DNA of 64,000 nucleotides from Agriterribacter humi (GTDB lineage Bacteria; Bacteroidota; Bacteroidia; Chitinophagales; Chitinophagaceae), in NCBI RefSeq assembly GCF_009192765.1, contig NZ_VOHQ01000006.1, positions 1 to 64,000 of the forward strand, read 5' to 3'. How positions within the stretch are numbered: position 1 is the stretch's first letter; each line of letters opens with the position of its first letter. Position numbers and translations under genes: made by a program. The notes beneath the pieces were generated by a model that had not been told where the DNA came from, did not search any database, and was given only the letters and a program-made list of their open reading frames with translations. This document shows positions 1 to 64,000 of the stretch, piece by piece.

Positions 1-635
1 TAATTGTTACTGTATAGGTGCCGGCAGTAAGACCACTTGCAGTTGCTGCTGTACCACCGCTGGGCGACCAGCTATAGCTGTAAGGTGCTGTGCCACCGCT
101 TACGGCAACACTCGCCGTACCATTGCTGCCCATGTAACAGCTTACATCTGTTTTAGAAGCAGTAACTGAAAGTGCTGTTGGTTGGTTAATGGTCACACTT
201 TTTGTAACCTGGCAACTATTAGCATCGGTAATTGTACAGGTGTAGGTACCCACTGCAAGGCCGCTGGCAATTGCGCCGGTTCCGCCGCTGGGGCTCCAGC
301 TATAAGTATAAGCGGGTGTCCCTCCGCTTACGGCAACGCTCGCCGTACCATTGCTGCCTGCGTTACAAGACACATTGGTAGCTGAAATGGTAGCAGACAA
401 TGCGGCTGCCGGTTGTGAGATTGTAAAGTTCTTTGTAGCCGTGCAGGTTATGTTATCGGTAATGGTTACCGTATAGCTACCTGCCGAAAGCCCGCTGGCT
501 GTAGCTGCTGTACCACCGCTGGGCGACCAGCTGTAACTATAGGGTGAAATCCCGCCCGAAGGGGTAACAGTAACGCTGCCCGTACTCGCTCCATAGCAGG
601 CAATATTCGTCTGACCGAAAGCTGAGCTTATATTT
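1..635 (-). repeat. Three tandem SprB-type repeats in the adhesin gene
   Basis: Three units of about 75 codons lie at roughly 635-409, 408-180 and 179-1; the last is cut by the edge. Each has the pattern C-x2-G-S/T-x-G-S/T, PSGG, YxYSWSPSGGT, a G-L-x-x-G-x-Y hairpin and TITD, and each complete unit ends in QP. Stretches are nearly identical in DNA between units, for example around 31-75 and 508-535, and 97-131 and 325-359. That suggests recent duplication or gene conversion. More repeats are expected outside the window. Confidence 0.85.
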
Positions 636-1750
636 GATACGGTAAGTGTACCGGCATTTGACGTTGCAGTTCCTGAGCCGCTGGCTACACACCTGTATTG
701 GTTGCTACTCATTCCCGCGGTAATTCCTGCAAGGCTAAGTGTACTTGTTGTAGCACCGGAATATGCCCCTCCATTTGAGATGTTACTAAAACCAGACCCG
801 GTGTTTTCCTGCCATTGGTAACCGGTAGCATTGGTTGCCGTTACCGAAAAAGTAGTATTGGACAATGCGCACACTGTACGGTTGAGAGGATTGGCTGTTA
901 TGGCTGGTGGTGGGCTTGCTGATGCAGGACCAACCTGTATATTGTTTACTGTAATATAAGAACTTATTCCGCCCTGTTGATACATCCGCACCTCATCCAC
1001 ATTTTTAAATATCGCAGAAAGCTGATCCTCCTCTCTTAATTGAACATATGTTCCATCTATATTACCGCTAAACGTTATACTTCCGAGAGAGATACCATCC
1101 CTGAATGCCTGCAATACAAAAGTGGTACCACCTTCCCAGTTTCCCCAATCATGCGCATCAATGGCTTTGAGATTGAATTCAGCACCATCGCCGGAACGGA
1201 CAGACCAGCCATAATGTGCATTGACGGAGCCGTAAGTAATGATAGCAGGATATCCCGACCAGCCGGGTTGGGTTTCATCGTGATATTCAATGGGATCGGC
1301 CGTTAATTTTGATCCACCACTGTTTATAGGAAGTATATTAATATCAAAATCACTTATAGCAATAGAACCTCCTTCACCGTCCGATGCAACATTATCACTA
1401 AAACCACTATTATTTGAGAAACTGATAACCGGGTTTGTGCTTAATAATGCTCCCGGCACCGCAGTAGTGGTACCATAGCTTGTACCATCTGAGTTGATAG
1501 CATAAGCCCTGTAATTACTTGTGCCGGCGGAGACCGGAACATGATTTACCAATGAAAAGCCGTCTGTGCCATCTTCGTTGATGCGAACAACAGCGATATC
1601 GCCTGCCGAAAGCGTAGTTTGTGCAAGTGACGCTTTGTGCATGACAATGGCGAACAGGAAAATGAGTGCGATTTTACTTTTGAACCATAGTTTGCTGATA
1701 CAGGCATAGAACAGCCCGTAGAATGAACGGGTAGGGTAAGGATTATTCAT
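1..1750 (-). CDS. SprB-repeat secreted adhesin-like protein, 5' part (runs off left edge)
   Basis: The frame is open on the minus strand from an ATG at 1750 to the window edge (583 codons), so the C-terminus, including any type IX secretion sorting domain, is not visible. A long N-terminal signal region ends in ASLAQ near residue 44. A unique beta-rich domain follows to about residue 275. Next comes an Ig-like domain (about 280-370, with paired cysteines in NRTVCAL and QYRCVAS) and then at least three SprB-type repeats. SprB repeats occur in large gliding or adhesion proteins of Bacteroidota, usually exported by the type IX system to the cell surface. A role in adhesion or motility is inferred from this architecture. 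The plus-strand ORFs inside are shadows: the repeats and signal peptide make sense only on the minus strand. Confidence 0.85.
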   Translation of the reverse strand, partial: MNNPYPTRSFYGLFYACISKLWFKSKIALIFLFAIVMHKASLAQTTLSAGDIAVVRINEDGTDGFSLVNHVPVSAGTSNYRAYAINSDGTSYGTTTAVPGALLSTNPVISFSNNSGFSDNVASDGEGGSIAISDFDINILPINSGGSKLTADPIEYHDETQPGWSGYPAIITYGSVNAHYGWSVRSGDGAEFNLKAIDAHDWGNWEGGTTFVLQAFRDGISLGSITFSGNIDGTYVQLREEDQLSAIFKNVDEVRMYQQGGISSYITVNNIQVGPASASPPPAITANPLNRTVCALSNTTFSVTATNATGYQWQENTGSGFSNISNGGAYSGATTSTLSLAGITAGMSSNQYRCVASGSGTATSNAGTLTVSNISSAFGQTNIACYGASTGSVTVTPSGGISPYSYSWSPSGGTAATASGLSAGSYTVTITDNITCTATKNFTISQPAAALSATISATNVSCNAGSNGTASVAVSGGTPAYTYSWSPSGGTGAIASGLAVGTYTCTITDANSCQVTKSVTINQPTALSVTASKTDVSCYMGSNGTASVAVSGGTAPYSYSWSPSGGTAATASGLTAGTYTVTI

Positions 1751-1821
1751 AAGAGATTGGGTTGAACCATTGTATGGTTTACTGAAATAATTTTCTTCTC
1801 AAAGAAAAACAACGGCTAAAA

Positions 1822-1851
1822 CAAGATTAGGACATATTTATTTTGATGCAA
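1822..1851 (-). promoter_or_regulatory. Candidate promoter for the SprB-repeat gene
   Basis: On the minus strand TTG (1851-1849) is followed after 19 bases by TAATCTTG (1829-1822). This is one mismatch from the Bacteroidota -7 element TAnnTTTG at the expected spacing. It would give a leader of about 65-70 bases before the ATG at 1750. Confidence 0.5.
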
Positions 1852-2237
1852 CGGTGATTTATTTACCTGTTAGGAGTTTATGCTTATGCGGGGTGTAAAA
1901 TACACCTACGGATAATATTATTCATTAATTCAATTGTGCCACACCGTTAGGTAGTCGCTCCTTAAAACGATAAAGCCGGGAAAAAATACAGATACTTTTG
2001 TTCGGGAGAATCGTGCCTTGCGGAGAAGTATGAAAGAGGTGTCGGACGCTTGGGTTCAGCATCTTCAAAGCCCGTAGCAGGTACTGCGCTGATCTTGTAG
2101 CTTTGATAACGACACTTAACCGGAGCAGAGCCGGGACTTTAGGCAATAAACAAGGGCAATTCCGGTTCGCGAAAGCAATACTGATGGCCAATAACATCAC
2201 CAGGGTCTACTGTTAAGTAAAGCAAATTATGTTTGTA

Positions 2238-2352
2238 TGAAAAGTGAGAGCCTACCCCCATCCGACTGGTGTCATCCGGGCGGGCGGCTGAATGCCATTC
2301 GGACGGGGATAAAGGTGAAAGAAGTGTTTGACTTTTTCACGTTTGACAAAGC
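2238..2352 (+). repeat. Dispersed intergenic repeat, copy A
   Basis: Shares, in order, TGAAAAGTGAGAGCC, ACTGGTGTCATCCGGGC and CGTTTGACAAAG with a second copy at 18796-18906. A shorter related piece lies at 54979-55020. The copy ends at the stop codon of the parvulin gene. It has no coding potential. Confidence 0.7.
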
Positions 2353-2353
2353 A

Positions 2354-2965
2354 CTACCTCCCATTTGCCCGCAATACAGTTATTTCTTTCTTCACCTGGT
2401 CGTCATAGGTTTTTTTTACGATATAATGCCATTGCCGTTCGGGCACATCTACAAAAAATACATCTCCTTTTTTATGCTTGCTCACAGCGTCCTGGAATTC
2501 TTTAGGCATCATCATTTCGCCGAAAAACCAGTCGGTATCGCCGCGGGTTTTATTCCCATCCATAGTATACTGGTCAGAAAGATCCTCAAAGGAAACACCT
2601 TCGGAATGTTTTTGCAGGATAACTTTTTTAAGGCTGTCAACTTCAGCCGGAGATAATGAGAAGCCGTCGAGAAAAATATAATTTGCCCGGTAGTTGGTTG
2701 TTTCTGTTCCGTCTAACACCTTATACGTAACATAACCTACTGAAAAAATATCCCCTTTATTCTGCTTCAGCAGGCGCTTGTCAATAAGCGTGGTATCTTT
2801 TCCAAGTGTGAGGTAGAGCAGGGTAGGTTTGAGCGCCGGATTAGCATCAATGAATTTTTGCGCTTCCTCTTTTGTGCCGATCTTTTCAAATTGTTCTCTA
2901 ACTGTTAATTGTGCAAAAATGGGTGTGGAGAAAAGCAGGAATAACCATGCGAGACTAGCTTTCAT
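2354..2965 (-). CDS. Secreted parvulin-like peptidyl-prolyl isomerase domain protein
   Basis: The 203-residue product starts with a signal peptide (hydrophobic core about 5-18, cleavage after FA at 18). The second half resembles the PpiC/SurA parvulin fold: a segment GVSFEDLSDQYTMDG, then a D-T-D-W-F-F-G-E turn and a FQDAVSKHKKGDV helix/strand typical of the family. Parvulins catalyse cis-trans isomerisation of prolyl bonds and help fold outer-membrane proteins in the periplasm. The parvulin core is short and divergent, so isomerase activity is not certain; a chaperone role alone is possible. It stands alone, with an AT-rich upstream region. Confidence 0.65.
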   Translation of the reverse strand: MKASLAWLFLLFSTPIFAQLTVREQFEKIGTKEEAQKFIDANPALKPTLLYLTLGKDTTLIDKRLLKQNKGDIFSVGYVTYKVLDGTETTNYRANYIFLDGFSLSPAEVDSLKKVILQKHSEGVSFEDLSDQYTMDGNKTRGDTDWFFGEMMMPKEFQDAVSKHKKGDVFFVDVPERQWHYIVKKTYDDQVKKEITVLRANGR

Positions 2966-3228
2966 ATTTTTATTTTTTGTTTGGGTCCATTAAAAAAGTT
3001 GCCGGTATTTTGTTTTTATAAACGACGAGGTACAGCCTGATGAAGATACTATTTTTTTACAGTCATTCAATGGTGTGTAAGACCCGGACTTTGGAGAAAA
3101 CTGTTAATGTTACCATTAATATTTCAATATGCTCATAGCATTCACAGGATCGCGATGACAGAAATTGCCTGCTCCGGATTGTTAAGCGCATTATCTTTAT
3201 AATCTACAAGTCGGGAAAATTAATTGCT

Positions 3229-4791
3229 ATGGAAGAAATCCTCTTTATCACTGTTGCTTTTGTTCTTGGCTATATATTTTTAAGATTCGGACTCCCGCCA
3301 TTGCTGGGCTACCTTGCCGGTGGATTCCTGCTATCGGCTTTTAACTATAGCAGTTCGCCTGCCTTGGATCAACTGGCTCATGTGGGAGTTATATTCCTGT
3401 TGTTTACACTTGGACTAAAGATCAGGTTAAAGAATTTTCTTCAGCCGGAAGTGGCTGTATCGGGATTATTGCAAATTGCGATCAGTGTTGTTGTGCTCTC
3501 AGGCTTTTTCTTTGTGATCGGTATTTCAGCAGGGTTTTCCATGTCGCAAACCATCCTGCTGGCCATCCTTCTTGGGGTAGCCAGTACCGTTGTTGCCGCC
3601 AAGGGTCTTGAAGATAAGGGCGAGCTTGATTCCTATCATGGCCGGTTAGCGATTGGTATCCTCGTTATGGAAGATATTATTTTGATCGGCATCCTCGCTT
3701 TTACCGGTCTTAAAGCGCCATCACCCTGGGCGCTGACCTTGCTGTTGCTGCCCTTGCTTAAACCGGTTGCCGTATGGCTGCTTCGTTCCATTAAAGACGC
3801 GGAGTTGCTGATGTTGTACGGCATTTTTATGGCACTGGTGGGATCCTACCTCTTCGATACCGTACACCTTAGTGCGGAACTGGGCGCCTTTTGTTTTGGT
3901 GTGCTGCATGCGGGAGAAGAAAAATCGGATGAAATGACGGAAAAATTATGGGGACTGCGTGAGGCCTTTCTTATCGGGTTCTTCCTTAAGATAGGGCTTA
4001 CAGGAACCCCGGTTTGGCAGGATCTGTTTTATGCTTCGGCGCTCGTACTGTTCCTGCCGTTCAGGGCAGGCGTTTTCTTTACGATCCTGACCGGTTTTCG
4101 GCTGCGCGCCCGTACTGCTTTTCTTACCGCTACATCCCTGGCGAGTTTCAGTGAGTTTGCACTCATAACCGGCGCCGTTGCCATTAGTGCCGGATTGCTG
4201 CCGGAATCGCTGCTTATCACAATAGCCACAACAGTGGCCCTATCTTTCCTGGTAGGAGCGCCCGTTAACAAAAAGGCTAATTTTATTTACAACCGGCTAC
4301 AGCATTTTTTAGAACGTTTTGAAAGGAAAAAAGCACGCAGCGATGCAGAACCCAGTTCTATAGGCATTGCCAATTTCATTGTGGTGGGAATGGGCAGAAC
4401 GGGTACGGCTGCATACGACTATCTGTCTAAAAGTGGCAAAAAAGTAGTGGGCTTTGATACCGATCCGGGTGTGCTGGAAAAGCACCGCGCCCAAAAACGA
4501 AGAATATTATACGGTGATGCCAGCAGCACAACGCTCTGGGAAAACTTAGATATAGATGAACTGCAGGGTGTAGTGGTTGCTATACGCGAAGAGACGGCTA
4601 AGCTCAATATCATCGAAACGCTTCGTAAAAGAGGATTTGTTGGAGCTGTCAGTGCGGTAACTGAGTCGGAAGCGCAGTCCGCGATATTAAAAGCCGCCGG
4701 CGTTAATACACTGTTCAACCCGCTTGTGCAGGCCGGCACTGAACTGGCAGAAAGAGTAGTGATGTCAAGATTACCCGTAAACCAGGAATAG
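3229..4791 (+). CDS. CPA2-family cation:proton antiporter with TrkA-N domain (KefB/YbaL-like)
   Basis: The protein has 520 residues. Residues 1-355 form about 10-12 hydrophobic helices with the family pattern FGLPPLLGYLAGG near the start and VGVIFLLFTLGLK around residues 52-64. After a charged linker a Rossmann TrkA-N domain begins near residue 382, with the nucleotide-binding glycine motif G387-M-G-R-T-G392 and an acidic residue at the end of the second strand (VVGFDTDP). Such proteins exchange K+ or Na+ for H+ across the inner membrane and are gated by NAD(H) or glutathione-type ligands. No KefF/KefG partner is adjacent. Substrate is not predictable. Confidence 0.88.
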   Translation: MEEILFITVAFVLGYIFLRFGLPPLLGYLAGGFLLSAFNYSSSPALDQLAHVGVIFLLFTLGLKIRLKNFLQPEVAVSGLLQIAISVVVLSGFFFVIGISAGFSMSQTILLAILLGVASTVVAAKGLEDKGELDSYHGRLAIGILVMEDIILIGILAFTGLKAPSPWALTLLLLPLLKPVAVWLLRSIKDAELLMLYGIFMALVGSYLFDTVHLSAELGAFCFGVLHAGEEKSDEMTEKLWGLREAFLIGFFLKIGLTGTPVWQDLFYASALVLFLPFRAGVFFTILTGFRLRARTAFLTATSLASFSEFALITGAVAISAGLLPESLLITIATTVALSFLVGAPVNKKANFIYNRLQHFLERFERKKARSDAEPSSIGIANFIVVGMGRTGTAAYDYLSKSGKKVVGFDTDPGVLEKHRAQKRRILYGDASSTTLWENLDIDELQGVVVAIREETAKLNIIETLRKRGFVGAVSAVTESEAQSAILKAAGVNTLFNPLVQAGTELAERVVMSRLPVNQE

Positions 4792-5102
4792 ATGTTTCGA
4801 AACTTATCTGGCTCTACAACAAAACGGCATTGGCAGGTTGCGTATTTTTTTGTAAGAGGTGAGGAGAGACAAAGGATAGACAAAATCCCCTCGTTTACTT
4901 CTTCCTCTCACCATTCACTTCTCGCTTTTCACGTCCCCACTTCTCACTTCCCACTCCACATATTCCCATAGCCGGCCGATTACCTTTTTATTGCCGGATC
5001 TGTAAATTCCTCTTTTCGCAACACGATTTCCCAATTGAGTAGTGTGTTTTTTTTTCCTGCACATATTTTTGCCTTGTCTCAAACAAACCAACGTAAAACA
5101 AA
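4792..5102. other. Intergenic region with GTGAGAAG-type word repeats and possible promoter
   Basis: Bases 4856-4960 consist of degenerate words such as AGAGGTGAGGAG and CTTCTCACTTCCC on both sides of a centre. Imperfect hairpins after the antiporter stop could therefore form (same family as at 16804, 27947 and 41636). A TAnnTTTG match, TATTTTTG, lies at 5064-5071, 31 bases before the TonB receptor ATG; no TTG is at the correct distance, so this promoter is tentative. Confidence 0.5.
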
Positions 5103-7463
5103 ATGAAGAAAATTAATATGCTTATGGTTGCGGTGTTAGTACTGCTCACAGGTATTTCCGCGCAGCCTGCAACCGGCTATATCAAAGGAAAAGTTACGAC
5201 AGCAGATGATAAACCGGCCGAAGGTGTAACAATACTTTTAAAAAATACGGTGAAGAATGCAGTTGCTGATAATAGCGGCAATTTTGAAATTAAAAATATT
5301 CAGCCCGGCAGTTATACGCTTGCCGTAAGCCTTGTGGGGTATAAAGATGCGGAGCAGGAAGTAACTGTTGAGAACGGGAAAGCCACAACCGTATCTTTTC
5401 AGCTCACATTATCAAACAGGGAACTGAATGAAGTGGTGGTAATAGCCAACAGGAACAGCTTTAAAACCAATCGCACCTCCAACTCCCTGCGGCTGCAAAG
5501 CCCCATCTTAGAAGTGCCGCAGAATATACAGGTAGTAACAGCCAAACAGATCAGCAACCAGCAGATATTTGATATGCTGGAAGGGGTAACCCGCAATGTG
5601 AGCGGCGCCAGCAGGGTGGAGCACTGGGATAATTACGCGCGGATAACCATGCGGGGAAGCAATGTGGGCGCTTTTAGAAACGGGATGAATGTATCTACGG
5701 CATGGGGCCCTTTAACGGAAGACATGAGCATGGTGGAAAGAATTGAATTTGTAAAAGGTCCTGCGGGGTTTATGTTGGCCAATGGCGATCCCAGCGGCTT
5801 TTATAACGTGGTAACCAAAAAGCCCAGCGGCCGTAACAAAGGAGAAGTGGGCATATCAATGGGCAGCTTTGACCTTTATCGAGCCAGCCTTGATCTCGAT
5901 GGGAAATTTTCGGAAGATGGAAAATTATTATACCGCATCAATGTAATGGGCCAGTTAAAAGGCTCGCACCGGCAGTTCGATTTTAATAACCGTTACTCTG
6001 TTGTGCCCGTACTGAAATATTTAGTAGACGATAAAACATCTGTTACTTTAGAGTATACACACCAGTTTTCTGAAGTGAATGTAATTGGATCCAACTATTT
6101 ATTTTCCAAAAAAGGGTATGCAGACCTTCCCCGCGATTTTACTACAGCCGAAGCCAATCTGGCACCTACTAAAATGAATGATAAAAGTTTGCTCGTGATC
6201 CTTGATCATAAGCTCAGCAACAACTGGAAAATTACCGCGCAGGCTGCCTATTTTAATTACCAGCAGCAGGGAGCATCATTATGGCCGCAGTGGCCGGTAG
6301 CTTTTGATCCGCAGAATGATAGCATATTGTACCGGGGTATGTCTATATGGGATGTGCTGGGCACGAGTAAAATAGGGCAGATGTTTGTTAATGGTGAAGT
6401 GCAGACGGGCGCCGTATCGCACAAAATACTGGCAGGGCTGGATATGAGCAATAAGGAATATTATCACGACTGGAACCAGGGTGGCGCACTGGGAGGTGAA
6501 TTTAATATTTACGCTCCTGCATATGGAAATGCCACCCAGCCGGTGTTCGACAGAACCAAAAACATCAGGGAAAGAGGTGTACGGTATTACGATGGGTATA
6601 CCGGTTTGTATGTGCAGGATGAACTGGGCTTTTTTGACGATGCATTGCGCCTCACTGTAGCCGGCCGCTATACTACCCTTAAAACCGGCGATGTGTACAG
6701 CGGGGATTTTAAGAGCAGCCGGTTTACGCCGCGTTTAGGCCTTAGCTATTCGATAGATAAGAATACAGCCGTTTATTTTGTAAAGGATGCATCTTTTTTA
6801 GAAAATTTTGGGTCCGACTGGCAGGGAAAAAGTTTTGATCCTATTACAGGCGGAAATATTGAAGCGGGGATAAAAAAAGACTGGGTGAATGGCAAATGGA
6901 ATTCCGCCGTTTCGGTTTACCAGATCACCCGGAATAATGTGCAGACTACCGATTTTGATCACCTAAATCCCGCAGGTGGTTATTATACCCGTCAATCGGG
7001 TCAGCAAAAAACGAAAGGAGTGGAGGTTGATATAAGAGGACAGATCGTAAGAGGGCTTGATGTGATCATTAACTATGCGTACACGGATGCCAAAGTGACC
7101 AAAGACAGCGATAAAGAAGTTATCGGCACACAGGTTGCCGGCTCCAGCCGTCATATCCAGAACGCTTGGCTGAACTACAGGATGGACAGGGGAGCATTAA
7201 CCGGCTTTGGTATTTCAGTGGGCTACCAGTACCAGGTAAAGCGTTCTCCCTGGTATGTTTTTGATAATTCGAAAAACAGCCTGCCCGATTACTTTCGCTT
7301 AGACGGAAGCCTTTCTTACCAAAAAGAAAAGATAGGCTTTAACCTGGTGGTGAATAATATTCTGAACAAATATTTATATTCTGGTGCGCCGTACGAGGAT
7401 TATTATTACTGGCAGGCAGAGCCGGGAACGAACATGCGGTTTAGCGTATCGTATAGATTTTAA
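5103..7463 (+). CDS. TonB-dependent siderophore receptor
   Basis: The 786-residue outer-membrane receptor has a signal peptide (1-20, cleavage in ISA-QP) and a carboxypeptidase-regulatory-like beta-sandwich (about 24-105, YIKGKVTTADDKPAEGV) common in Bacteroidota receptors. A plug domain (about 115-240, with VPQNIQVVTAKQI and VERIEFVKGPAGFM) precedes a 22-strand barrel ending in an aromatic residue (SVSYRF). The plug wording VPQ-x-I-x-V and the GDPSGFYNVVTKKP segment are typical of ferric-siderophore receptors of the FhuE/FoxA type. It binds ferric chelates and moves them to the periplasm using TonB energy. The gene lies 25 bases before a PepSY membrane protein, a frequent iron-acquisition pairing. 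The siderophore is unknown. Confidence 0.9.
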   Translation: MKKINMLMVAVLVLLTGISAQPATGYIKGKVTTADDKPAEGVTILLKNTVKNAVADNSGNFEIKNIQPGSYTLAVSLVGYKDAEQEVTVENGKATTVSFQLTLSNRELNEVVVIANRNSFKTNRTSNSLRLQSPILEVPQNIQVVTAKQISNQQIFDMLEGVTRNVSGASRVEHWDNYARITMRGSNVGAFRNGMNVSTAWGPLTEDMSMVERIEFVKGPAGFMLANGDPSGFYNVVTKKPSGRNKGEVGISMGSFDLYRASLDLDGKFSEDGKLLYRINVMGQLKGSHRQFDFNNRYSVVPVLKYLVDDKTSVTLEYTHQFSEVNVIGSNYLFSKKGYADLPRDFTTAEANLAPTKMNDKSLLVILDHKLSNNWKITAQAAYFNYQQQGASLWPQWPVAFDPQNDSILYRGMSIWDVLGTSKIGQMFVNGEVQTGAVSHKILAGLDMSNKEYYHDWNQGGALGGEFNIYAPAYGNATQPVFDRTKNIRERGVRYYDGYTGLYVQDELGFFDDALRLTVAGRYTTLKTGDVYSGDFKSSRFTPRLGLSYSIDKNTAVYFVKDASFLENFGSDWQGKSFDPITGGNIEAGIKKDWVNGKWNSAVSVYQITRNNVQTTDFDHLNPAGGYYTRQSGQQKTKGVEVDIRGQIVRGLDVIINYAYTDAKVTKDSDKEVIGTQVAGSSRHIQNAWLNYRMDRGALTGFGISVGYQYQVKRSPWYVFDNSKNSLPDYFRLDGSLSYQKEKIGFNLVVNNILNKYLYSGAPYEDYYYWQAEPGTNMRFSVSYRF

Positions 7464-7488
7464 TTCCACAATGCTATTGTAGTAAGGC

Positions 7489-8640
7489 ATGACATTTAAG
7501 AAACTCACAGGAAAAATTCACCTCTGGCTCGGGCTCAGCTCCGGGCTGGTGGTTTTGATACTGGGTATTACCGGTTGTATACTGGCATTTGAACTGGAGA
7601 TCAGGAGCCTGACCGAATCATTCCGGAACGTAAAGGTGGAGAACAGAGCTGTTTTACCACCATCGGAATTGAAAGCCATTGCGGAAAAATACTTAGCATC
7701 AAAAAAAGCGCTGGGCATTGAGTACCCGGGTAAAGACAAAGCAGCCGTTGCGGCCTATTATGATGAAAAAGAGTACGAACTTCTTTTCATGAATCCGTAC
7801 AGTGGGGAAGTGCTGAAGCATAAAAACATGAATAAGGATTTCTTCCGTATTGTCTTGGATGGTCATTATTATTTGTGGTTGCCAAATGATATCGGGCAGC
7901 CTATTGCAGCATCTGCCACACTTGTTTTTTTGGTGATGATGATCAGTGGTTTGATCCTTTGGTGGCCAAAGAACAAAGCGGCAAAAAAGCAAAGATTCAC
8001 CATTAAATGGAGTGCAGGATGGCGGCGTAAAAATTACGATCTGCATAATGTGCTGGGTTTTTACATGACCTGGATAGCCATCTTCCTGGCAATTACAGGG
8101 TTGGTATTCGGTTTTCAATGGTTCGCCAGATCCTTATACTGGATTACAAGCGGCGGTGAAACAATGGTTGAACATACCCACCCGGTTTCAGATACCACAA
8201 AAACGGCATCGTTTGCCAATATGGCCGATCATTTATGGCAGGAACACCGCGCAGGGTTAAAAGAAAATGAAAGCATTGGTGTGTATTTCGCCGGCATTCC
8301 AACCGACCCGGTTGAAATAGCAATCAATCATAAACCCGGCACCTATTACAATTCCGATTATTATCATTACGATCAATATACCGGCAAAGAGCTACCGGCT
8401 ACCGGCAGCTATGCCGGAAAATTTGAAGATGCGGCGCTGGCGGATAAAATAGTGCGCATGAATTACGATATGCATGTAGGCGCTATATTGGGTCTTCCGG
8501 GAAAGATACTGGCTTTTTTTGCGAGCCTCATTGCTGCCAGTTTGCCCGTAACGGGCTTTTATATCTGGCTGGGACGGAAGAAGAAAAAGAAGGCTGTTTT
8601 TGCAAAACAAAAAACATCAGTGGCGGCTTCTGTGGCTTAA
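7489..8640 (+). CDS. PepSY-associated TM helix protein, probable siderophore-iron reductase
   Basis: The 383-residue inner-membrane protein begins with MTFKKLTGKIHLWLGLSSG, the hallmark first helix of PepSY_TM proteins. Helices follow near residues 15-35, 140-160, 185-210 and 335-360. Conserved histidines sit in helices or their edges (IHLWLG, GHYYLW, LHNVLGFY, MHVGAILG). PepSY_TM proteins such as FoxB are thought to reduce or release iron from siderophores at the periplasmic face. Start chosen at 7489, preceded by TAAGG. It is very probably co-transcribed with the receptor 25 bases upstream. The C-terminus is a basic tail (GRKKKKKAVF). Confidence 0.85.
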   Translation: MTFKKLTGKIHLWLGLSSGLVVLILGITGCILAFELEIRSLTESFRNVKVENRAVLPPSELKAIAEKYLASKKALGIEYPGKDKAAVAAYYDEKEYELLFMNPYSGEVLKHKNMNKDFFRIVLDGHYYLWLPNDIGQPIAASATLVFLVMMISGLILWWPKNKAAKKQRFTIKWSAGWRRKNYDLHNVLGFYMTWIAIFLAITGLVFGFQWFARSLYWITSGGETMVEHTHPVSDTTKTASFANMADHLWQEHRAGLKENESIGVYFAGIPTDPVEIAINHKPGTYYNSDYYHYDQYTGKELPATGSYAGKFEDAALADKIVRMNYDMHVGAILGLPGKILAFFASLIAASLPVTGFYIWLGRKKKKKAVFAKQKTSVAASVA

Positions 8641-8698
8641 TTAAAAGGGAGATGCAAGGTGAGTAAGAAGCGCATTTAAGCACTTTGAAAAATAACAT

Positions 8699-8868
8699 GG
8701 TATAGCCTGGCTTAACAATGCTGAAAGGTATAGGGCATAGTATTGTTATACGACCTGAAAGGACTGCAGGCTATAGCCCGTTCACACCGAAATGGTACGA
8801 CCCCTTCGGGGTCGAAGACTTTCTCTATAATTTTTTATAAACCTTGTATCCCTTCAGGATAGAAGGGA
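8699..8868 (+). repeat. Structured intergenic element of three hairpins
   Basis: Outer arms 8699-8709 and 8767-8778 (GGTATAGCCTG / CAGGCTATAGCC) enclose a perfect inner stem TAACAAT/ATTGTTA (8713-8719, 8742-8748). Then come CGACCCC/GGGGTCG with a TTC loop (8798-8804, 8808-8814) and TCCCTTC/GAAGGGA (8849-8855, 8862-8868). CTGAAAGG occurs twice. The element follows the iron-uptake pair and may act as a 3' end or be a REP-like repeat. The rest of the gap 8641-9040 holds nothing I recognise. Confidence 0.6.
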
Positions 8869-9040
8869 GCTATATTGAAGAAATCCGGGACAGCCTATGT
8901 AAGCGGTAATGATTCAATTGCCGGGCTGAATATCAATACAATTACCCGGCGTTAGTTTCCTTATTTCGAAAATCATTTTCCTGATTGAAGCACATTTCTC
9001 TTTTTGAGGAATCTATTATTGCTGCAAAATTATTTACCGG

Positions 9041-9367
9041 ATGTGCGGATTCCAATATCTATATAATGGTGAAGATGGCTATGTGGTGCGTTGCAAAAAT
9101 TGCGGGCATTACCAGATTGCTTTTGCCAGTTTTATGCTAACACTTTCGCAAAGCGAATTTCAATCGTTTTGTGAGCTGGTAAAATATAAATGCAATGAAC
9201 CCGGTTATTCCCTTACCGAATACAGTAAAAGCATCATCCTGCAAACGCCGGCACAGGGCGTATTTATTTTACTTACCAAAAATGAAGATTCCCGGTTATA
9301 TCAAATACTGGAAGAAGCCGATAATGAGGACAAAGCGCTTGCCCTTATGAGCCTGTTTAGCTCTTGA
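9041..9367 (+). CDS. DUF6686-like small protein with a CxxC motif
   Basis: The 108-residue cytosolic protein has an N-terminal Cys at position 2 and a C-K-N-C pair followed by GHYQIAF (about residues 18-28). It resembles a family of about 110 residues seen only in Bacteroidota, annotated DUF6686 (family assigned from memory). The cysteines could bind a metal. The C-terminal half is helical and acidic. No operon partner; function unknown. Confidence 0.6.
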   Translation: MCGFQYLYNGEDGYVVRCKNCGHYQIAFASFMLTLSQSEFQSFCELVKYKCNEPGYSLTEYSKSIILQTPAQGVFILLTKNEDSRLYQILEEADNEDKALALMSLFSS

Positions 9368-9450
9368 ATCACAGCGTGCTTACAACACCAGGGCCTCTTA
9401 AGCCATTCCGGCTTGCTTTAATCATCGGTACATATTTTGTTCCATCACAT

Positions 9451-9486
9451 AAAAAAGTGGTTGTCTTTATTGTAAAGACAACCACT
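9451..9486 (-). terminator. Intrinsic terminator of the MFS gene
   Basis: A perfect 14-bp inverted repeat (AGTGGTTGTCTTTA, loop TTG, complement) at 9456-9486 is followed on the minus strand by a T6 run (A6 at 9451-9456 on plus). It lies about 70 bases past the stop of the minus-strand transporter. On the plus strand the following bases are AT-rich without a clean T-run, so it may weakly serve the upstream small gene too. Confidence 0.8.
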
Positions 9487-9553
9487 TATATACTATTACT
9501 ATTTTTTTAGTGAAAGCTACTACTCACTACTGACTACTCACCACTCACTATCC

Positions 9554-10795
9554 CTAATGCGCAGCCGCTGCTGCCACGGCAGCGCTATTGGGACTTACCT
9601 TTTTTTGCCAGAAGAAAAATATAATGAACAGTACAATCAGTATAGCCGGGAAGGCAACCATTTTGGCCAGCGTTGCCTGCCCTGCAACCAGCTCCAGTTG
9701 GTCGCCGGTTAAGCCGGTTGTTGCAACAGCAGCTTTATCCTGATCAATCCAGTTACCGATGATGGGTTGCCATATTGCGGTGGAAAACATACCTACGCCA
9801 CCGATTATTGACATGCCCAGTGCGCCGCTTAGTGGAACACGCTGTGCAACTGCTCCTACCATTGTTGGCCAGAAAAAACAAACGCCTATCGCAAAGAATA
9901 TAGCCGCTACATAAGCCATAGAGCCGGTAACAGTACTGAACATATATATTCCGATTGCTGCGAAGATAGCTCCCCCCAGCAAAACACCTGTTTGGCCTAA
10001 AGCATGCGTAACCGGACCTCCAAAGAATCTTCCAACAGCCATCAACCCCGTAACTAAGGCCAGAATCAGCATTGGGCTTGCCCCGCTTTTACTCATAATC
10101 AATCCTACCCATTGTTGCGGACCGAATTCGGAAATAGCCGTAAGCGACATACATACAAACAGGAAAATAAAGGTTGGTGTAACCATCGCCCTAAAGTTTT
10201 TACCAAGATGGGTAGCGCCTTCCACTTTTGATTTGGGAAAGGTTTTTCCGTAAAAAAGAATGGCGTAAATAATGGTAGGAACCATAGTAATCCACATCTG
10301 TGCCTGCCAGCCCAAATTGGCATCGGTCATAAATTTGGAAATAAGACTTCCGAGAACAATACCGCCAGGGAACCACATATGAAACCTGTTGAGCATCTTA
10401 CTCATTTTATTGCCCGAATACATATCGGCAATCATTGGGTTACATGCTGCTTCCGTACAACCGTTTCCAAAGCCGATGAAAAGCGTCGAAATGAGCAGCA
10501 ACGCATACCCCCCGGAGTAAATGGTAAAGATGATACCCAGGGTGTGCGCAACAAAAGCTACTCTCATAATGTTTCTTGCGCCGAACGTGTGATAGAACAA
10601 TCCTCCGAGGATCATTGAAATGGGGAACCCTATGAAAAACATAAGGTTAATGAACCCAAGCTGTTCGGCAGTAAGATTAAATTCAGTACCAAGTTGTGGT
10701 AAAATGCCCGCCCTGATGCTGAAGGTAAAGGCGGTAGTGATGAGTGCAAAGCAACTTCCGTTAAATAAAGCACTTTTGTTAATGTTCTCGTTCAT
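9554..10795 (-). CDS. MFS transporter, probably sugar or nucleoside type
   Basis: The 413-residue inner-membrane protein has 12 predicted helices. Conserved MFS features include a cytoplasmic loop with GLFYHTFGARNIMRV after helix 2 (A-motif-like) and a matching GRFFGGPVTHALGQ loop in the second half. The opening and the GFGNGCTEAACNPMIADMY segment recall Bacteroidota transporters usually found with Gfo/Idh/MocA oxidoreductases. No such partner is adjacent here. The C-terminus ends in an Ala-rich stretch. Substrate is unassigned; a sugar or sugar acid is a guess from the subgroup. The upstream 120 bases are AT-rich, with no clear promoter. Confidence 0.82.
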   Translation of the reverse strand: MNENINKSALFNGSCFALITTAFTFSIRAGILPQLGTEFNLTAEQLGFINLMFFIGFPISMILGGLFYHTFGARNIMRVAFVAHTLGIIFTIYSGGYALLLISTLFIGFGNGCTEAACNPMIADMYSGNKMSKMLNRFHMWFPGGIVLGSLISKFMTDANLGWQAQMWITMVPTIIYAILFYGKTFPKSKVEGATHLGKNFRAMVTPTFIFLFVCMSLTAISEFGPQQWVGLIMSKSGASPMLILALVTGLMAVGRFFGGPVTHALGQTGVLLGGAIFAAIGIYMFSTVTGSMAYVAAIFFAIGVCFFWPTMVGAVAQRVPLSGALGMSIIGGVGMFSTAIWQPIIGNWIDQDKAAVATTGLTGDQLELVAGQATLAKMVAFPAILIVLFIIFFFWQKKVSPNSAAVAAAAAH

Positions 10796-11117
10796 TAATA
10801 TTTGGTTTAGTGAGTTATGGAATTTTTTTTCAAATGATTAACGCAAACATTCAGGCAATATAATAAAAAAATACACGCTTTTGAATTTATATGAAATCAA
10901 ATTATTTTTAAGGGGGGTGGTGCAGTGGATGGGTTATGCATTATACCCGCAGGTTTGTATTTGGAACGGGAGTGGAGCGGGACAGGGCAGGACAGGAATT
11001 TCATAAAGAAGCAACTTTTGGATATCAGGGGCTATACCGGTTTTTATTTAATGTTCACCTCCAATATCTTTGGCAGTTGGAATACTATTCTATTATTGGT
11101 TTAAAATACAAGCCTGT
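10796..11117. other. Divergent intergenic region with a candidate promoter for the YdcF-like gene
   Basis: An AT-rich first half (10830-10910) precedes a G-rich stretch at 10911-10990. A TAnnTTTG element, TATCTTTG, is at 11065-11072, 45 bases before the ATG at 11118. No TTG lies at the expected spacing upstream. Nothing else is recognised. Confidence 0.45.
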
Positions 11118-11768
11118 ATGATTACAGAAGAAACTTTGGTCCTTGCCCGCCGGTTATGGGATTATCACCACATGAACCATACACTTGCAAAGTGCGATTG
11201 TATATTGGCCCTGGGCAGTCATGATTTGCGGGTGGCACACAGAGCTGCTGAACTGTATGTAGAAGGATGGGCGCCGCTGGTCATTATGTCGGGCGGATTG
11301 GGAAATTTTACACAGGGTATGTGGACAGAAACGGAAGCCGATCAGTTTGCAGTTATAGCCATGCGAAAGGGCGTACCGGCCGATGCGGTACTCATTGAAA
11401 ACAGGTCAACCAATACAGGTGAGAACATTTTATTTACAGCCCGGTTATTGAAAGAAAAAGGATTAGATCCCAATAATTTTATCGTAGTGCAGAAACCTTA
11501 TATGGAAAGAAGGTCGTATGCCACTTTTAAAAAACATTGGCCCAATAAAAATGTACTGGTCACCTCTCCGCAACTGGGTTTTGATGAATACGCAACAGAT
11601 GAAATACCATTGGAGCGGGTAATCAATATTATGATCGGCGACCTGCAACGCATTAAATACTATCCTGCGAGAGGATTTCAAGTTTACCAGGAGATACCTG
11701 CGGAAATCTGGGATGCTTATGAAAGGCTGGTTGCATTAGGGTTTGATAAACATTTGATGAAAGATTAA
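11118..11768 (+). CDS. YdcF/SanA family protein (DUF218)
   Basis: The 216-residue product has no signal peptide. It shows the DUF218 pattern: CDCILALGSHDLRVAHRAAELY near the start, a glycine turn MSGGLGN, acidic EADQFA, and ENRSTNTGENILFT, a hallmark segment of YdcF. E. coli YdcF binds S-adenosylmethionine; cellular role is unclear. I chose the ATG at 11118 rather than an upstream in-frame start at 11070, because the added 16 residues fall on top of the promoter element. No operon partner. Confidence 0.82.
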   Translation: MITEETLVLARRLWDYHHMNHTLAKCDCILALGSHDLRVAHRAAELYVEGWAPLVIMSGGLGNFTQGMWTETEADQFAVIAMRKGVPADAVLIENRSTNTGENILFTARLLKEKGLDPNNFIVVQKPYMERRSYATFKKHWPNKNVLVTSPQLGFDEYATDEIPLERVINIMIGDLQRIKYYPARGFQVYQEIPAEIWDAYERLVALGFDKHLMKD

Positions 11769-11773
11769 AACAC

Positions 11774-11815
11774 TGCCGGCTGCGGTCGGCACGCGACAAA
11801 GGAGCGTCAGGCCGT
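11774..11815 (+). repeat. Dispersed repeat with GGCACGCGACAAA core, copy 1
   Basis: Directly after the YdcF-like stop. Shares CGG-C/T-CGGCACGCGACAAA-n4-AGCGTCAG-n-CCG with copy 2 at 19992-20029, also directly after a gene. It is followed to 11940 by GC-rich sequence containing a short palindrome GGGACGGAGTCCC. No coding potential. Confidence 0.65.
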
Positions 11816-11943
11816 ATTTTTCTGTGCTGAACGGAGTGGCGGAAGAACGGAGATTCGTACAGCGGGGGTTATTAATATTTTGCGGGACGGAGTCCCGGAA
11901 GAACATACTGTATACGTTCGGGATAAGGGTTAAAGAAGTATAT

Positions 11944-12924
11944 TTAAAAAAGAGCAGACACCAGGTCATCCCCCGTCATTCCTTTAAAATAGGCATCAAT
12001 AGTAAAGTTCTTTAACACTTCCCGGAGTGCAGGTTCGTTATGCGCCTGGTTTTCTAATGCTTTTTCAATGTCGGAAATATCCTTTTCATTAAAAAAATCG
12101 CCGAATATCTTTACTTTTTGAATGATGCCCTTTTCAACATCCAGGTTCATCTCCAGCATACCGCCATTGGTTTTTACTTCTTTTCTGAAACTGTAGTCGG
12201 GCGACTGTCCGTAATTCCATTCATCGGTAGCATATTTTTCATCCCTTATCTTTTCAATAGCGCTAATGTCTGCAGCGGTAAATGTATAGGGCACACAATC
12301 TTCATTGGTTGCAATAATATGCTCCATGATCTTTTGCGTGAATGCTTCTATGCTCAACGGTGTGGTAAGATGTTCCGCTATGTTGGTGACCCTTTTGGGA
12401 ATGGATTTTACTGCTTTGTCCCTGTATTTTAAAGGGTTTATCCGCAATGCCTCACTTACATTTTTCATTTCAGATGAAAACAATAAAGTGCCATGATGGA
12501 GTATTTTATTTTTATAAATATGCTCCGCATTTCCTGAAATTTTTTTACCGTCAATGGTGATATCGTTCCTGCCTTCAAACCTGGCATCTGCACCAAGGCT
12601 TCTCAACACTTCCACAATAGGCCGGGTATATTTTTCAAAATCCATCAGGGTAGAATCCCTGCCTGTTTTGGTGAAAGAAAAATTAAGATTCCCCAAATCA
12701 TGGTACACAGCGCCACCACCGGAAAGCCGTCTCACAACAGGAATATTGTATTTTTTTACATAATCGAAATTAATTTCCGCTAAAGTGTTTTGATGTTTGC
12801 CTACTATAATGGCATTGTCATTGCGCCAGAGCATGAAGCAATCCTCTTCTATATGTTTAAAAATATATTCATCGGTGGCTATATTAAAATAAGGATCAGT
12901 AGATTGATGATAAATGCAAAGCAT
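11944..12924 (-). CDS. lplA: Lipoate--protein ligase
   Basis: The 326-residue protein carries the ligase signature RRLSGGGAVYHD (residues 65-76), followed by LGNLNFSF. The catalytic lysine region is DGKKISGNAEH (K128 by comparison with E. coli LplA) and HHGTLLF follows. The C-terminal domain (about 240-326) matches the small accessory domain of LplA. It activates free lipoate with ATP and transfers it to the lysine of E2 and GcvH domains in the cytosol. Length fits the family (about 330). It stands alone; its 3' end faces the YdcF-like gene. Confidence 0.92.
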   Translation of the reverse strand: MLCIYHQSTDPYFNIATDEYIFKHIEEDCFMLWRNDNAIIVGKHQNTLAEINFDYVKKYNIPVVRRLSGGGAVYHDLGNLNFSFTKTGRDSTLMDFEKYTRPIVEVLRSLGADARFEGRNDITIDGKKISGNAEHIYKNKILHHGTLLFSSEMKNVSEALRINPLKYRDKAVKSIPKRVTNIAEHLTTPLSIEAFTQKIMEHIIATNEDCVPYTFTAADISAIEKIRDEKYATDEWNYGQSPDYSFRKEVKTNGGMLEMNLDVEKGIIQKVKIFGDFFNEKDISDIEKALENQAHNEPALREVLKNFTIDAYFKGMTGDDLVSALF

Positions 12925-13056
12925 GGGAGTGTTTATGCGAATTTATACAAATAAATACCCTTTAACCAGGTACTGCCCGCACGGGTTCCGTTTGCCTCCG
13001 ATAAAAATAGTATACTTGCAGCCTGTTAGCAGTTCTGCTTAATAATTGGTACACAC

Positions 13057-13461
13057 ATGAAATATTCTCAATGGATTGGACTGGCTGCGGCCATACTGGT
13101 GGTTATTGCCTGTTATTTACCCTGGATTGAAATTGCTTCTTTATCTAAAATACTCACGGGAATGGACACTGCCGGAACCAATTTTGGTAAACCGGGCAAA
13201 CTCCATATTATTTTTTGTGTGCTGGCTTCGGTTTTATTCCTGCTCCCGCTGGTATGGGCTAAAAGAGTGAACTGGTTTTTTTGTGCATTGGGTTTAGCAT
13301 GGGCAATACGTAATTTCCTGATATATGCCCGTTGTGAAATGGCAACCTGCCCTGAAAGGCAGTATGGATTATACCTTGTTTTGCTTGGGTCAGTGGTTAT
13401 GCTGCTGGCAGCGCTTTTCCCGGACATGAAAATAGTGGAGAAGACAAAAAAATCATCATAG
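13057..13461 (+). CDS. Small membrane protein with four TM helices
   Basis: The 134-residue protein has hydrophobic segments near 5-22, 50-67, 72-90 and 103-121. A Cys pair C-E-M-A-T-C lies in the loop before the last helix. No family recognised. A near-consensus promoter lies upstream (TTTG at 12991-12994, TATACTTG at 13011-13018; spacing 16, slightly short). The 3' end overlaps the convergent beta-barrel gene by 6 bases. Confidence 0.65.
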   Translation: MKYSQWIGLAAAILVVIACYLPWIEIASLSKILTGMDTAGTNFGKPGKLHIIFCVLASVLFLLPLVWAKRVNWFFCALGLAWAIRNFLIYARCEMATCPERQYGLYLVLLGSVVMLLAALFPDMKIVEKTKKSS

Positions 13462-14208
13462 CGTTACCACAGGACAATCATACCTGTCTTTATACCCAAG
13501 CGAAAAAATCAATCCTATAGAATGGCTATGGTAGCTATCCTTTTTACCGGGATTGGCCGCCTGGCTAAATCCATCTAAATAATCGGTAAACATAAACCGG
13601 TAGCTGGTTTCTGCCGCAAGCGAAAGATTTTTAGTTAAAGCATATTTTAGCCCGATGCCTGCAGGCAATACCACTGCAGTGCGTGGTGTTCGATGTGCAA
13701 TATCGGATATCAAACCGTCCGAAACCGATTCGCTGTTAAAATAAGCGGCATTATAATTACTCCAGTTGCGGCCGATATGCAACAACGATAATCCCGCTCC
13801 CGCAAATACATAAGGTGATAATCCCCTGGGTTGCTCTAGTCCGTTTTTTGCCAGTATATTCCACACCAGCATACCCGAGAACTCTGTTACAGGTGTAGAG
13901 AACTTAAAGTTTCTTTGTCTCCTGTATTCAGGTTTTTCGTACACTGCATCGTTGCCTTTTAATTTGCCAAAAGTAAAATTGGCGCGCACAGCAAAAGACC
14001 TGTTTAATATCCTGCCAGCAAAAAAACTAATATTGGGAGCAATCGTTTGATACGACCCTAAATCAGAAGGTGTAAGATCGCCCTGGTAAACAAAAGTGCC
14101 CACACTAACACCCGCCTCATAGCGGTGCGTATAAATTTGTGCATATATTAATTGGCTGCAGGTTACAAATGGCATAAACCATGCAATTCTTTTAGCAATA
14201 GAACTCAT
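13456..14208 (-). CDS. Outer-membrane beta-barrel protein (DUF6089-like)
   Basis: The 250-residue product has a signal peptide (cleavage after YA near 23) and then a small barrel. It begins YEAGVSVGTFVYQGDL, the typical start of DUF6089/PorT-like Bacteroidota barrels, followed by alternating hydrophobic strands (SPYVFAGAGLSL, LPAGIGLKYALTKNLSL). Location in the outer membrane is inferred; function unknown. It ends tail-to-tail with the plus-strand small membrane protein. Confidence 0.75.
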   Translation of the reverse strand: MSSIAKRIAWFMPFVTCSQLIYAQIYTHRYEAGVSVGTFVYQGDLTPSDLGSYQTIAPNISFFAGRILNRSFAVRANFTFGKLKGNDAVYEKPEYRRQRNFKFSTPVTEFSGMLVWNILAKNGLEQPRGLSPYVFAGAGLSLLHIGRNWSNYNAAYFNSESVSDGLISDIAHRTPRTAVVLPAGIGLKYALTKNLSLAAETSYRFMFTDYLDGFSQAANPGKKDSYHSHSIGLIFSLGYKDRYDCPVVTL

Positions 14209-14552
14209 CGGTAGGTTTGGTTTAAGTAAAAAATGATACCGTGTAGAATTCTATTTATATAGCATTGATTAAGTTGAATAAAAAAATGATCAGGCAGTAA
14301 GTAATGGAAAGAGTAAACTAAGCGAAAGAATAAACTGTACTGCCAAATTAAATAATACAAGCATATAAAACAATGCCATAAGTATTCACAGGCTGTTAAA
14401 TATTTCAGTATTTTATTTGCCAGCAAGGCATGAAAATGCCTTAATGAGAAAGATCAAAATTCATGACTGAAGGAACAGTAATATTGATAAATAGCCTTCT
14501 TTTAAAAAAATCCAGTTATATTGCGGCGAATTTTTAAGGAAAGGTGCACATT
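14209..14552. other. AT-rich divergent intergenic region
   Basis: Lies between the divergent barrel protein and glucan enzyme genes. The sequence is AT-rich with no repeat, hairpin or clear TAnnTTTG element. AAGGAAAGG at 14537-14544 is the ribosome binding site of the downstream gene, although Shine-Dalgarno sites are often weak in this phylum. Confidence 0.5.
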
Positions 14553-16214
14553 ATGACTTCATTTACCAATTTCAAAGTACCCTATGCTGCTATAGATGAA
14601 AGGTACACCAAACGGGTTGCTTATTTTTCGATGGAATTTGCCATTCACCAGCCGCTTAAGATTTACAGTGGCGGTCTCGGCTTTTTGGCTGGCTCACACA
14701 TGCGGAGCGCATATGAATTAAAACAAAATCTTGCAGGCGTAGGTATTTTATGGAAATACGGGTATTACGATCAGTCGCGCAACCAGGATCAAACGCTGCA
14801 GGTGCAGTGGAATGAAAAAATATACAATTTCTTAGAAGACCATAACATAAAATTCCAGATCAATATACACGATCACCCGGTTTGGGTTAAGGCCTATTAT
14901 CTGAACCCCGAAACCTTTAAGAGTGCACCTTTGTTTTTATTGAGCACTGATCTGCCGGAGAACGATTACATTTCACAAACCATTACCCACCGCTTATACG
15001 ACGCCAATGTAGCGACCAAAGTGGCGCAATTTATACTGCTTGGGGTAGGCGGGGCCAAACTCATGGATGAGCTGGGCTTCAATCCCGAAGTATATCATTT
15101 GAATGAAGCACACGGACTTTCTGCGGCGTTTTACCTGTATAAAAAATTTGGAAATAAGGAAGATGTAAAAAAACGGCTGGTATTTACCACGCATACCCCC
15201 GAGGAAGCAGGAAATGAGAAGCATGAAATTCATCTTTGCGAAAAAATGAGCTACTTCTGCGGTATACCGCTTGATGAAGTGCGTAAGCTTACGGGTATAA
15301 CAGACGATCAGTTTAATCATTCGCTCGCTGCACTGCGGTTCGCCCGTTTATCCAACGGCGTTAGTGAACTGCACGGCCATGTAAGCAGGGCCATGTGGAG
15401 CAAGTACCCTGGCATTTGCCCTATTATTCATATCACCAATTCACAAAACTGGCGGTACTGGGCCGATAAGCAATTGTACTATGCGGCTGAAGAAAATAAC
15501 GAAGATAATTTTATTGACCGTAAATGGTTTTTGAAGAAAAGAGCTTTTGATACCGTAGCCGATCAAAGTGGTAAGCTGTTTGATCCGAATGTGTTTACCA
15601 TTGTTTGGGCAAGACGTTTTGCAGGATATAAAAGGGCTGAACTAATTACCCGCGACAAGCATCGCTTTGAGGCGCTGCTTAGCAGTACCAAATATCCTGT
15701 GCAGATTATTTGGGCGGGAAAACCTTACCCGGTGGATTATCCTGCCATCAGTGATTTTAATTACCTTGTTAACCTCAGCAAGGCATATAAAAATGTGGCC
15801 GTATGTATAGGCTATGAACTAACACTGAGTAAAAGGTTAAAACAGGCCGCAGATCTGTGGTTGAATAATCCACGTGTGCCCCGTGAAGCATCGGGCACCA
15901 GTGGCATGACGGCCGCTATGAATGGAGCCGTGAATTTTTCAACAGATGATGGCTGGATTCCCGAATTTGTTCAGCACGGACACAATGGCTTTGTAGTGCC
16001 CAAAGCAGATTATGCGCGTATGACGGTACAGGAACAGGATGCCTACGATCTTGAAAAAATATACGAAATATTAGAGAAGGAAATTCTTCCCCTGTATTAT
16101 GATCATCCCGATCTGTGGCGGCAGGTTATGAAGAACGGCATGGATGACACCCGTTTCAGATTTGATTCCGGAAGAATGGCCGATGAATATTACAGGTTAC
16201 TCTATAATGCCTGA
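14553..16214 (+). CDS. GT35-like alpha-glucan phosphorylase homologue lacking the PLP lysine
   Basis: The protein has 553 residues, counted from the ATG at 14553 that follows AAGGAAAGG; a GTG at 14544 lies inside that site. It matches short alpha-glucan phosphorylases: YFSMEFAIHQPLKIYSGGLG at the start, VYHLNEAHG, FTTHTP, TIVWARRFAGYKRAEL, IIWAGKPYP and REASGTSGMTAAMNGAVN. In catalytic phosphorylases the last motif has Lys after GNM or GSM/GTSGM, forming the Schiff base with pyridoxal phosphate. Here the residue is Thr (codon at 15909-15911, about residue 453). The enzyme may therefore not be a phosphorylase; transferase activity on glycogen is possible. Family normal length is 550-850. Confidence 0.8.
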   Translation: MTSFTNFKVPYAAIDERYTKRVAYFSMEFAIHQPLKIYSGGLGFLAGSHMRSAYELKQNLAGVGILWKYGYYDQSRNQDQTLQVQWNEKIYNFLEDHNIKFQINIHDHPVWVKAYYLNPETFKSAPLFLLSTDLPENDYISQTITHRLYDANVATKVAQFILLGVGGAKLMDELGFNPEVYHLNEAHGLSAAFYLYKKFGNKEDVKKRLVFTTHTPEEAGNEKHEIHLCEKMSYFCGIPLDEVRKLTGITDDQFNHSLAALRFARLSNGVSELHGHVSRAMWSKYPGICPIIHITNSQNWRYWADKQLYYAAEENNEDNFIDRKWFLKKRAFDTVADQSGKLFDPNVFTIVWARRFAGYKRAELITRDKHRFEALLSSTKYPVQIIWAGKPYPVDYPAISDFNYLVNLSKAYKNVAVCIGYELTLSKRLKQAADLWLNNPRVPREASGTSGMTAAMNGAVNFSTDDGWIPEFVQHGHNGFVVPKADYARMTVQEQDAYDLEKIYEILEKEILPLYYDHPDLWRQVMKNGMDDTRFRFDSGRMADEYYRLLYNA

Positions 16215-16311
16215 TTGTATTGCCATGCGTTGTATATTATTTGTTGTTTAGCAGGTATTGGGTTTGTCTGTCATTTAAATCATTTACACGCATTTAAATC
16301 TTATATAAGAC

Positions 16312-16746
16312 ATGGAGGCGTATAAAAAAAACCCTGAAGTAAGATGGGCAGATCTTGATCCCAATTTTCATATGCTCCACTCCAGGTATTACGATTTTGG
16401 GGCTTATGTACGCATGTGCTTTTTAACCGAACACGGATTAACACCTGTGGTAATGCAGGAGCATAGTCTCGGGCCTATACTTTTCAGGGAGGAATGCGTG
16501 TTTAAAAGGGAGGTAAAATTTGGCGACCGGGTTGAAATAGATTTTGTGATGCTCAAAGCCAGGAAGGATGGTTCAAGATGGACCATGCAGCATCATATTT
16601 ATACAAATGGCGACACACTGGCTGCTGTAATTACCGTAGACGGCGCCTGGATGAATACACAAAGACGCCGCCTGGCTACGCCACCTCCATTGTTTGCTGA
16701 AGTATTTAATAAGATACCGCGTTCTGAAAACTTTGAATGGCAATAA
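16312..16746 (+). CDS. Acyl-CoA thioesterase, 4HBT hotdog fold
   Basis: The 144-residue protein starts with the family pattern VRWADLDPNFHMLHSRYYDFG (residues 9-29), where an acidic residue in the D-L-D-P-N segment acts in YbgC-type hydrolysis. FGDRVEIDFVMLKARKDGSRWTM and a C-terminal strand pair complete a single hotdog domain. It probably hydrolyses acyl-CoA in the cytosol; substrate chain length unknown. It is followed by a hairpin rich in GTGAGAAG words, then by a convergent FKBP gene. Confidence 0.82.
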   Translation: MEAYKKNPEVRWADLDPNFHMLHSRYYDFGAYVRMCFLTEHGLTPVVMQEHSLGPILFREECVFKREVKFGDRVEIDFVMLKARKDGSRWTMQHHIYTNGDTLAAVITVDGAWMNTQRRRLATPPPLFAEVFNKIPRSENFEWQ

Positions 16747-16803
16747 ACGGGAAGTAAAAAAAATGTTAAGTCAGGCAAAGTATATCTGTATGTTATCGGG
16801 AAA

Positions 16804-16866
16804 AGTGAGAAGAAAAGGTGAAAGAAGAATTTCACTTCTCACGTTTCACTTCTCACCTTTCACATT
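16804..16866. terminator. Hairpin built from GTGAGAAG/CTTCTCAC words
   Basis: GTGAGAAG at 16805-16812 pairs with CTTCTCAC at 16835-16842 or 16849-16856. Intervening AAAGGTGAAA and TTTCAC words extend the pairing. It lies between two convergent genes, where a bidirectional terminator is expected. No long T-run is present, so the role is inferred. Confidence 0.5.
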
Positions 16867-16908
16867 GACACAATACTCGTTTCACTTCCCGCATTACAAT
16901 TTTATTCA

Positions 16909-17337
16909 TTATACAATTTCCACCAGCTCCACATCAAATACAATGTCCTTACCTGCCAAAAAATGATTGGCATCTAATATAACAGCCTTTTCCTGTACTT
17001 CGGTAACCACCACAGGAACGGGTTGCCCCTCCTGATTTTGAAGTGTAAGCTGCATACCTGGTTCTAATTTCATATCGGCGGGAACATGCTCAATTGGAAA
17101 CTCAATAATAGCTTCTTCATTTCTTAAGCCATATCCGTCTTCGGGTGCAACGTTAATTAGTTTTTTTTCTCCAACAACCATTCCTTCAACTCCTGTATCA
17201 AAACCTTTGATCATTTGCCCTGCTCCCAAAGTAAATTCCAATGGTTCACGGCCAGCAGAAGAATCAAACTGGTTACCGTCGGTTAAGCGTCCTGTATAGT
17301 GCACACGTACCACATCTCCTTTTTTTGCCTGTTGCAT
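16909..17337 (-). CDS. FKBP-type peptidyl-prolyl isomerase, SlyD-like
   Basis: The 142-residue cytosolic protein has FKBP sequence VRVHYTGRLTDGNQFDSS (11-28), then GAGQMIKGFDTGVEGM and a YGLRNEEA turn leading into an inserted-flap domain. It ends with HFLAGKDIVFDVELVEI, the classic SlyD closing strand. SlyD proteins are proline isomerases with chaperone activity. The histidine-rich metal-binding tail of E. coli SlyD is absent. Monocistronic. Confidence 0.9.
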   Translation of the reverse strand: MQQAKKGDVVRVHYTGRLTDGNQFDSSAGREPLEFTLGAGQMIKGFDTGVEGMVVGEKKLINVAPEDGYGLRNEEAIIEFPIEHVPADMKLEPGMQLTLQNQEGQPVPVVVTEVQEKAVILDANHFLAGKDIVFDVELVEIV

Positions 17338-17465
17338 AAAATGTAAATTTTGAGTATTTAAAATCAGGAAAGGTAAATGATCCTGCTCTTTCTACAAAAG
17401 TTTAAGGATATTTGAGCGCCGGATTATTCCGGCAAATGTATATATATCAATCTTAAAAAATTGTT

Positions 17466-18794
17466 ATGACGGCTCATCATTCCATAATAGCACTGGTAAC
17501 CTTTTTTGCAACAGGTGCTTCATGTTACTGTACTTCAGCTACATATAATAATGGTGCTGAAACAAATGATGTTTCTGTTGCAAACAACATCAATAAAAAT
17601 GATAATATTATTACCGGTGCGCAACGATTAGATAAATACATTCATTTGCTGAAAGGGAAATCGGTGGCCGTATTTGCCAATCAAACTTCACTTGTTGATC
17701 AGGCACATCTTGTTGATACCCTCAAAAACAGCGGTATTAACATAAAAAAAATATTCTCTCCCGAACACGGCTTTCGCGGCACTGCCGATGCTGGTGAAAA
17801 AGTGGGTAATTATACCGATGCACAAACGGGGGTACAGGTTGTTTCTTTATATGGAAGCAAAAGAAAGCCTGCTGCTGAAGATGTAAAAGATGTGGATGTT
17901 TTGATTTTTGACATACAGGATGTGGGCGTTAGGTTTTATACCTACATTTCATCACTACAGGAATTTATTGAAGCTGCCATAGCGTTAAATAAACCACTGA
18001 TCATTCTTGACAGGCCAAATCCCAATGGCTTTTATGTAGACGGACCTGTGCTGGATACGCAATACAAATCCTTTGTTGGTATGCAGCCCATACCTGTAGT
18101 ATATGGTATGACGATTGGAGAATACGCCTGCATGTTGCTGAAAGAAAATATGCTCTCCGTAAAAACAAAGGTTCAGCCTGCTGTTTACATTGATCCAAAA
18201 ACAGGGGATAATATTGCTTTATCAAAATTCAGTCTTACCATTATAAAATGCGGCAACTACACGCATGATAGTAAATATGTACTGCCCGTACGCCCATCTC
18301 CCAACTTGCCCGATATTCAATCTGTATATCTTTATCCCTCTACCTGTTTTTTTGAAGGAACCGTTTTAAGCGAGGGCAGGGGAACGGCAAAACCCTTCCA
18401 GGTATTCGGACATCCGTCTTTGCCAAACAACTTATTTTCTTTTACACCCAATCCAACTGAAGGAGCCCAAAATTCAAAACTATACGGACAGCTTTGTTAT
18501 GGATGGGATTTAAGCGGAACAATGGAAGAAGTGCTGGAGAAAGTTAATAACCAGGTGCAATTAAAATGGCTGATAGAAGCTTACCGGTTCTTTCCTGATA
18601 AGGAGAAATTTTTTATTCTTCCCAGATCCGGAAAAATGGAAGAGTCATTCTTTAATAAATTAGCGGGCAATAATCAATTGTGGCAGCAAATTAAAAACGG
18701 TGTGCCGGAAACGGAGATCCGCAAAAGCTGGGAACCCGGATTATCTGCATTCAAAAAAATAAGGAAAAAGTATTTGCTGTATGAAGATTTTTAG
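17466..18794 (+). CDS. namZ: Exo-beta-N-acetylmuramidase, NamZ-like (DUF1343)
   Basis: The 442-residue product has a hydrophobic N-terminus (signal region about 7-25, with a Cys near residue 20 that could be a lipobox). The DUF1343 body follows: KSVAVFANQTSLVD, FSPEHGFRGTADAGEKV (about 100-116), DIQDVGVRFYTYISS, LDRPNPNG, VVYGMTIGEYA and EGRGTAKPFQ. Members act on cell-wall fragments, releasing terminal N-acetylmuramic acid (GH171, NamZ). The role in peptidoglycan recycling is by family. The gene ends directly before a dispersed repeat. Confidence 0.85.
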   Translation: MTAHHSIIALVTFFATGASCYCTSATYNNGAETNDVSVANNINKNDNIITGAQRLDKYIHLLKGKSVAVFANQTSLVDQAHLVDTLKNSGINIKKIFSPEHGFRGTADAGEKVGNYTDAQTGVQVVSLYGSKRKPAAEDVKDVDVLIFDIQDVGVRFYTYISSLQEFIEAAIALNKPLIILDRPNPNGFYVDGPVLDTQYKSFVGMQPIPVVYGMTIGEYACMLLKENMLSVKTKVQPAVYIDPKTGDNIALSKFSLTIIKCGNYTHDSKYVLPVRPSPNLPDIQSVYLYPSTCFFEGTVLSEGRGTAKPFQVFGHPSLPNNLFSFTPNPTEGAQNSKLYGQLCYGWDLSGTMEEVLEKVNNQVQLKWLIEAYRFFPDKEKFFILPRSGKMEESFFNKLAGNNQLWQQIKNGVPETEIRKSWEPGLSAFKKIRKKYLLYEDF

Positions 18795-18795
18795 C

Positions 18796-18906
18796 GTGAA
18801 AAGTGAGAGCCCGCCCGCCTGCCCCGTCCTACTGGTGTCATCCGGGCGGGGCCAATAGTGAATTTCACCCTTCACCACCTCACTTCCCGCGTTTGACAAA
18901 GTATTA
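18796..18906 (+). repeat. Dispersed intergenic repeat, copy B
   Basis: Starts one base after the NamZ stop codon. It repeats TGAAAAGTGAGAGCC, ACTGGTGTCATCCGGGC and CGTTTGACAAAG in the order seen at 2238-2352; the segments between these words differ. No coding potential. Confidence 0.7.
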
Positions 18907-18963
18907 CATCTAATTATTAATAGCCCGCTATTGATGAATAATATGGCTTCATAAACGGTTTAG

Positions 18964-18971
18964 TAATTTTG
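18964..18971 (+). promoter_or_regulatory. TAnnTTTG element five bases before the fmt ATG
   Basis: TAATTTTG at 18964-18971 matches the Bacteroidota -7 element exactly. Transcription from it would start at or near the ATG at 18977, giving a leaderless or nearly leaderless mRNA. No TTG lies 17-23 bases upstream. Confidence 0.45.
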
Positions 18972-18976
18972 CAATC

Positions 18977-19948
18977 ATGCCTGCACAACAAACAGTTCCT
19001 TCTAATAAAAAAGATCTTCGCATTGTATTTATGGGTACACCCGAATTTGCGGTTGCTTCTTTAGATGCATTGGTGAAAGCAGGATACCCTATAGCCGCAG
19101 TAGTAACCGCTCCCGACAAGCCTGCCGGCAGGGGCATGAAGCTTACCGAAAGCGCAGTAAAAAAATATGCTTTGGAACAGGGATTAAGGATTCTTCAGCC
19201 TGTAAAGCTAAAAGATCCCTTATTTGTTGATGCATTGAGATCATTGAAAGCGGATATACAAATTGTGGTTGCCTTTCGCATGCTGCCCGAAGTGGTATGG
19301 AATATGCCGCCGATGGGCACCATAAATGTACACGGATCATTACTTCCCCAATACCGTGGCGCAGCCCCCATTAACTGGGCTGTGATCAATGGTGAAAAAG
19401 AAACCGGGGTAACAACTTTTAAGCTGCAGCACGAAATAGATACAGGGAATATTTTACTCCAGGAGCGTTTTGCTATTGGTGAAGATGAAACCGCCGGCGA
19501 AGTACATGACCGCATGAAAGAAACAGGAGCAAGGCTTTTAGTGCAAACCATAGACGGCCTCATAAACGGAACAATTGAAGAAACTGCACAACCACTCACC
19601 ACTCACCACTCACCACTCACCCCCCAGCCCCTTAAACATGCTCCCAAAATATTTACCGAAACCTGCCGGATAGAGTGGAACAAGCCGGTGGATGAAATTT
19701 ATAACTTAATACGGGGGTTATCCCCTTTTCCGGCTGCATTTACGTTGTTAAATGGAAAAACATTAAAGATCTTCCGCGCAAAAAAAAATACAACTGCGCC
19801 GCTTATTCCGCCGGGCACATATGAATCAGACGGTAAGCAATTTTTGCGTTATGCGGGTAAAGACGGTTATATAGAAATACAGGAATTGCAGTTGGAAGGT
19901 AAGAAACGAATGAAGGTGGAAGCGTTTTTAAGGGGATACAAATTTTGA
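18977..19948 (+). CDS. fmt: Methionyl-tRNA formyltransferase
   Basis: The 323-residue enzyme formylates initiator Met-tRNA with 10-formyl-THF. Visible motifs are FMGTPEFAVASL (18-29), N117 and H119 in TINVHGSLLPQYRGAAPIN, and D155 in HEIDTG, matching the catalytic triad of E. coli Fmt. The C-terminal OB-like domain starts near residue 222 (HAPKIFTETCRIEW). Between the domains (about 205-219) lies a stretch, QPLTTHHSPLTPQP, encoded by tandem CACTCAC words, not part of the usual family sequence. Length is slightly above the normal 310-315. The reading frame is intact, so the enzyme is probably active. Confidence 0.93.
   Translation: MPAQQTVPSNKKDLRIVFMGTPEFAVASLDALVKAGYPIAAVVTAPDKPAGRGMKLTESAVKKYALEQGLRILQPVKLKDPLFVDALRSLKADIQIVVAFRMLPEVVWNMPPMGTINVHGSLLPQYRGAAPINWAVINGEKETGVTTFKLQHEIDTGNILLQERFAIGEDETAGEVHDRMKETGARLLVQTIDGLINGTIEETAQPLTTHHSPLTPQPLKHAPKIFTETCRIEWNKPVDEIYNLIRGLSPFPAAFTLLNGKTLKIFRAKKNTTAPLIPPGTYESDGKQFLRYAGKDGYIEIQELQLEGKKRMKVEAFLRGYKF
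19587..19624 (+). repeat. In-frame CCACTCA microsatellite inside fmt
   Basis: Four heptamer-like units (CCACTCA, separated by C or AC) followed by CCCCCCAG lie in the linker between the two Fmt domains. The same words occur in intergenic DNA at 9521-9550. The tract encodes Thr/His/Ser/Pro/Leu residues and keeps the frame. Confidence 0.8.
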
Positions 19949-19991
19949 ATGTGGGAATTTGAGAATGTGAAAATGTGGAGAAATGCAAGTC

Positions 19992-20029
19992 GGTGCGGCC
20001 GGCACGCGACAAATGTAGCGTCAGTCCGC
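19992..20029 (+). repeat. Dispersed repeat with GGCACGCGACAAA core, copy 2
   Basis: Second copy of the element at 11774-11815: CGGTGCGGCCGGCACGCGAC followed by AAAT, then AGCGTCAG. It lies between fmt and the convergent small OB-like gene, after a stretch of AATGTGAAAATG words (19950-19980). Confidence 0.65.
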
Positions 20030-20060
20030 TGTGAAAATGATATAAACTATGAACTACAAA

Positions 20061-20327
20061 CTACAAATCCTCCTTTATTTCTTTTGCCAAAAATAAATTC
20101 CGGTCTAATATCCCTGTAGCCGTTATGCTTTTTCCTGCAAGTATTTCAAGTGATGCATCCTTGAATGGGTTGCCGCCCAATTTCCTTAAAATATAAGATT
20201 TGTTTTCGGTTTGTAACAATACTGCATTGCGCTCCGATTTGGAACCCTCAGAAGTTTTTTTCATCACAACTTTCCCTGAAAGCTGTACCTCCTTTATCTT
20301 ACCCGTATTTTTTTTACCTCCGCTCAT
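20061..20327 (-). CDS. Small OB-fold-like protein, third gene of the protease operon
   Basis: The 88-residue product is read from the ATG at 20327, which lies inside the end of the upstream protease gene (14-base overlap). The alternative longer frame adds 21 residues of that gene's antiphase sequence and is unlikely. It begins with a basic SGGKKNTGK segment. It then shows a beta pattern VQLSGKVVMKK, ERNAVLLQTENKSYILRKLGG, GKSITATGILDRNLFLAKEI, which fits a small OB or beta-barrel fold of the kind found in DUF5818-like proteins. No signal peptide or membrane segment. Function unknown; the overlap suggests translational coupling and a partner or regulator of the two proteases. Confidence 0.7.
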   Translation of the reverse strand: MSGGKKNTGKIKEVQLSGKVVMKKTSEGSKSERNAVLLQTENKSYILRKLGGNPFKDASLEILAGKSITATGILDRNLFLAKEIKEDL

Positions 20328-21819
20328 ATATTCTCCACCCCAGTAGCTGGTCCTGGGATTCTTTAACCACCAGTACTTTAATATTATCAAAACCTACTGA
20401 CCCTGGTGTGGAAATTTCTTTAACGAAAGTACGGAATCTGGCTGTGCGGGGTGCGAGTTTCTTTTCTGCCATGCTCTGCGGGCTGGCTTTTATAGTGGCC
20501 TTATACAACCCCTTTTTGTCGTAAGCAGTAAAACCTGTTTCCTTTAGCAGTGTATTGATGTCTTTTTGATGAGCAGACGGTGTTACGTTTTTTTCTTTAT
20601 GGCTGGGTGCAAGACTCTTTTTTAGATCGGTGCCTTTATTGAATAATTTCATTCTTGTATTTTGTACTGTATTCTTAGAAACCACTTTTTTTACGCTTTC
20701 ATCAATTACTGCTAACACCGAGGGGTCGCCAAGCAAATGAAACTGGGCGATGGTTTTTAATTCATAAGGGTCGAGATGGGGCCCTGATTCGCTCAAAAAT
20801 TGTTGTCTTGCCTGTAGCAATGCCCTTCCTGTTGATGCGCCACCAATAATATTTTTTATAAAATACTGTGTTACCAAATCTGCAAGCCCCTGCGAGTCCG
20901 CTGGGCCGTATGCGATATTGCTGCTGCCCATAAAAGCAATAGCATTGTTCTTTAAATAATTATTGGCAATGCTTAAAGCGCCGGGTTGAGGAAGCAGGTC
21001 GGGGTTTACCAATTCGGCGCCGAAGCAACACTCTGCTGCTACAATGGTTCCCTCGCTGATCTTGCCGTTCAATTGTGTTGAACTGAGCGCTATCGGGTAA
21101 TTGCTTCCTTTTTGTCCGTAAAAAGCCATGTCGTTTTGTGCGCCGTGGCAATTGTAAAAATGAGTAAGTTTTTTTAATTGGGCAGTGGTATACTTATTTT
21201 TTGAACCCGGGCTTAGCAGGAGATTGTTATGATTGCCAACGATGTTCTGCAGGCTCAGTTGGGTTGATACACGCCATACCCATGCGCTTACACCAAAATA
21301 CTCCATATACAATTCCTCCTTCCGGGGTTTGGCATTTATGATGTTGTTGATGATGGTTGTAAAGTATTGTATGTCATTTTCACCGGGCACATCAGGAATG
21401 CGGCCTACCACACGGGTAGGTCCTGTAAAGGATTGTACGTTCCTGCTGTAGGGAGCATCGCAGGCATAGGGAAGATCGGACGGAACGATCAAATCTCCAT
21501 CTGCATCAGCAGGATTATTGATCTCCTGGAATGGAAATATATCCTGCGAACCTGCCAGCACAATGTAATCCGGTATATGTTTTTTATACAGGTCATCCAC
21601 GGCTCTTTTGCATTCCCTTGCATTTACATTTTTTACCGGTTTAATACCAGCCTGTTTTGCAGAAGTGGCATCATCTATAAATACAATGCGGGTTGCTATG
21701 CCCCTTTTTTTATCGGCCGTTTTCAGGTTTTGAAGCAGTTTTTTTATTTTAGAAAATTGGGTACCATACTTTAATGTCAGCGTGCTTTTGGCAGAGACAA
21801 TAATTTTTTTAGCATACAT
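20314..21819 (-). CDS. Intracellular C25/caspase-fold (clan CD) cysteine protease
   Basis: The 501-residue protein has no signal peptide. Gingipain-like features: IPDYIVLAGSQDIFPF (82-97), the VVGRIPDVPGEND segment (137-149), a His-Gly dyad part H225-G226 in NCHGAQND, and a catalytic Cys (C264 or C265) in AAECCFGAEL. NAIAFMGSSNIAYGP (292-306) and HLLGDPSVL near 361-369 are close to the LLGDPSL ending of C25 proteases. Residues 375-501 are a Lys/Ser-rich linker and a small C-terminal module unlike gingipain tails. C25 proteases are normally secreted by the type IX system; this one appears cytosolic. It lies 30 bases after the subtilisin gene and overlaps the OB-like gene. Confidence 0.75.
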   Translation of the reverse strand: MYAKKIIVSAKSTLTLKYGTQFSKIKKLLQNLKTADKKRGIATRIVFIDDATSAKQAGIKPVKNVNARECKRAVDDLYKKHIPDYIVLAGSQDIFPFQEINNPADADGDLIVPSDLPYACDAPYSRNVQSFTGPTRVVGRIPDVPGENDIQYFTTIINNIINAKPRKEELYMEYFGVSAWVWRVSTQLSLQNIVGNHNNLLLSPGSKNKYTTAQLKKLTHFYNCHGAQNDMAFYGQKGSNYPIALSSTQLNGKISEGTIVAAECCFGAELVNPDLLPQPGALSIANNYLKNNAIAFMGSSNIAYGPADSQGLADLVTQYFIKNIIGGASTGRALLQARQQFLSESGPHLDPYELKTIAQFHLLGDPSVLAVIDESVKKVVSKNTVQNTRMKLFNKGTDLKKSLAPSHKEKNVTPSAHQKDINTLLKETGFTAYDKKGLYKATIKASPQSMAEKKLAPRTARFRTFVKEISTPGSVGFDNIKVLVVKESQDQLLGWRIYERR

Positions 21820-21849
21820 GGTAGTTGGTATTAAAGGTGTACAATAATA

Positions 21850-23565
21850 TTATATTGATAACTGTTGCAGAAACCCTTTTAAGCTTGCGGAACTGCCGGG
21901 ATGGGAGATCACTGCTTCGGTAAATTGTTTCCATTTTCTTATACCTACTCTTTCGTAAGGGAGGGTTTCATCATCAATTAACTTTGATAGTTCGGGGTAA
22001 GTATAAACCAATTGTGCCAGTTCTGTATTATACATCTGCATAACGGGTATAGCCTGTGGATTTTTATTTTTAAACAGCGTGCTCAGCACAGGGAACCAGG
22101 GCACATGATCTTCCGGTGTTTTTGTTGCGCCTGTTGTTACCGGAATTTTCAATGCATCATTGGCCTGCAATATGCCATTGCCAAAATAATGATGATAGGG
22201 CAGGGGCGCATGCTTTACTATTTTTTTTGCAGATGTGTACAACGCATGGCGCACGGCTTCCACACGTTGCCACGGTTGGAGCTTGTTCAACTGGTCAAAA
22301 TACTTTTTATAATAAATAGCGGCGGCGGCAGCAACCTGGGGTACAGCACACGAAGTGCCGGCTCCGTCAAAGCTAATATTATTTGCTGCTGTGTTTACCC
22401 ACGGCATATTAGGCGTAAATGCCGCTAATGCTTTTTTCATATACCGCTTAGGTCCAAAGCAGCCCTGCATTTCACCCGGTTTCAGTGTAAAATAAGGTTC
22501 CATATTGTAGGTAACGCCACAGGCTGCAATTACTCTTCCAAACCGGGCGGGATATATTACATGCCTGGTGGGTAAGCCATTAAAATTATTCCCCGCGGCA
22601 GATACAATAGCAATGCCTGCATTGTATGCCGCATTCACGGCTGTTGCCCACGATGCGGAAGGCGCACCTCCCATGCTTAATGATACAACATGAACAGGTG
22701 TACCACTGGCAGTGAGTTGGGTGATATAGTTCAACGCCTCTGCCAAAGCACTTGTTTTTAATAATACTACCGAAGATGCAATTCTGCAGCAAATAACTTC
22801 AGCAAACCAGGCGCCGCCTAAATAATCATTGAATTCACCTTTACTTGCCGGCGCTTTAATTTTATTGCCGGCAAGCAGGCCCAGGGTTGCTGTGCCATGG
22901 CCGGGCATTTTTAAAAAGCCATCTTTTAACGGGTCGTGTGCGTCATCCACTGGTTCCCCTTCAACGAAATTGTGTTGCCATTTATTTGCCTTTGCACTAT
23001 CCGGTACAGTAAAATGGGTACGACTGTAGCCCGTATCCAGGTGAGCAACGCGTATAACCGGTTCTCTATCCTGCACGCTTTCCCTTGCTGATTTTAACTG
23101 TGAATATGCGTCATCTAAGTGCCAGATCATATTTTGATGGGGCGGCCAGTCTTTATCGTAATTGATATCATTATTCCTGTTCCCGAAAGATTTGGCATCT
23201 GTCTTTCCCGGTTCGGTGCTAACTTTTCTATTAATGGGAAACTCCTGTAAAAAATCCGGCTCCACAAATGTATGAGGATCGTTTAAAGCAGTGCGGGCCA
23301 TATGCGCCACATCCCAGGGGTTTACTTCGGCATCATTGATTTTTGTTTTGGTATATGTATTTTCAGGAATAGTGGTTTTGTATTTTGATTTGGATGAGGC
23401 AGAACGTACACCAGCCGCTTTTTTTACCGAATGCACAGGAATGCCTGCCGCTTCCAGGCATTTTTGTATTTCCTTTTCATTGCTGGGAAGCATACCGCCT
23501 TTAGTTTGCGGCGCTTCAGCATTTTGCCGGATAATAATTTCAACTGGCTGGTTGTAACATTTCAT
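21850..23565 (-). CDS. Intracellular subtilisin-like serine protease (S8)
   Basis: The 571-residue protein has no signal peptide. The S8 catalytic residues are all present: D177 in VAHLDTGYSRTH, H223 in PGHGTATLGLLAG, the oxyanion N326 in SAAGNNF, and S405 in GAGTSCAVPQVAA. The N-terminal 165 residues are a non-catalytic region with an early linker (SVKKAAGVRSASSKSK) and no prodomain I recognise. Residues about 470-571 form a helical C-terminal extension (ELAQLVYTYPELSKLID, KWKQFTEAVISHPG). It heads a three-gene minus-strand operon. Activity as a protease is well supported; substrate and role are not known. It could activate the downstream cysteine protease or be its target. Confidence 0.85.
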   Translation of the reverse strand: MKCYNQPVEIIIRQNAEAPQTKGGMLPSNEKEIQKCLEAAGIPVHSVKKAAGVRSASSKSKYKTTIPENTYTKTKINDAEVNPWDVAHMARTALNDPHTFVEPDFLQEFPINRKVSTEPGKTDAKSFGNRNNDINYDKDWPPHQNMIWHLDDAYSQLKSARESVQDREPVIRVAHLDTGYSRTHFTVPDSAKANKWQHNFVEGEPVDDAHDPLKDGFLKMPGHGTATLGLLAGNKIKAPASKGEFNDYLGGAWFAEVICCRIASSVVLLKTSALAEALNYITQLTASGTPVHVVSLSMGGAPSASWATAVNAAYNAGIAIVSAAGNNFNGLPTRHVIYPARFGRVIAACGVTYNMEPYFTLKPGEMQGCFGPKRYMKKALAAFTPNMPWVNTAANNISFDGAGTSCAVPQVAAAAAIYYKKYFDQLNKLQPWQRVEAVRHALYTSAKKIVKHAPLPYHHYFGNGILQANDALKIPVTTGATKTPEDHVPWFPVLSTLFKNKNPQAIPVMQMYNTELAQLVYTYPELSKLIDDETLPYERVGIRKWKQFTEAVISHPGSSASLKGFLQQLSI

Positions 23566-23760
23566 AGCATCAATTCAAGTTATCAGAAAACAGGAAGGGA
23601 ACGGAACAGTTAAAGGGCTACAACTGGTAAACAGTAATAGATCAGTAAATTTAATAATTGTTACTGGCAGATTAATACTGTAAAGCTATATTTAAAATCT
23701 TTGAAAATATGTCTTTGTATTTGAAGCCGTAACTTGTAATATAAAACAATACAATAGTAC

Positions 23761-24957
23761 ATGCAGGCAGCGCTCAAACCCCAACGTATTCTTTCCATAG
23801 ATACCTTTCGTGGCATTACTATTTTGATAATGGTTTTTGTAAATGAGCTGGCAGGCATAAGAGATATTCCCCAATGGATGAAACATATGCCCGCTGACGC
23901 GGATGCCATGACCTTTGTTGATGTAGTATTCCCTGCTTTTTTATTTATTGTAGGCATGTCTGTGCCATTTGCTTTACACAACCGGATGCAGAAAGGTGAT
24001 GGTTTCCTACGGTTGCAATGGCATATTGTATGGCGTACTGCAGGCTTGCTGGTGCTGGGTATATTTATGGTAAATGGAGAAGGCGGGTATAACGAAAAAG
24101 CAATGGGCATGTCCATACACTTATGGCTGCTGTTGTTTTATATATGCGCTGTTCTGGTATGGAATGTATACAGTGCTCAAAAACGAGTATGGGTGTACCT
24201 GCTGAGGACAGCAGGAATAGCCGGGTTAATTGCGCTTGCATGTATTTATCGCAGCGGAGAGGCCGGTACGGGCCATATGCAGCCCCGTTGGTGGGGTATA
24301 TTGGGATTGATTGGATGGGCCTATCTTTTTGGCTGTATCGTTTTTCAATTGTTCCAAAAAAATATATTTGCGATGCTGGTAATGATCGCTTTTTGCATTT
24401 CGTTTTATATTGCCGGCCAAACATCTTTTGTGCAGAATAATAGCGGTCTCCGCTGGATCAGCAACCAGGCCGGTAATGCAGCGCATACCTCGGTAGTGCT
24501 CTGCGGAATAGTATTATCGCTTATTTATTTTGATAAGCCCGGTGGAAAGTCTGTTACCCGCCGGTTTGTGGAAGCCGGTATTTTTGCATTGCTGCTTTTT
24601 GCAGCAGGATATGTTTTGCGTCCTTATTTTGAAATCTCAAAAATTAATGCCACACCCACCTGGTGCTTATACAGCGCAGTTATTTGCTGCATAGCATTTG
24701 GTATATTGTACTGGTTAATTGATATTAAGAAGAAAAGCGCGTGGACGCATTTCTTTAAGCCGGCCGCCACCAACCCCCTGCTTACTTATATTATCCCGGG
24801 AATATTGTATGCTTTGTTTTCTGTATTGCAGATCACCCTTTTTCCTTCCGGCCTCCGTTACGGGCTCCCTGGCTTTTTTTGGGCCGTTTTTTATGCCATT
24901 GCGGTAATGTATGCAGCAAAGGGACTCATCAGGATCAATATAAGATTGCAGTTGTAA
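23761..24957 (+). CDS. DUF5009/HGSNAT-like membrane acyltransferase
   Basis: The 398-residue protein has about ten TM helices. The N-terminal RILSIDTFRGITILIMVFVNELAG (9-32) and FVDVVFPAFLFIVGMSVPFAL are the defining sequences of the family that includes heparan-alpha-glucosaminide N-acetyltransferase and bacterial NagX. Those proteins move acyl groups across the membrane to sugars. The late FKPAATNPLLTYIIPGILY segment is also typical. The acceptor here is unknown, possibly a cell-wall amino sugar (inference from the NamZ-type gene nearby). Its start is 195 bases from the divergent protease operon. Confidence 0.8.
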   Translation: MQAALKPQRILSIDTFRGITILIMVFVNELAGIRDIPQWMKHMPADADAMTFVDVVFPAFLFIVGMSVPFALHNRMQKGDGFLRLQWHIVWRTAGLLVLGIFMVNGEGGYNEKAMGMSIHLWLLLFYICAVLVWNVYSAQKRVWVYLLRTAGIAGLIALACIYRSGEAGTGHMQPRWWGILGLIGWAYLFGCIVFQLFQKNIFAMLVMIAFCISFYIAGQTSFVQNNSGLRWISNQAGNAAHTSVVLCGIVLSLIYFDKPGGKSVTRRFVEAGIFALLLFAAGYVLRPYFEISKINATPTWCLYSAVICCIAFGILYWLIDIKKKSAWTHFFKPAATNPLLTYIIPGILYALFSVLQITLFPSGLRYGLPGFFWAVFYAIAVMYAAKGLIRINIRLQL

Positions 24958-24959
24958 CG

Positions 24960-25000
24960 AAATGAATGTGAAAATATGGGAAATGTGGAAATGAGCTAAT
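24960..25000 (+). repeat. AATGTGAAAATG-type word repeat
   Basis: A degenerate run of GAATGTGAAAATATGGGAA and related words follows the stop of the membrane acyltransferase gene. The same words occur at 19950-19980 and 60488-60502. No coding role. Confidence 0.5.
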
Positions 25001-25115
25001 TTGAAAACCTGCCAGCTCGTCCGAAACGTTCATCCGCTATTCTCCGTTAGGAGAAAGGCAGCGTATAAAAAAAATTCCTGCTTCATTGCACCCTTTCTCT
25101 TTCTGTATTTTCATT

Positions 25116-25123
25116 TAGATTTG
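25116..25123 (+). promoter_or_regulatory. TAnnTTTG element four bases before the nadC ATG
   Basis: TAGATTTG at 25116-25123, followed by CTTT and ATG. An exact -7 match; transcription from it would be nearly leaderless. No -33 TTG at the expected distance. Confidence 0.45.
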
Positions 25124-25127
25124 CTTT

Positions 25128-25982
25128 ATGACAACATACGAAGAGGCGCTTTCATTTCTGATCCAAAATGCCCTGCAGGAAGATACCGGTGATGGCGATC
25201 ATTCTACATTGAGTTGTATTTCGCCGGATGCAAAAGGCAAAGCCATTTTAAAAATAAAGGAAGAAGGCATTTTAGCCGGAATGGAGGTTGCAGAAAGGAT
25301 ATTCAGATACGTGCAGCCTGATGTTGTATTCACTGCCTTCAAAAAAGATGGCGATGAAATGAGCATTGGGGAAACAGCTTTTGAGGTGGAGACCGGGGTG
25401 CATGCCATATTGCAATGCGAAAGGCTGGTACTGAACTGCATGCAGCGCATGAGCGGTATAGCTACACTCACGCGCAAATATGTGGATCAGCTAAAGGGGT
25501 ATCACACAAGGTTGCTGGATACCCGGAAAACCACGCCCAATTTCCGCCTGCTGGAAAAAGAAGCGGTTCGTATCGGCGGTGGTTTAAATCATCGTATGGG
25601 ATTGTATGATATGATTATGCTGAAAGACAATCACATTGATTACTGCGGCGGTATCGAAAAAGCGCTGGCAAAAGCATATGCATATGTTCAGGAAAAAAAG
25701 CCCGGTTTAAAAATTGAAATAGAAACCCGGAATATTGATGATATAAAGCGGGTAGTGGCATTTGGTAAAGCAGACAGAATTATGCTTGATAATTTTACGC
25801 CTGAACAGTTGCCGGAAGCCTTAAAAATAATCAATGGAAAATTTGAAACCGAAGCCAGTGGAGGCATTAACCTCGAAAATGTAGCCGCATATGCCCAAAC
25901 AGGGGTTGATTATGTGAGCGTTGGCGCTGTTATCCATCATGCAGTAAGTGCCGATTTAAGCTTAAAAGCTGTATTGATCTGA
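25128..25982 (+). CDS. nadC: Nicotinate-nucleotide pyrophosphorylase (carboxylating)
   Basis: The 284-residue cytosolic enzyme converts quinolinate and PRPP to nicotinate mononucleotide in de novo NAD synthesis. Family motifs are QEDTGDGDHSTLSCI (18-32), ERLVLNCMQRMSGIATLTR, LLDTRKTTPNFRLLEKEAVRIGGG with the Arg/Lys substrate clamp, HRMGLYDMIMLKDNH and ASGGINLENVAAYAQTGVDYVSVG. Length matches the family. The SUI1 gene follows 13 bases after its stop, likely the same transcript. Confidence 0.95.
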   Translation: MTTYEEALSFLIQNALQEDTGDGDHSTLSCISPDAKGKAILKIKEEGILAGMEVAERIFRYVQPDVVFTAFKKDGDEMSIGETAFEVETGVHAILQCERLVLNCMQRMSGIATLTRKYVDQLKGYHTRLLDTRKTTPNFRLLEKEAVRIGGGLNHRMGLYDMIMLKDNHIDYCGGIEKALAKAYAYVQEKKPGLKIEIETRNIDDIKRVVAFGKADRIMLDNFTPEQLPEALKIINGKFETEASGGINLENVAAYAQTGVDYVSVGAVIHHAVSADLSLKAVLI

Positions 25983-25995
25983 AAATATCCCGAAC

Positions 25996-26337
25996 ATGTC
26001 TAAAAAAAATAAGCCAGACAACCGTGGGTATGTGTTCAGCACAGACCCCTCTTTTTCTTTTAAAGAAGAAAATAAAAATATAGAAACGCTGCCTCCGGCG
26101 CAGCAGCCCTTAAGAATTATATTAGATACAAAACGCCGTGCAGGAAAAACAGTAACCATTGTGTACGGGTTTAAAGGTAAGGATGATGACCTTGAATCGT
26201 TGGGTAAAAAATTAAAAAACTATTGCGGTACAGGCGGATCGGTGAAAGAAGGCGAAATTATTGTACAGGGTGACCAGCGCGATAAGGTGCTGCAATGGCT
26301 GCAAAAAAACGATTATAAGAAAGCTTGTAAGGTATAG
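25996..26337 (+). CDS. yciH: SUI1/eIF1-like translation factor (YciH)
   Basis: The 113-residue protein has a disordered charged N-terminus (1-45). An SUI1 domain follows: KRRAGKTVTIVYGFKGKDDDLESLGKKLKNYCGTGGSVKEGEIIVQGDQRDKV is split here into its strand VTIVYGF, the basic loop GTGGSVK, and IIVQGDQRDKV. Bacterial YciH homologues bind the small ribosomal subunit and affect start-codon selection in vitro; the cellular role is uncertain. Thirteen bases after nadC, probably co-transcribed. Confidence 0.88.
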   Translation: MSKKNKPDNRGYVFSTDPSFSFKEENKNIETLPPAQQPLRIILDTKRRAGKTVTIVYGFKGKDDDLESLGKKLKNYCGTGGSVKEGEIIVQGDQRDKVLQWLQKNDYKKACKV

Positions 26338-26347
26338 TTAAAGGTTT

Positions 26348-26405
26348 CAGGTTACAGGTCTCACGTTTCAGGGGCATTCCCTTGGAACTTGTACCCTGCA
26401 ACCTG
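26348..26405. terminator. Hairpin of GGTTGCAGG-type words after yciH
   Basis: CAGGTTACAGG (26348-26358) pairs with CCTGCAACCTG (26395-26405) with one mismatch. The words belong to the same family as the tract at 33541-33650. The hairpin may end the nadC-yciH transcript or insulate glyQS; it lacks a T-run. Confidence 0.45.
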
Positions 26406-26468
26406 CATCACCACTGATAGCTCGTAGCTGATTGCTGACAACCCCCTTCATAAATTCATCTTATCTCT

Positions 26469-26476
26469 TATCTTTG
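26469..26476 (+). promoter_or_regulatory. TAnnTTTG element seven bases before the glyQS ATG
   Basis: TATCTTTG at 26469-26476 is an exact -7 match, seven bases before the ATG at 26484. A very short leader is expected. No TTG lies at 17-23 bases upstream. Confidence 0.5.
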
Positions 26477-26483
26477 CGCCCTT

Positions 26484-27947
26484 ATGGCTACCAACGATAA
26501 TAACAAATTTCAGGCGGTTATTGCACACGCAAAAGAATATGGTTTTGTTTTTCAAAGCAGTGAAATTTATGACGGGCTCAGCGCCGTTTACGATTATGGT
26601 CCCTGGGGCAGCGAATTAAAGAAAAACATCCGCGATTACTGGTGGAAAAGCATGACCCAGTTGCATGAAAATATTGTGGGAATTGATGCGGCTATTTTTA
26701 TGCATCCCACCACCTGGAAAGCATCGGGGCACGTTGATAATTTCAGCGACCCTATGATTGATAATAAAGACAGCAAAAAAAGATACCGGGTAGATCATTT
26801 AATTGAAGCGCATGCGGAAACGCTGCCTAAAGAGGATGCTGAATCTTTGCTTGCTTCAATGGACAGGCTGCTGTCGGGAGATGATTTTACCGGGCTGAAA
26901 CAACTGATTGAAGATAATAAAATCAAATGCGCCATCAGCGGCACCGGCAACTGGACGGATATACGCCAGTTTAACCTTATGTTCAAAACCGAATTTGGGG
27001 CTGTAGCTTCCGAAAATGAGGGCGACAACATGGTTTACCTGCGCCCGGAAACGGCACAGGGCATTTTTGTAAACTTTTTGAATGTGCAAAAAACCGCCCG
27101 CATGAAAATTCCTTTTGGTATTGCACAAACCGGCAAAGCATTCAGAAATGAAATTGTGGCACGTCAGTTCATTTTCAGGATGAGGGAATTCGAGCAAATG
27201 GAAATGCAGTTCTTTGTGCGGCCTGGTACCGAAGGTGAATGGTATAAATACTGGAAGCAGGAAAGACTGCAATGGCATTTGAGTTTAGGAATGCCTGCGG
27301 AAAAATATCGCTATCACGATCATGTTAAATTGGCCCACTATGCTAAGGAGGCCTGCGATATAGAATTTGAATTTCCTATTGGATTTAAGGAGGTAGAAGG
27401 CATACACAGCAGGGGTGATTTTGATTTGAGCCAGCACCAGTTGTATAGTAAAAAGAAGCTGCAGTATTATGATAATGATATTGATGCAGCAACCGGAAAG
27501 CCTTATGGCAATTATGTTCCCTATGTAGTAGAAACATCCATTGGTTTAGACAGGATGTTTTTGTCTGTGCTCTCCAATGCTTACGAAGAAGAAGCGATAC
27601 CCAAAGAAGATGGTTCTTCCGACAGCCGCACCGTGTTGCGTATCCCTGCTAAAATAGCGCCTGTAAAACTGGCTATACTCCCTTTAACCAAAAAAGATGG
27701 CTTGCCCGAAATTGCCAGGGATATTATGAGGAACTGCCAGGATGAATTTTATTGCTTTTATGAAGAGAAGGATACCATTGGTAAGCGTTACCGCCGCATG
27801 GATGCCATAGGCACGCCGTTCTGCATAACTGTAGATCATCAAACCAAAGAAGACAATACTGTTACCATCCGTTACCGGGATACCATGACACAGGAAAGAC
27901 TGCCTATTGACAAAGTAAAGGAATTGGTGAAGGAAAAGATCAGGTAG
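26484..27947 (+). CDS. glyS: Glycine--tRNA ligase, single-chain class II type
   Basis: The 487-residue cytosolic synthetase charges tRNA-Gly. It is the homodimeric type: AKEYGFVFQSSEIYDGLSAVYDYGP at the start, FNLMFKTEFGA, VYLRPETAQGIFVNF (motif 2 entry), FGIAQTGKAFRNEI, FIFRMREFEQMEMQFF, and VVETSIGLDRMFL (motif 3). An anticodon-binding domain with KLAILPLTKKDGL begins near residue 395. Length is normal for this type; no separate beta subunit is needed. Monocistronic. Confidence 0.96.
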   Translation: MATNDNNKFQAVIAHAKEYGFVFQSSEIYDGLSAVYDYGPWGSELKKNIRDYWWKSMTQLHENIVGIDAAIFMHPTTWKASGHVDNFSDPMIDNKDSKKRYRVDHLIEAHAETLPKEDAESLLASMDRLLSGDDFTGLKQLIEDNKIKCAISGTGNWTDIRQFNLMFKTEFGAVASENEGDNMVYLRPETAQGIFVNFLNVQKTARMKIPFGIAQTGKAFRNEIVARQFIFRMREFEQMEMQFFVRPGTEGEWYKYWKQERLQWHLSLGMPAEKYRYHDHVKLAHYAKEACDIEFEFPIGFKEVEGIHSRGDFDLSQHQLYSKKKLQYYDNDIDAATGKPYGNYVPYVVETSIGLDRMFLSVLSNAYEEEAIPKEDGSSDSRTVLRIPAKIAPVKLAILPLTKKDGLPEIARDIMRNCQDEFYCFYEEKDTIGKRYRRMDAIGTPFCITVDHQTKEDNTVTIRYRDTMTQERLPIDKVKELVKEKIR

Positions 27948-27993
27948 AGAGAAGATAAAGGTGAGAGGTGAAAAGAGAGAAGTGAAAGAGCCA
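27947..27993 (+). repeat. GTGAGAGG-type word repeat after glyS
   Basis: Purine-rich words AGAGAGAAG, GGTGAGAGGTGAAAAGAG and AGAAGTGAAAGAG fill the 47 bases between two convergent genes. Same family as 16804-16866 and 41636-41674, but only one arm is present, so no hairpin forms. Confidence 0.5.
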
Positions 27994-27994
27994 T

Positions 27995-28576
27995 TTATTC
28001 ACGACTATCCATTTTCCTGATTGCCTGCCGTATAGATTGATCATTGATCATCACATCTTTTATTACAGCATCACCGTTTAGAATGCTTACTATCGCATAA
28101 GTTTTTTGGGTTGAATCCCTGGTGCTTTCACGGTACACCGTTTCTGCTTTGGGTGCTTTAAATTCATCCATATAAAATTCATCGAAAGGGTATTGCAGGT
28201 GAATGACTGCTGTATCCTTTTTCCTGTCAATATAGCTGATGGAAGCTTGTACATAATCGGGCGCTGCAAGTGGCTTTTGCTTTACTACATTTTTAATCTT
28301 CGCAAAGCCATCTCCGTCTTTTTCAAGCAGCACATATGCGTCGCCGTAATTGAAGAGGCCCGAATCGGGGGAAGTTGTTGTAAACGCATTTTCTTTGAAT
28401 GAAAGCGCAATATACCTTCCCTTAAAAGGATGTGACGGGTCAACAGGTTCGGTACGGAAATTGAAAATTTTTCCTTTTCGCAACACGGCTTCCTTATCCC
28501 ATATCATTTTTCCGGGCACAAACCATTGTACAATGGCAATAATGATAAATGCTCCAATTGCAAATTGTTTCATCAT
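27995..28576 (-). CDS. GDYXXLXY-like membrane-anchored protein
   Basis: The 193-residue product is counted from the ATG at 28576; an upstream in-frame TTG at 28594 overlaps the preceding gene and is less likely. A single hydrophobic helix is at 5-18, followed by a periplasmic domain. The family's name motif G-D-Y-x-x-L-x-Y is present only in altered form, K-G-R-Y-I-A-L-S-F (about residue 52-60). GDYXXLXY proteins usually sit beside DUF2157 proteins, as here, with a 4-base gap. Function of the pair is unknown. Confidence 0.72.
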   Translation of the reverse strand: MMKQFAIGAFIIIAIVQWFVPGKMIWDKEAVLRKGKIFNFRTEPVDPSHPFKGRYIALSFKENAFTTTSPDSGLFNYGDAYVLLEKDGDGFAKIKNVVKQKPLAAPDYVQASISYIDRKKDTAVIHLQYPFDEFYMDEFKAPKAETVYRESTRDSTQKTYAIVSILNGDAVIKDVMINDQSIRQAIRKMDSRE

Positions 28577-28580
28577 AAAA

Positions 28581-29891
28581 TTATTTTTTGACAATCGCTT
28601 TTCTTTTTTTAACCATCATATAATTGGCAGCGAAAAAGCCTGCACCTGTAATAAGAAAGAAAAATCCACGCCATATAAAAGGGATCTCATCATCGAAAAA
28701 GCGAAGAACTGCTAATGTCGCTATAATGAACAAGCCAAAATTTAATATACCCAGATGATCCTGCAAAGCTCCTTTATGAATGAAAAAAACAGCCAGGAAC
28801 AGTATCCACAGGTTGATGAACAGCACAGCAATATGAGGCAGGCTCCGGAACGCCAGCAACAATACAAGCAGAACAAAACCCGAAAAGCCCGTGGGATCGA
28901 AAATGATAGTTTTAGTAGTCCTGTAGCCTGATAGTACAAGCCACGCTGCAACGATAAGTATAGAAATAGTAACATATAGAAACGGAGAAAAATATATGGA
29001 TGGACGGTCAATGTCTGAATAACGGTAGGCATCTGTCCACGACCAGTCGAAGCTCCAGAACATAAGAATACAAATTGTTCCCAATGTTCCAACGATTAAA
29101 AAAGGATTGGCGAATAACTTTTGATTGCTAAAGCTTTCCAACCTGCCCAAAAGATAAAACACAGAAAACAAAGCAAGATATCCCGTAAATACCCATTCGG
29201 TTCTGTCTTGCCCACCGCTAAAACTTCCCAGTACAATTGTTACAGACAGCACCAACAACCAGTTGAGCAGATGAAAAAAGTTGCTTTCTTTTTTATGTGT
29301 CAAATAGGAGTAATAGTGAGGGATAACCAGGGCCAGCAAAAGCAAATAATAAAAAGGAACCGCATCATCCGGGTAGTTAAAATATTTTGTAGCGCAGGCG
29401 TACCAGGTAATGCCTGCAATGTATAGTAATGCCACTATGGAAGAAGGCAAAATATAAACAAGCGGTATGGTAAGCAGCATCCATGTTAGTAAAAAGTCGC
29501 TTATTGTACCGCTGATATGATAGGTTTGACTAATGAGTGATATGGAAGACGCAACAGCGAAGAACAGGATAACGCCCGCCGGTTCGCGCCAGGCGATATT
29601 GTTTTTCTTTTTAAGGAGCACATACAGGCATAGGCCCTGGCCAATTGCCAATGGCAGAAAAGCAAAAAAAGTTTTGGCTGTTCTTCCCAACTCATCCCAG
29701 TTGTGCGCCACTACCAGCACTATGCCCAGGCTAACCAGTAAAGCGCCCAAAATGTTAACCACTGCGGAGAACCTGTTGGGTCTGTCTTTCTCTCTGTGTT
29801 TATAGTAGTCAGCTATTTCCTGAGCCGTAACTTGGGTTATGATATTGGCGCCTACCAACTCATGCAGTTCTTTTACAAAAGATTTACTCAT
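28581..29891 (-). CDS. DUF2157 polytopic membrane protein
   Basis: The 436-residue protein has a short cytosolic N-terminus (ELHELVGANIITQVTAQEIADYY) of the DUF2157 type. Roughly twelve to fourteen hydrophobic helices follow, including NILGALLVSLGIVLVVAHNW, the typical first membrane unit with a terminal Asn-Trp. The C-terminus is basic. It forms a two-gene operon with the GDYXXLXY-like gene. Cell role is not established for the family. Confidence 0.82.
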   Translation of the reverse strand: MSKSFVKELHELVGANIITQVTAQEIADYYKHREKDRPNRFSAVVNILGALLVSLGIVLVVAHNWDELGRTAKTFFAFLPLAIGQGLCLYVLLKKKNNIAWREPAGVILFFAVASSISLISQTYHISGTISDFLLTWMLLTIPLVYILPSSIVALLYIAGITWYACATKYFNYPDDAVPFYYLLLLALVIPHYYSYLTHKKESNFFHLLNWLLVLSVTIVLGSFSGGQDRTEWVFTGYLALFSVFYLLGRLESFSNQKLFANPFLIVGTLGTICILMFWSFDWSWTDAYRYSDIDRPSIYFSPFLYVTISILIVAAWLVLSGYRTTKTIIFDPTGFSGFVLLVLLLAFRSLPHIAVLFINLWILFLAVFFIHKGALQDHLGILNFGLFIIATLAVLRFFDDEIPFIWRGFFFLITGAGFFAANYMMVKKRKAIVKK

Positions 29892-30111
29892 ACATTTCAG
29901 GGACTATATACCTTAAACGTAATAAAAAGCAGGAAATTTTTTGAATATTAAAATGGCCTTTAATATTTCCGGGGGAATTTGATGTTTAGTGGCAAGCGGG
30001 CTACCTATCGGGCAGTCGTGGCAAGTAAAGCCCAATACCAGCACGGCAGCTAAGTCCAAAATATCAATTGCTGTATTTGTATATAATATTACTTCAAATT
30101 GAAGTAGTGAT

Positions 30112-31485
30112 TTATTGTCTTATTTTCCCTTTTAATGCGTCTAATCTTTGAGCGATAACGTTTGAGGGCAACCACTGTTTTCCAATCATTACACCGGCAA
30201 TACTGGAGGTTTGCGTGATATCATTGAGCGGATTGCCATTCAACAATACAAGGTCGGAAACCGCACCCGGTTTAATTACACCTGACCCGGGATTATTAAA
30301 ATAGGCGCCGGCGTTTACGGTACTGGTTTGCAATACTTCAAAAGGCGTAAGTCCCGCATCGGCCATATATTTCAGCTCCTGGTGCAGTGAGAATCCCGGA
30401 ACATCAAAAACCTGGGGCGCATCGGAGCCGGATACAATACCAACATCATTATCGCTGCAGGCTTTCAGTATTTTTTTTCTCAATGCTATCAGCGCTACCG
30501 CCCCTGCAGAATCATACAATGGATCGGCCATGATATTGTTTTTTGCTTTCACCCAGTTGTTTAAAACAGACTCATTCATGTATACCATTTCCGGGTCTTT
30601 GCTGAAAGCTTCAGCCGTTCTCAAAGGGGTAAACCATCTTTCGGGCAATGCTTCTGTAGGCACAACCCAAATATTATGCTGTTTAAGGGCTTTAACGAGG
30701 GTATCTATTTTTGAAAGATCGGCCTGGCGGGCAATGTGCAGGCCAAACAAGCCCCTTTTATGTTCCGGTATTTTTTCTATGCCCGGTACCAGGCTTTCTA
30801 CAAAACCGTCCATATGATCAACGGAGGCATAACCGGCAGCAATGGCATTCCATATGCCTACATCGTAGGAAACGTGTCCTGCAAAAGGAATGTTTACTTC
30901 CTTAGCCGTTTTTACTATAGCGTTAAAATTTTCGGGAGTAAGTCCTGGTAAAAGTTTAAGCAGGTCATATCCTTCATTTTTGTATTTTCTTACAAGGCTG
31001 TCCGCGTCTTTTACTGATTTTACCGTACCGCCCGATAAGCCCGGAGCGGCCGCGTAAAAATGCGGGCCTGTTATTTCTCCTTTTGATAGCTGCGCTTTTA
31101 ATTCGAGATGCACAGGATCGCCAAGCATACCACGAATGGTTGTAACCCCGTTCAATACAAACAGTTCCAGCATATCCTTCATTGCGGCTGTATCTTCTCC
31201 ACGGGGCATATGTGCATGCATTTCTGCCAATCCGGGTATAAGAAATTTACCCACACCATCAATGATCAAAACTTCTTTACCAGGTTCCTTTTCTGCAGTT
31301 GGTCCTATATGTGTAATTTTTCCGTCAGCAACAAATACATCCTGGTTTTCAAGCACTGTTTCTTTGTTCATAGGGATCACAGACACGTTTTGTATTACAA
31401 ACACGCCTGCAACAGGGCTATCCGTTGGACCAGAGTTACATGCAAACAAAAGCAGTCCTGCCCATAAAAGAAATCCATTTTTCAT
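30112..31485 (-). CDS. Amidohydrolase-family lipoprotein
   Basis: The 457-residue product has a lipoprotein signal (LLLFAC, lipid Cys at 16). A metal-dependent TIM barrel follows, with ligands visible as MHAHMP (His pair after strand 1), DLLKLLPG (Lys that may be carboxylated), FAGHVSYD, SVDHMDGF, and the late Asp in SGSDAPQ. FEVLQTSTVNAGAYF and SDLVLLNGNPLNDI are typical of imidazolonepropionase/prolidase-like amidohydrolases. Location is likely outer-membrane or periplasmic by lipid anchor. Substrate is not predictable. Alone, with 143 bases to the divergent gene. Confidence 0.85.
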   Translation of the reverse strand: MKNGFLLWAGLLLFACNSGPTDSPVAGVFVIQNVSVIPMNKETVLENQDVFVADGKITHIGPTAEKEPGKEVLIIDGVGKFLIPGLAEMHAHMPRGEDTAAMKDMLELFVLNGVTTIRGMLGDPVHLELKAQLSKGEITGPHFYAAAPGLSGGTVKSVKDADSLVRKYKNEGYDLLKLLPGLTPENFNAIVKTAKEVNIPFAGHVSYDVGIWNAIAAGYASVDHMDGFVESLVPGIEKIPEHKRGLFGLHIARQADLSKIDTLVKALKQHNIWVVPTEALPERWFTPLRTAEAFSKDPEMVYMNESVLNNWVKAKNNIMADPLYDSAGAVALIALRKKILKACSDNDVGIVSGSDAPQVFDVPGFSLHQELKYMADAGLTPFEVLQTSTVNAGAYFNNPGSGVIKPGAVSDLVLLNGNPLNDITQTSSIAGVMIGKQWLPSNVIAQRLDALKGKIRQ

Positions 31486-31628
31486 ATTAAGCTATTTATG
31501 AGGTGCTGCAATAAAGATAGATAATAAAGATTACATCTCTCTTGCCCTGAACATAAGAAAAAGGCTGAAATCTTCCGCTATTTTAAGTGTATTGATGCCG
31601 TACCTTTAGAAATCAAAGGATATGCATT

Positions 31629-33542
31629 ATGAGATATGTCATAAGCTGCTTCATCATTATTTTCTGCACTGCTTATATACAGGCGCAGCCTACACAAAAG
31701 CCTCCCTTACACGGTAAACACTGGATGGCCATTACGGGTAAGCCTTTGGCTGCTACAGCAGGCGCCGCTATATTTCAGCGGGGTGGCAATGCGGTGGATG
31801 CCGCCTGTGCCATGCTTGCCGCAACCTGCACCATGTGGGATGTATTGAGCTGGGGCGGCGAAACACAGGCGCTGATCTACAATCCCAAAACAGGAAAAGT
31901 GATTGGGATCAATGCGCTGGGCGTGGCGCCAACAGGGGCAACACCTGCTTTCTTTAAAAGCAAAGGCATGGATTTTCCTCCTGAATATGGGCCCTTAGCT
32001 GCGGTTACTCCCGGTACGCCTGGCGGATTGTGTACCATGCTTGCAGAATACGGCACAATGAGTTTGAAAGAAGTGCTGGGGCCTGCAATGGAAATGGCGG
32101 CAGGCTATGCTATGGAAGCGCAAACTGCCAATAGTATAGAAAGAAACAAGGAGCGCATTAAGCAATGGCCTTATTCAAAAAAAGTTTTTCTGCCGCACGC
32201 CGGTGAAAAACGTGAAGCGCCGGAAGCAGGCGAAGTTTTTGTGCAAAAAGATCTGTTGCAAACCCTGCAAAAGCTGGTAGAAGCGGAACAGCAGGCGCTG
32301 AAGAAGAAAAGGAGCAGGAAGGAAGCGATATACGCGGCATACGACCGCTTTTATAAAGGAGATATCGGGGCCGAATTTGCAAGAGGATGCAGGGAGCAGG
32401 GCGGGTTGATCACCACTGAAGACCTGGCGAAATGGACTGTGAAAACAGAGGAACCCTTAGTAGTAAATTACAAAGGTATAGAAGTGTATAAGTTACCGCA
32501 GTGGACACAGGGCCCGGTTATGCTGCAGGCATTGAACATCCTGGAAAATTTTGACCTGAAAAGTATGGGGTATAATTCTGCTAACTACATACATACCATA
32601 ACACAGGCCATGCAGCTATCCTTCGCCGACAGGGATTTTTATTATGGTGATCCTTATTTCCCACCGGAAGAGCCTATGAAAGGATTATTGTCGAAAGATT
32701 ATGCAAAAGAAAGAGCCCAACTCATTCATCCCGGGTACAACAATGCCAATGCGGGCCCGGGCAATCCCTATGTTTATGAAAAAAGGTCCAATCCTTATCT
32801 TAACATAATGAACAAAAGAGGATTTATTACCGATACAACGAAGAGCCGTAATTCAGATGAATTTATGCCTGCACACGATGCCACAACATCTGTGCAATCT
32901 TTTTCTTCACCGGAAGAAACAGCGGTGTATAAAGACAGGTTATGGCGGGGCACTACTTCAATAGAAGCTGCCGATGCGGAAGGCTGGGTGGTATCTGTAA
33001 CGCCCAGTGGCGGCTGGATACCAGCGTGTATTGCCGGCAATACGGGCATGGGTATGAGCCAGCGTATGCAGAGCTTTATTTGCGACAGTACATTAAATCC
33101 CTTTAATTTAGTGGCGCCGGGCAAACGTCCAAGGGTAACGCTAACGCCTACCCTTGCATTGATGGACGGGAAACCGTACTTGTCGTTTGCTGTGCAGGGC
33201 GGCGATACACAGGATCAGAATTTACTGCAATTTTTTTTAAACATTGTTGAATTTGGTATGACGGTGCAGGAAGCTACCGAAGCAGCCAATGTAAATACCA
33301 ACCAGCTATGGTTATCGCTCGGCGGAACCAGCAATGCCGACCGAAAGCCACGTTCAGGCAGTTTGTTGCTCAACAGCAATACCCCTTCATGGATAAGAAA
33401 AGAACTCACGCAAAAAGGATACAGACTCAGCTTCGATGACCGTACTTCCGGTCCCATCAATGCTATTTATTTCGACTGGAAGCATAAAACACTATGGGGC
33501 GGCAGCAGCAACCATGGTGAGGATTATGGAATTGGATGGTGA
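31629..33542 (+). CDS. ggt: Gamma-glutamyltransferase
   Basis: The 637-residue secreted protein has a signal peptide (cleavage after QA near 19) and the GGT fold: GGNAVDAACAMLAATC, GTPGGLCTMLAEYG, then the autoprocessing site R-G-T442-T443-S444 before IEAADAEGWVVSVT. T442 is the expected nucleophile generated on cleavage into large and small subunits. The usual third residue His is Ser here. PRVTLTPTLALMDGKP and GGDTQDQNLLQ in the small subunit match. It breaks down glutathione or other gamma-glutamyl compounds in the periplasm. Confidence 0.88.
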   Translation: MRYVISCFIIIFCTAYIQAQPTQKPPLHGKHWMAITGKPLAATAGAAIFQRGGNAVDAACAMLAATCTMWDVLSWGGETQALIYNPKTGKVIGINALGVAPTGATPAFFKSKGMDFPPEYGPLAAVTPGTPGGLCTMLAEYGTMSLKEVLGPAMEMAAGYAMEAQTANSIERNKERIKQWPYSKKVFLPHAGEKREAPEAGEVFVQKDLLQTLQKLVEAEQQALKKKRSRKEAIYAAYDRFYKGDIGAEFARGCREQGGLITTEDLAKWTVKTEEPLVVNYKGIEVYKLPQWTQGPVMLQALNILENFDLKSMGYNSANYIHTITQAMQLSFADRDFYYGDPYFPPEEPMKGLLSKDYAKERAQLIHPGYNNANAGPGNPYVYEKRSNPYLNIMNKRGFITDTTKSRNSDEFMPAHDATTSVQSFSSPEETAVYKDRLWRGTTSIEAADAEGWVVSVTPSGGWIPACIAGNTGMGMSQRMQSFICDSTLNPFNLVAPGKRPRVTLTPTLALMDGKPYLSFAVQGGDTQDQNLLQFFLNIVEFGMTVQEATEAANVNTNQLWLSLGGTSNADRKPRSGSLLLNSNTPSWIRKELTQKGYRLSFDDRTSGPINAIYFDWKHKTLWGGSSNHGEDYGIGW

Positions 33543-33650
33543 TGAGATGCAGGGTGCAGGTTACAAGTTCCAGGGTGCAGGTTACAGGGTGCAAGGTTAC
33601 AGGGTGAAACTTGCGGGGTATATGTTACAGGGCGCAGGTCGCAAGGTTGG
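33541..33650 (+). repeat. Tandem GGTTGCAGG/GGTTACAGGG word tract
   Basis: About 100 bases of degenerate GCAGGGT and AGGTTACAGG words lie between the convergent ggt and TonB receptor genes. Related words form the hairpin at 26348-26405. Bacteroidota genomes often carry such heptamer tracts. No coding role. Confidence 0.7.
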
Positions 33651-33676
33651 CGTCACAATAAACTATAAACGACAAA

Positions 33677-35605
33677 CTATAAATCCTTCCTGTTCCATTG
33701 CCATTTTACCCCCCCCATCAGCCACCTGCCGGGCATGGGAGAACCTAACAAATCGCTGTATTGCCTGTCGAAAATATTATCTGCCTGTATAAAAACGGAT
33801 AATGCTTTTTGGAAAAATGCATAATCCAATTTGGCATTCATTATAAAATAATCGGGAGTAATGCTGGCATGAATAGCAGAAGCAAATTGCTCCTGCCTCT
33901 TTTTGTATAAGCCATTAATGCTTGCAGTGAAATTATGGCACTGGTAAACAACAGAAAAATTGGTAAGAAATTTGGCGTGCGAAGAAATGTAAAAAGAGGG
34001 AACCGTATCGCTGCTTTTGCTGTTGAGCCATACTAAGCCGGCAGATGCGGTAATGCTTTGCTTTTCATTCAATGTATGTATATATTGGAGATCCGTTTCA
34101 AAACCTGAAGTATTTACCGTAGCAATATTCTTTGCCAAAGCATACACACCTGCAGGTGAAAGGTTGTCTTTCCTTGGCATGTCGCTATAAGGTGTGGTGC
34201 TGTAATCAATGAGCCGTTGATGAAAGCGCTGAAAAAAAGTAGCGGAAACTTTTAGCTTGTCCTGTAAAAACCAGTCGGCACCCGCTTCATAGCTGAACGA
34301 CCTTTCCGCTTTAAGCCCGGGGTTGCCTATTCTTCCGCTTGTAACAAGTTCCTTATTGTAGTTATTGTATCGTTCCGTAAAATCGGCATCCCTGATGGTT
34401 TTGCCCGCGCTGCCCCGCAATTGCCATTGCCGTATTTTGTAGGAAAGATCAAGCTGTGGCACGAGTTCGGCCGGAATTTTTTCAAACAGTGCCAATTGCA
34501 CGGAAGGGCGAACTAAAAAATGTTCTGCAATTTGTTGCGAAACAGAAACAAAGGGTGACGCCATATACAAAGAGTGATTGCCCCTGTCGTTTGAACGGAT
34601 TGTTTTTTGCTGGTAGTTCAACCCGGTAACCAGCATTGTTTTTGTGCTTAACTGATTTTGATACAGGAGAAGCGCCTGGAATAATTTCGAAATATTTTTA
34701 TTGGCTGCTGAGCTGCTGTTGTAGTTGAAATTATCATTTACCGATTTAAAGCCTGCATCTATGGAAAGACTTTGTTTTTGGGTATGATAGCCAATCCTTA
34801 CCTGGTTCCACAAAGAAGATACTTGTTCTGTTGCGGTATCAGACAAAAAACTGGTATAGAAATTTTGTGCTGCAAAGTCGCGGTTATCGTATGCCGTGCG
34901 GTATGCAATATTCCATTTGGAGTTAAAATGATAATTGGCAGAAAGCGATGCTGTAGTATTATGAAAAAATCCCTTTGTGCCTCTTTGCTGTACACCACCG
35001 GCATTATTGGTTAATACGCCACCGCCAACGCTGAGGTTGTTTTTGCTGTAAAAAAAACCGGCATCGGCATTTAAAAAACCGTATTCGCCTGCGGAAATGC
35101 CTGCCGAAATATTTGTTTTCTCCTGGTTTTGTTTAGCGGCAAATGATTTGGTGATAATATTGATTACGCCACCTACCGCATCGGCGCCATGAATGGCGGA
35201 AGAGGCCCCTTTTAAAATTTCAATCCTTTCTATTTCAGACGGCGCAATGGGGATATAGCTGTTAAAGTGCCCGGTATTGGGGTCATTCAGCCGCATGCCG
35301 TCTAATATTATCAATACCTGCTGAAAAGTGCCGCCACGCAATACAATATCACTCTGGGAACCCATAGGACCTCTTGCCTGAATTTCCACCCCAGGTACAT
35401 AGCGGAGCAGCTCATCCAACGAATGCACAGGTAAATTTTTAATGCGCTCTCCCTTTAGTATGGTAATATTTCTTCCGGTTTCGGAAGCTCTTTTCTGGCT
35501 TAAAGTAGCGGTTACAGTAATGGGGTCTAATTCTATTTCCTGTGCATGGGTAAAGGAAACAGTTATGAGAAAAATTGCAGTAAGTACTTTGGTAATGGTA
35601 TTCAT
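33677..35605 (-). CDS. TonB-dependent receptor, BtuB-like
   Basis: The 642-residue outer-membrane receptor is read from the ATG at 35605, the start of a clear signal peptide (MNTITKVLTAIFLITVSFTHA). An upstream in-frame start at 35734 would add 43 residues before it and is rejected. The plug has LDELLRYVPGVEIQARGPMG, a DIVLRGGTFQQVLIILDGMR box and IERIEILKGASSAIHGADAVGGVINI. The barrel ends in the Bacteroidota C-terminal form WQWNRKDL. The plug and barrel length resemble vitamin B12 or metal-chelate receptors of the BtuB type. No carboxypeptidase-regulatory domain is present. Ligand unknown. Confidence 0.85.
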   Translation of the reverse strand: MNTITKVLTAIFLITVSFTHAQEIELDPITVTATLSQKRASETGRNITILKGERIKNLPVHSLDELLRYVPGVEIQARGPMGSQSDIVLRGGTFQQVLIILDGMRLNDPNTGHFNSYIPIAPSEIERIEILKGASSAIHGADAVGGVINIITKSFAAKQNQEKTNISAGISAGEYGFLNADAGFFYSKNNLSVGGGVLTNNAGGVQQRGTKGFFHNTTASLSANYHFNSKWNIAYRTAYDNRDFAAQNFYTSFLSDTATEQVSSLWNQVRIGYHTQKQSLSIDAGFKSVNDNFNYNSSSAANKNISKLFQALLLYQNQLSTKTMLVTGLNYQQKTIRSNDRGNHSLYMASPFVSVSQQIAEHFLVRPSVQLALFEKIPAELVPQLDLSYKIRQWQLRGSAGKTIRDADFTERYNNYNKELVTSGRIGNPGLKAERSFSYEAGADWFLQDKLKVSATFFQRFHQRLIDYSTTPYSDMPRKDNLSPAGVYALAKNIATVNTSGFETDLQYIHTLNEKQSITASAGLVWLNSKSSDTVPSFYISSHAKFLTNFSVVYQCHNFTASINGLYKKRQEQFASAIHASITPDYFIMNAKLDYAFFQKALSVFIQADNIFDRQYSDLLGSPMPGRWLMGGVKWQWNRKDL

Positions 35606-35771
35606 ATGTGGCGCAAAAATAGTGAAATGAACGAATAGTTTATCTAAACGATATTGTATACAAATGCAGGCACAGGTAAAGTTCAAAATAAATACAACAG
35701 ATGCATTTGGAAGCACAGGATATAAATGATCCATCTTTATACAGGCCTGTTTATTTTGAATTTACTCCGGC

Positions 35772-35779
35772 TATCTTTG
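35772..35779 (+). promoter_or_regulatory. TAnnTTTG element four bases before the trmD ATG
   Basis: TATCTTTG at 35772-35779 followed by CATT and the ATG at 35784. TTTG at 35755-35758 is 13 bases upstream, shorter than the usual spacing. Leaderless or nearly leaderless start expected. Confidence 0.45.
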
Positions 35780-35783
35780 CATT

Positions 35784-36473
35784 ATGCATATAGATATTAT
35801 TTCCGTATTGCCGGAATTACTGGAAAGCCCGTTTGCGCATTCTATAATGAAGCGGGCCCGGGACAAAGGTTTGCTGAATGTGGAAGTGCATCATTTGCGG
35901 CAGTGGGCAGTAAACGCTTACGGACAGGTAGATGATTACCAGTACGGGGGTGGCGCAGGTATGGTAATGATGTGTGAACCCTTAGTGAATGCCATTGAAC
36001 AGCTATCCAAAAACAGAACATATGATGAAGTCATTTATCTCACTCCTGACGGAGAGCAGTTTAATCAAAAAACAGCCAATCAACTTTCTTTGCAGCAAAA
36101 CCTGTTGCTGATCTGTGGCCATTACAAAGGGATTGACGAAAGAGTGCGCGAGCATTATGTGACAAAAGAAATTTCAATAGGCGATTATGTGCTAAGTGGC
36201 GGAGAGCTGCCTGCTGCCATATTGGTAGATGCTGTTGGACGCCTGCTGCCGGGCGTTTTGAATGATGAGACTTCTGCATTGTTTGATTCATTCCAGGATA
36301 ATTTATTGGCCCCGCCGGTATATACACGTCCTGCCGAATACAGGGGCTGGAAGGTGCCGGAAATTTTGCTGAGCGGCGATCCAAAGAAAATAGCCGACTG
36401 GCGTTATGAGATGGCTTTACAAAGAACCAAAGAAAGAAGACCGGATTTGGATGAGAAAGAAAACGATCTTTAA
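35784..36473 (+). CDS. trmD: tRNA (guanine37-N1)-methyltransferase
   Basis: The 229-residue cytosolic SPOUT enzyme methylates G37 of tRNAs with CCN and similar codons, using AdoMet. Motifs: [25 protein letters not shown] (1-25), [39 protein letters not shown] (knot), and [28 protein letters not shown]. Length is normal. In many bacteria trmD follows rpsP and rimM; here it is alone, some 16 kb away from them. Confidence 0.96.
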
Positions 36474-36610
36474 ATACTGAAAAGCGTTTATACAAAGGCG
36501 GTGTAAAGCATTTCAGTTAAGCATAGCATTTTTGAATTAAAAAATGTAAAGATTACATTGATGAAGGTGCTATCAGCCGTTTAACTAAAATGTATGGTTA
36601 ACTTTCAGGC

Positions 36611-38230
36611 ATGAAGCAACTTGTTTTATTTCTTACGGTACTGTCATTTCTTTTTTTGTCCTGCCGTAACCCCGGTAGTGAAGTTCCTGTTGTTGAAAAA
36701 AGAGATACTACCATTACCGTGTCTAACGCCTACACCCAATTGTTCTTTGATAGTCTTGCTTTGGAGCAATACATTCAGCAGCAGCAATATTCCGATACCG
36801 CAGCCAACCAGTTCCGTAGTTTTTATAATGCGCGCAATTACCAGTATGCCTGGTTCTTCCATGATGGACCTGCCGAACAGGCGTACAATTTTCTAAACAT
36901 GCAGAGCGATTACATCGCTTATAGCGGAGACAGCAGTTTATATAACCCCATACTGCAACAGGTATTTGATACCTTAAAATCCGGAGGGCATTTTGTTCCA
37001 TTAAATAGCAATGATCGTTTGAGGGCGGAACTATCGCTTACTACCCAGTTTTTTCGTTATGCAGGTAAAGCTTACCAGGGCGATAATAATTTAAATACCA
37101 CCGATCTGAAATGGTATATCCCCCGTAAAAAAATAAACGAAGTGGCATTCCTTGATTCCCTGATTACACATAAAGGTGAAAAGGTTGCCAGTTATGAGCC
37201 GGTAAATATATATTATAGACGCTTAAAACAAAAATTACTGGATTACTACGCTATAGAAAAAGCAGGGGAGTGGCAGCCGCTTGTTACCAGCAGAAAGAAA
37301 TTGGAAGCCGGTGATGCTGATGCGGTTGTTGCCGGTATAAAACACAGGTTATTTCTTTTGCAGGATTTGAGTTCAGCAGACAGTTCAGATTTATTTACCG
37401 GCTCTTTAAAGATAGCAGTAAAAAAATTTCAGCGAAGACACGGCATGCATGCAGATGGTGTTATAGGTGCAGCCACACTTCGCAAAATAAATGAGCCTTT
37501 GCAGGCAGGTATTCGTAAAATACTTATTAATATGGAAAGACTCCGGTGGGTGCCGGAGGAAATCAATAAGGATTACCTGCTGGTGAATATCCCCGAGTTT
37601 AAATTGCATGTATTTGAAAATGGTCAGCTTTCATTCAGTATGAATGTGGTAGTTGGATCTGCCCAGCACAATACGGTTGTATTTAGCGGCGATTTGAAAT
37701 ATGTAGTATTCAGTCCGTACTGGAATATTCCGGTCAGCATTGTAAAAAATGAAATTATGCCCGGCATGAAAAAAGATAAAAACTATATCATTAAGCATAA
37801 TATGGAGATCACAGGCTATGCAAACAATATTCCTGCGGTAAGGCAAAAACCTGGTCCCAACAATTCACTTGGCAAAGTAAAATTTCTGTTCCCCAACAGC
37901 TATAATATTTATCTGCACGATACACCGGCAAAAAGCCTGTTTGGCGAAACAAAAAGAGCTTTTAGTCATGGATGCATCCGTTTAAATGAACCTGAGAAAT
38001 TAGCTCAGTTTCTTTTGCGAAATGACAGTTCATGGACCGAATCAGCAATAACTTCGGCTATGAATAAAGGCAAAGAAAAGTATGTTACGTTAAAAGCGCC
38101 TGTTCAGGTATTCATCGGCTATTTTACAGCCTGGGTAGATTCAAAAGGTGAATTGAATTTCAGAGATGATATTTACGGGCATGATGTGCGGATGGCAGAA
38201 AGAATATTTGAGAAAGGCTTGCAAAAATGA
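36611..38230 (+). CDS. L,D-transpeptidase lipoprotein, YcbB-like
   Basis: The 539-residue protein has a lipoprotein signal ending LFLSC (Cys about residue 18). A YcbB-type scaffold domain follows (about 45-250). Then a peptidoglycan-binding motif KKFQRRHGMHADGVIGAATL (about 275-295), and a YkuD catalytic domain with SHGCIRLNEP, where H453 and C455 form the catalytic site. YcbB-like enzymes build 3-3 crosslinks in peptidoglycan in the periplasm. Length fits the family (about 520-620). Monocistronic. Confidence 0.9.
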   Translation: MKQLVLFLTVLSFLFLSCRNPGSEVPVVEKRDTTITVSNAYTQLFFDSLALEQYIQQQQYSDTAANQFRSFYNARNYQYAWFFHDGPAEQAYNFLNMQSDYIAYSGDSSLYNPILQQVFDTLKSGGHFVPLNSNDRLRAELSLTTQFFRYAGKAYQGDNNLNTTDLKWYIPRKKINEVAFLDSLITHKGEKVASYEPVNIYYRRLKQKLLDYYAIEKAGEWQPLVTSRKKLEAGDADAVVAGIKHRLFLLQDLSSADSSDLFTGSLKIAVKKFQRRHGMHADGVIGAATLRKINEPLQAGIRKILINMERLRWVPEEINKDYLLVNIPEFKLHVFENGQLSFSMNVVVGSAQHNTVVFSGDLKYVVFSPYWNIPVSIVKNEIMPGMKKDKNYIIKHNMEITGYANNIPAVRQKPGPNNSLGKVKFLFPNSYNIYLHDTPAKSLFGETKRAFSHGCIRLNEPEKLAQFLLRNDSSWTESAITSAMNKGKEKYVTLKAPVQVFIGYFTAWVDSKGELNFRDDIYGHDVRMAERIFEKGLQK

Positions 38231-38311
38231 CAAAACCACAGTTAATATTAATCCGGGATAAATAAATGATCAATAGGTTCTGCTGCAATAGGGTATCAAT
38301 GGTTTAAACCT

Positions 38312-39001
38312 TTACAGAATATTAATTTTTTGCATTACACCCGATTTATGGGTTTTGCTGATGGGGATCATATTACCATTTATGAATAGAACGTTTTCCT
38401 GTATATCGTTGATCTTGGTAAAATTTACGATATAGGAACGGTGTACTTTCATAAACACCTGGGGATTTACCTTGGTCTCTAAATTTTTGATGGTGTTATG
38501 AGTAATGTATTTTTTGGCTGGAGTGATAAACTTTACATAATCACCCATACTTTCAATAAAGAGTATATCATCATTGTGCAGCCGGATAAGTTTGCCGTCT
38601 GTTTTTATGAACATATGGTCCTGCTCGGAGTTGCCGTTTAGCTGCTCGGTTTTTTTACTTACTTTTTGTACTGCTTCCAGGAAACGCTGATAGGTAAATG
38701 GCTTTTTAAGATAATCTGTAACGTTGTACTGGAAGGCATCGTAAGCATATTCGGTTTTAGAAGTGGTAAGGATCACCTGTGGTGTGTATACCAGTTGATC
38801 CAGCAATTCAAAACCGGTGGCGCCGGGCATTTCAACATCTAAAAAAATAAGATCAACAACATTGTCTTTCAAAAAAACCAGGGCATCTTCCGCGTTCAAA
38901 AAGTGATGAGCAGCTTCTATAACACCTGATTTTTCACAAAACCTTTTAAGAAATTCTGCAGCAACCTGCAGATCTTCTACAATAATGCTCTGGAACTTCA
39001 T
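38312..39001 (-). CDS. LytTR response regulator
   Basis: The 229-residue cytosolic regulator has a receiver domain (1-115) with E9-D10, the phosphoacceptor D55 in LIFLDVEMPG and K100 in YLKKPF. A LytTR DNA-binding domain (about 125-229) shows IKTDGKLIRLHNDDILFIES and VFMKVHRSYIVNF. The start codon overlaps the stop of the Hpt gene as ATGA, so translation is coupled. Genes controlled are unknown; the divergent hybrid kinase is the likely source of phosphate. Confidence 0.92.
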   Translation of the reverse strand: MKFQSIIVEDLQVAAEFLKRFCEKSGVIEAAHHFLNAEDALVFLKDNVVDLIFLDVEMPGATGFELLDQLVYTPQVILTTSKTEYAYDAFQYNVTDYLKKPFTYQRFLEAVQKVSKKTEQLNGNSEQDHMFIKTDGKLIRLHNDDILFIESMGDYVKFITPAKKYITHNTIKNLETKVNPQVFMKVHRSYIVNFTKINDIQENVLFINGNMIPISKTHKSGVMQKINIL

Positions 39002-39402
39002 AAATATTGGGTATTGTATTGTTTCAATCGCTTAATTTCATTTTCTGCAATCTTTATCGCTTCAAGACTTATGGCTATGATATGATGAAACCCGCTTTCG
39101 GCTTCAGCCATCGTTTCAGCCTGTGCACATACCTGTTCAAACGATGCAAATTCCTGCATGGTTTCATTAAGACCTGTGTATCCGAATAGTGGCTTCATTT
39201 TATGGACCACTTTCTTTAATCCTGCTATATCTCCATCGTGGAACCTGCTTTCCACCAATGGCAGCTCATTGCGCAACTGCTGTACTGTGGATTCAAAAAC
39301 GAATTCAGCCTGCTGTAAATCATCTCCGTACAATTCCTGCAGGAATGCGGTATCCAGTTCCGGTGAGAAATAGAATGCTATTTTCTGATCTTCATTGTAC
39401 AT
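38998..39402 (-). CDS. Hpt domain phosphotransfer protein
   Basis: The 134-residue protein is a single four-helix Hpt domain with the phosphoryl-accepting H67 in KKVVHKMKPLFG, flanked by Lys and Pro as usual. I chose the ATG at 39402; a longer in-frame start at 39423 adds seven residues. It precedes the LytTR regulator with a 4-base overlap and is divergent from a hybrid histidine kinase 79 bases away. It probably relays phosphate from the kinase receiver to the regulator or another target. Confidence 0.88.
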   Translation of the reverse strand: MYNEDQKIAFYFSPELDTAFLQELYGDDLQQAEFVFESTVQQLRNELPLVESRFHDGDIAGLKKVVHKMKPLFGYTGLNETMQEFASFEQVCAQAETMAEAESGFHHIIAISLEAIKIAENEIKRLKQYNTQYL

Positions 39403-39481
39403 GTCACAATTTGTAAACCACAAAGGCGTTTTACCTTTTGCGTTGAATAATTATTATTGGGAAAAATCATCATCTCAGGTT

Positions 39482-41632
39482 ATGCAAACGAATATTTTGG
39501 ATAAATTAGTATCTTTTTGTTATAGTATTTTAAATAGTGGTATTGATCCTGCAAAAGGACATGAGGAGAACAAAAATGTACAAAGGCTCATCATTTTTAT
39601 CTTTTTCGGTATAGGTGTAAACCTTATTTCAGTGCTGCTGAATGTTGTACATGGATTGTACATAAGCGTTTCTCTTAATATCACTTCCATCATCTTATTG
39701 TCGGTATGCTATTTTTTAAATAAAGATGGCAAAAGAGTGTTTGCAAAGGTGCTGGGTATAATTACAATTAATCTCTATTTGTTTGCCATTAGTTATGCCG
39801 AAGGCTTAAAGGCGGGCGAGCACATGTATTATTTCCCTTTTTTACTGGCTCTTATTTTTGTAATTGATATCCGCAAAAATTATGAAGAGCTGATAATGAC
39901 CTCAGTGGTAACGTTTATTACTGCGGCATTAATTTTTATTGTTGCGCCCTATGTAAGTAATGTTCAAACCATCAGCACAGAGCAATACAGCGCTTTATTC
40001 AGTTCAAATCTTAGCCTTTCCCTGGTTATAACGGCATGCTTTACTTACTATATCTTAAAAACACTGGAGATCAATGAGGAGAAATTATTAGATGAAACAC
40101 GATTTAAAGATACCGTGTACGATACCTCACTTGACAGTGTATTCATTGTTGACACCCATAGTATGGTAATAACCGGCTGCAATAAAAAAGCTATGGAAGT
40201 GTTTGGGTTTACAGGTAAGGAAGAAATCCTGGGCACTGCTGCCAGGCAACTTTTGGGCAATGTAATGGAAGAACATATAGTGGTGCAGGGAAAACAGCAG
40301 TTTGCTAAAAAATCTCCCTGGTATGGTAACATGGATTTTATACGAAAGGATGACACACCTTTTTTTGCATATGTGAACATTGTTCCTTTTTCGCACAGAG
40401 AGTTTAATTATTGTAAAATCAGTATTCTTGATATTACAGAGATCAAAATTGCCGAATTTGAAATATTAAAAGCCAAAGAAAAAGCAGAAAAGGCAGTGCA
40501 GGTAAAGTCAAGGTTTTTGTCGAATATGAGCCATGAGCTCAGGACGCCTCTAAATGCCATTATAGGCACTACCAATATCATATTGAATGAGGAGTACCTG
40601 CCATCGCAAAAACAAAGCTTTGAAGTACTCAAGTATTCTTCAGAACACATGATGCAACTGGTAAATGATATTCTTGATTTCAGCAAAATTGAAGCCGGGA
40701 AAATGGTGCTTGAAAGTACTCCGTTTAATGTGAAAGTATTTTTACAGAAGGTGGCGGCATCTTTTGCCGCCCCAATTGCGGCAAAAAACCTTGCGCTTCA
40801 CATTGAAGTTGACAACAATGCGGACCTGGAAGTATATGGAGATGAAATGCGCCTGATACAGGTAATGAATAACCTGCTGGCCAATGCTATTAAGTTTACA
40901 GAAAAAGGCACTCTTACAATTGAAGTGAAAGCCGTTAACCACAGGAGCCATAATGCGGATATATATTTTGCGGTTAAAGATACCGGTATCGGTATTGCGC
41001 AGGGCAAGATGCGGCAGATATTTGAAAGCTTTACGCAGGCAGATATTGAAACCACGCGGAAATTTGGTGGTACAGGATTGGGGCTTGCCATAAGCAAAAA
41101 AATAGTAGCGCAAATGGGTGGTAATCTGCAGGCAGAAAGCAATGTAGGAACCGGCAGTATTTTTTATTTTACGCTTGGCTTTAAAATTGCACAACAGCAA
41201 AAATCATATGTTGATGAAAACAAATTAAAGGGGCTTTCCAGCCTGGAAGGAATAAAAGTGCTGCTTGCTGAAGATAATCCCATTAATATGATCGTTGCCA
41301 AAAGATTCCTGCAAAAATGGAATATTGAGGTAGTGGAGTCCGAAAACGGAGTGAAGGCCGTTGAGCGCTTCTATCAGCATAATCCCGATTTATTGTTAAT
41401 TGACCTTGAAATGCCGGAAATGGATGGAGCGCAAACCGTTGCTGAAATAAGAAAAACACACCCCTATATCCCGATTATTGCCTTTACCGCAGCTACATAT
41501 GAAAATATAAAGGAAGATCTGCTCAGTAAAGGCTTTAATGATTATGTGCCTAAACCTTTTAAACCCGAAGAGCTGCACAAGAAAATAATGCAGTTTACCG
41601 AAATGCTCAATATTCATAAAAAAGCATCATAA
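39482..41632 (+). CDS. Hybrid sensor histidine kinase with receiver domain
   Basis: The 716-residue inner-membrane protein has six or seven TM helices at about 30-190. It then has a PAS domain (about 205-320), HisKA with phosphoacceptor H351 in SNMSHELRTPLNAIIG, HATPase with NNLLANAIKFTEKG and GTGLGLAISK, and a C-terminal receiver with E597-D598 and D641 in LIDLEMPEMDG. I took the ATG at 39482, not a TTG at 39395 that lies in the Hpt gene. With the divergent Hpt and LytTR genes it completes a His-Asp-His-Asp phosphorelay. Signal unknown. Confidence 0.92.
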   Translation: MQTNILDKLVSFCYSILNSGIDPAKGHEENKNVQRLIIFIFFGIGVNLISVLLNVVHGLYISVSLNITSIILLSVCYFLNKDGKRVFAKVLGIITINLYLFAISYAEGLKAGEHMYYFPFLLALIFVIDIRKNYEELIMTSVVTFITAALIFIVAPYVSNVQTISTEQYSALFSSNLSLSLVITACFTYYILKTLEINEEKLLDETRFKDTVYDTSLDSVFIVDTHSMVITGCNKKAMEVFGFTGKEEILGTAARQLLGNVMEEHIVVQGKQQFAKKSPWYGNMDFIRKDDTPFFAYVNIVPFSHREFNYCKISILDITEIKIAEFEILKAKEKAEKAVQVKSRFLSNMSHELRTPLNAIIGTTNIILNEEYLPSQKQSFEVLKYSSEHMMQLVNDILDFSKIEAGKMVLESTPFNVKVFLQKVAASFAAPIAAKNLALHIEVDNNADLEVYGDEMRLIQVMNNLLANAIKFTEKGTLTIEVKAVNHRSHNADIYFAVKDTGIGIAQGKMRQIFESFTQADIETTRKFGGTGLGLAISKKIVAQMGGNLQAESNVGTGSIFYFTLGFKIAQQQKSYVDENKLKGLSSLEGIKVLLAEDNPINMIVAKRFLQKWNIEVVESENGVKAVERFYQHNPDLLLIDLEMPEMDGAQTVAEIRKTHPYIPIIAFTAATYENIKEDLLSKGFNDYVPKPFKPEELHKKIMQFTEMLNIHKKAS

Positions 41633-41635
41633 AAA

Positions 41636-41674
41636 AGGTGAGAGAAAATTAAATGTTTTTCTCTTTTCTCACCT
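41636..41674. terminator. Hairpin of AGGTGAGA words between convergent genes
   Basis: AGGTGAGAGAAAA (41636-41648) pairs with TTTTCTCACCT (41664-41674), only four bases after the kinase stop. A6 precedes it and TTTTTC lies in the loop. Same word family as 16804-16866. Likely bidirectional terminator. Confidence 0.6.
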
Positions 41675-41701
41675 CTCACTTTCATCTTTGAGCAGTCTTG
41701 C

Positions 41702-42424
41702 TTAGTTCGTTTTTTCCAATTCTTTGATATCGAGCGAAGTGTTTACATCAATTTTTGTGATGGTGGCTTTTATCTCTCCTACCATAGGGCTGCTGATTAC
41801 TGTATTGTAGGCAAAAAGGAATCCTTCAGGCGTTTTTTTGTAATCTGAATAATTGGTGGTTTGCTCAACCTGCTGGCCCATTACAGTTGCTTTTGTAATA
41901 TTACGTATAAGATAATAGCTGGCGGCATCTATGTAAATGGTAGACACAACATCTCCTTTGCTTAACTGAATCTTGTGTACCGCTGTTCCGTTGGCTGTAT
42001 CTTTTCCCTCATAGGTGGCTGTATAGCCATTCGCTTTGTAATCTGTTAACTCGCCCCCCGCACTTAATGATCCTGATGCACTCTTTACCGCTTCATCGGG
42101 CAATGGTTGCGCCTCTGTACTACCCATTAACGGGTTAATAGACCAGCCTTTATCCTTCCCGATAAAAGTGATTATTTTCTGCCCCTGCACTTCTATTTCC
42201 TGGCGGGTAGCTCTATTATACACTATCCATATTTTGGCGGGAAGTTCCATCCCCATTACCTGCATATTGGTTTCCATAACAATGTTTTTCAACCCGTCAA
42301 TTTTTTCTTTTCCGCCCAATGCTTTAATATAGTTGGTTTGTAACTCTTCAACTGTTTGTGTGTATGCACACATCACCGAAACACAGGTAAAAACGGTCAG
42401 TATTGCAAATCTTAATTTTTTCAT
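41702..42424 (-). CDS. LolA-like periplasmic protein
   Basis: The 240-residue product is counted from the ATG at 42424 (MKKLRF), which opens a signal peptide; nine further in-frame codons upstream are not needed. After cleavage near YTQT the body is all-beta, with a helix TVEELQTNYIKALGGKEKIDGLK. The layout resembles outer-membrane lipoprotein-sorting (LolA/LolB fold) proteins of Bacteroidota, which often carry GGKEKI-like segments. Ligand and role are unknown. Alone, facing the kinase gene. Confidence 0.65.
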   Translation of the reverse strand: MKKLRFAILTVFTCVSVMCAYTQTVEELQTNYIKALGGKEKIDGLKNIVMETNMQVMGMELPAKIWIVYNRATRQEIEVQGQKIITFIGKDKGWSINPLMGSTEAQPLPDEAVKSASGSLSAGGELTDYKANGYTATYEGKDTANGTAVHKIQLSKGDVVSTIYIDAASYYLIRNITKATVMGQQVEQTTNYSDYKKTPEGFLFAYNTVISSPMVGEIKATITKIDVNTSLDIKELEKTN

Positions 42425-42526
42425 TGATTGATTTTTAATTGGTTCCGCCAAAAATAAGTTTTTCCGGACTGTTTATGTTGTCCGTTTATCATTTAACTTG
42501 TCATCAGATCATCAATTCCTGTTAAC

Positions 42527-44173
42527 ATGATTGGTATTACTCAAATTAGGGGCCGGATTGTAGATGTTTTGCGGCAAACCATTTTTCCGGGAATAATTTC
42601 TTTTTCCGGGGGTAAGATACAGGCAATACATAAAGCGGCAGATGGAGATAATAATGATCGGGAACTTCCTTTTATTTTACCTGGCTTTATTGACGCGCAT
42701 ATACATATTGAAAGCTCCATGCTGGTGCCTTCGCAGTTTGCAATACTTGCAGTAGTTCATGGTACGGTAGCCACGGTAAGCGATCCGCATGAAATTGCGA
42801 ATGTATGCGGCATAAAAGGAGTGGAATATATGATCAGCGATGGCAAAAAAGTTCCTTTCGGTTTTTTCTTTGGTGCGCCCAGTTGTGTGCCCGCCACTGT
42901 ATTTGAAACGGCTGGCGCGGAATTGAATGCCGCGGATATTGAAAAACTGTTACAGCAGGATGAAATCAAATACCTAAGTGAAATGATGAATTTCCCGGGC
43001 GTTTTGATGAAGGACCCCGAAGTGATGAAAAAAATTGCTGCTGCACACAAATTAAACAAGCCGGTAGACGGGCATGCGCCGGGTCTTAGAGGTGAACAGG
43101 TGCAGCAATATATAGATGCCGGTATTTCAACAGATCATGAATGTTTTACAAAAGAAGAGGCGTTGGATAAATTGAAACGGGGTATGCATATCCTGATCAG
43201 GGAAGGAAGCGCAGCCAAAAACTTTGAAGCATTAATTGATTTATTGAACCACTACCCGGAAAAGATAATGTTTTGCAGCGACGACAAACATCCCGACAGC
43301 CTGGTCGAGGGACATATTAACCAGCTATGTGCAAGAGCAGTTGATAAAGGCATAGATCTGTTTAAAATATTACGGGCGGCCTGCATTAACCCCGTGTTGC
43401 ATTATAAGCTTGAAGTGGGTTTGCTCCGGGAAGGCGAAAGTGCAGATTTTATATTGGTTAAAGACCTGAGGGGCTTTGAGGTATTGCAAACCTACATTAA
43501 GGGTGAATGCGTAGCTGAAAAAGGAAAGAGCCTGATCCGCCTGCCCGGTAGTGACGCAGGAAACGATACGGTAATTAATCATTTTTCCTGTACTAAGAAA
43601 ACCATAAATGATTTTCAGCTTGCGGAGCCTGAAGCCGCATTGCCGGTAATTGAAGCACTGAACGGGCAGTTGATTACCAATAAGTGGATGAATGGAAAAG
43701 TATTATCCGAACCCGATATTGTGAATGATATATTAAAAATAGTGGTGGTTAACCGTTACAAAGATGCGCCTGTTGCAAAGGCATTCATTAAAAATTTTGG
43801 ATTAAAGAAAGGAGCTATCGCGTCTTCGGTTGCACACGACAGTCATAATATCGTTGCTGTTGGTGCGGATGATCTTTCCATTTGCAATGCTGTAAATATG
43901 ATCATTGAGCATAAAGGAGGTGTGAGTCTTTGGTCCGGAGATGGCGAACCCGGAAATATTATATTACCCTTACCGGTAGGCGGTTTAATGAGCAATGAAG
44001 ACGGTTACCAGGTAGCCGCACAATACGCCGCTATTGATAAAGCAGCCAAAGCGCTTGGATCAAACCTGTCGGCGCCCTATATGACATTATCCTTTATGGC
44101 CTTACTGGTTATACCCCACCTGAAGCTTAGCGATAAAGGATTATTTGATGGGGACGATTTTCGGTTGATATAA
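42527..44173 (+). CDS. ade: Adenine deaminase
   Basis: The 548-residue cytosolic amidohydrolase converts adenine to hypoxanthine. Features are a composite N-terminal domain, [20 protein letters not shown] with metal His residues, [35 protein letters not shown] and [12 protein letters not shown]. The C-terminal domain has [12 protein letters not shown] and [18 protein letters not shown], both typical of Ade. Length normal. Purine salvage; monocistronic. Confidence 0.93.
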
Positions 44174-44183
44174 GGGTGTTGTC

Positions 44184-44615
44184 CTATTGAATAATTTCCC
44201 ATTTTTCAATTTCGCCTTTCACAACATTGAACATAGGATGAGAAACAAGTCTTTCTTTATTGCTTGCTTCCGTAAACTTAAGTACGTTACGGATTCTTAG
44301 CTTGCTGAGCAAATGGGTTGTTTCATATTTTATTTGTCCGGTTGTAACCTGCATTGACACAGGTGAAAAATTCCAATTTATTTTATTTCTGCCGAAGTTA
44401 TAGCCTCGTTTGGCAGATTCTTCAAAAACAGAAGCCAGATATTGATTTATTGCATCTTGCGATCTGTCCATTTGTTTAAACCGGTCAAGTTGTGGATGAT
44501 TGCGATAACCTTTGGTCCTGCCTTCAAGAACCTGCCTGGCGAGCAGTGTTTCTCTCCACAGGGCTACAAGTCCCTTAGCGTCTAAATATTTTGGATGAAC
44601 AGACCAAATTCTCAT
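44184..44615 (-). CDS. Pyrimidine dimer DNA glycosylase (endonuclease V type)
   Basis: The 143-residue protein begins MRIWSVHPKYLDAKGLVALWRETLLARQVL, split here as MRIWSVHPKYLD and GLVALWRETLLA. E22 in LWRET aligns with the catalytic Glu of T4 DenV. A basic HPQLDRFK segment and KRGYNFGRNKINW follow. Members cut at UV photodimers. The family is scattered in bacteria and common in phages, suggesting past transfer; the base composition does not stand out here. It lies between convergent ade and a same-strand M20 gene. Confidence 0.82.
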   Translation of the reverse strand: MRIWSVHPKYLDAKGLVALWRETLLARQVLEGRTKGYRNHPQLDRFKQMDRSQDAINQYLASVFEESAKRGYNFGRNKINWNFSPVSMQVTTGQIKYETTHLLSKLRIRNVLKFTEASNKERLVSHPMFNVVKGEIEKWEIIQ

Positions 44616-44703
44616 ACGCTGTCAAAATAGCAAGTTGCCACTATGTATTTCGTAAAGTTGTCAATCATCCTGCTGTACGGTCATGTTTTGCATTGCTGTA
44701 ACC

Positions 44704-46071
44704 TTATTGCTGTTCTGCAAAATACCGGTGAAAATAGGGTATCGTTTCTATGCCTTTATAAAAATTAAAAATATCGAACTTTTCGTTGGGCGAATGGAGG
44801 TTGTCGCTATCCAGCCCAAATCCCATAAATACAATTTTAATCCCCAGTTCTTTCTCAAACAGGGAGCATATAGGAATGCTTCCCCCGCCACGAACCGGAA
44901 TAGGTACCTTCCCAAAAGTAGTTTCAATCGCTTTTGCTGCAGCCCGGTAGGCAGGTGAATCAATCGGCGTCATATAGGGCTCTCCGCCATGATGTTCTTC
45001 GGCCTTTACAGTTACGCCCGCCGGGGCAATACTTTTAAAATATTGTAATAATCTGTCTGTTATATCTGCCGATGACTGGTTAGGTACCAGTCGCGCTGAT
45101 ATTTTTGCATGTGCCCTGGCAGGTAAAACGGTTTTTGCGCCTTCGCCTGTATAGCCTCCCCAAATGCCATTGAGCTCCAGTGTTGGACGGATGCCGGTTC
45201 TTTCATTGGTGGTATATCCTTTTTCGCCCCACAAAGCCTCCACTCCAAGGTCTTTTTTATAGTCTGCTTCATTAAAAGGGGCTTCGGCCATGAGTTTTCT
45301 TTCTTCCTCTGTTGCATTTACTACATTATCGTAAAAACCCGGAATGGTAATATGATTGTTTTCATCGTGGCAGGAAGCGATCATTTTAGCCAGTATTGTT
45401 ATAGGGTTGGCTACAGCGCCGCCGTATACGCCACTGTGCAGGTCGCGGTTAGGCCCTGTTACCTCTACTTCTATATAAGATAGCCCGCGTACGCCTATGT
45501 CTATTGAAGGCGTATCCATGCTGATCATGGCAGTATCGCTGATCAGAATTACATCGGCGCTCAGCAAAGCTTTATTGGATGCAACAAATTTGGCTAAGTT
45601 GGGAGATCCGATCTCCTCTTCTCCCTCAATAATGAATTTAATATTCGTAGATAAAGTATTGGTTTTAACCAATGTTTCCAATGCTTTTACGTGCATGTAA
45701 AATTGTCCTTTATCATCGCAGGATCCCCTGGCGAAAATTTTGCCGTCTTTAATTACGGGATCAAAAGGGCCGCTATTCCATAAATCAAGCGGATCGGGAG
45801 GCTGTACATCGTAATGTCCATATACCAATACCGTTGGATTTGAAGCGTCAATTATTTTTTCTGCATATACTACAGGGTGGCCTTCTGTAGAAAACATTTC
45901 GGCTTTATCAGCGCCTGCTTCTAATAATTTTTGTTTAACTGCTTCGGCGCAGGCTATCATATCTTTTTTATGTTCACTATTGGCGCTTACCGAAGGAATA
46001 CGCAACAGATCCAGTAATTCATTTAAAAAACGGTCTTTGTTTTTTAACTGGTAATCTTTCCATACCTGCAT
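44704..46071 (-). CDS. M20-family dipeptidase
   Basis: The 455-residue metallopeptidase has the M20 sequence VLVYGHYDVQPPDPLDLW (metal His then Asp), a GSCDDKGQF bridging Asp, and EGEEEIGSPNL with the catalytic Glu pair. The dimerisation lid (about 200-310) and a C-terminal GGGSIPI... segment with His in FGLDSDNLHSPNE close the active site. No signal peptide, so cytosolic. It resembles the Bacteroidota dipeptidase subgroup near carnosinase/PepV. Substrate specificity not predicted. Confidence 0.9.
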   Translation of the reverse strand: MQVWKDYQLKNKDRFLNELLDLLRIPSVSANSEHKKDMIACAEAVKQKLLEAGADKAEMFSTEGHPVVYAEKIIDASNPTVLVYGHYDVQPPDPLDLWNSGPFDPVIKDGKIFARGSCDDKGQFYMHVKALETLVKTNTLSTNIKFIIEGEEEIGSPNLAKFVASNKALLSADVILISDTAMISMDTPSIDIGVRGLSYIEVEVTGPNRDLHSGVYGGAVANPITILAKMIASCHDENNHITIPGFYDNVVNATEEERKLMAEAPFNEADYKKDLGVEALWGEKGYTTNERTGIRPTLELNGIWGGYTGEGAKTVLPARAHAKISARLVPNQSSADITDRLLQYFKSIAPAGVTVKAEEHHGGEPYMTPIDSPAYRAAAKAIETTFGKVPIPVRGGGSIPICSLFEKELGIKIVFMGFGLDSDNLHSPNEKFDIFNFYKGIETIPYFHRYFAEQQ

Positions 46072-46226
46072 AATCTGAAATTTTAGGATGAAGATGACAG
46101 AGGAACGAAATTAGGTGGTTTTTACCATACAGGAATAGCAAACAAGATGTTATTGTAATGCGTATGGTATAAAAAAAATTTACATTTTTTTTATGATTGG
46201 GTTTATGCTTGTATGCTGCAGCGCTT

Positions 46227-46304
46227 TATATTTGCATCGCATTGCAAGTCATATATCAGCCTTTGTTGGTCCAACCGTTTATGGAAGGTTCTAACAAAGG
46301 CTGA
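46227..46304 (+). other. Long hairpin with an upstream TAnnTTTG element
   Basis: A perfect 12-bp inverted repeat (TCAGCCTTTGTT at 46256-46267 and its complement at 46293-46304, loop 25 bases) lies 13 bases past the end of the minus-strand membrane protein. TATATTTG at 46227-46234 would place a plus-strand start near 46241. It may be a terminator for the minus-strand gene, though without a T-run, or a small RNA. Confidence 0.4.
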
Positions 46305-46316
46305 GCCAATTAGTGG

Positions 46317-46838
46317 CTACCCCAGCTTTGCTTTTTTGCGGAGCAGCATTAGTGCAGCCGAAAAAATAATATACAAAAGCGCCAGGCCTATTAATAAGAA
46401 TTTGGTAGCCGCCATAACTGTGGTGAGTACAGATGTAAAAGAAGTGGTTGTAATATGAATGGAAAAGCTCATCAGGATATTTTCTATTGCGTCAAAAACC
46501 ATAGCCACCAAGCTTCCGAAAGCCAGCAGTACACCAGCTCTTTGTGCGCGGCCGGATTGGTAATGAACGGAAAAATATCCACATGTGGAGTAGAGAAAAA
46601 GTCCATAAAAGGGAATGAGCAGGAAATCCAGCAGCATATTCATCCGGAATGCTCCTCTCAGTGCATTTTTCCACGCCGTTGCAATGGCCTGCGTATGTGA
46701 TGAGTGGTAGCTGAATTCCAGCGACAGGATACCTGAAGGAGATGATGGTGTAATCAATTGCTTTCCCTGTAATTGCAGCATCAGCAAAAAAAATATGGTT
46801 CCGGCAAAGAAAAAGCCAATGATTTTCCAGTTCGTCAT
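46317..46838 (-). CDS. Polytopic membrane protein of unknown function
   Basis: The 173-residue protein has TM segments near 5-22, 66-86, 98-118 and 142-165, and a soluble loop at 25-60. A conserved-looking VFDAIENILM motif occurs in a helix. No family recognised. Orientation matches the LptF/G gene upstream, but the 130-base gap argues against one operon. Confidence 0.65.
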   Translation of the reverse strand: MTNWKIIGFFFAGTIFFLLMLQLQGKQLITPSSPSGILSLEFSYHSSHTQAIATAWKNALRGAFRMNMLLDFLLIPFYGLFLYSTCGYFSVHYQSGRAQRAGVLLAFGSLVAMVFDAIENILMSFSIHITTTSFTSVLTTVMAATKFLLIGLALLYIIFSAALMLLRKKAKLG

Positions 46839-46968
46839 TTGTATAGTGTGTGCAGATTAAGGCAACGAACCCCGTTTGTTCCTGTTTAAGCTTTATTCAA
46901 ACTGTAGTAGAGGTCCCTTAACAATATTTTCCTCAAACTGAAATGAATAAATAAAGATAAGTCAAAAA

Positions 46969-48525
46969 TCAATTTTGCTCCTTCGCCAATTTCTTTTTGT
47001 TGATAATTGATTTGAGACTCCTGAAAAAGCGGTAGTAAAATTCTTTGTTGAACAGCTGAGAATCATGCATGGCCTTATAGGTAAAAAATATGCCAACAGG
47101 CAACAATACCAGTGTAGATAGCCACATTCCAAAAAATGCTGAAGTAATGTCTTCCCTCACAAATTTTTCGCCAAACATATTGAGTAAGTGAAAAATAAGA
47201 AAAAATATTACTGCTATTACCAGCGGCATACCCATTCCTCCTTTGCGAATAATGGAGCCTAATGGGGCGCCTATTAAAAAAAGAACAACACATGCAAGAG
47301 ACAATGAAAACTTCCTGTGCCATTCTATAAGATGAAAGCGCAGGTCTTTTTGTTTCATACGGGCTTCCTCAGCTATGATATCAAGGCTGTTTTTTTGGCT
47401 GCTTACCCTGTCAATAGCTCTTGTAATTATTGTTCTCCTCGCCGAATCGGGCAGCAATTGAGTGTATCCTCTTCCTTCAGGGGGTTCCAACGCAAGCACA
47501 ACACTGCCTCTTTTTGGATTGTATTCAGGCTTTTTGGGCGCCAAAAGTTTATTTGCGCCGTTGGGTTGAATATCGGCAGTTGTTATCTTTTCAGCAACAG
47601 GATACTCTTTTTTTTGAGGAAGCAGTTCACGTCTCACAAAAGAATAATTAATGCCTACTTCCCGGTCTGTTTTTTTCTCAATATCTCTCCCCGAAGTTTT
47701 TTTAAGCGAATCAATGGTTTTATTCAGTTGCTTTACATTCAACATCCTGAAATTATCTTTAAAAAGACTGTCGGGCGTTTGCATCATTTTAAAAGAGCTC
47801 AGGTCAAAAACCTTTTTATAGTTTTTAAAGCTCAGTCTTATATAGTCTGTATTGATCGTGTATGATGGTCCTCTTTCTTCATTACGCCACCCGTTCTCTA
47901 AGTAAAACTCAAGGAATTTTTTATCGGCGCTGATGCTCATTTTACCATGCTCAGCAACAATAATATTATCCTGCAGGCTGTAATTTCTTTCAAAAATGAT
48001 GATATTATGGATAGTAGTATTATCCTTGTCTTTCTTTCCAATTTTGATGGTGTAGCCTTCAAATTCCCTGAAAAAAACACCTTCTTTAAGGTTGAATGCA
48101 GGCTTTGCCACTGTTATATCATACAGTAAGGTTTGAAATTTTAACTGAGCAACGGGAATAATGTAGTTGGAGAATAAAAAGGCGACTATCGAAATCAGGA
48201 AAGAAATAATAAATAAAGGACGCATGAAACGCAGCAATGGTATACCGGCTGATTTTATGGCAACGGTTTCAAAGCTTTCTCCCAGTTTGCCAAAAGTCAT
48301 TATGGAGGATATCAGCACAGCCAGGGGTAATGCCAGCGGAACTGCCGTGGCAGTAACGTAACTGGTTAAACGTACAATAGTAAAAAAATCGAGCCCTTTT
48401 CCAACCAGGTCGTCTATATATTTCCAGAAGAACTGAAGTACCAGGACAAACAGGGTGATAAAAAAAGTGACAATAAAAGGGCCGATAAAGGCTTTGATGA
48501 TAAGCTTGTCTAATTTTTTAATCAC
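46969..48525 (-). CDS. LptF/LptG family permease (YjgP/YjgQ)
   Basis: The 518-residue inner-membrane protein starts at a GTG (48525): an in-frame stop lies upstream and no ATG is near. Sequence KKLDKLIIKAFIGPFIVTFFITLF and AVPLALPLAVLISSIMTFGKLGE are typical of the N-terminal helices. A periplasmic domain (about 130-370) and three C-terminal helices (GAPLGSIIRKGGMGMPLVI) follow. Such permeases, with LptB, extract lipopolysaccharide from the inner membrane toward the LptC-A-D path. The periplasmic region is longer than in E. coli LptF (366 aa total), as usual in Bacteroidota. Confidence 0.9.
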   Translation of the reverse strand: MIKKLDKLIIKAFIGPFIVTFFITLFVLVLQFFWKYIDDLVGKGLDFFTIVRLTSYVTATAVPLALPLAVLISSIMTFGKLGESFETVAIKSAGIPLLRFMRPLFIISFLISIVAFLFSNYIIPVAQLKFQTLLYDITVAKPAFNLKEGVFFREFEGYTIKIGKKDKDNTTIHNIIIFERNYSLQDNIIVAEHGKMSISADKKFLEFYLENGWRNEERGPSYTINTDYIRLSFKNYKKVFDLSSFKMMQTPDSLFKDNFRMLNVKQLNKTIDSLKKTSGRDIEKKTDREVGINYSFVRRELLPQKKEYPVAEKITTADIQPNGANKLLAPKKPEYNPKRGSVVLALEPPEGRGYTQLLPDSARRTIITRAIDRVSSQKNSLDIIAEEARMKQKDLRFHLIEWHRKFSLSLACVVLFLIGAPLGSIIRKGGMGMPLVIAVIFFLIFHLLNMFGEKFVREDITSAFFGMWLSTLVLLPVGIFFTYKAMHDSQLFNKEFYYRFFRSLKSIINKKKLAKEQN

Positions 48526-48566
48526 GGTTTTACGCTTGCTGTTTTATACTGCGATAACTTTAGCTG

Positions 48567-49175
48567 ATGGATAATGCAAAAATACAGTTTTCGGCAGATG
48601 AACTGCGTTTGGTTACAGACGAGCAGTTCATTTTAACAAAGAATCGCATTATTGAAAAAGTTTCCATTTTTTTTGGTTTGCTGCAGAACAGCTATCGTAT
48701 TGCATCTGCAGATATTTTCTCTTCACTGGGCATTGTGCAGCAACCCAAAATTTCTCGTGGTGAAAATTATAACGGTCTGCCATATGTGATACTGGATTAT
48801 CCAAAGCATTTCACAAAGGAAGATATTTTTGCTATACGTACTATGTTTTTATGGGGAAATGATTTTAGCATTACACTGCATCTTAAAGGGCGGTATAAAA
48901 CACTTTTTGAAGAGCCGCTGATTAAAAATGTGTCATTGTTAAAACATCACGGATGGTATTTGCAGGTGTCTGGAAATGAATGGCAGCACCATTATGCACA
49001 CGATACGCATCTCCCAGTTAATGATATTACAGTCCATAAAATGCCTTCTGTTATTACAGGCGCATGCTTTATAAAAATTGCATTCTACTTTTCTTTGCAG
49101 CAGTGGCGGGAAGCAGAACAATTGTTTTCGGACTGTTTTTTCAGTATAATAACCACACTGGATCTCAAAGCTTAA
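48567..49175 (+). CDS. Hypothetical protein, no family recognised
   Basis: The 202-residue soluble protein is divergent from the lptF/G gene (41-base gap) and has no signal peptide or membrane segment. It looks mixed alpha/beta with aromatic-rich segments (WYLQVSGNEWQHHYAHD) and a positively charged start. TAACTTTA, one mismatch from the -7 element, lies at 48556-48563. Frame, codon use and context support a real gene. The last four bases overlap the convergent START-like gene. Confidence 0.65.
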   Translation: MDNAKIQFSADELRLVTDEQFILTKNRIIEKVSIFFGLLQNSYRIASADIFSSLGIVQQPKISRGENYNGLPYVILDYPKHFTKEDIFAIRTMFLWGNDFSITLHLKGRYKTLFEEPLIKNVSLLKHHGWYLQVSGNEWQHHYAHDTHLPVNDITVHKMPSVITGACFIKIAFYFSLQQWREAEQLFSDCFFSIITTLDLKA

Positions 49176-49552
49176 GCCCCAATGCGGTGAAATAACTCTT
49201 TTACCTGGTAATCCCAAAGGCGGCTTTGATCGGCAACTTCTTTTTTCTCAGCAAAATCCTTAATTACCAATATGGTTTGATTGGTGACTTCAGATTTTTC
49301 AATGCTAAATTCAAAATATTCTTCTTTGGGAGCATGCGACCAGTGAAAACGGATAAATTTATTTTCTTCCCCTTCCAGCACCTCAGCTTTATCTGTAGAG
49401 CCTTCCCATGTAAAACTGAATACCATATCCCTTTCATCAACCCTGTCGGCAAACCATTCCTGTAGCCCTGCAGGGGTTGAAAGAAATTCATATAATATAG
49501 AGGGGGAGCAGCGAACCGGATATTCTAGCGTATATAATTGTTTTTTACTCAT
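49172..49552 (-). CDS. START-like (SRPBCC) domain protein
   Basis: The 126-residue protein has the AHA1/START layout: YTLEYPVRCSPSILYEFLSTPAGLQEWFADRV at the start (strand, two helices) is a common Bacteroidota START-like opening. Strands FSFTWEGSTDKAEVLEG and RFHWSH follow, and a long C-terminal helix (QSRLWDYQVKELFHRIG). The helix-grip fold holds a hydrophobic ligand; ligand and role unknown. Cytosolic. Confidence 0.85.
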   Translation of the reverse strand: MSKKQLYTLEYPVRCSPSILYEFLSTPAGLQEWFADRVDERDMVFSFTWEGSTDKAEVLEGEENKFIRFHWSHAPKEEYFEFSIEKSEVTNQTILVIKDFAEKKEVADQSRLWDYQVKELFHRIGA

Positions 49553-49839
49553 TTTATCAGTCTGTTAGTCATAATGCATGATAGCCTGCAATAATATAAA
49601 ATTAATAGAAGCATCAAAGGTTTTTACGGAATATTTTTCTTTAAACGGGTAACAAAACAGTCCCGGGCATTATTTTCATGAAAAAGGGTTGATCCTCAGG
49701 GAATAATATTTTTTTCTTATCCCTGCTATTTCCTTAAATTGCTAAAGAAGTGCAATTTCTTATGGTAGCCAGCGTTTTATAGATAAATCCGTATATATAT
49801 GATTTCTATTAAACCTCTTAAATATTCCTGCGTATGAGT

Positions 49840-50709
49840 ATGCGTCAACTCAAAATCACGAAGTCCATTACCAATCGTGAGTCTCAGAGTCTTGAAAAGT
49901 ACCTGCAGGAGATCGGTAGGGTAGAACTGATTGGCCCTGAAGAAGAAGTTAAGCTGGCGGGGCTTATTAAGCAAGGCGATCAGAAAGCGCTGGACCGGCT
50001 TACCAAAGCCAATCTGCGTTTTGTGGTTTCTGTAGCCAAGCAATACCAGAACCAGGGCTTATCACTTCCGGATCTTATTAACGAAGGTAATTTGGGACTC
50101 ATCAAAGCTGCACAGCGTTTCGATGAAACAAGAGGATTTAAATTTATATCATATGCGGTATGGTGGATCCGCCAGAGCATTTTACAGGCATTGGCCGAGC
50201 AATCACGTATTGTTCGTTTGCCGCTTAACAAGGTAGGGCTTACCAACCGGATCAATAAGGCTTTTCAGCAATTAGAGCAGGAATATGAACGGGAACCTTC
50301 TGCAGAAGAACTGGCAGATTTGCTGGATATAGATTCCGACGAAATTTCGGCCACACTTGGGGTAGCTGCAAGGCATGTAAGTATGGATACTCCATTGTCG
50401 GATGGGGAGGACAGTACCCTGGTTGATGTTATGGAGAATCCCAATGCCGACAGTGTTGACCTGAAAATAGTCCATCACGAATCATTGAAGAAGGAAATTG
50501 AAAGATCCCTGCACACCTTAACCGACCGTCAGCAGGATGTGATACGTTTCTTCTTCGGCATAGGCTTCGATAACCCCATGAGCCTTGAAGACATAGGTGA
50601 AAGGTTCAATCTGACACGTGAAAGGGTTCGCCAGATAAAAGATAAGGCAATCACCAAGCTCAGAACAACCTCCAGGTGTAAACTTTTAAAAACTTATTTG
50701 GGCACATAA
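49840..50709 (+). CDS. rpoD: Primary RNA polymerase sigma factor, Bacteroidota type
   Basis: The 289-residue sigma-70 protein starts at MRQLKIT (49840); a second ATG two codons upstream (49834) is possible. Region 1.2 ([24 protein letters not shown]), region 2 with [33 protein letters not shown] and [10 protein letters not shown], region 3, and region 4 with [17 protein letters not shown] and [16 protein letters not shown] are all present. Region 1.1 and the non-conserved insert of E. coli RpoD are absent, as usual in this phylum. It recognises the TTG/TAnnTTTG promoters described elsewhere here. The 280-base upstream region holds short hairpins but no clear promoter. Confidence 0.95.
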
Positions 50710-50752
50710 TTCTACTCATCGTTACTTTGCTTAACTTTGTAACGTTTTCAAG

Positions 50753-50783
50753 AGTGAACAATTTGATACTGTTCACTTTTTTT
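50753..50783 (+). terminator. Intrinsic terminator of rpoD
   Basis: AGTGAACA (50753-50760) pairs perfectly with TGTTCACT (50770-50777) across a 9-base loop and is followed by T7. Located 44 bases past the rpoD stop. Confidence 0.85.
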
Positions 50784-50861
50784 ATGTGGAAAAAGCGAAT
50801 GCATACTTGTAATTGAACCTGCATTAGCGCTTCTTTTAAGAATGATTAAATAAGCAATTGT

Positions 50862-52181
50862 ATGTTTGAGTCATTGTCCGAACGGTTAGATTCAGCCTTT
50901 AAACAAATTAAAGGAGAGGGGAGAATTAATGAGTTGAATATCGCCAACACGGTAAAGGATATTCGCCGTGCACTGGTTGATGCTGATGTGAACTATAAGA
51001 TAGCAAAAGAATTTACCGATACGGTAAAAACCAAAGCACTCGGGGAAAAAGTACTTACGGCAGTAAGTCCCGGTCAGTTAATGGTTAAAATTGTAAAGGA
51101 CGAACTGGCAGAACTGATGGGCGGTTCTGAAAGTGAGTTTAATATTACCGGAAATCCTGCGGTTATTTTGATTGCAGGATTACAGGGAAGTGGTAAAACT
51201 ACATTCAGCGGTAAGTTGGCCAATTATCTTAAGACAAAAAAAGGAAAGTCCCCGCTCCTGGTTGCTGCAGATATTTATCGCCCCGCAGCCATTGATCAGT
51301 TAAAAATATTAGGAGAGCAGATCAACGTTGAAGTATACAGTGAGCCCGAAAATAAAGATGCTGTAGCCATTGTACAAAATGCTGTAAAAGAGGCCAGGAG
51401 CAGGAATAAGAATGTCATTATCATAGATACTGCAGGGCGTTTGGCAGTAGATGAAATTATGATGCAGGAGGTAGAAAGTATAAAAAATGCTGTAAAACCC
51501 CAGGAGATTCTTTTTGTTGTAGATTCCATGACAGGACAGGATGCGGTAAATACGGCCAGGGTTTTTAATGAAAGACTTGATTTCAGCGGAGTAGTACTTA
51601 CTAAATTAGATGGTGATACCCGCGGTGGCGCCGCCCTGTCAATAAAGTACACCGTTAAAAAGCCTATAAAATTCATCAGCAGCGGGGAAAAATTAGATAC
51701 GCTGGATGTGTTTTACCCGGAAAGGATGGCGCAGCGGATTCTGGGAATGGGTGATATTACCACTTTGGTAGAAAAGGCCCAGGCGCAGTTTGATGAGGTG
51801 CAGGCAGCCAGGTTGCAGAAAAAAATGCGGAAGAACCAGTTTGACTTCCAGGATTTTTTGGACCAGTTGCAGCAGATAAAGAAAATGGGAAATATTAAGG
51901 ATTTGATGGGGATGATACCCGGCATGGGAAAGGCCGTAAAGGATATTGATGTTAGCGATGATTCCTTTAAAGGCATAGAAGCGATGATCAATTCTATGAC
52001 TCCTTTTGAAAGAGCCAACCCGGATGTAATAAACCCGGGCCGCAGGGCACGGATTGCCAAAGGAGCCGGAAAAGATCTTACAGAAGTAAGCCAGTTCATG
52101 AAGCAGTTTGAGCAAATGAAACAAATGATGAAAATGATGAATAAGATGCCGATGGGAAGAATGGGTTTGGGAAAACGTTGA
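50862..52181 (+). CDS. ffh: Signal recognition particle protein
   Basis: The 439-residue GTPase delivers nascent membrane proteins to FtsY with the SRP RNA. The N domain (1-85) precedes the G domain with P-loop GLQGSGKTTFSGKLA, ADIYRPAAIDQL, DTAGRL, TKLDGDTRGGAALS, then the Met-rich M domain (about 300-439, ending MKQMMKMMNKMPMGRMGLGKR, shown by its short MMKMMNKMP piece). Length normal. No SRP RNA gene found nearby. Confidence 0.96.
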   Translation: MFESLSERLDSAFKQIKGEGRINELNIANTVKDIRRALVDADVNYKIAKEFTDTVKTKALGEKVLTAVSPGQLMVKIVKDELAELMGGSESEFNITGNPAVILIAGLQGSGKTTFSGKLANYLKTKKGKSPLLVAADIYRPAAIDQLKILGEQINVEVYSEPENKDAVAIVQNAVKEARSRNKNVIIIDTAGRLAVDEIMMQEVESIKNAVKPQEILFVVDSMTGQDAVNTARVFNERLDFSGVVLTKLDGDTRGGAALSIKYTVKKPIKFISSGEKLDTLDVFYPERMAQRILGMGDITTLVEKAQAQFDEVQAARLQKKMRKNQFDFQDFLDQLQQIKKMGNIKDLMGMIPGMGKAVKDIDVSDDSFKGIEAMINSMTPFERANPDVINPGRRARIAKGAGKDLTEVSQFMKQFEQMKQMMKMMNKMPMGRMGLGKR

Positions 52182-52200
52182 TTTTTTGTACTTTTAATTT

Positions 52201-52229
52201 TTGTAAATAGTTTGCAAGACTTATCTTCG
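52201..52229 (+). promoter_or_regulatory. Candidate rpsP promoter
   Basis: TTG (52201-52203), 18-base spacer, TATCTTCG (52222-52229; one mismatch to TAnnTTTG). Gives a leader of about 48 bases before the rpsP ATG at 52284. Confidence 0.5.
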
Positions 52230-52283
52230 CAAACCTTAAGAAAGAAACCATAATGCATCACCCATTTAAAATGTTTATTTTTT

Positions 52284-52718
52284 ATGGCTGTTAAAATCAG
52301 ACTACAACGTCACGGGAGCAAGAAGAGACCCTTCTATTTTATAGTGGTAGCCGATGCCCGTGCGCCAAGGGATGGAAAATTCATCCAAAAGATCGGCACC
52401 TACAATCCATTGGGGCAACCTACTGCTGTTCAGTTAGACAGGCAAAAAGCACTGGACTGGCTGCAAAAAGGAGCTCAGCCAACAGATACCGTCCGCCGCA
52501 TTTTGTCTTACAAAGGAGTTTTGTATCTCAAACATTTGCTGCGTGGTGTAAGCCTAGGTTTATTTGATGAAGCAACTGCTATGGGCAAGTTCCAGAAATG
52601 GCACGAAGAACATGAAGGCAACATCAGAAAAAAACAGGAAGAAGCCGCTACAGCAAGAAGGCCAAGACGACCTGTTGCACCAAGGAGAACTGAACAAAAA
52701 GAAGAAGAAGGTAACTGA
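52284..52718 (+). CDS. rpsP: 30S ribosomal protein bS16
   Basis: The 144-residue protein opens [26 protein letters not shown], here recognised by [15 protein letters not shown], and continues with [16 protein letters not shown] and a [15 protein letters not shown] segment. A C-terminal extension of about 55 residues, basic and charged ([16 protein letters not shown]), goes beyond the usual 80-90 residue core, as in other Bacteroidota. It is a small-subunit assembly protein. An intrinsic terminator separates it from rimM. Confidence 0.95.
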
Positions 52719-52748
52719 TTATAAAGTTTTCTTCAACTGAATTAAATT

Positions 52749-52776
52749 GCCTTGCATCTATTGCAGGGCTTTTTTT
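52749..52776 (+). terminator. Intrinsic terminator between rpsP and rimM
   Basis: GCCTTGCA (52749-52756) pairs with TGCAGGGC (52762-52769) with one G-T wobble, followed by T7. It would reduce read-through from rpsP into rimM and could set their ratio. Confidence 0.75.
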
Positions 52777-52810
52777 ATTGCAATTTTGCAGAAAAATTTG
52801 AATTCATGTA

Positions 52811-53332
52811 ATGCCCGAATATTTTAAAATAGGAAAAGTTGTTTCGGCGTTTGGATTAGAGGGCGAGATGATCCTGTTGCACAGCCTGGGAAAAAAAACC
52901 TCGCTTAAAAGCATAGAAGCCATCTTCATTGAAGAACGAAAAACTTCTTTTTTGCCTTATTTTGTTCAATCCTCACGCATAAAAAGTGAAAAGGAAATAT
53001 ACCTTAAACTTGAAGATATTACTTCACGTGAAGCGGCTTTAAAAATTGTACAGAAAGAAATATGGATGGAGGAAAAGGATTTTAAAAAATTTGCTGCTAA
53101 ATCGGCGCCTATTTCTTTACTGGGTTATCATTTAATACATAATAATGAAGATATTGGTGAAATAGATGAAATAATAGAACAACCCCACCAGGTGCTGTGT
53201 AAAATTATGTTTGGAGAAAAAGAAATACTAATACCCCTGCATGCGCAAACATTGCAACGGGTGGATAATAAAAACCGGAAAGTGTTTGTTGATCTTCCGG
53301 ATGGATTACTTGAAATTTATAGAAACGGTTAA
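52811..53332 (+). CDS. rimM: Ribosome maturation factor RimM
   Basis: The 173-residue protein has the RimM N-terminal barrel (EYFKIGKVVSAFGLEGEMILLHSL) and a C-terminal PRC-barrel (ISLLGYHLIHNNEDIGEIDEIIEQPHQ, ILIPLHAQTLQRVD, VFVDLPDGLLEIY). It assists 16S rRNA maturation around bS16/uS19 assembly. trmD, which often follows, is not here. Confidence 0.92.
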   Translation: MPEYFKIGKVVSAFGLEGEMILLHSLGKKTSLKSIEAIFIEERKTSFLPYFVQSSRIKSEKEIYLKLEDITSREAALKIVQKEIWMEEKDFKKFAAKSAPISLLGYHLIHNNEDIGEIDEIIEQPHQVLCKIMFGEKEILIPLHAQTLQRVDNKNRKVFVDLPDGLLEIYRNG

Positions 53333-53482
53333 TTCAAAGAGGTTTAAATTTCTCCTGTAACATACACTTCCTTCCAATAATTTAATGTACCAAGGATACC
53401 GTGTTGGCCTAATAGTTGCTATTATGCATAAAGCTGTTGTTGAATAGAAGGAGTAAAAATAAATCAATAGAATTTTCACAAT

Positions 53483-53635
53483 ATGAAACGCAAAAATAAT
53501 CCGTCTGGTCTTGTTACCTTATTACTGGTTATAGTTGCTATAGTAGTTTTACATGCGCTGCGTGATGTTCAGAAAAGCGATGGGAGTAAAGCTCCGATTG
53601 AGGCTGCATTAACGGAAAAAGTTACCAAAAATTAA
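53483..53635 (+). CDS. Possible 50-residue single-TM protein
   Basis: ATG at 53483 to TAA at 53633-53635. The product starts MKRKNNPSG, has a hydrophobic helix LVTLLLVIVAIVVLHAL (9-25), and ends in a charged soluble tail. The composition is protein-like: basic start, inner-membrane helix, then Asp/Lys/Glu. It overlaps the 3' end of the convergent pyrD by 27 bases. No homologue recognised, so the call rests on the coding-like pattern only. Confidence 0.45.
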   Translation: MKRKNNPSGLVTLLLVIVAIVVLHALRDVQKSDGSKAPIEAALTEKVTKN

Positions 53636-54691
53636 ATCTGAACACAGCTTTTTTACAATTCCCGGTCCTTCATAAATAAAGCCTGTCCACACCTGCACTA
53701 AAGTTGCACCGGCCTGCATTTTTTCCATGGCATCGTTACCATTAAAAATGCCGCCGCTGGCAATAACAGGTATTGCTGCATTTGTTTGCTGGGTAATTTT
53801 TTGCACAATTTGCGTTGATCTTTGTTGTACCGGTTTCCCGCTTACTCCTCCCGCACCTATAGCCTCAATTGCGGATACAGCGGTATTTAATCCCTGCCTG
53901 CTAATGGTAGTATTTGTAGCTACTATACCATCCAATTGAATTTCTTCAGCGAGATCTATAACATCATTAATTTGCTCATCGCTTAAATCGGGTGCAATTT
54001 TCAGCAATATAGGTTTGGGATTTGGTTTTGTTTTATTAATGCTTTGCAGGTTTGACAAGATCTTCATGAGTGCGTCTTTTTCCTGCAATGCCCTTAAGCC
54101 CGGCGTATTGGGTGAGCTAACATTCACTACAAAATAATCAACAAAATCAAACAAAGCGGTAAAGCATATCCCGTAATCTTTCCATGCATCTTCATTAGGG
54201 GTTAATTTATTCTTTCCAATATTCCCTCCAACCAATAATGGTAACGTGTTTTTTGCGGAAGGCTGCCTGCTTTTCCATTTACGCAGTCTTTCAGCAATCA
54301 CTGCCGCCCCATCATTATTAAACCCCATCCTGTTGATCAGGGCTTTGTCCTTGGGTAAACGAAACAGTCTTGGTTTATCGTTTCCTGCCTGTGCCTTTGG
54401 TGTAACCGTTCCTATTTCAACAAAACCAAATCCCAAACATTCCAGTTCTCTCAAATACCTTGCATTTTTATCAAAACCGGCCCCCAAACCTACCGGGTTG
54501 GAAAATATGAGTGACGAATGCCGGGTATGAAGAACGGTAACCAAACGGTCATCTTTTGGGGGAGTATAATATCCTTTGATAAAATCCCTTATCCATTTCA
54601 CGCTGCATAAACCCTTTAATACGTTCATAGAAAAATAATGTACCCGCTCGGGCGGGAAAAGAAAAAGGATCTTGCGTAATAGTGTATACAT
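53609..54691 (-). CDS. pyrD: Dihydroorotate dehydrogenase (quinone), class 2
   Basis: The 360-residue enzyme oxidises dihydroorotate to orotate with FMN, passing electrons to membrane quinone. I start at the ATG at 54691 (MYTLLRKILFLFPPERVHYF), the usual membrane-associating N-terminal helix; the frame is open 63 codons further upstream but that part is non-conserved and repeat-like. Motifs: NPVGLGAGFDKNARYL, GFVEIGTVTPKAQAGN, RMGFNNDGA, NVSSPNTPGLRALQ (catalytic Ser), KIAPDLSDEQI and VIASGGIFNGNDAMEKM. Length normal for class 2. Confidence 0.94.
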   Translation of the reverse strand: MYTLLRKILFLFPPERVHYFSMNVLKGLCSVKWIRDFIKGYYTPPKDDRLVTVLHTRHSSLIFSNPVGLGAGFDKNARYLRELECLGFGFVEIGTVTPKAQAGNDKPRLFRLPKDKALINRMGFNNDGAAVIAERLRKWKSRQPSAKNTLPLLVGGNIGKNKLTPNEDAWKDYGICFTALFDFVDYFVVNVSSPNTPGLRALQEKDALMKILSNLQSINKTKPNPKPILLKIAPDLSDEQINDVIDLAEEIQLDGIVATNTTISRQGLNTAVSAIEAIGAGGVSGKPVQQRSTQIVQKITQQTNAAIPVIASGGIFNGNDAMEKMQAGATLVQVWTGFIYEGPGIVKKLCSDLIFGNFFR

Positions 54692-55237
54692 AACCGGCGC
54701 GAAGTTAATAAAGGAAACGGAGCATAATAAACTTTCTGTCCTGACGGGAACGGAGAGGATGCGTATCGCTACCGTCAAAACCACACTTTTTGCTACCGTC
54801 AAAAGACGGTTTTTTTTATGTTTGTCGCCGTTGTTGCTGTTCGTGGGATGGGCAACTTGTGTCGGCATCACCAACAACAAGAGCCGATATTTGATTTGGT
54901 AGAGATATGAAAGAAGCGAAAGTTACATTAAAAGCAGAAATTTTAAAACAGCCTTTTTTTATTTTTATTGGCTATCCCGCTGGTGACAACACCAGGCGGG
55001 GGCGGTGTAAAGGGTGAAAGTGGAACCCCGTTTTGGCGAAAGAATGAGACATAGGAAAAGAGCGGGGGTTTCTTGTGCCATGTGCTCCATCTCGAATTAA
55101 TAATCAAATTTTTATGGCAATAAAAGCAGGTATTAACCGGTTTACACAATAAAAGCGCCCGGTAAGATTTTGGTATCCATATCCGGAACATTTATCTTTG
55201 AACTACAAAGTTGCATAAACAACTAAACTCAAATACC
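54692..55237. other. Intergenic region with an orphan terminator and a dispersed-repeat fragment
   Basis: On plus, ACCGTC (54795-54800), loop AAAA, GACGGT (54805-54810) and a T8 run form an intrinsic terminator, preceded by a direct copy of GCTACCGTCAAAA (54768-54780). No plus-strand gene ends within about 1.1 kb upstream. At 54979-55020 a CTGGTGACAACACCAGGCGG segment with GGTGAAAG resembles the repeats at 2238 and 18796. The thiolase promoter is at the right end. Confidence 0.5.
55169..55200 (+). promoter_or_regulatory. Promoter of the thiolase gene
   Basis: TTTG (55169-55172), 20-base spacer, TATCTTTG (55193-55200): an exact match to the Bacteroidota -33/-7 consensus. Transcription would start near 55207, about 31 bases before the ATG. 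Confidence 0.75.
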
Positions 55238-56416
55238 ATGCAGGATGCATATATAGTTGCAGGCTTTCGTACGGCTGTAGGAAAATCCAAACGCGGAGGA
55301 TTTCGCTTTACCCGGCCCGATGACCTTGCTATAGAAGTGATCAAAAATGTGCTCGCTTCTGTACCCCAGCTGGAAGCTAAACGAATTGATGATGTAATTG
55401 TGGGAAATGCTGTTCCTGAAGCCGAGCAGGGATTACAGGTTGGCAGGATCATCGCTGCCCGCGCATTGGGTATTGAAGTGCCGGGAATGACGATAAACCG
55501 CTACTGCGCTTCTGGTTTGGAAGCCATTGCTATTGCAACAGCAAAAATCCGCACCGGCATGGCAGAGTGCATTGTTGCGGGCGGTACCGAAAGTATGAGT
55601 CTTGTGCCAACTGCGGGTTGGAAACCGGTTCCGGCTTATTCTATTGCCAAAGATGAACCTGATTATTACCTGAGTATGGGACTAACAGCGGAGGCTGTTG
55701 CCAAAGAATATAATGTGAACCGTGAAGACCAGGATGCATTTTCATATCGCTCTCACCAAAAGGCCATTAATGCCATTCGGAATGGGTATTTTAAAACCGG
55801 CATTTTACCGGTAACAGTTGAAGACGTATATGTGGATGATAAAGGAAAAAGACAAACCCGGAGCTATGTTATGGATACCGATGAAGGGCCCCGCAAGGAT
55901 ACTTCAGTTGAAGTGCTGTCAAAATTAAAACCGGTTTTTGCTGCCGGGGGAACAGTAACAGCGGGAAATTCTTCTCAAACCAGCGATGGCGCCGCTTTTG
56001 TAATTGTGATGGGTGAAAATATGGTGAAGGAGTTAGGACTTAAGCCATGGGCCCGATTGGTAGCTTGCGCTTCTGCAGGCGTGCATCCGCGGATTATGGG
56101 CGTAGGACCAATTGAGGCGGTACCGAAAGCATTGAAACAGGCGGGTATGTCATTGAATGATATTGACCTGGTTGAATTAAATGAGGCCTTTGCTTCCCAA
56201 TCGCTTGCTGTAATCCGTACACTGGATATCAATCCGGAGATTGTAAATATAAATGGTGGCGCTATTGCTTTGGGACATCCCTTAGGCTGCACCGGCTGTA
56301 AACTTACCATACAAATTACGCACGATATGAAACGTTTGAATAAGAAATACGGTATTGTAACTGCCTGTGTGGGCGGAGGCCAGGGAATTGCGGGAATAAT
56401 TGAAAATATAAGCTAA
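55238..56416 (+). CDS. Acetyl-CoA acyltransferase (thiolase)
   Basis: The 392-residue enzyme is counted from the ATG at 55238; a TTG at 55211 lies in the leader. C90 in NRYCASGLEAIA is the acyl-carrying cysteine. A His in NGGAIALGHPLGCTGCK and a Cys in GIVTACVGGGQGIAGI complete the catalytic set. It cleaves 3-ketoacyl-CoA in fatty acid oxidation (FadA type) or condenses acetyl-CoA; the full beta-oxidation partners are not adjacent. Cytosolic. Confidence 0.93.
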   Translation: MQDAYIVAGFRTAVGKSKRGGFRFTRPDDLAIEVIKNVLASVPQLEAKRIDDVIVGNAVPEAEQGLQVGRIIAARALGIEVPGMTINRYCASGLEAIAIATAKIRTGMAECIVAGGTESMSLVPTAGWKPVPAYSIAKDEPDYYLSMGLTAEAVAKEYNVNREDQDAFSYRSHQKAINAIRNGYFKTGILPVTVEDVYVDDKGKRQTRSYVMDTDEGPRKDTSVEVLSKLKPVFAAGGTVTAGNSSQTSDGAAFVIVMGENMVKELGLKPWARLVACASAGVHPRIMGVGPIEAVPKALKQAGMSLNDIDLVELNEAFASQSLAVIRTLDINPEIVNINGGAIALGHPLGCTGCKLTIQITHDMKRLNKKYGIVTACVGGGQGIAGIIENIS

Positions 56417-56725
56417 ATAATAACTCCTCAAATAAAGATTAAGCGGATTTTGTTTTTACACCCGGGATATGTTTCCGGGTTTTATTATGTCTGTACCTGG
56501 TATAATCCTGTAAAATAATGGGACGTATCAACAGGTAAAACCGGTGGTAAAAGTAAAATAATACGCATTGAGATCCTTTTGAGCCTTGCAGCAATGTTGT
56601 AAAACTTATAATATGTTTATCTTATCTTTACCAGGGATGAAGGAACAGTAAAAGTAGCCGGTCAGTTTAACCGGATAAATTACTTTTAACGGGATGATAC
56701 TCCAAACCAATATCTTTTACTCAGC
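56417..56725. other. Intergenic region with terminator and candidate promoter
   Basis: The thiolase terminator (56460-56483) is listed separately. TTG at 56597-56599 and TATCTTTA at 56623-56630 (23-base spacer, last base A instead of G) form a plausible promoter for the TPR kinase with a leader of about 90 bases. Nothing else recognised. Confidence 0.5.
56460..56483 (+). terminator. Likely intrinsic terminator of the thiolase gene
   Basis: ACCCGG (56460-56465) and CCGGGT (56475-56480) form a 6-bp GC-rich stem with a 9-base loop, followed by TTTTATT. It lies about 44 bases past the stop. Confidence 0.6.
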
Positions 56726-58570
56726 ATGAGAGGCTTCACCACAGCATTGTACGTATTGTTCTTTTGTTTTTTTTGCCAAACAGCCTCAGCCCAGGAAGAT
56801 ACCTCCTATTTAAAGGCATTATACGATCGCGTACTTGATTTTAACAGCATTAAAGCAGATTCTGTTCTGTTTTATGCGGATTATATTGATAGAGAAGCAA
56901 AAAAGCTGGACTTTAATAAAGGAGCTGTATTGTCGTTAAGGCTTAAAGGAATTTACCAGGAATTCAGGGAAGAGTACGATTCAGCAATAAATTATTATTA
57001 CCAGGCACTCGAACAGGCAAGGGTGCTAAAAAAAAATGAGTACGAAGCTGCTGCTTTAAGCGATCTTGCCATGGCTTATAACAATATTGATCAGCCTCAA
57101 AAAGCAAGAGATTTTTTTAAGGAAGCATTCCAGGTATCCATACAGCGAAAGGAGGCCTCATCCATATTTACAAACAGTTCCAATCTCGGTTCCATTTATA
57201 ATCGCCTTGGATATCCGGACAGTGCTTTATTTTATTTGGAGCAGGCAGAAAGCGTTGCCCAAAAATACAATCTTCACATTGATCTTCATTCTGTATACAA
57301 CAACATAGGAAACGCATGGTTTCACAAAAAGCAATGGGATAAAGCCCTTCATTTTTTTAAGCTCAACTATTCAGCAAATATTGCCAATAACGACAGGGAG
57401 ATGCTCTGGTACGACTGCCTGAATATAGGAGATGTATATATTGAAAAGAAAAATTTCGATTCGGCCCGTAAATACATTGATCTTTCTTTTGATATGGCAA
57501 AATCCCAGGGGTCCAAAAAGAAAGAAGCGGACGTTCATCTCCTGTATTCTAAATATTATTCTGTTCGTGGTGATTATAAGTCGGCCTACAAACATTTTAC
57601 GGACTGGCATACGCTGGATACGGCCCTGGTTAACCAGCGTACGTTACACACTGTTGCTGAACTGCAGGAAAAATATAACCTGAAGCAAAAGGAGCAGCAA
57701 AACAAAATGCTGGGACTTGAAATCGCCAGGCAAAAACTCGAAAAGAGGAATATTCTTTTTATGGCATTGGGCATAGCGGCGTTGGCTGTTTCGGCCTTTA
57801 TTAGTTTACTGCTTATAAGAAGAAAGAATAACCTGCTGAAAAAGCAAAATGAGTTGATACAAAAACAGAATGGTAAACTTGCCCGGCTTAATGCCGAAAA
57901 AAATTCTCTCATCAGCGTAGTCTCTCATGATTTGAACGGGCCTTTTACCAGCATAAAAATGTGGAGCCAGATATTATTATCGGATGTTTCTAATTTTACT
58001 GCAGACCAGAAAAAGGCACTCTACCGCATTCAGTCATCGGCAGATAATGGAGAGCTTTTAATACGAGATATTCTGTACATCGAAAAAGAGGAAATTAAAC
58101 ATCATACATTAAACCTGGAGCAGTTGGATGTGAATGCTTTTTTAGATGATATTGTAAATATGTACCAGCCACAGGCGCAGCAAAAAGAAATTAGTATACT
58201 ATATACCGCGGGAAATGAGCCTGTAATACTGATCAGCGATCGTCATCTTATAAGCCGGATTTGTGAAAATTTGCTGAGCAACGCCATTAAGTTTACGCCC
58301 CGCGGCAAAAAGGTTTTGGTGAGCCTCCTGGATACAACAGATGAGATTCATATTAAAGTAGAAGATGAGGGCGTAGGAATAGCCAAAGAAGATATTCCAT
58401 ACCTCTTTTCCAAATACAGGAAAATCTCTTCCATGCCCACGGAGGGCGAATACTCCACCGGGCTGGGCCTGTCTATTGTTAAAAGGCTGGTGGAAGAGTT
58501 GAACGGGAAAATATTGTGCGAAAGCGAGCCCGGTAAAGGAAGCCTGTTTACTGTAATCCTTCAGAAATAA
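56726..58570 (+). CDS. TPR-containing sensor histidine kinase
   Basis: The 614-residue protein has a signal peptide (cleavage near SA-QEDT at about 23). A periplasmic array of tetratricopeptide repeats follows (about 60-320: SAINYYYQALEQA, AALSDLAMAYNNIDQPQKARDFF, and similar units). Then come a coiled coil, one TM helix (about 346-366) and a second coiled coil. The kinase core has H401 in VVSHDLNGPFTSIK, NLLSNAIKFTPRGKK, EDEGVGIAKEDIPYLF and GLGLSIVKRLVEELNG. No cognate regulator is adjacent. Signal unknown; the layout is frequent in Bacteroidota. Confidence 0.9.
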   Translation: MRGFTTALYVLFFCFFCQTASAQEDTSYLKALYDRVLDFNSIKADSVLFYADYIDREAKKLDFNKGAVLSLRLKGIYQEFREEYDSAINYYYQALEQARVLKKNEYEAAALSDLAMAYNNIDQPQKARDFFKEAFQVSIQRKEASSIFTNSSNLGSIYNRLGYPDSALFYLEQAESVAQKYNLHIDLHSVYNNIGNAWFHKKQWDKALHFFKLNYSANIANNDREMLWYDCLNIGDVYIEKKNFDSARKYIDLSFDMAKSQGSKKKEADVHLLYSKYYSVRGDYKSAYKHFTDWHTLDTALVNQRTLHTVAELQEKYNLKQKEQQNKMLGLEIARQKLEKRNILFMALGIAALAVSAFISLLLIRRKNNLLKKQNELIQKQNGKLARLNAEKNSLISVVSHDLNGPFTSIKMWSQILLSDVSNFTADQKKALYRIQSSADNGELLIRDILYIEKEEIKHHTLNLEQLDVNAFLDDIVNMYQPQAQQKEISILYTAGNEPVILISDRHLISRICENLLSNAIKFTPRGKKVLVSLLDTTDEIHIKVEDEGVGIAKEDIPYLFSKYRKISSMPTEGEYSTGLGLSIVKRLVEELNGKILCESEPGKGSLFTVILQK

Positions 58571-58600
58571 ATGCAATCCTGAAAAAAGAAGCAATGCTTC

Positions 58601-60403
58601 TTAGACGGGTTCGGCAGGAGCCTCCTGTAGGGTGACCGGTTTTTTCCTTTCCCCGATTTGTTGCCTCCACATAGCATAGTATAATCCTTTTTCGTCTACC
58701 AGCGATTCGTGCGTGCCCTTTTCCACTATTTCTCCTTTTTCAAGTACATAAATCCTGTCGGCATGCATAATAGTAGAAAGACGATGGGCGATGAGTATGG
58801 TGATCTGGTTACGCTGGGAGGATACCTGCCTGATGGTGCCGGTAACTTCTTCTTCCGTAAGTGAATCCAACGCGGACGTAGCTTCATCAAAAATAAGCAG
58901 CCTTGGATGACGCAATAAAGCCCTGGCGATAGATAAACGTTGCTTTTCGCCCCCGGATAATTTTAATCCCCCTTCTCCTATCATTGTTTCTATTCCTTTT
59001 TCGGCCCTGCTCAGTAAATTGCTGCAGGAAGCTTTATTTAATGCATCTAAAAGGTCGTGCTCACTGGCAGCCGGATTTACAAATAACAGGTTCTCTTTAA
59101 TAGTACCTGCAAACAATTGGGTGTCCTGTGTAACAAAACCAATCTGGTTACGCATGTCCTCATAATTAATGGAGCTTTCGTCAATGTCGTTGTATAATAT
59201 TTTGCCTTCCTTTGGCCGGTAAAGTCCGACCAATAATTTCATGAGTGTAGATTTTCCCGCACCTGAGGGACCTACAAAGGCGATGGTTTCACCTCTTCGT
59301 ACATTAAAGCTAATTTTGTCAATGGCATTTTGCTGGGCGGTCTGGTGTTTAAAAGCAACATTTCTGAATTCGAGTGTATTGATTTCGCCTAGGTGTAAAG
59401 GCGTATCCGGTTGTGGTTCCGGTTTTTTCTGCATTAATGTTCGAAAGTTAATGAGTGAGGCTTCCGCTTCGCGATACGAAAGGATAATATTTCCTATTTC
59501 CTGCAAAGGACCAAAAACAAAAAAAGAAAAGATCTGCATGGTTACCAATTGACCGGCATTCATTCTGTCTTTAAATATCAGCCAGAGCAGCATGAACAAG
59601 ATTACCTGGCGCAATGTGTTTACAAATGTGCCCTGTATAAAACTGATGCTGCGTATGCGTTTTACTTTAGTGATCTCAAGTCCCAGTATTTTGTAGGTAT
59701 TTGTATTTAAACGGCTTACTTCCTGGTGGGTAAGTCCAAGGCTCTTTACCAGTTCAATGTTGCGCAATGACTCTGTGGTAGCTCCCGCAAGAGAATTGGT
59801 TTGCGCAACGATGTTTTTTTGAATGGTTTTTACTTTTTTACTGAGGAGATTGGTAATGATGACCAACAAAAATATGCCACCAAAATAAATGGGAGGCAAT
59901 GACCAGTGAATGCTAAAAGCAAATGCGCCTACGAAAGCGATGCCTATTATTACAGTAAAAAGCACATTTACGAAATACGACATGAATCTTTCCGTATCTG
60001 TTCTTACTTTTTGCAAAATGCTAAGCGTTTCCCCACTGCGCTGGTCCTCAAATTCCTGGTAGGGAAGCTTCATGGCGTGTTGCAAACCCTCTGTAAATAC
60101 TTTTGCCCCGAATTTTTGGATAACAACATTCAAAAAATAGTCCTGGAAGTTCTTTGCTATGCGGCTGATCATGGCAACACCTATTGAAGCAAGCAGCAGC
60201 CACAGAACACTATTATAAGGTTTCGTAAAAAAATCAGACCATGCATAGCCCGTGGGATTTTTGGCATAGTCATTTGCCAGGTTCACTAAGTTGCCAAAAA
60301 TGATTGGGTCAAATAAGGAAAAACCTATATTCATGGCAGCCAATACCAGCACCAGCAATACCAGCCATTTAAATGGTTTCAGGTAAGTGAAAAGAATTTT
60401 CAT
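58601..60403 (-). CDS. ABC exporter, fused permease and ATPase (MsbA-like)
   Basis: The 600-residue inner-membrane half-transporter has a six-helix permease (1-320) and a nucleotide-binding domain with Walker A GPSGAGKST, Q-loop QIGFVTQDTQLF, signature LSGGEKQRLSIARALL, Walker B LLIFDEATSALDS and a switch His in IAHRLSTI. It likely works as a homodimer exporting lipid or another hydrophobic compound. Its ATG is 135 bases after an intrinsic terminator that ends a long upstream transcribed region, so expression may be controlled by attenuation or by a separate small RNA. Confidence 0.88.
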   Translation of the reverse strand: MKILFTYLKPFKWLVLLVLVLAAMNIGFSLFDPIIFGNLVNLANDYAKNPTGYAWSDFFTKPYNSVLWLLLASIGVAMISRIAKNFQDYFLNVVIQKFGAKVFTEGLQHAMKLPYQEFEDQRSGETLSILQKVRTDTERFMSYFVNVLFTVIIGIAFVGAFAFSIHWSLPPIYFGGIFLLVIITNLLSKKVKTIQKNIVAQTNSLAGATTESLRNIELVKSLGLTHQEVSRLNTNTYKILGLEITKVKRIRSISFIQGTFVNTLRQVILFMLLWLIFKDRMNAGQLVTMQIFSFFVFGPLQEIGNIILSYREAEASLINFRTLMQKKPEPQPDTPLHLGEINTLEFRNVAFKHQTAQQNAIDKISFNVRRGETIAFVGPSGAGKSTLMKLLVGLYRPKEGKILYNDIDESSINYEDMRNQIGFVTQDTQLFAGTIKENLLFVNPAASEHDLLDALNKASCSNLLSRAEKGIETMIGEGGLKLSGGEKQRLSIARALLRHPRLLIFDEATSALDSLTEEEVTGTIRQVSSQRNQITILIAHRLSTIMHADRIYVLEKGEIVEKGTHESLVDEKGLYYAMWRQQIGERKKPVTLQEAPAEPV

Positions 60404-60517
60404 ACTTAAAAGTAATAAGAGATTACGACCGGAAAAGACTTATTACATCAAATTATGTACAAATTTCATTTTTGTGACAGGATGGCTGGGAAATGTGAAA
60501 ATGGGTTTAAAGAGGAA

Positions 60518-60533
60518 GTAGAACAAGTTCTAC
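60518..60533. promoter_or_regulatory. Perfect palindrome, candidate operator upstream of the ABC exporter
   Basis: GTAGAACAAGTTCTAC has 7-bp arms and a 2-base centre. It sits a few bases beyond the terminator T-run and about 115 bases before the exporter ATG. It may be bound by a dimeric regulator; none is encoded nearby. Confidence 0.45.
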
Positions 60534-60537
60534 AAAA

Positions 60538-60567
60538 TAAAAACCTCCACCCAAAAACAGGTGGAGG
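60538..60567 (-). terminator. Intrinsic terminator at the end of the G-poor transcript
   Basis: On the minus strand CCTCCACC (60567-60560) pairs perfectly with GGTGGAGG (60551-60544), loop 8 bases, and is followed by T5 then ATTTTG. A GC-rich stem in AT-rich surroundings. Confidence 0.8.
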
Positions 60568-60962
60568 AATCTTTTTAATCGAGCCTACTAAGATTAGATG
60601 GGCTTCGCAGGATTGGACTTTGGTTCAACAGTAATAATCAATTCAATTCAATTTCGTTGTCCAAGGTTGTTGTTTCAGGTTTTGCAATATTGGATTCGAT
60701 TCGGGGCGGTTTTTCAGGTCGTGGAAATTGGATTTTGATAAGATCTTTCGGTTTTAGGAACTGAACTTTTTTTCTTTGGATATAGGTTTTTGGTTTCCTC
60801 TATGGTATTGGGTTATTATTCAATATGGTTTAACAACAAAAAGAAAGTTGATTGATATTGGATTTTATTCTACCCTTTTCAAAGGATTTGGAATTCAATT
60901 TTTTTCAGGACGGTTTTCAGGACTTTTGGACGGTTGAGGCGTAGCTTCCTCATCAATCAACT
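60539..60962 (-). ncRNA. Predicted transcript of about 420 nt: leader or small RNA of unknown class
   Basis: Bounded by a consensus promoter (60969-60999) and an intrinsic terminator (60538-60567), it precedes the ABC exporter on the same strand. The RNA would be G-poor and A/C-rich except for a 5' stem TGAGG/CCTCA (near 60953-60936). I see no tmRNA, RNase P, SRP or 6S hallmark. Two short Lys/Pro-rich frames without an ATG start exist (about 60960-60895 and about 60745-60580). It could be an attenuation leader, a stand-alone small RNA, or encode peptides from unusual starts. The rest of the gap (60977-61198) shows only AT-rich DNA with this promoter. Confidence 0.5.
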
Positions 60963-60968
60963 TCAAAA

Positions 60969-60999
60969 CAAAAATACTAACCAGTTATCCACCGTGCAA
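60969..60999 (-). promoter_or_regulatory. Consensus promoter of the G-poor transcript
   Basis: On the minus strand TTG (60999-60997), 20-base spacer, TATTTTTG (60976-60969). Both elements and spacing match the Bacteroidota sigma-70 consensus. Predicted start near 60962. Confidence 0.75.
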
Positions 61000-61198
61000 G
61001 AGCGCTTTTCCCCATTTTTTATGTTATGTTTTTACGGACTGGATACGTAAACCTGCTAAATATTTGTCGGGTATATACCATTCCCATTGCAGGTACAACT
61101 ACTAAGCGGCAGTTAAAAAAGGAAAATATAAACTTATGAAATGGGCTGTTACACAGCGTTTGAGCGTAATTGATAAGGAATCATACCAAAGCTCAAAA

Positions 61199-62560
61199 TT
61201 AGCCCCTGGTAAGAGATTGTATTATATCGTATTTAGTTATAATGTGTAAATCTCCTGTCTCATCCCTGCTTAATATGGCTCCATTGTCTTTATTGATCAG
61301 TTTGCCCAATCTTTCAACAGGTGTATCATACGACACAATAGGATAGGGCGGCTCCATCACTTTGCTTATTTCCTGGTTTTTAATATCGGGCGAAGCAAAC
61401 ATTTTACTGAATAAGCCACTTTCCGATACAGAGCCTTCAAGGGATCCGTCTTTCATTACCGGTATGTTTTCAATATCATATTTTTTCATCAGTTCAAATC
61501 CTTCTGCCACGGTTTGGTTAGGCTTAACCGTTACAATAGGCTGATTGCCTTTTCCGATTATAATATCTTTAAAGGTTTTAATTTCAAGAAATCCCCTTTC
61601 CAGCATCCATTGATCATTATAAACCTTGCCCACATAACGACTGCCATGGTCGTGAAATATGCACACTACCAGGTCGTCTTTTTTTAAAAGATGCTTTAAC
61701 TGTAATAAGCCCTGCAGGCAGCTACCTGCACTATAACCACAAAAAAGACCTTCTTCTTTGGCCAGCCGTCTGGCCATTAAGGCTCCGTCTTTATCTGTAA
61801 CCTGCTCAAAATGATCAATTACCCGCATGTCGAAATTTTCAGGAACAAAATCTTCACCAAAACCTTCTGATATGTAAGGGTGTACTTCTGTCATATCAAT
61901 TTTTCCGGTGCGGAAATATTTTGTAAGCAGGGATCCATATGCATCAATTGCCCAGATCTTAACTGCCGGATTTTTCTCTTTCAGGTACATCGCTGTTCCT
62001 GTAACCGTTCCTCCCGTACCGGCCGTACTAACTAAGTGTGTAATCTTGCCGTCTGTTTGTTCCCATATTTCCGGGCCCGTAGTTTCATAATGCGCTATGC
62101 GATTGGCAGGATTATCGTATTGATTGCACAAAAAGGAGTCGGGAATTTCCTTCGCTAATCTTTTGGCAACAGAATAATAGCTTTTAGGGTCATCCGGTTC
62201 AACATTAGTAGGACAAACAATTACTTCGGCTCCTACGGCTTTCAGTATATCAAACTTTTCTTTGGATTGTTTATCGGTAGAAGTGAAAATGCATTTGTAT
62301 CCTTTTACACTGGCCACCAAGGCAAGCCCCATACCAGTATTGCCCGAGGTACATTCAATGATGGTGCCGCCGGGTTTTAGTTTGCCTTCCTTTTCCGCCA
62401 CCTCAATCATCTTCAGCGCCATCCGGTCTTTTATAGAGTTACCGGGATTAAAATAATCCACTTTTGCAGCTACCATACAGGGTAGCCCTTTGGTTATTTT
62501 ATTTAATCTTATCAAGGGCGTATTACCAATGGTTTCGAGTATATCGTTTTTAATAGTCAT
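61199..62560 (-). CDS. Cystathionine beta-synthase-like enzyme with CBS domain pair
   Basis: The 453-residue protein has a fold-type II PLP domain (1-325) with K44 in NPGNSIKDRMALK, ECTSGNTGMGLA, and the phosphate-binding STAGTGGTVTGTA loop. A tandem CBS module follows (about 340-453: VTVKPNQTVAEGFELMKKYDIENIPV, ILSRDETGDLHIITKYDII). It joins serine or O-acetylserine with homocysteine or sulfide. The CBS pair suggests control by adenosyl ligands, as in eukaryotic CBS. Monocistronic; a small plus-strand gene starts 57 bases from its ATG. Confidence 0.9.
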   Translation of the reverse strand: MTIKNDILETIGNTPLIRLNKITKGLPCMVAAKVDYFNPGNSIKDRMALKMIEVAEKEGKLKPGGTIIECTSGNTGMGLALVASVKGYKCIFTSTDKQSKEKFDILKAVGAEVIVCPTNVEPDDPKSYYSVAKRLAKEIPDSFLCNQYDNPANRIAHYETTGPEIWEQTDGKITHLVSTAGTGGTVTGTAMYLKEKNPAVKIWAIDAYGSLLTKYFRTGKIDMTEVHPYISEGFGEDFVPENFDMRVIDHFEQVTDKDGALMARRLAKEEGLFCGYSAGSCLQGLLQLKHLLKKDDLVVCIFHDHGSRYVGKVYNDQWMLERGFLEIKTFKDIIIGKGNQPIVTVKPNQTVAEGFELMKKYDIENIPVMKDGSLEGSVSESGLFSKMFASPDIKNQEISKVMEPPYPIVSYDTPVERLGKLINKDNGAILSRDETGDLHIITKYDIIQSLTRG

Positions 62561-62616
62561 GCTATAATTTTCTGTTGCAGTAAAGATACAATTTCAAAGG
62601 CTTTGTGTCCTTTATT

Positions 62617-62928
62617 ATGAACAGGCACTTTATGTCTTTAAAAGCAAGTGTTAAACAAACAAAAGGCGGGAAAACTGTTTTTGCAGTAAATGATGATATG
62701 TATTCCATTACGGGCAATATAGCTATAGCGTCAGACAAAGGAACAATGAATGGAAAGATAGTTGAACCATTGATCAGTAAAATGAGTTGCGGAGATATTA
62801 CTGAAGGAAACATTGAATTTAAGATAGATACTACTACGCCGGTATTGGATTTTGGAAATGGCGAATGCGATAAAAAAGGAACGGTGCAAATAGGCGCCTC
62901 CAGCTTTCCTGTTGATTTTCCTTTTTAA
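62617..62928 (+). CDS. Small stand-alone protein matching the C-terminal domain of Bacteroidota lipoproteins
   Basis: The 103-residue frame from the ATG at 62617 (a GTG at 62605 adds four residues) has no signal peptide. The second half, LISKMSCGDITEGNIEFKID then VLDFGNGECDKKGTVQIG, matches a beta-domain usually found at the end of longer Bacteroidota lipoproteins (Cys, then DFGDGTCD). Upstream there is no room for the rest of such a protein, so this is either a trimmed remnant or a small stand-alone domain. It faces the end of the S41 protease gene with a 2-base gap. Confidence 0.5.
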   Translation: MNRHFMSLKASVKQTKGGKTVFAVNDDMYSITGNIAIASDKGTMNGKIVEPLISKMSCGDITEGNIEFKIDTTTPVLDFGNGECDKKGTVQIGASSFPVDFPF

Positions 62929-62930
62929 AT

Positions 62931-64000
62931 TTACTGTTCATTCAATTCCTCCAGCGCTTTTATAACCATCGGATCCTTTGCATTGTTTACTTCATAAAAT
63001 CCTTCATTCCGCCACTGCTGCCGCGCAAACAGGCTTTTCAGTCTGCGTATTATAAATTGCGTATCTGCTGCAGGCATGGTATTTATTTTAATACTGTCGT
63101 GTAATGCAAATGCGGCAAATGCATTCCAAACCTGTCCGCCGTGGCGGATATCAAATCCTTTTTCGAAATCAGCAGGATTTGCAAATAATTTAAAATGATC
63201 AATATGATCTACATAATACCGGTATACAAAATTTCCAATAGTGTTTTTTGTATACAATTGAGCTACTTTATTACTAATGCCCGTTGTATCCATAGCAACA
63301 AAAACATCCGGCGTTATACCGCCGCCACCATATACCAATTTGCCCTTTGGTGTATGATACGGCTCACCCGTAGCCATTTTATTGCTGTCGGCATTGATCA
63401 ATGCACCATTATGATAACGATCGTATAATTCTTCATTATAACTTTCAATGCCTTTATCGTATGGCTTTTGTATAGAACGCCCCAGCGGGGTATAATAACG
63501 GGCAATGGTTAACCGTAAAGCAGAACCATCATTCAGGTTATATTGCTCCTGCACCAGCCCCTTTCCAAAGCTTCTTCTGCCAATTACCTCGGCTCTGTCC
63601 CAATCCTGTAGAGCGCCGGTAAGCACTTCACTGGCAGAAGCAGATCCTTCATCTATCAGCACTATTAATTTTCCTTTTTCAAAGATTCCTTCCCGTCTTG
63701 CCCTGAATTCCTGCTTTTTTACGTGGTCTCCCTGTGTGTAAACGATGAGCTTATTGCCATCTAAGAACTCATCGGCAATCTCTACAGACTCCTGCAAAAT
63801 ACCGCCACCGTTGCCCCGCAGGTCGAGTATTAATTTCTCTACGCCATTTTCTTTTAACTTTTGCATGGCTTCCATAAATTCCTCGTAAGTGGTTTCAGAA
63901 AATTTGTTGAGGCGGATATAACCCGTTGCCGGGGCAATCATATAACCTGCGTCTAACGAGTAGAGCGGAATAATACCCCTGGTAATCGTAAACTGCTTTA
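62931..64000 (-). CDS. C-terminal processing peptidase, S41 family (3' part; start beyond the right edge)
   Basis: The frame is open to the window edge, and the start lies outside; an internal ATG at 63941 is not the true start, because in-frame residues ITRGIIPLYSLDAGY continue the family sequence before it. Visible are PDZ-exit/catalytic parts: ATGYIRLNKFSETTYEEF, LILDLRGNGGGILQESVEIADEF, IDEGSASASEVLTGAL (catalytic Ser) and GRRSFGKGLVQEQY (catalytic Lys). A long C-terminal region (about 170 residues) extends the fold. CtpA-like proteases process or degrade proteins in the periplasm. Product shown is at least 356 residues. Confidence 0.92.
   Translation of the reverse strand, partial: KQFTITRGIIPLYSLDAGYMIAPATGYIRLNKFSETTYEEFMEAMQKLKENGVEKLILDLRGNGGGILQESVEIADEFLDGNKLIVYTQGDHVKKQEFRARREGIFEKGKLIVLIDEGSASASEVLTGALQDWDRAEVIGRRSFGKGLVQEQYNLNDGSALRLTIARYYTPLGRSIQKPYDKGIESYNEELYDRYHNGALINADSNKMATGEPYHTPKGKLVYGGGGITPDVFVAMDTTGISNKVAQLYTKNTIGNFVYRYYVDHIDHFKLFANPADFEKGFDIRHGGQVWNAFAAFALHDSIKINTMPAADTQFIIRRLKSLFARQQWRNEGFYEVNNAKDPMVIKALEELNEQ

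What the first reader, a model, noticed from the sequence alone, without database searches (positions are those of the whole stretch)
20061..23565. Tight operon of two intracellular proteases of different classes plus an OB-like protein
A subtilisin-like S8 protease (D177, H223, S405), a C25/gingipain-like cysteine protease (H225, C264/C265, LLGDPS ending) and an 88-residue beta protein are encoded on one strand with a 30-base gap and a 14-base overlap. Neither protease has a signal peptide, although C25 enzymes are normally exported. Paired proteases of clan CD and clan SB without secretion signals recall proteolytic conflict or cell-death modules, in which one protease activates another. I know of no described system with this exact trio. 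The function is inference.
Basis: partly seen in the sequence, partly recalled or inferred. Interest (0 to 1): 0.75.

Follow-up and report, generated by a model that had tools for sequence, protein, structure and literature searches.

The report
Cytosolic two-protease module with small partner
Two proteases of unrelated classes and a small protein form a compact gene cassette in a bacterium; the second protease and the small protein go together across distant bacteria, and the first belongs to a protease group that relatives fuse to caspases, which points to a built-in self-destruct or defence switch that is still untested.

Summary
In detail: S8 subtilase (21850-23565), C25 cysteine protease (20314-21819) and an 88-aa protein (20061-20327), all minus strand, 30-bp gap and 14-bp overlap, catalytic residues conserved, no export signal found. 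The conserved unit differs from the trio. C25 plus the small protein are adjacent in 23 of 23 loci read (the window's phylum and alphaproteobacterial plasmids); a related S8 gene sits beside them in 3 of 23. The small protein has a Lys in [ST]-K-[SM] in 23/23 (KSE[RH] in 17), and 21/23 C25 proteins end in Arg or Lys; gingipain-type C25 enzymes cut after Arg/Lys (recalled). I infer that the small protein inhibits the protease. The S8 belongs to a clade which, in 7 of 8 places examined, is tied to a clan CD protease: C25 next door (3) or a fused caspase (4, one in the same genus); the eighth is fused to trypsin beside SIR2 and nSTAND1 genes. This supports a proteolytic conflict module, but activity, trigger and target are untested, and other loci have neighbours that fit rival readings. 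The window's three proteins hit no PADLOC model. The cassette is absent between the same flanking genes in two congeners.

The parts
21850..23565 (-). S8 subtilase, 571 aa, no export signal found; N-terminal segment with NPWDxAH...FVEPD, catalytic D177 (23035-23037), H223 (22897-22899), S405 (22351-22353), conserved C-terminal segment about 500-571 (helical by eye)
   Evidence: Pfam PF00082 E=4.1e-19; alignment of 13 clade members; codons checked
20314..21819 (-). C25-family (clan CD) cysteine protease, 501 aa, no export signal found; H225 (21145-21147), C264/C265 (21025-21030), C-terminal region about 370-501 ending in Arg-Arg (20317-20322)
   Evidence: Pfam PF01364 E=8.6e-10; invariant columns of A1; 23 of 23 keep NCHG and ECC[FY]G, 21 of 23 end in R/K; codons checked
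20061..20327 (-). 88-aa small protein, partner and inferred inhibitor of the C25 protease
   Evidence: directly downstream of C25 in 23 of 23 loci; no Pfam or PADLOC family at E<=1, one chance-level NCBIfam hit; weak DUF5818 match in 4 of 15 alignment members, best E 1e-4
20229..20246 (-). G-S-K-S-E-R segment of the small protein; Lys30 (20238-20240)
   Evidence: alignment A2; Lys present in 23 of 23; codons checked
19949..23760 (.). interval between a formyltransferase (fmt-type) gene and a DUF5009 gene that holds the cassette
   Evidence: in two congeners (L062, L063) the two genes lie under 75 bp apart with no trio; gene names by Pfam

Best explanation
A cytosolic proteolytic switch. The C25 protease is made together with, and held inactive by, the small protein, whose conserved Lys-bearing segment (GSKSER) sits in the Arg/Lys-type active site as a pseudo-substrate; the basic C-terminus of the protease may help to hold it off as well. 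In the full version of the cassette an S8 subtilase of a conflict-associated clade, itself with a pro-domain-like N-terminal segment, acts as the upstream (or parallel) protease. On a trigger, probably an invader, inhibition is lifted (for instance by cleavage of the inhibitor), and the proteases cut cellular or invader proteins, causing arrest or death. Shown: gene layout, C25-small pairing, conserved catalytic residues, conserved Lys, basic C-terminus, no export signal by simple tests, the S8 clade's ties to clan CD proteases and once to SIR2/nSTAND1, absence of the cassette at the same site in two congeners. Inferred: inhibition, order of activation, trigger, target, outcome.
For: C25 and small gene adjacent in 23/23 loci of the window's phylum and of alphaproteobacterial plasmids, 12/23 with a start codon giving the same 14-bp overlap; in the plasmid collection the 10 records with C25 are exactly the 10 with the small protein. 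Lys kept in 23/23 small proteins; R/K as last residue of C25 in 21/23, and in 9 of the 11 loci without the 14-bp overlap. In genus g7, 8 of 8 pair-bearing genomes found have the pair beside the same gene, and G229 has at that place an intact small gene and no trace of C25, as expected of an antidote that can outlive its protease. S8 clade: of 8 places examined, 3 beside C25, 4 fused to caspase (one of them by eye), 1 fused to trypsin with SIR2_2 and nSTAND1 next door; 4 of 7 plasmid S8 records have an MBL-type gene next to the S8, and the two such genes scanned hit LmuA and RTasMBL models. Cassette missing at the same site in two congeners. Patchy occurrence: 7 of 244 family genomes, own and one weak match included.
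Against: No defence gene among the ten neighbouring proteins scanned; PADLOC finds none of the three. In 20 of 23 loci no S8 of this clade accompanies the pair, and 5 of 8 pair-bearing genomes searched have no S8 relative at E<=0.001, a sixth only a weak one, so a two-protease relay cannot be general. In genus g7 the pair is at one chromosomal place in 8 of 8 genomes, more like a stable gene than a roaming defence cassette. On rhizobial plasmids the neighbours are cell-wall-lytic or oxidative enzymes rather than classic defence genes. The one distant C25 relative outside the clade (G158, E=1e-6) has no small partner. Arg/Lys specificity is recalled from gingipains; this family shows no significant similarity to the one other C25 of the genome. 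The loop is not uniform: KSES in 3, KSQH in 2, KMAH in 1 of 23; the solitary small protein of G229 has KSES too.
Confidence: 0.43

Rival explanations
1. Effector and immunity protein: the C25 protease (and the S8) are delivered into other cells by a contractile or other secretion device, and the small protein is the producer's immunity protein.
For: Neighbours in some relatives are lytic enzymes, at least some without a signal peptide by eye: Tle1-like phospholipase, a GDPD-type gene and an amidase in L008; YkuD, chitosanase and caspase-GDSL in L016 and L021; phage-type lysozyme domains in L021; around a plasmid S8, GH25 and amidase in L029; a Rap1a/Tai immunity protein is annotated in L016.
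Against: I noticed no secretion-system gene in the flanks, but did not search for one by profile; the window's ten scanned neighbours include no such effector set; S8 relatives are fused to caspase or sit with SIR2/nSTAND1, intracellular themes.
Confidence: 0.2
2. Maturation proteases: C25 (and S8) trim or activate another locally encoded enzyme, as the subtilisin-like QhpE is known to do for quinohemoprotein amine dehydrogenase (recalled); the small protein is a substrate or adaptor.
For: In L015, L017, L018 and L020 the pair lies with related genes of ferritin-like, LodA-like and radical SAM type, in the first three also halogenase type (annotation and BLAST clusters; Pfam on L017 and parts of L020, with the LodA matches below Pfam's cut-off); the S8 has a weak QhpE match, E=5e-4, 19 bits against a cut-off of 165.
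Against: No member of these clusters in the window stretch or in the loci L008-L014, none seen by eye in L075 and L080; the flanks of L076-L079 and L081 were only compared with L080's genes.
Confidence: 0.12
3. Ordinary protein quality control: constitutive intracellular proteases with a regulatory subunit.
For: Fixed position of the pair in genus g7; intracellular subtilisins appear among the weak PDB matches of the S8.
Against: Patchy occurrence and the S8 clade's ties to caspase, SIR2 and nSTAND1.
Confidence: 0.12

Closest known systems
NTP-dependent and peptidase-based conflict systems of Kaur et al. 2020 (PMC7159879; sections 32 and 33 read, 12 of 28 term passages seen)
   Same: Several intracellular peptidases of different classes in one operon, predicted proteolytic cascade; subtilisin (S8) domains named in the NucA-trypsin systems; caspase domains in others; STAND NTPase links.
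   Different: No NucA, trypsin, EAD, MoxR or vWA match in the trio or the ten neighbours scanned; the words C25 and gingipain do not occur in that paper's held text.
Caspase-S8 fusion proteins of the same bacterial family (L046, L047, L049 by Pfam; L048 by eye)
   Same: Same S8 clade with the same conserved C-terminal segment, coupled to a clan CD protease.
   Different: Caspase (C14) in one chain with the S8 instead of a separate C25 gene; no relative of the small protein detected there.
Staphopain-staphostatin and similar protease-inhibitor operons (recalled; only search listings and abstracts' first lines seen)
   Same: Cysteine protease gene followed directly by a gene for a small cytosolic protein.
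   Different: Staphopains are secreted papain-like enzymes; here C25 without export signal; inhibition untested.
Gingipains and PorU-type C25 enzymes
   Same: Pfam Peptidase_C25 above cut-off, His and Cys motifs.
   Different: No export signal or T9SS domain found; HMMER finds no alignment between this family and the genome's own PorU2-like C25, hhalign only a non-significant one.
Mycosins (T7SS-associated S8 proteases, TIGR03921)
   Same: Best NCBIfam match of the window's S8, E=2e-16.
   Different: 60 bits against a cut-off of 279; no T7SS gene among the ten neighbours scanned.
Bacterial gasdermin systems with protease partners (recalled; PADLOC holds models named caspase and subtilase, their link to gasdermin is recalled)
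   Same: Caspase-S8 relative L047 hits both PADLOC models.
   Different: No gasdermin among the ten neighbours scanned; the window's proteins hit no PADLOC model.

Membership tests
Peptidase family C25 (Pfam PF01364) | profile match above the curated cut-off | tested here: met
   38.8 bits against 23
Peptidase family C25 (Pfam PF01364) | catalytic His and Cys conserved | tested here: met
   NCHG and ECC[FY]G in 23 of 23; which of C264/C265 is catalytic is not settled
Exported C25 (gingipain/T9SS cargo) | signal peptide and T9SS C-terminal sorting domain | tested here: not met
   no hydrophobic N-terminus by hydropathy (no dedicated predictor used); no sorting-domain hit in the window protein or in 14 scanned members; weak PorU_rel_Nterm in 4 of 14, best E 0.0027
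Peptidase family S8 | profile match and D-H-S triad | tested here: met
   69.4 bits against 21.8; triad present in 13 of 13 aligned
Caspase-S8 conflict proteins | S8 of the same clade with shared C-terminal segment | tested here: met
Caspase-S8 conflict proteins | fused caspase (C14) domain | tested here: not met
   no C14 match in the window S8; a C25 gene lies next to it instead
NucA-trypsin systems (Kaur et al. 2020, system 3) | NucA endonuclease plus trypsin core, EAD1 | tested here: not met
   no such match in the trio or in the 10 neighbouring proteins scanned
Bacterial gasdermin system | gasdermin gene beside the protease | tested here: not met
   the 10 neighbours scanned match phosphorylase, FKBP, NamZ, formyltransferase, DUF5009, QRPTase, SUI1, tRNA synthetase, thioesterase and DUF6089 models
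Protease-inhibitor (staphostatin-like) pair | small gene directly downstream, constant partner | tested here: met
   23 of 23 loci; the distant C25 of G158 lacks it
Protease-inhibitor (staphostatin-like) pair | small protein inhibits the protease | not testable with these tools
   needs biochemistry or a complex model; the structure tool folds single chains only
Known defence systems (PADLOC-DB 2023) | model match for any of the three proteins | tested here: not met
   0 families at E<=1

The most novel reading that the evidence does not exclude
A previously undescribed kind of toxin-antidote pair: a cytosolic clan CD (C25) protease silenced by a small beta-rich protein through a Lys-bearing pseudo-substrate loop, spread over the window's phylum and plasmids of Alphaproteobacteria, and in some lineages wired to a subtilase so that cutting the antidote releases the protease: a bacterial counterpart of an initiator-executioner protease relay in which a gingipain-like enzyme takes the place of the caspase.
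Probability: 0.22. Interest if true: 0.82.

Novelty: new variant of a known kind. Interest (0 to 1): 0.6.

Why it matters
C25 proteases are known (recalled) as exported virulence enzymes and secretion sortases; a cytosolic branch with a constant small partner would add a new clan CD enzyme to the bacterial conflict and cell-death repertoire, where caspases and CHAT proteases are the known clan CD actors. The pair is small, has a sharp prediction (one Lys in the partner, one Cys in the protease) and can be tested in a laboratory strain.

Tried and rejected
Structure: AlphaFold of the small protein alone gave pLDDT 59 and of C25 with a 3-row alignment pLDDT 46; both are too poor, and Foldseek against the PDB gave nothing at E<=0.001. 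I used both prediction jobs; giving the small protein without an alignment was a poor choice. The OB fold is therefore neither shown nor excluded. Sequence searches in the PDB found no convincing relative of C25 or of the small protein. No relative of C25 was found in the viral contigs by pattern scan or in the phage records by tblastn. GC content of the cassette is like its surroundings, so it gives no sign of recent import. Annotated S8 gene in L017 (1619-3769): not matched by the window's S8 at E<=0.001, so not counted. Papers: asked for C25, gingipain, caspase, subtilase and conflict or defence terms in various combinations; I saw listings only, often a small part (15 of 5,418, 12 of 991, 15 of 56, 10 of 64, 10 of 36; none at all), and passages or sections of PMC7159879 and passages of PMC8195603. 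None of what I saw describes the C25-small pair; subscription papers and preprints are not covered. DUF5818 is in no paper of the library.

Dropped before counts: G158 (weak C25 match, E=1e-6, 864-residue frame, no small partner) is not in the 23; 3 of the 10 plasmid records with the pair (H4, H7, H8) were not fetched and are not in the 23, though their hit coordinates put the two genes side by side; S8 relative G071 was not fetched and is not in the 8 S8 places; of the 7 plasmid S8 records, L027 carried no annotation and was not read. In the genus search 8 of 12 genomes held the DUF5009 gene; I fetched five of the seven others.
Full report
What is there. Pfam confirms S8 (E=4e-19) and C25 (E=9e-10); the small protein has no family, and none of the three hits PADLOC-DB. 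No export signal was seen by hydropathy and no T9SS sorting-domain match. The only other C25 found in this genome is a PorU2-like sortase, to which this family shows no significant similarity.

The core is a pair. Relatives of the C25 protein were found in 7 of 244 genomes of the bacterial family (own included, one weak), 10 of 396 in the order (own included), 2 of 395 in the phylum (own included), two further MAG loci and 10 plasmid records of Rhizobium, Bradyrhizobium, Sinorhizobium and Novosphingobium; none in phage records or viral contigs. I read 23 loci: the window, L008-L014 (7), seven of the ten plasmid loci (L015-L021), L050, and L075-L081 (7). In 23 of 23 the small gene follows C25 directly; 12 of 23 have a start codon that gives the same 14-bp overlap. 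The plasmid records with the small protein are exactly those with C25. In 238 family genomes the small protein was found in 7: six with C25, and G229. In genus g7 the pair lies beside the same enolase-type gene in 8 of 8 pair-bearing genomes, and G229 has at that place an intact small gene and no trace of C25: C25 appears to have been lost there and its partner kept.

What the pair looks like. C25 keeps NCHG and ECC[FY]G in 23 of 23. The small protein is variable (31-46% identity to the window's in 14 relatives) but keeps a Lys in the frame [ST]-K-[SM] in 23 of 23; the following residues read SE[RH] in 17, SES in 3, SQH in 2 and MAH in 1. 21 of 23 C25 proteins end in Arg or Lys, although their C-terminal region is otherwise variable. 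On the first 16 loci a simple binomial against the region's own R+K content gives about 3e-9, which ignores kinship; where the genes overlap, the end is also constrained by the next gene, but 9 of the 11 loci without the 14-bp overlap keep it too. Gingipain-type C25 enzymes cut after Arg or Lys (recalled). The simplest reading is a protease with a pseudo-substrate inhibitor; binding and inhibition are inferred.

The S8 partner. An S8 of this clade lies beside the pair in 3 of 23 loci: the window, G049 (L010) and L008. Five of eight pair-bearing genomes searched lack any S8 relative at E<=0.001 and a sixth has only a weak one. In the family, 8 of 238 genomes hold an S8 match at E<=1e-30, own included; in 395 genomes of the phylum only the own one reached 1e-40. 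Of 8 places examined (7 of these 8 genomes plus L008), three are beside C25, four are fused to a caspase domain (G095, G028 of the same genus, and G209 by Pfam, the first cut by the contig end and weak, E=0.005; G150 by eye) and one (G152) is fused to a trypsin domain and followed by SIR2_2 and nSTAND1-TPR-FHA genes. The triad is present in 13 of 13 aligned proteins, the C-terminal segment is shared, and the N-terminal NPWD...FVEPD segment is present in variants in all but L029, whose reading starts later. In plasmids, 7 records hold S8 relatives, none of them a record with C25; four have an MBL-type gene next to the S8 (L024, L025, L026, L029; two of them by eye), and the two scanned hit LmuA and RTasMBL models of PADLOC. 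So the S8 clade occurs in proteolytic and conflict-type contexts and, in the window's family, mostly with clan CD partners.

Setting. The window's cassette lies between a formyltransferase (fmt-type) and a DUF5009 gene amid housekeeping genes. In two congeners these two genes are under 75 bp apart (L062, L063); in three others the DUF5009 gene has other neighbours and no trio in the stretch fetched. Base composition does not stand out.

Other contexts. On rhizobial plasmids the pair lies with ferritin-like, LodA-like (below cut-off), radical SAM and halogenase-type genes (L015, L017, L018; a variant in L020), or with caspase-GDSL, chitosanase, YkuD and DUF3616 genes (L016, L021); in L008 the trio follows a Tle1-like phospholipase gene and a GDPD-type gene. 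These support the rivals (delivered effector with immunity; maturation protease). Together with the fixed place of the pair in genus g7 they keep my confidence below one half.

Literature. Kaur et al. 2020 (PMC7159879, sections 32 and 33 read, passages elsewhere) describe multi-peptidase conflict systems, including S8 domains beside trypsin and NucA; the words C25 and gingipain do not occur. PMC8195603 (passages) has neither word, nor subtilisin. The listings, of which I saw only the top rows, showed no description of the pair; the library lacks most subscription papers and all preprints.

Verdict.

Noticed in passing
L047 6765-9407; L048 3690-6329; L049 6358-9087; L046 3478-5709: Caspase (C14)-subtilase (S8) fusion proteins in several genomes of the same family, one in the window's genus. 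In L048 and L049 the next gene looks CHAT-like by eye, but the L049 protein has no Pfam match at E<=0.01 and no PADLOC match; in L049 a caspase-lipase protein follows.
   Followed up: partly
L045 943-7585: Three-gene operon S8-trypsin fusion, SIR2_2, nSTAND1-TPR-FHA: looks like a conflict system; no PADLOC match at E<=0.001 for the SIR2 and nSTAND1 proteins.
   Followed up: partly
L024 7794-13035; L025 8250-12792; L026 7818-12711; L029 7833-12509: On plasmids, the S8 is extended by a long C-terminal region with an HExxH...HE motif (metallopeptidase-like, by eye only) and is followed by an MBL-type gene (LmuA/RTasMBL matches in the two scanned).
   Followed up: partly
L017 11115-17083; L015 977-7472; L018 9886-16410; L020 2151-6854: Ferritin-like, LodA-N-like and LodA-C-like (both below cut-off), radical SAM and, except in L020, Trp-halogenase-type genes beside the C25 pair: perhaps a split quinone-cofactor oxidase with its maturation genes.
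   Followed up: no
L044 8327-8584 (-): Solitary small-protein gene, intact, motif TTKSES, with no trace of C25, at the place where congeners carry the pair.
   Followed up: yes
L016 2596-9786 and L021 9552-15683: Caspase-GDSL, chitosanase, YkuD and DUF3616 genes next to the C25 pair on rhizobial plasmids, with a Rap1a/Tai immunity protein annotated in L016.
   Followed up: partly
L008 3945-5768 and 12904-13668: Tle1-like phospholipase and a GDPD-type gene upstream of the S8-C25-small trio and an amidase downstream in a MAG labelled Bacteroidales.
   Followed up: partly
L064 (G000 contig 12): The genome's other C25 gene is a PorU2-like T9SS sortase (NCBIfam NF052324, above cut-off on the part scanned).
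   Followed up: partly
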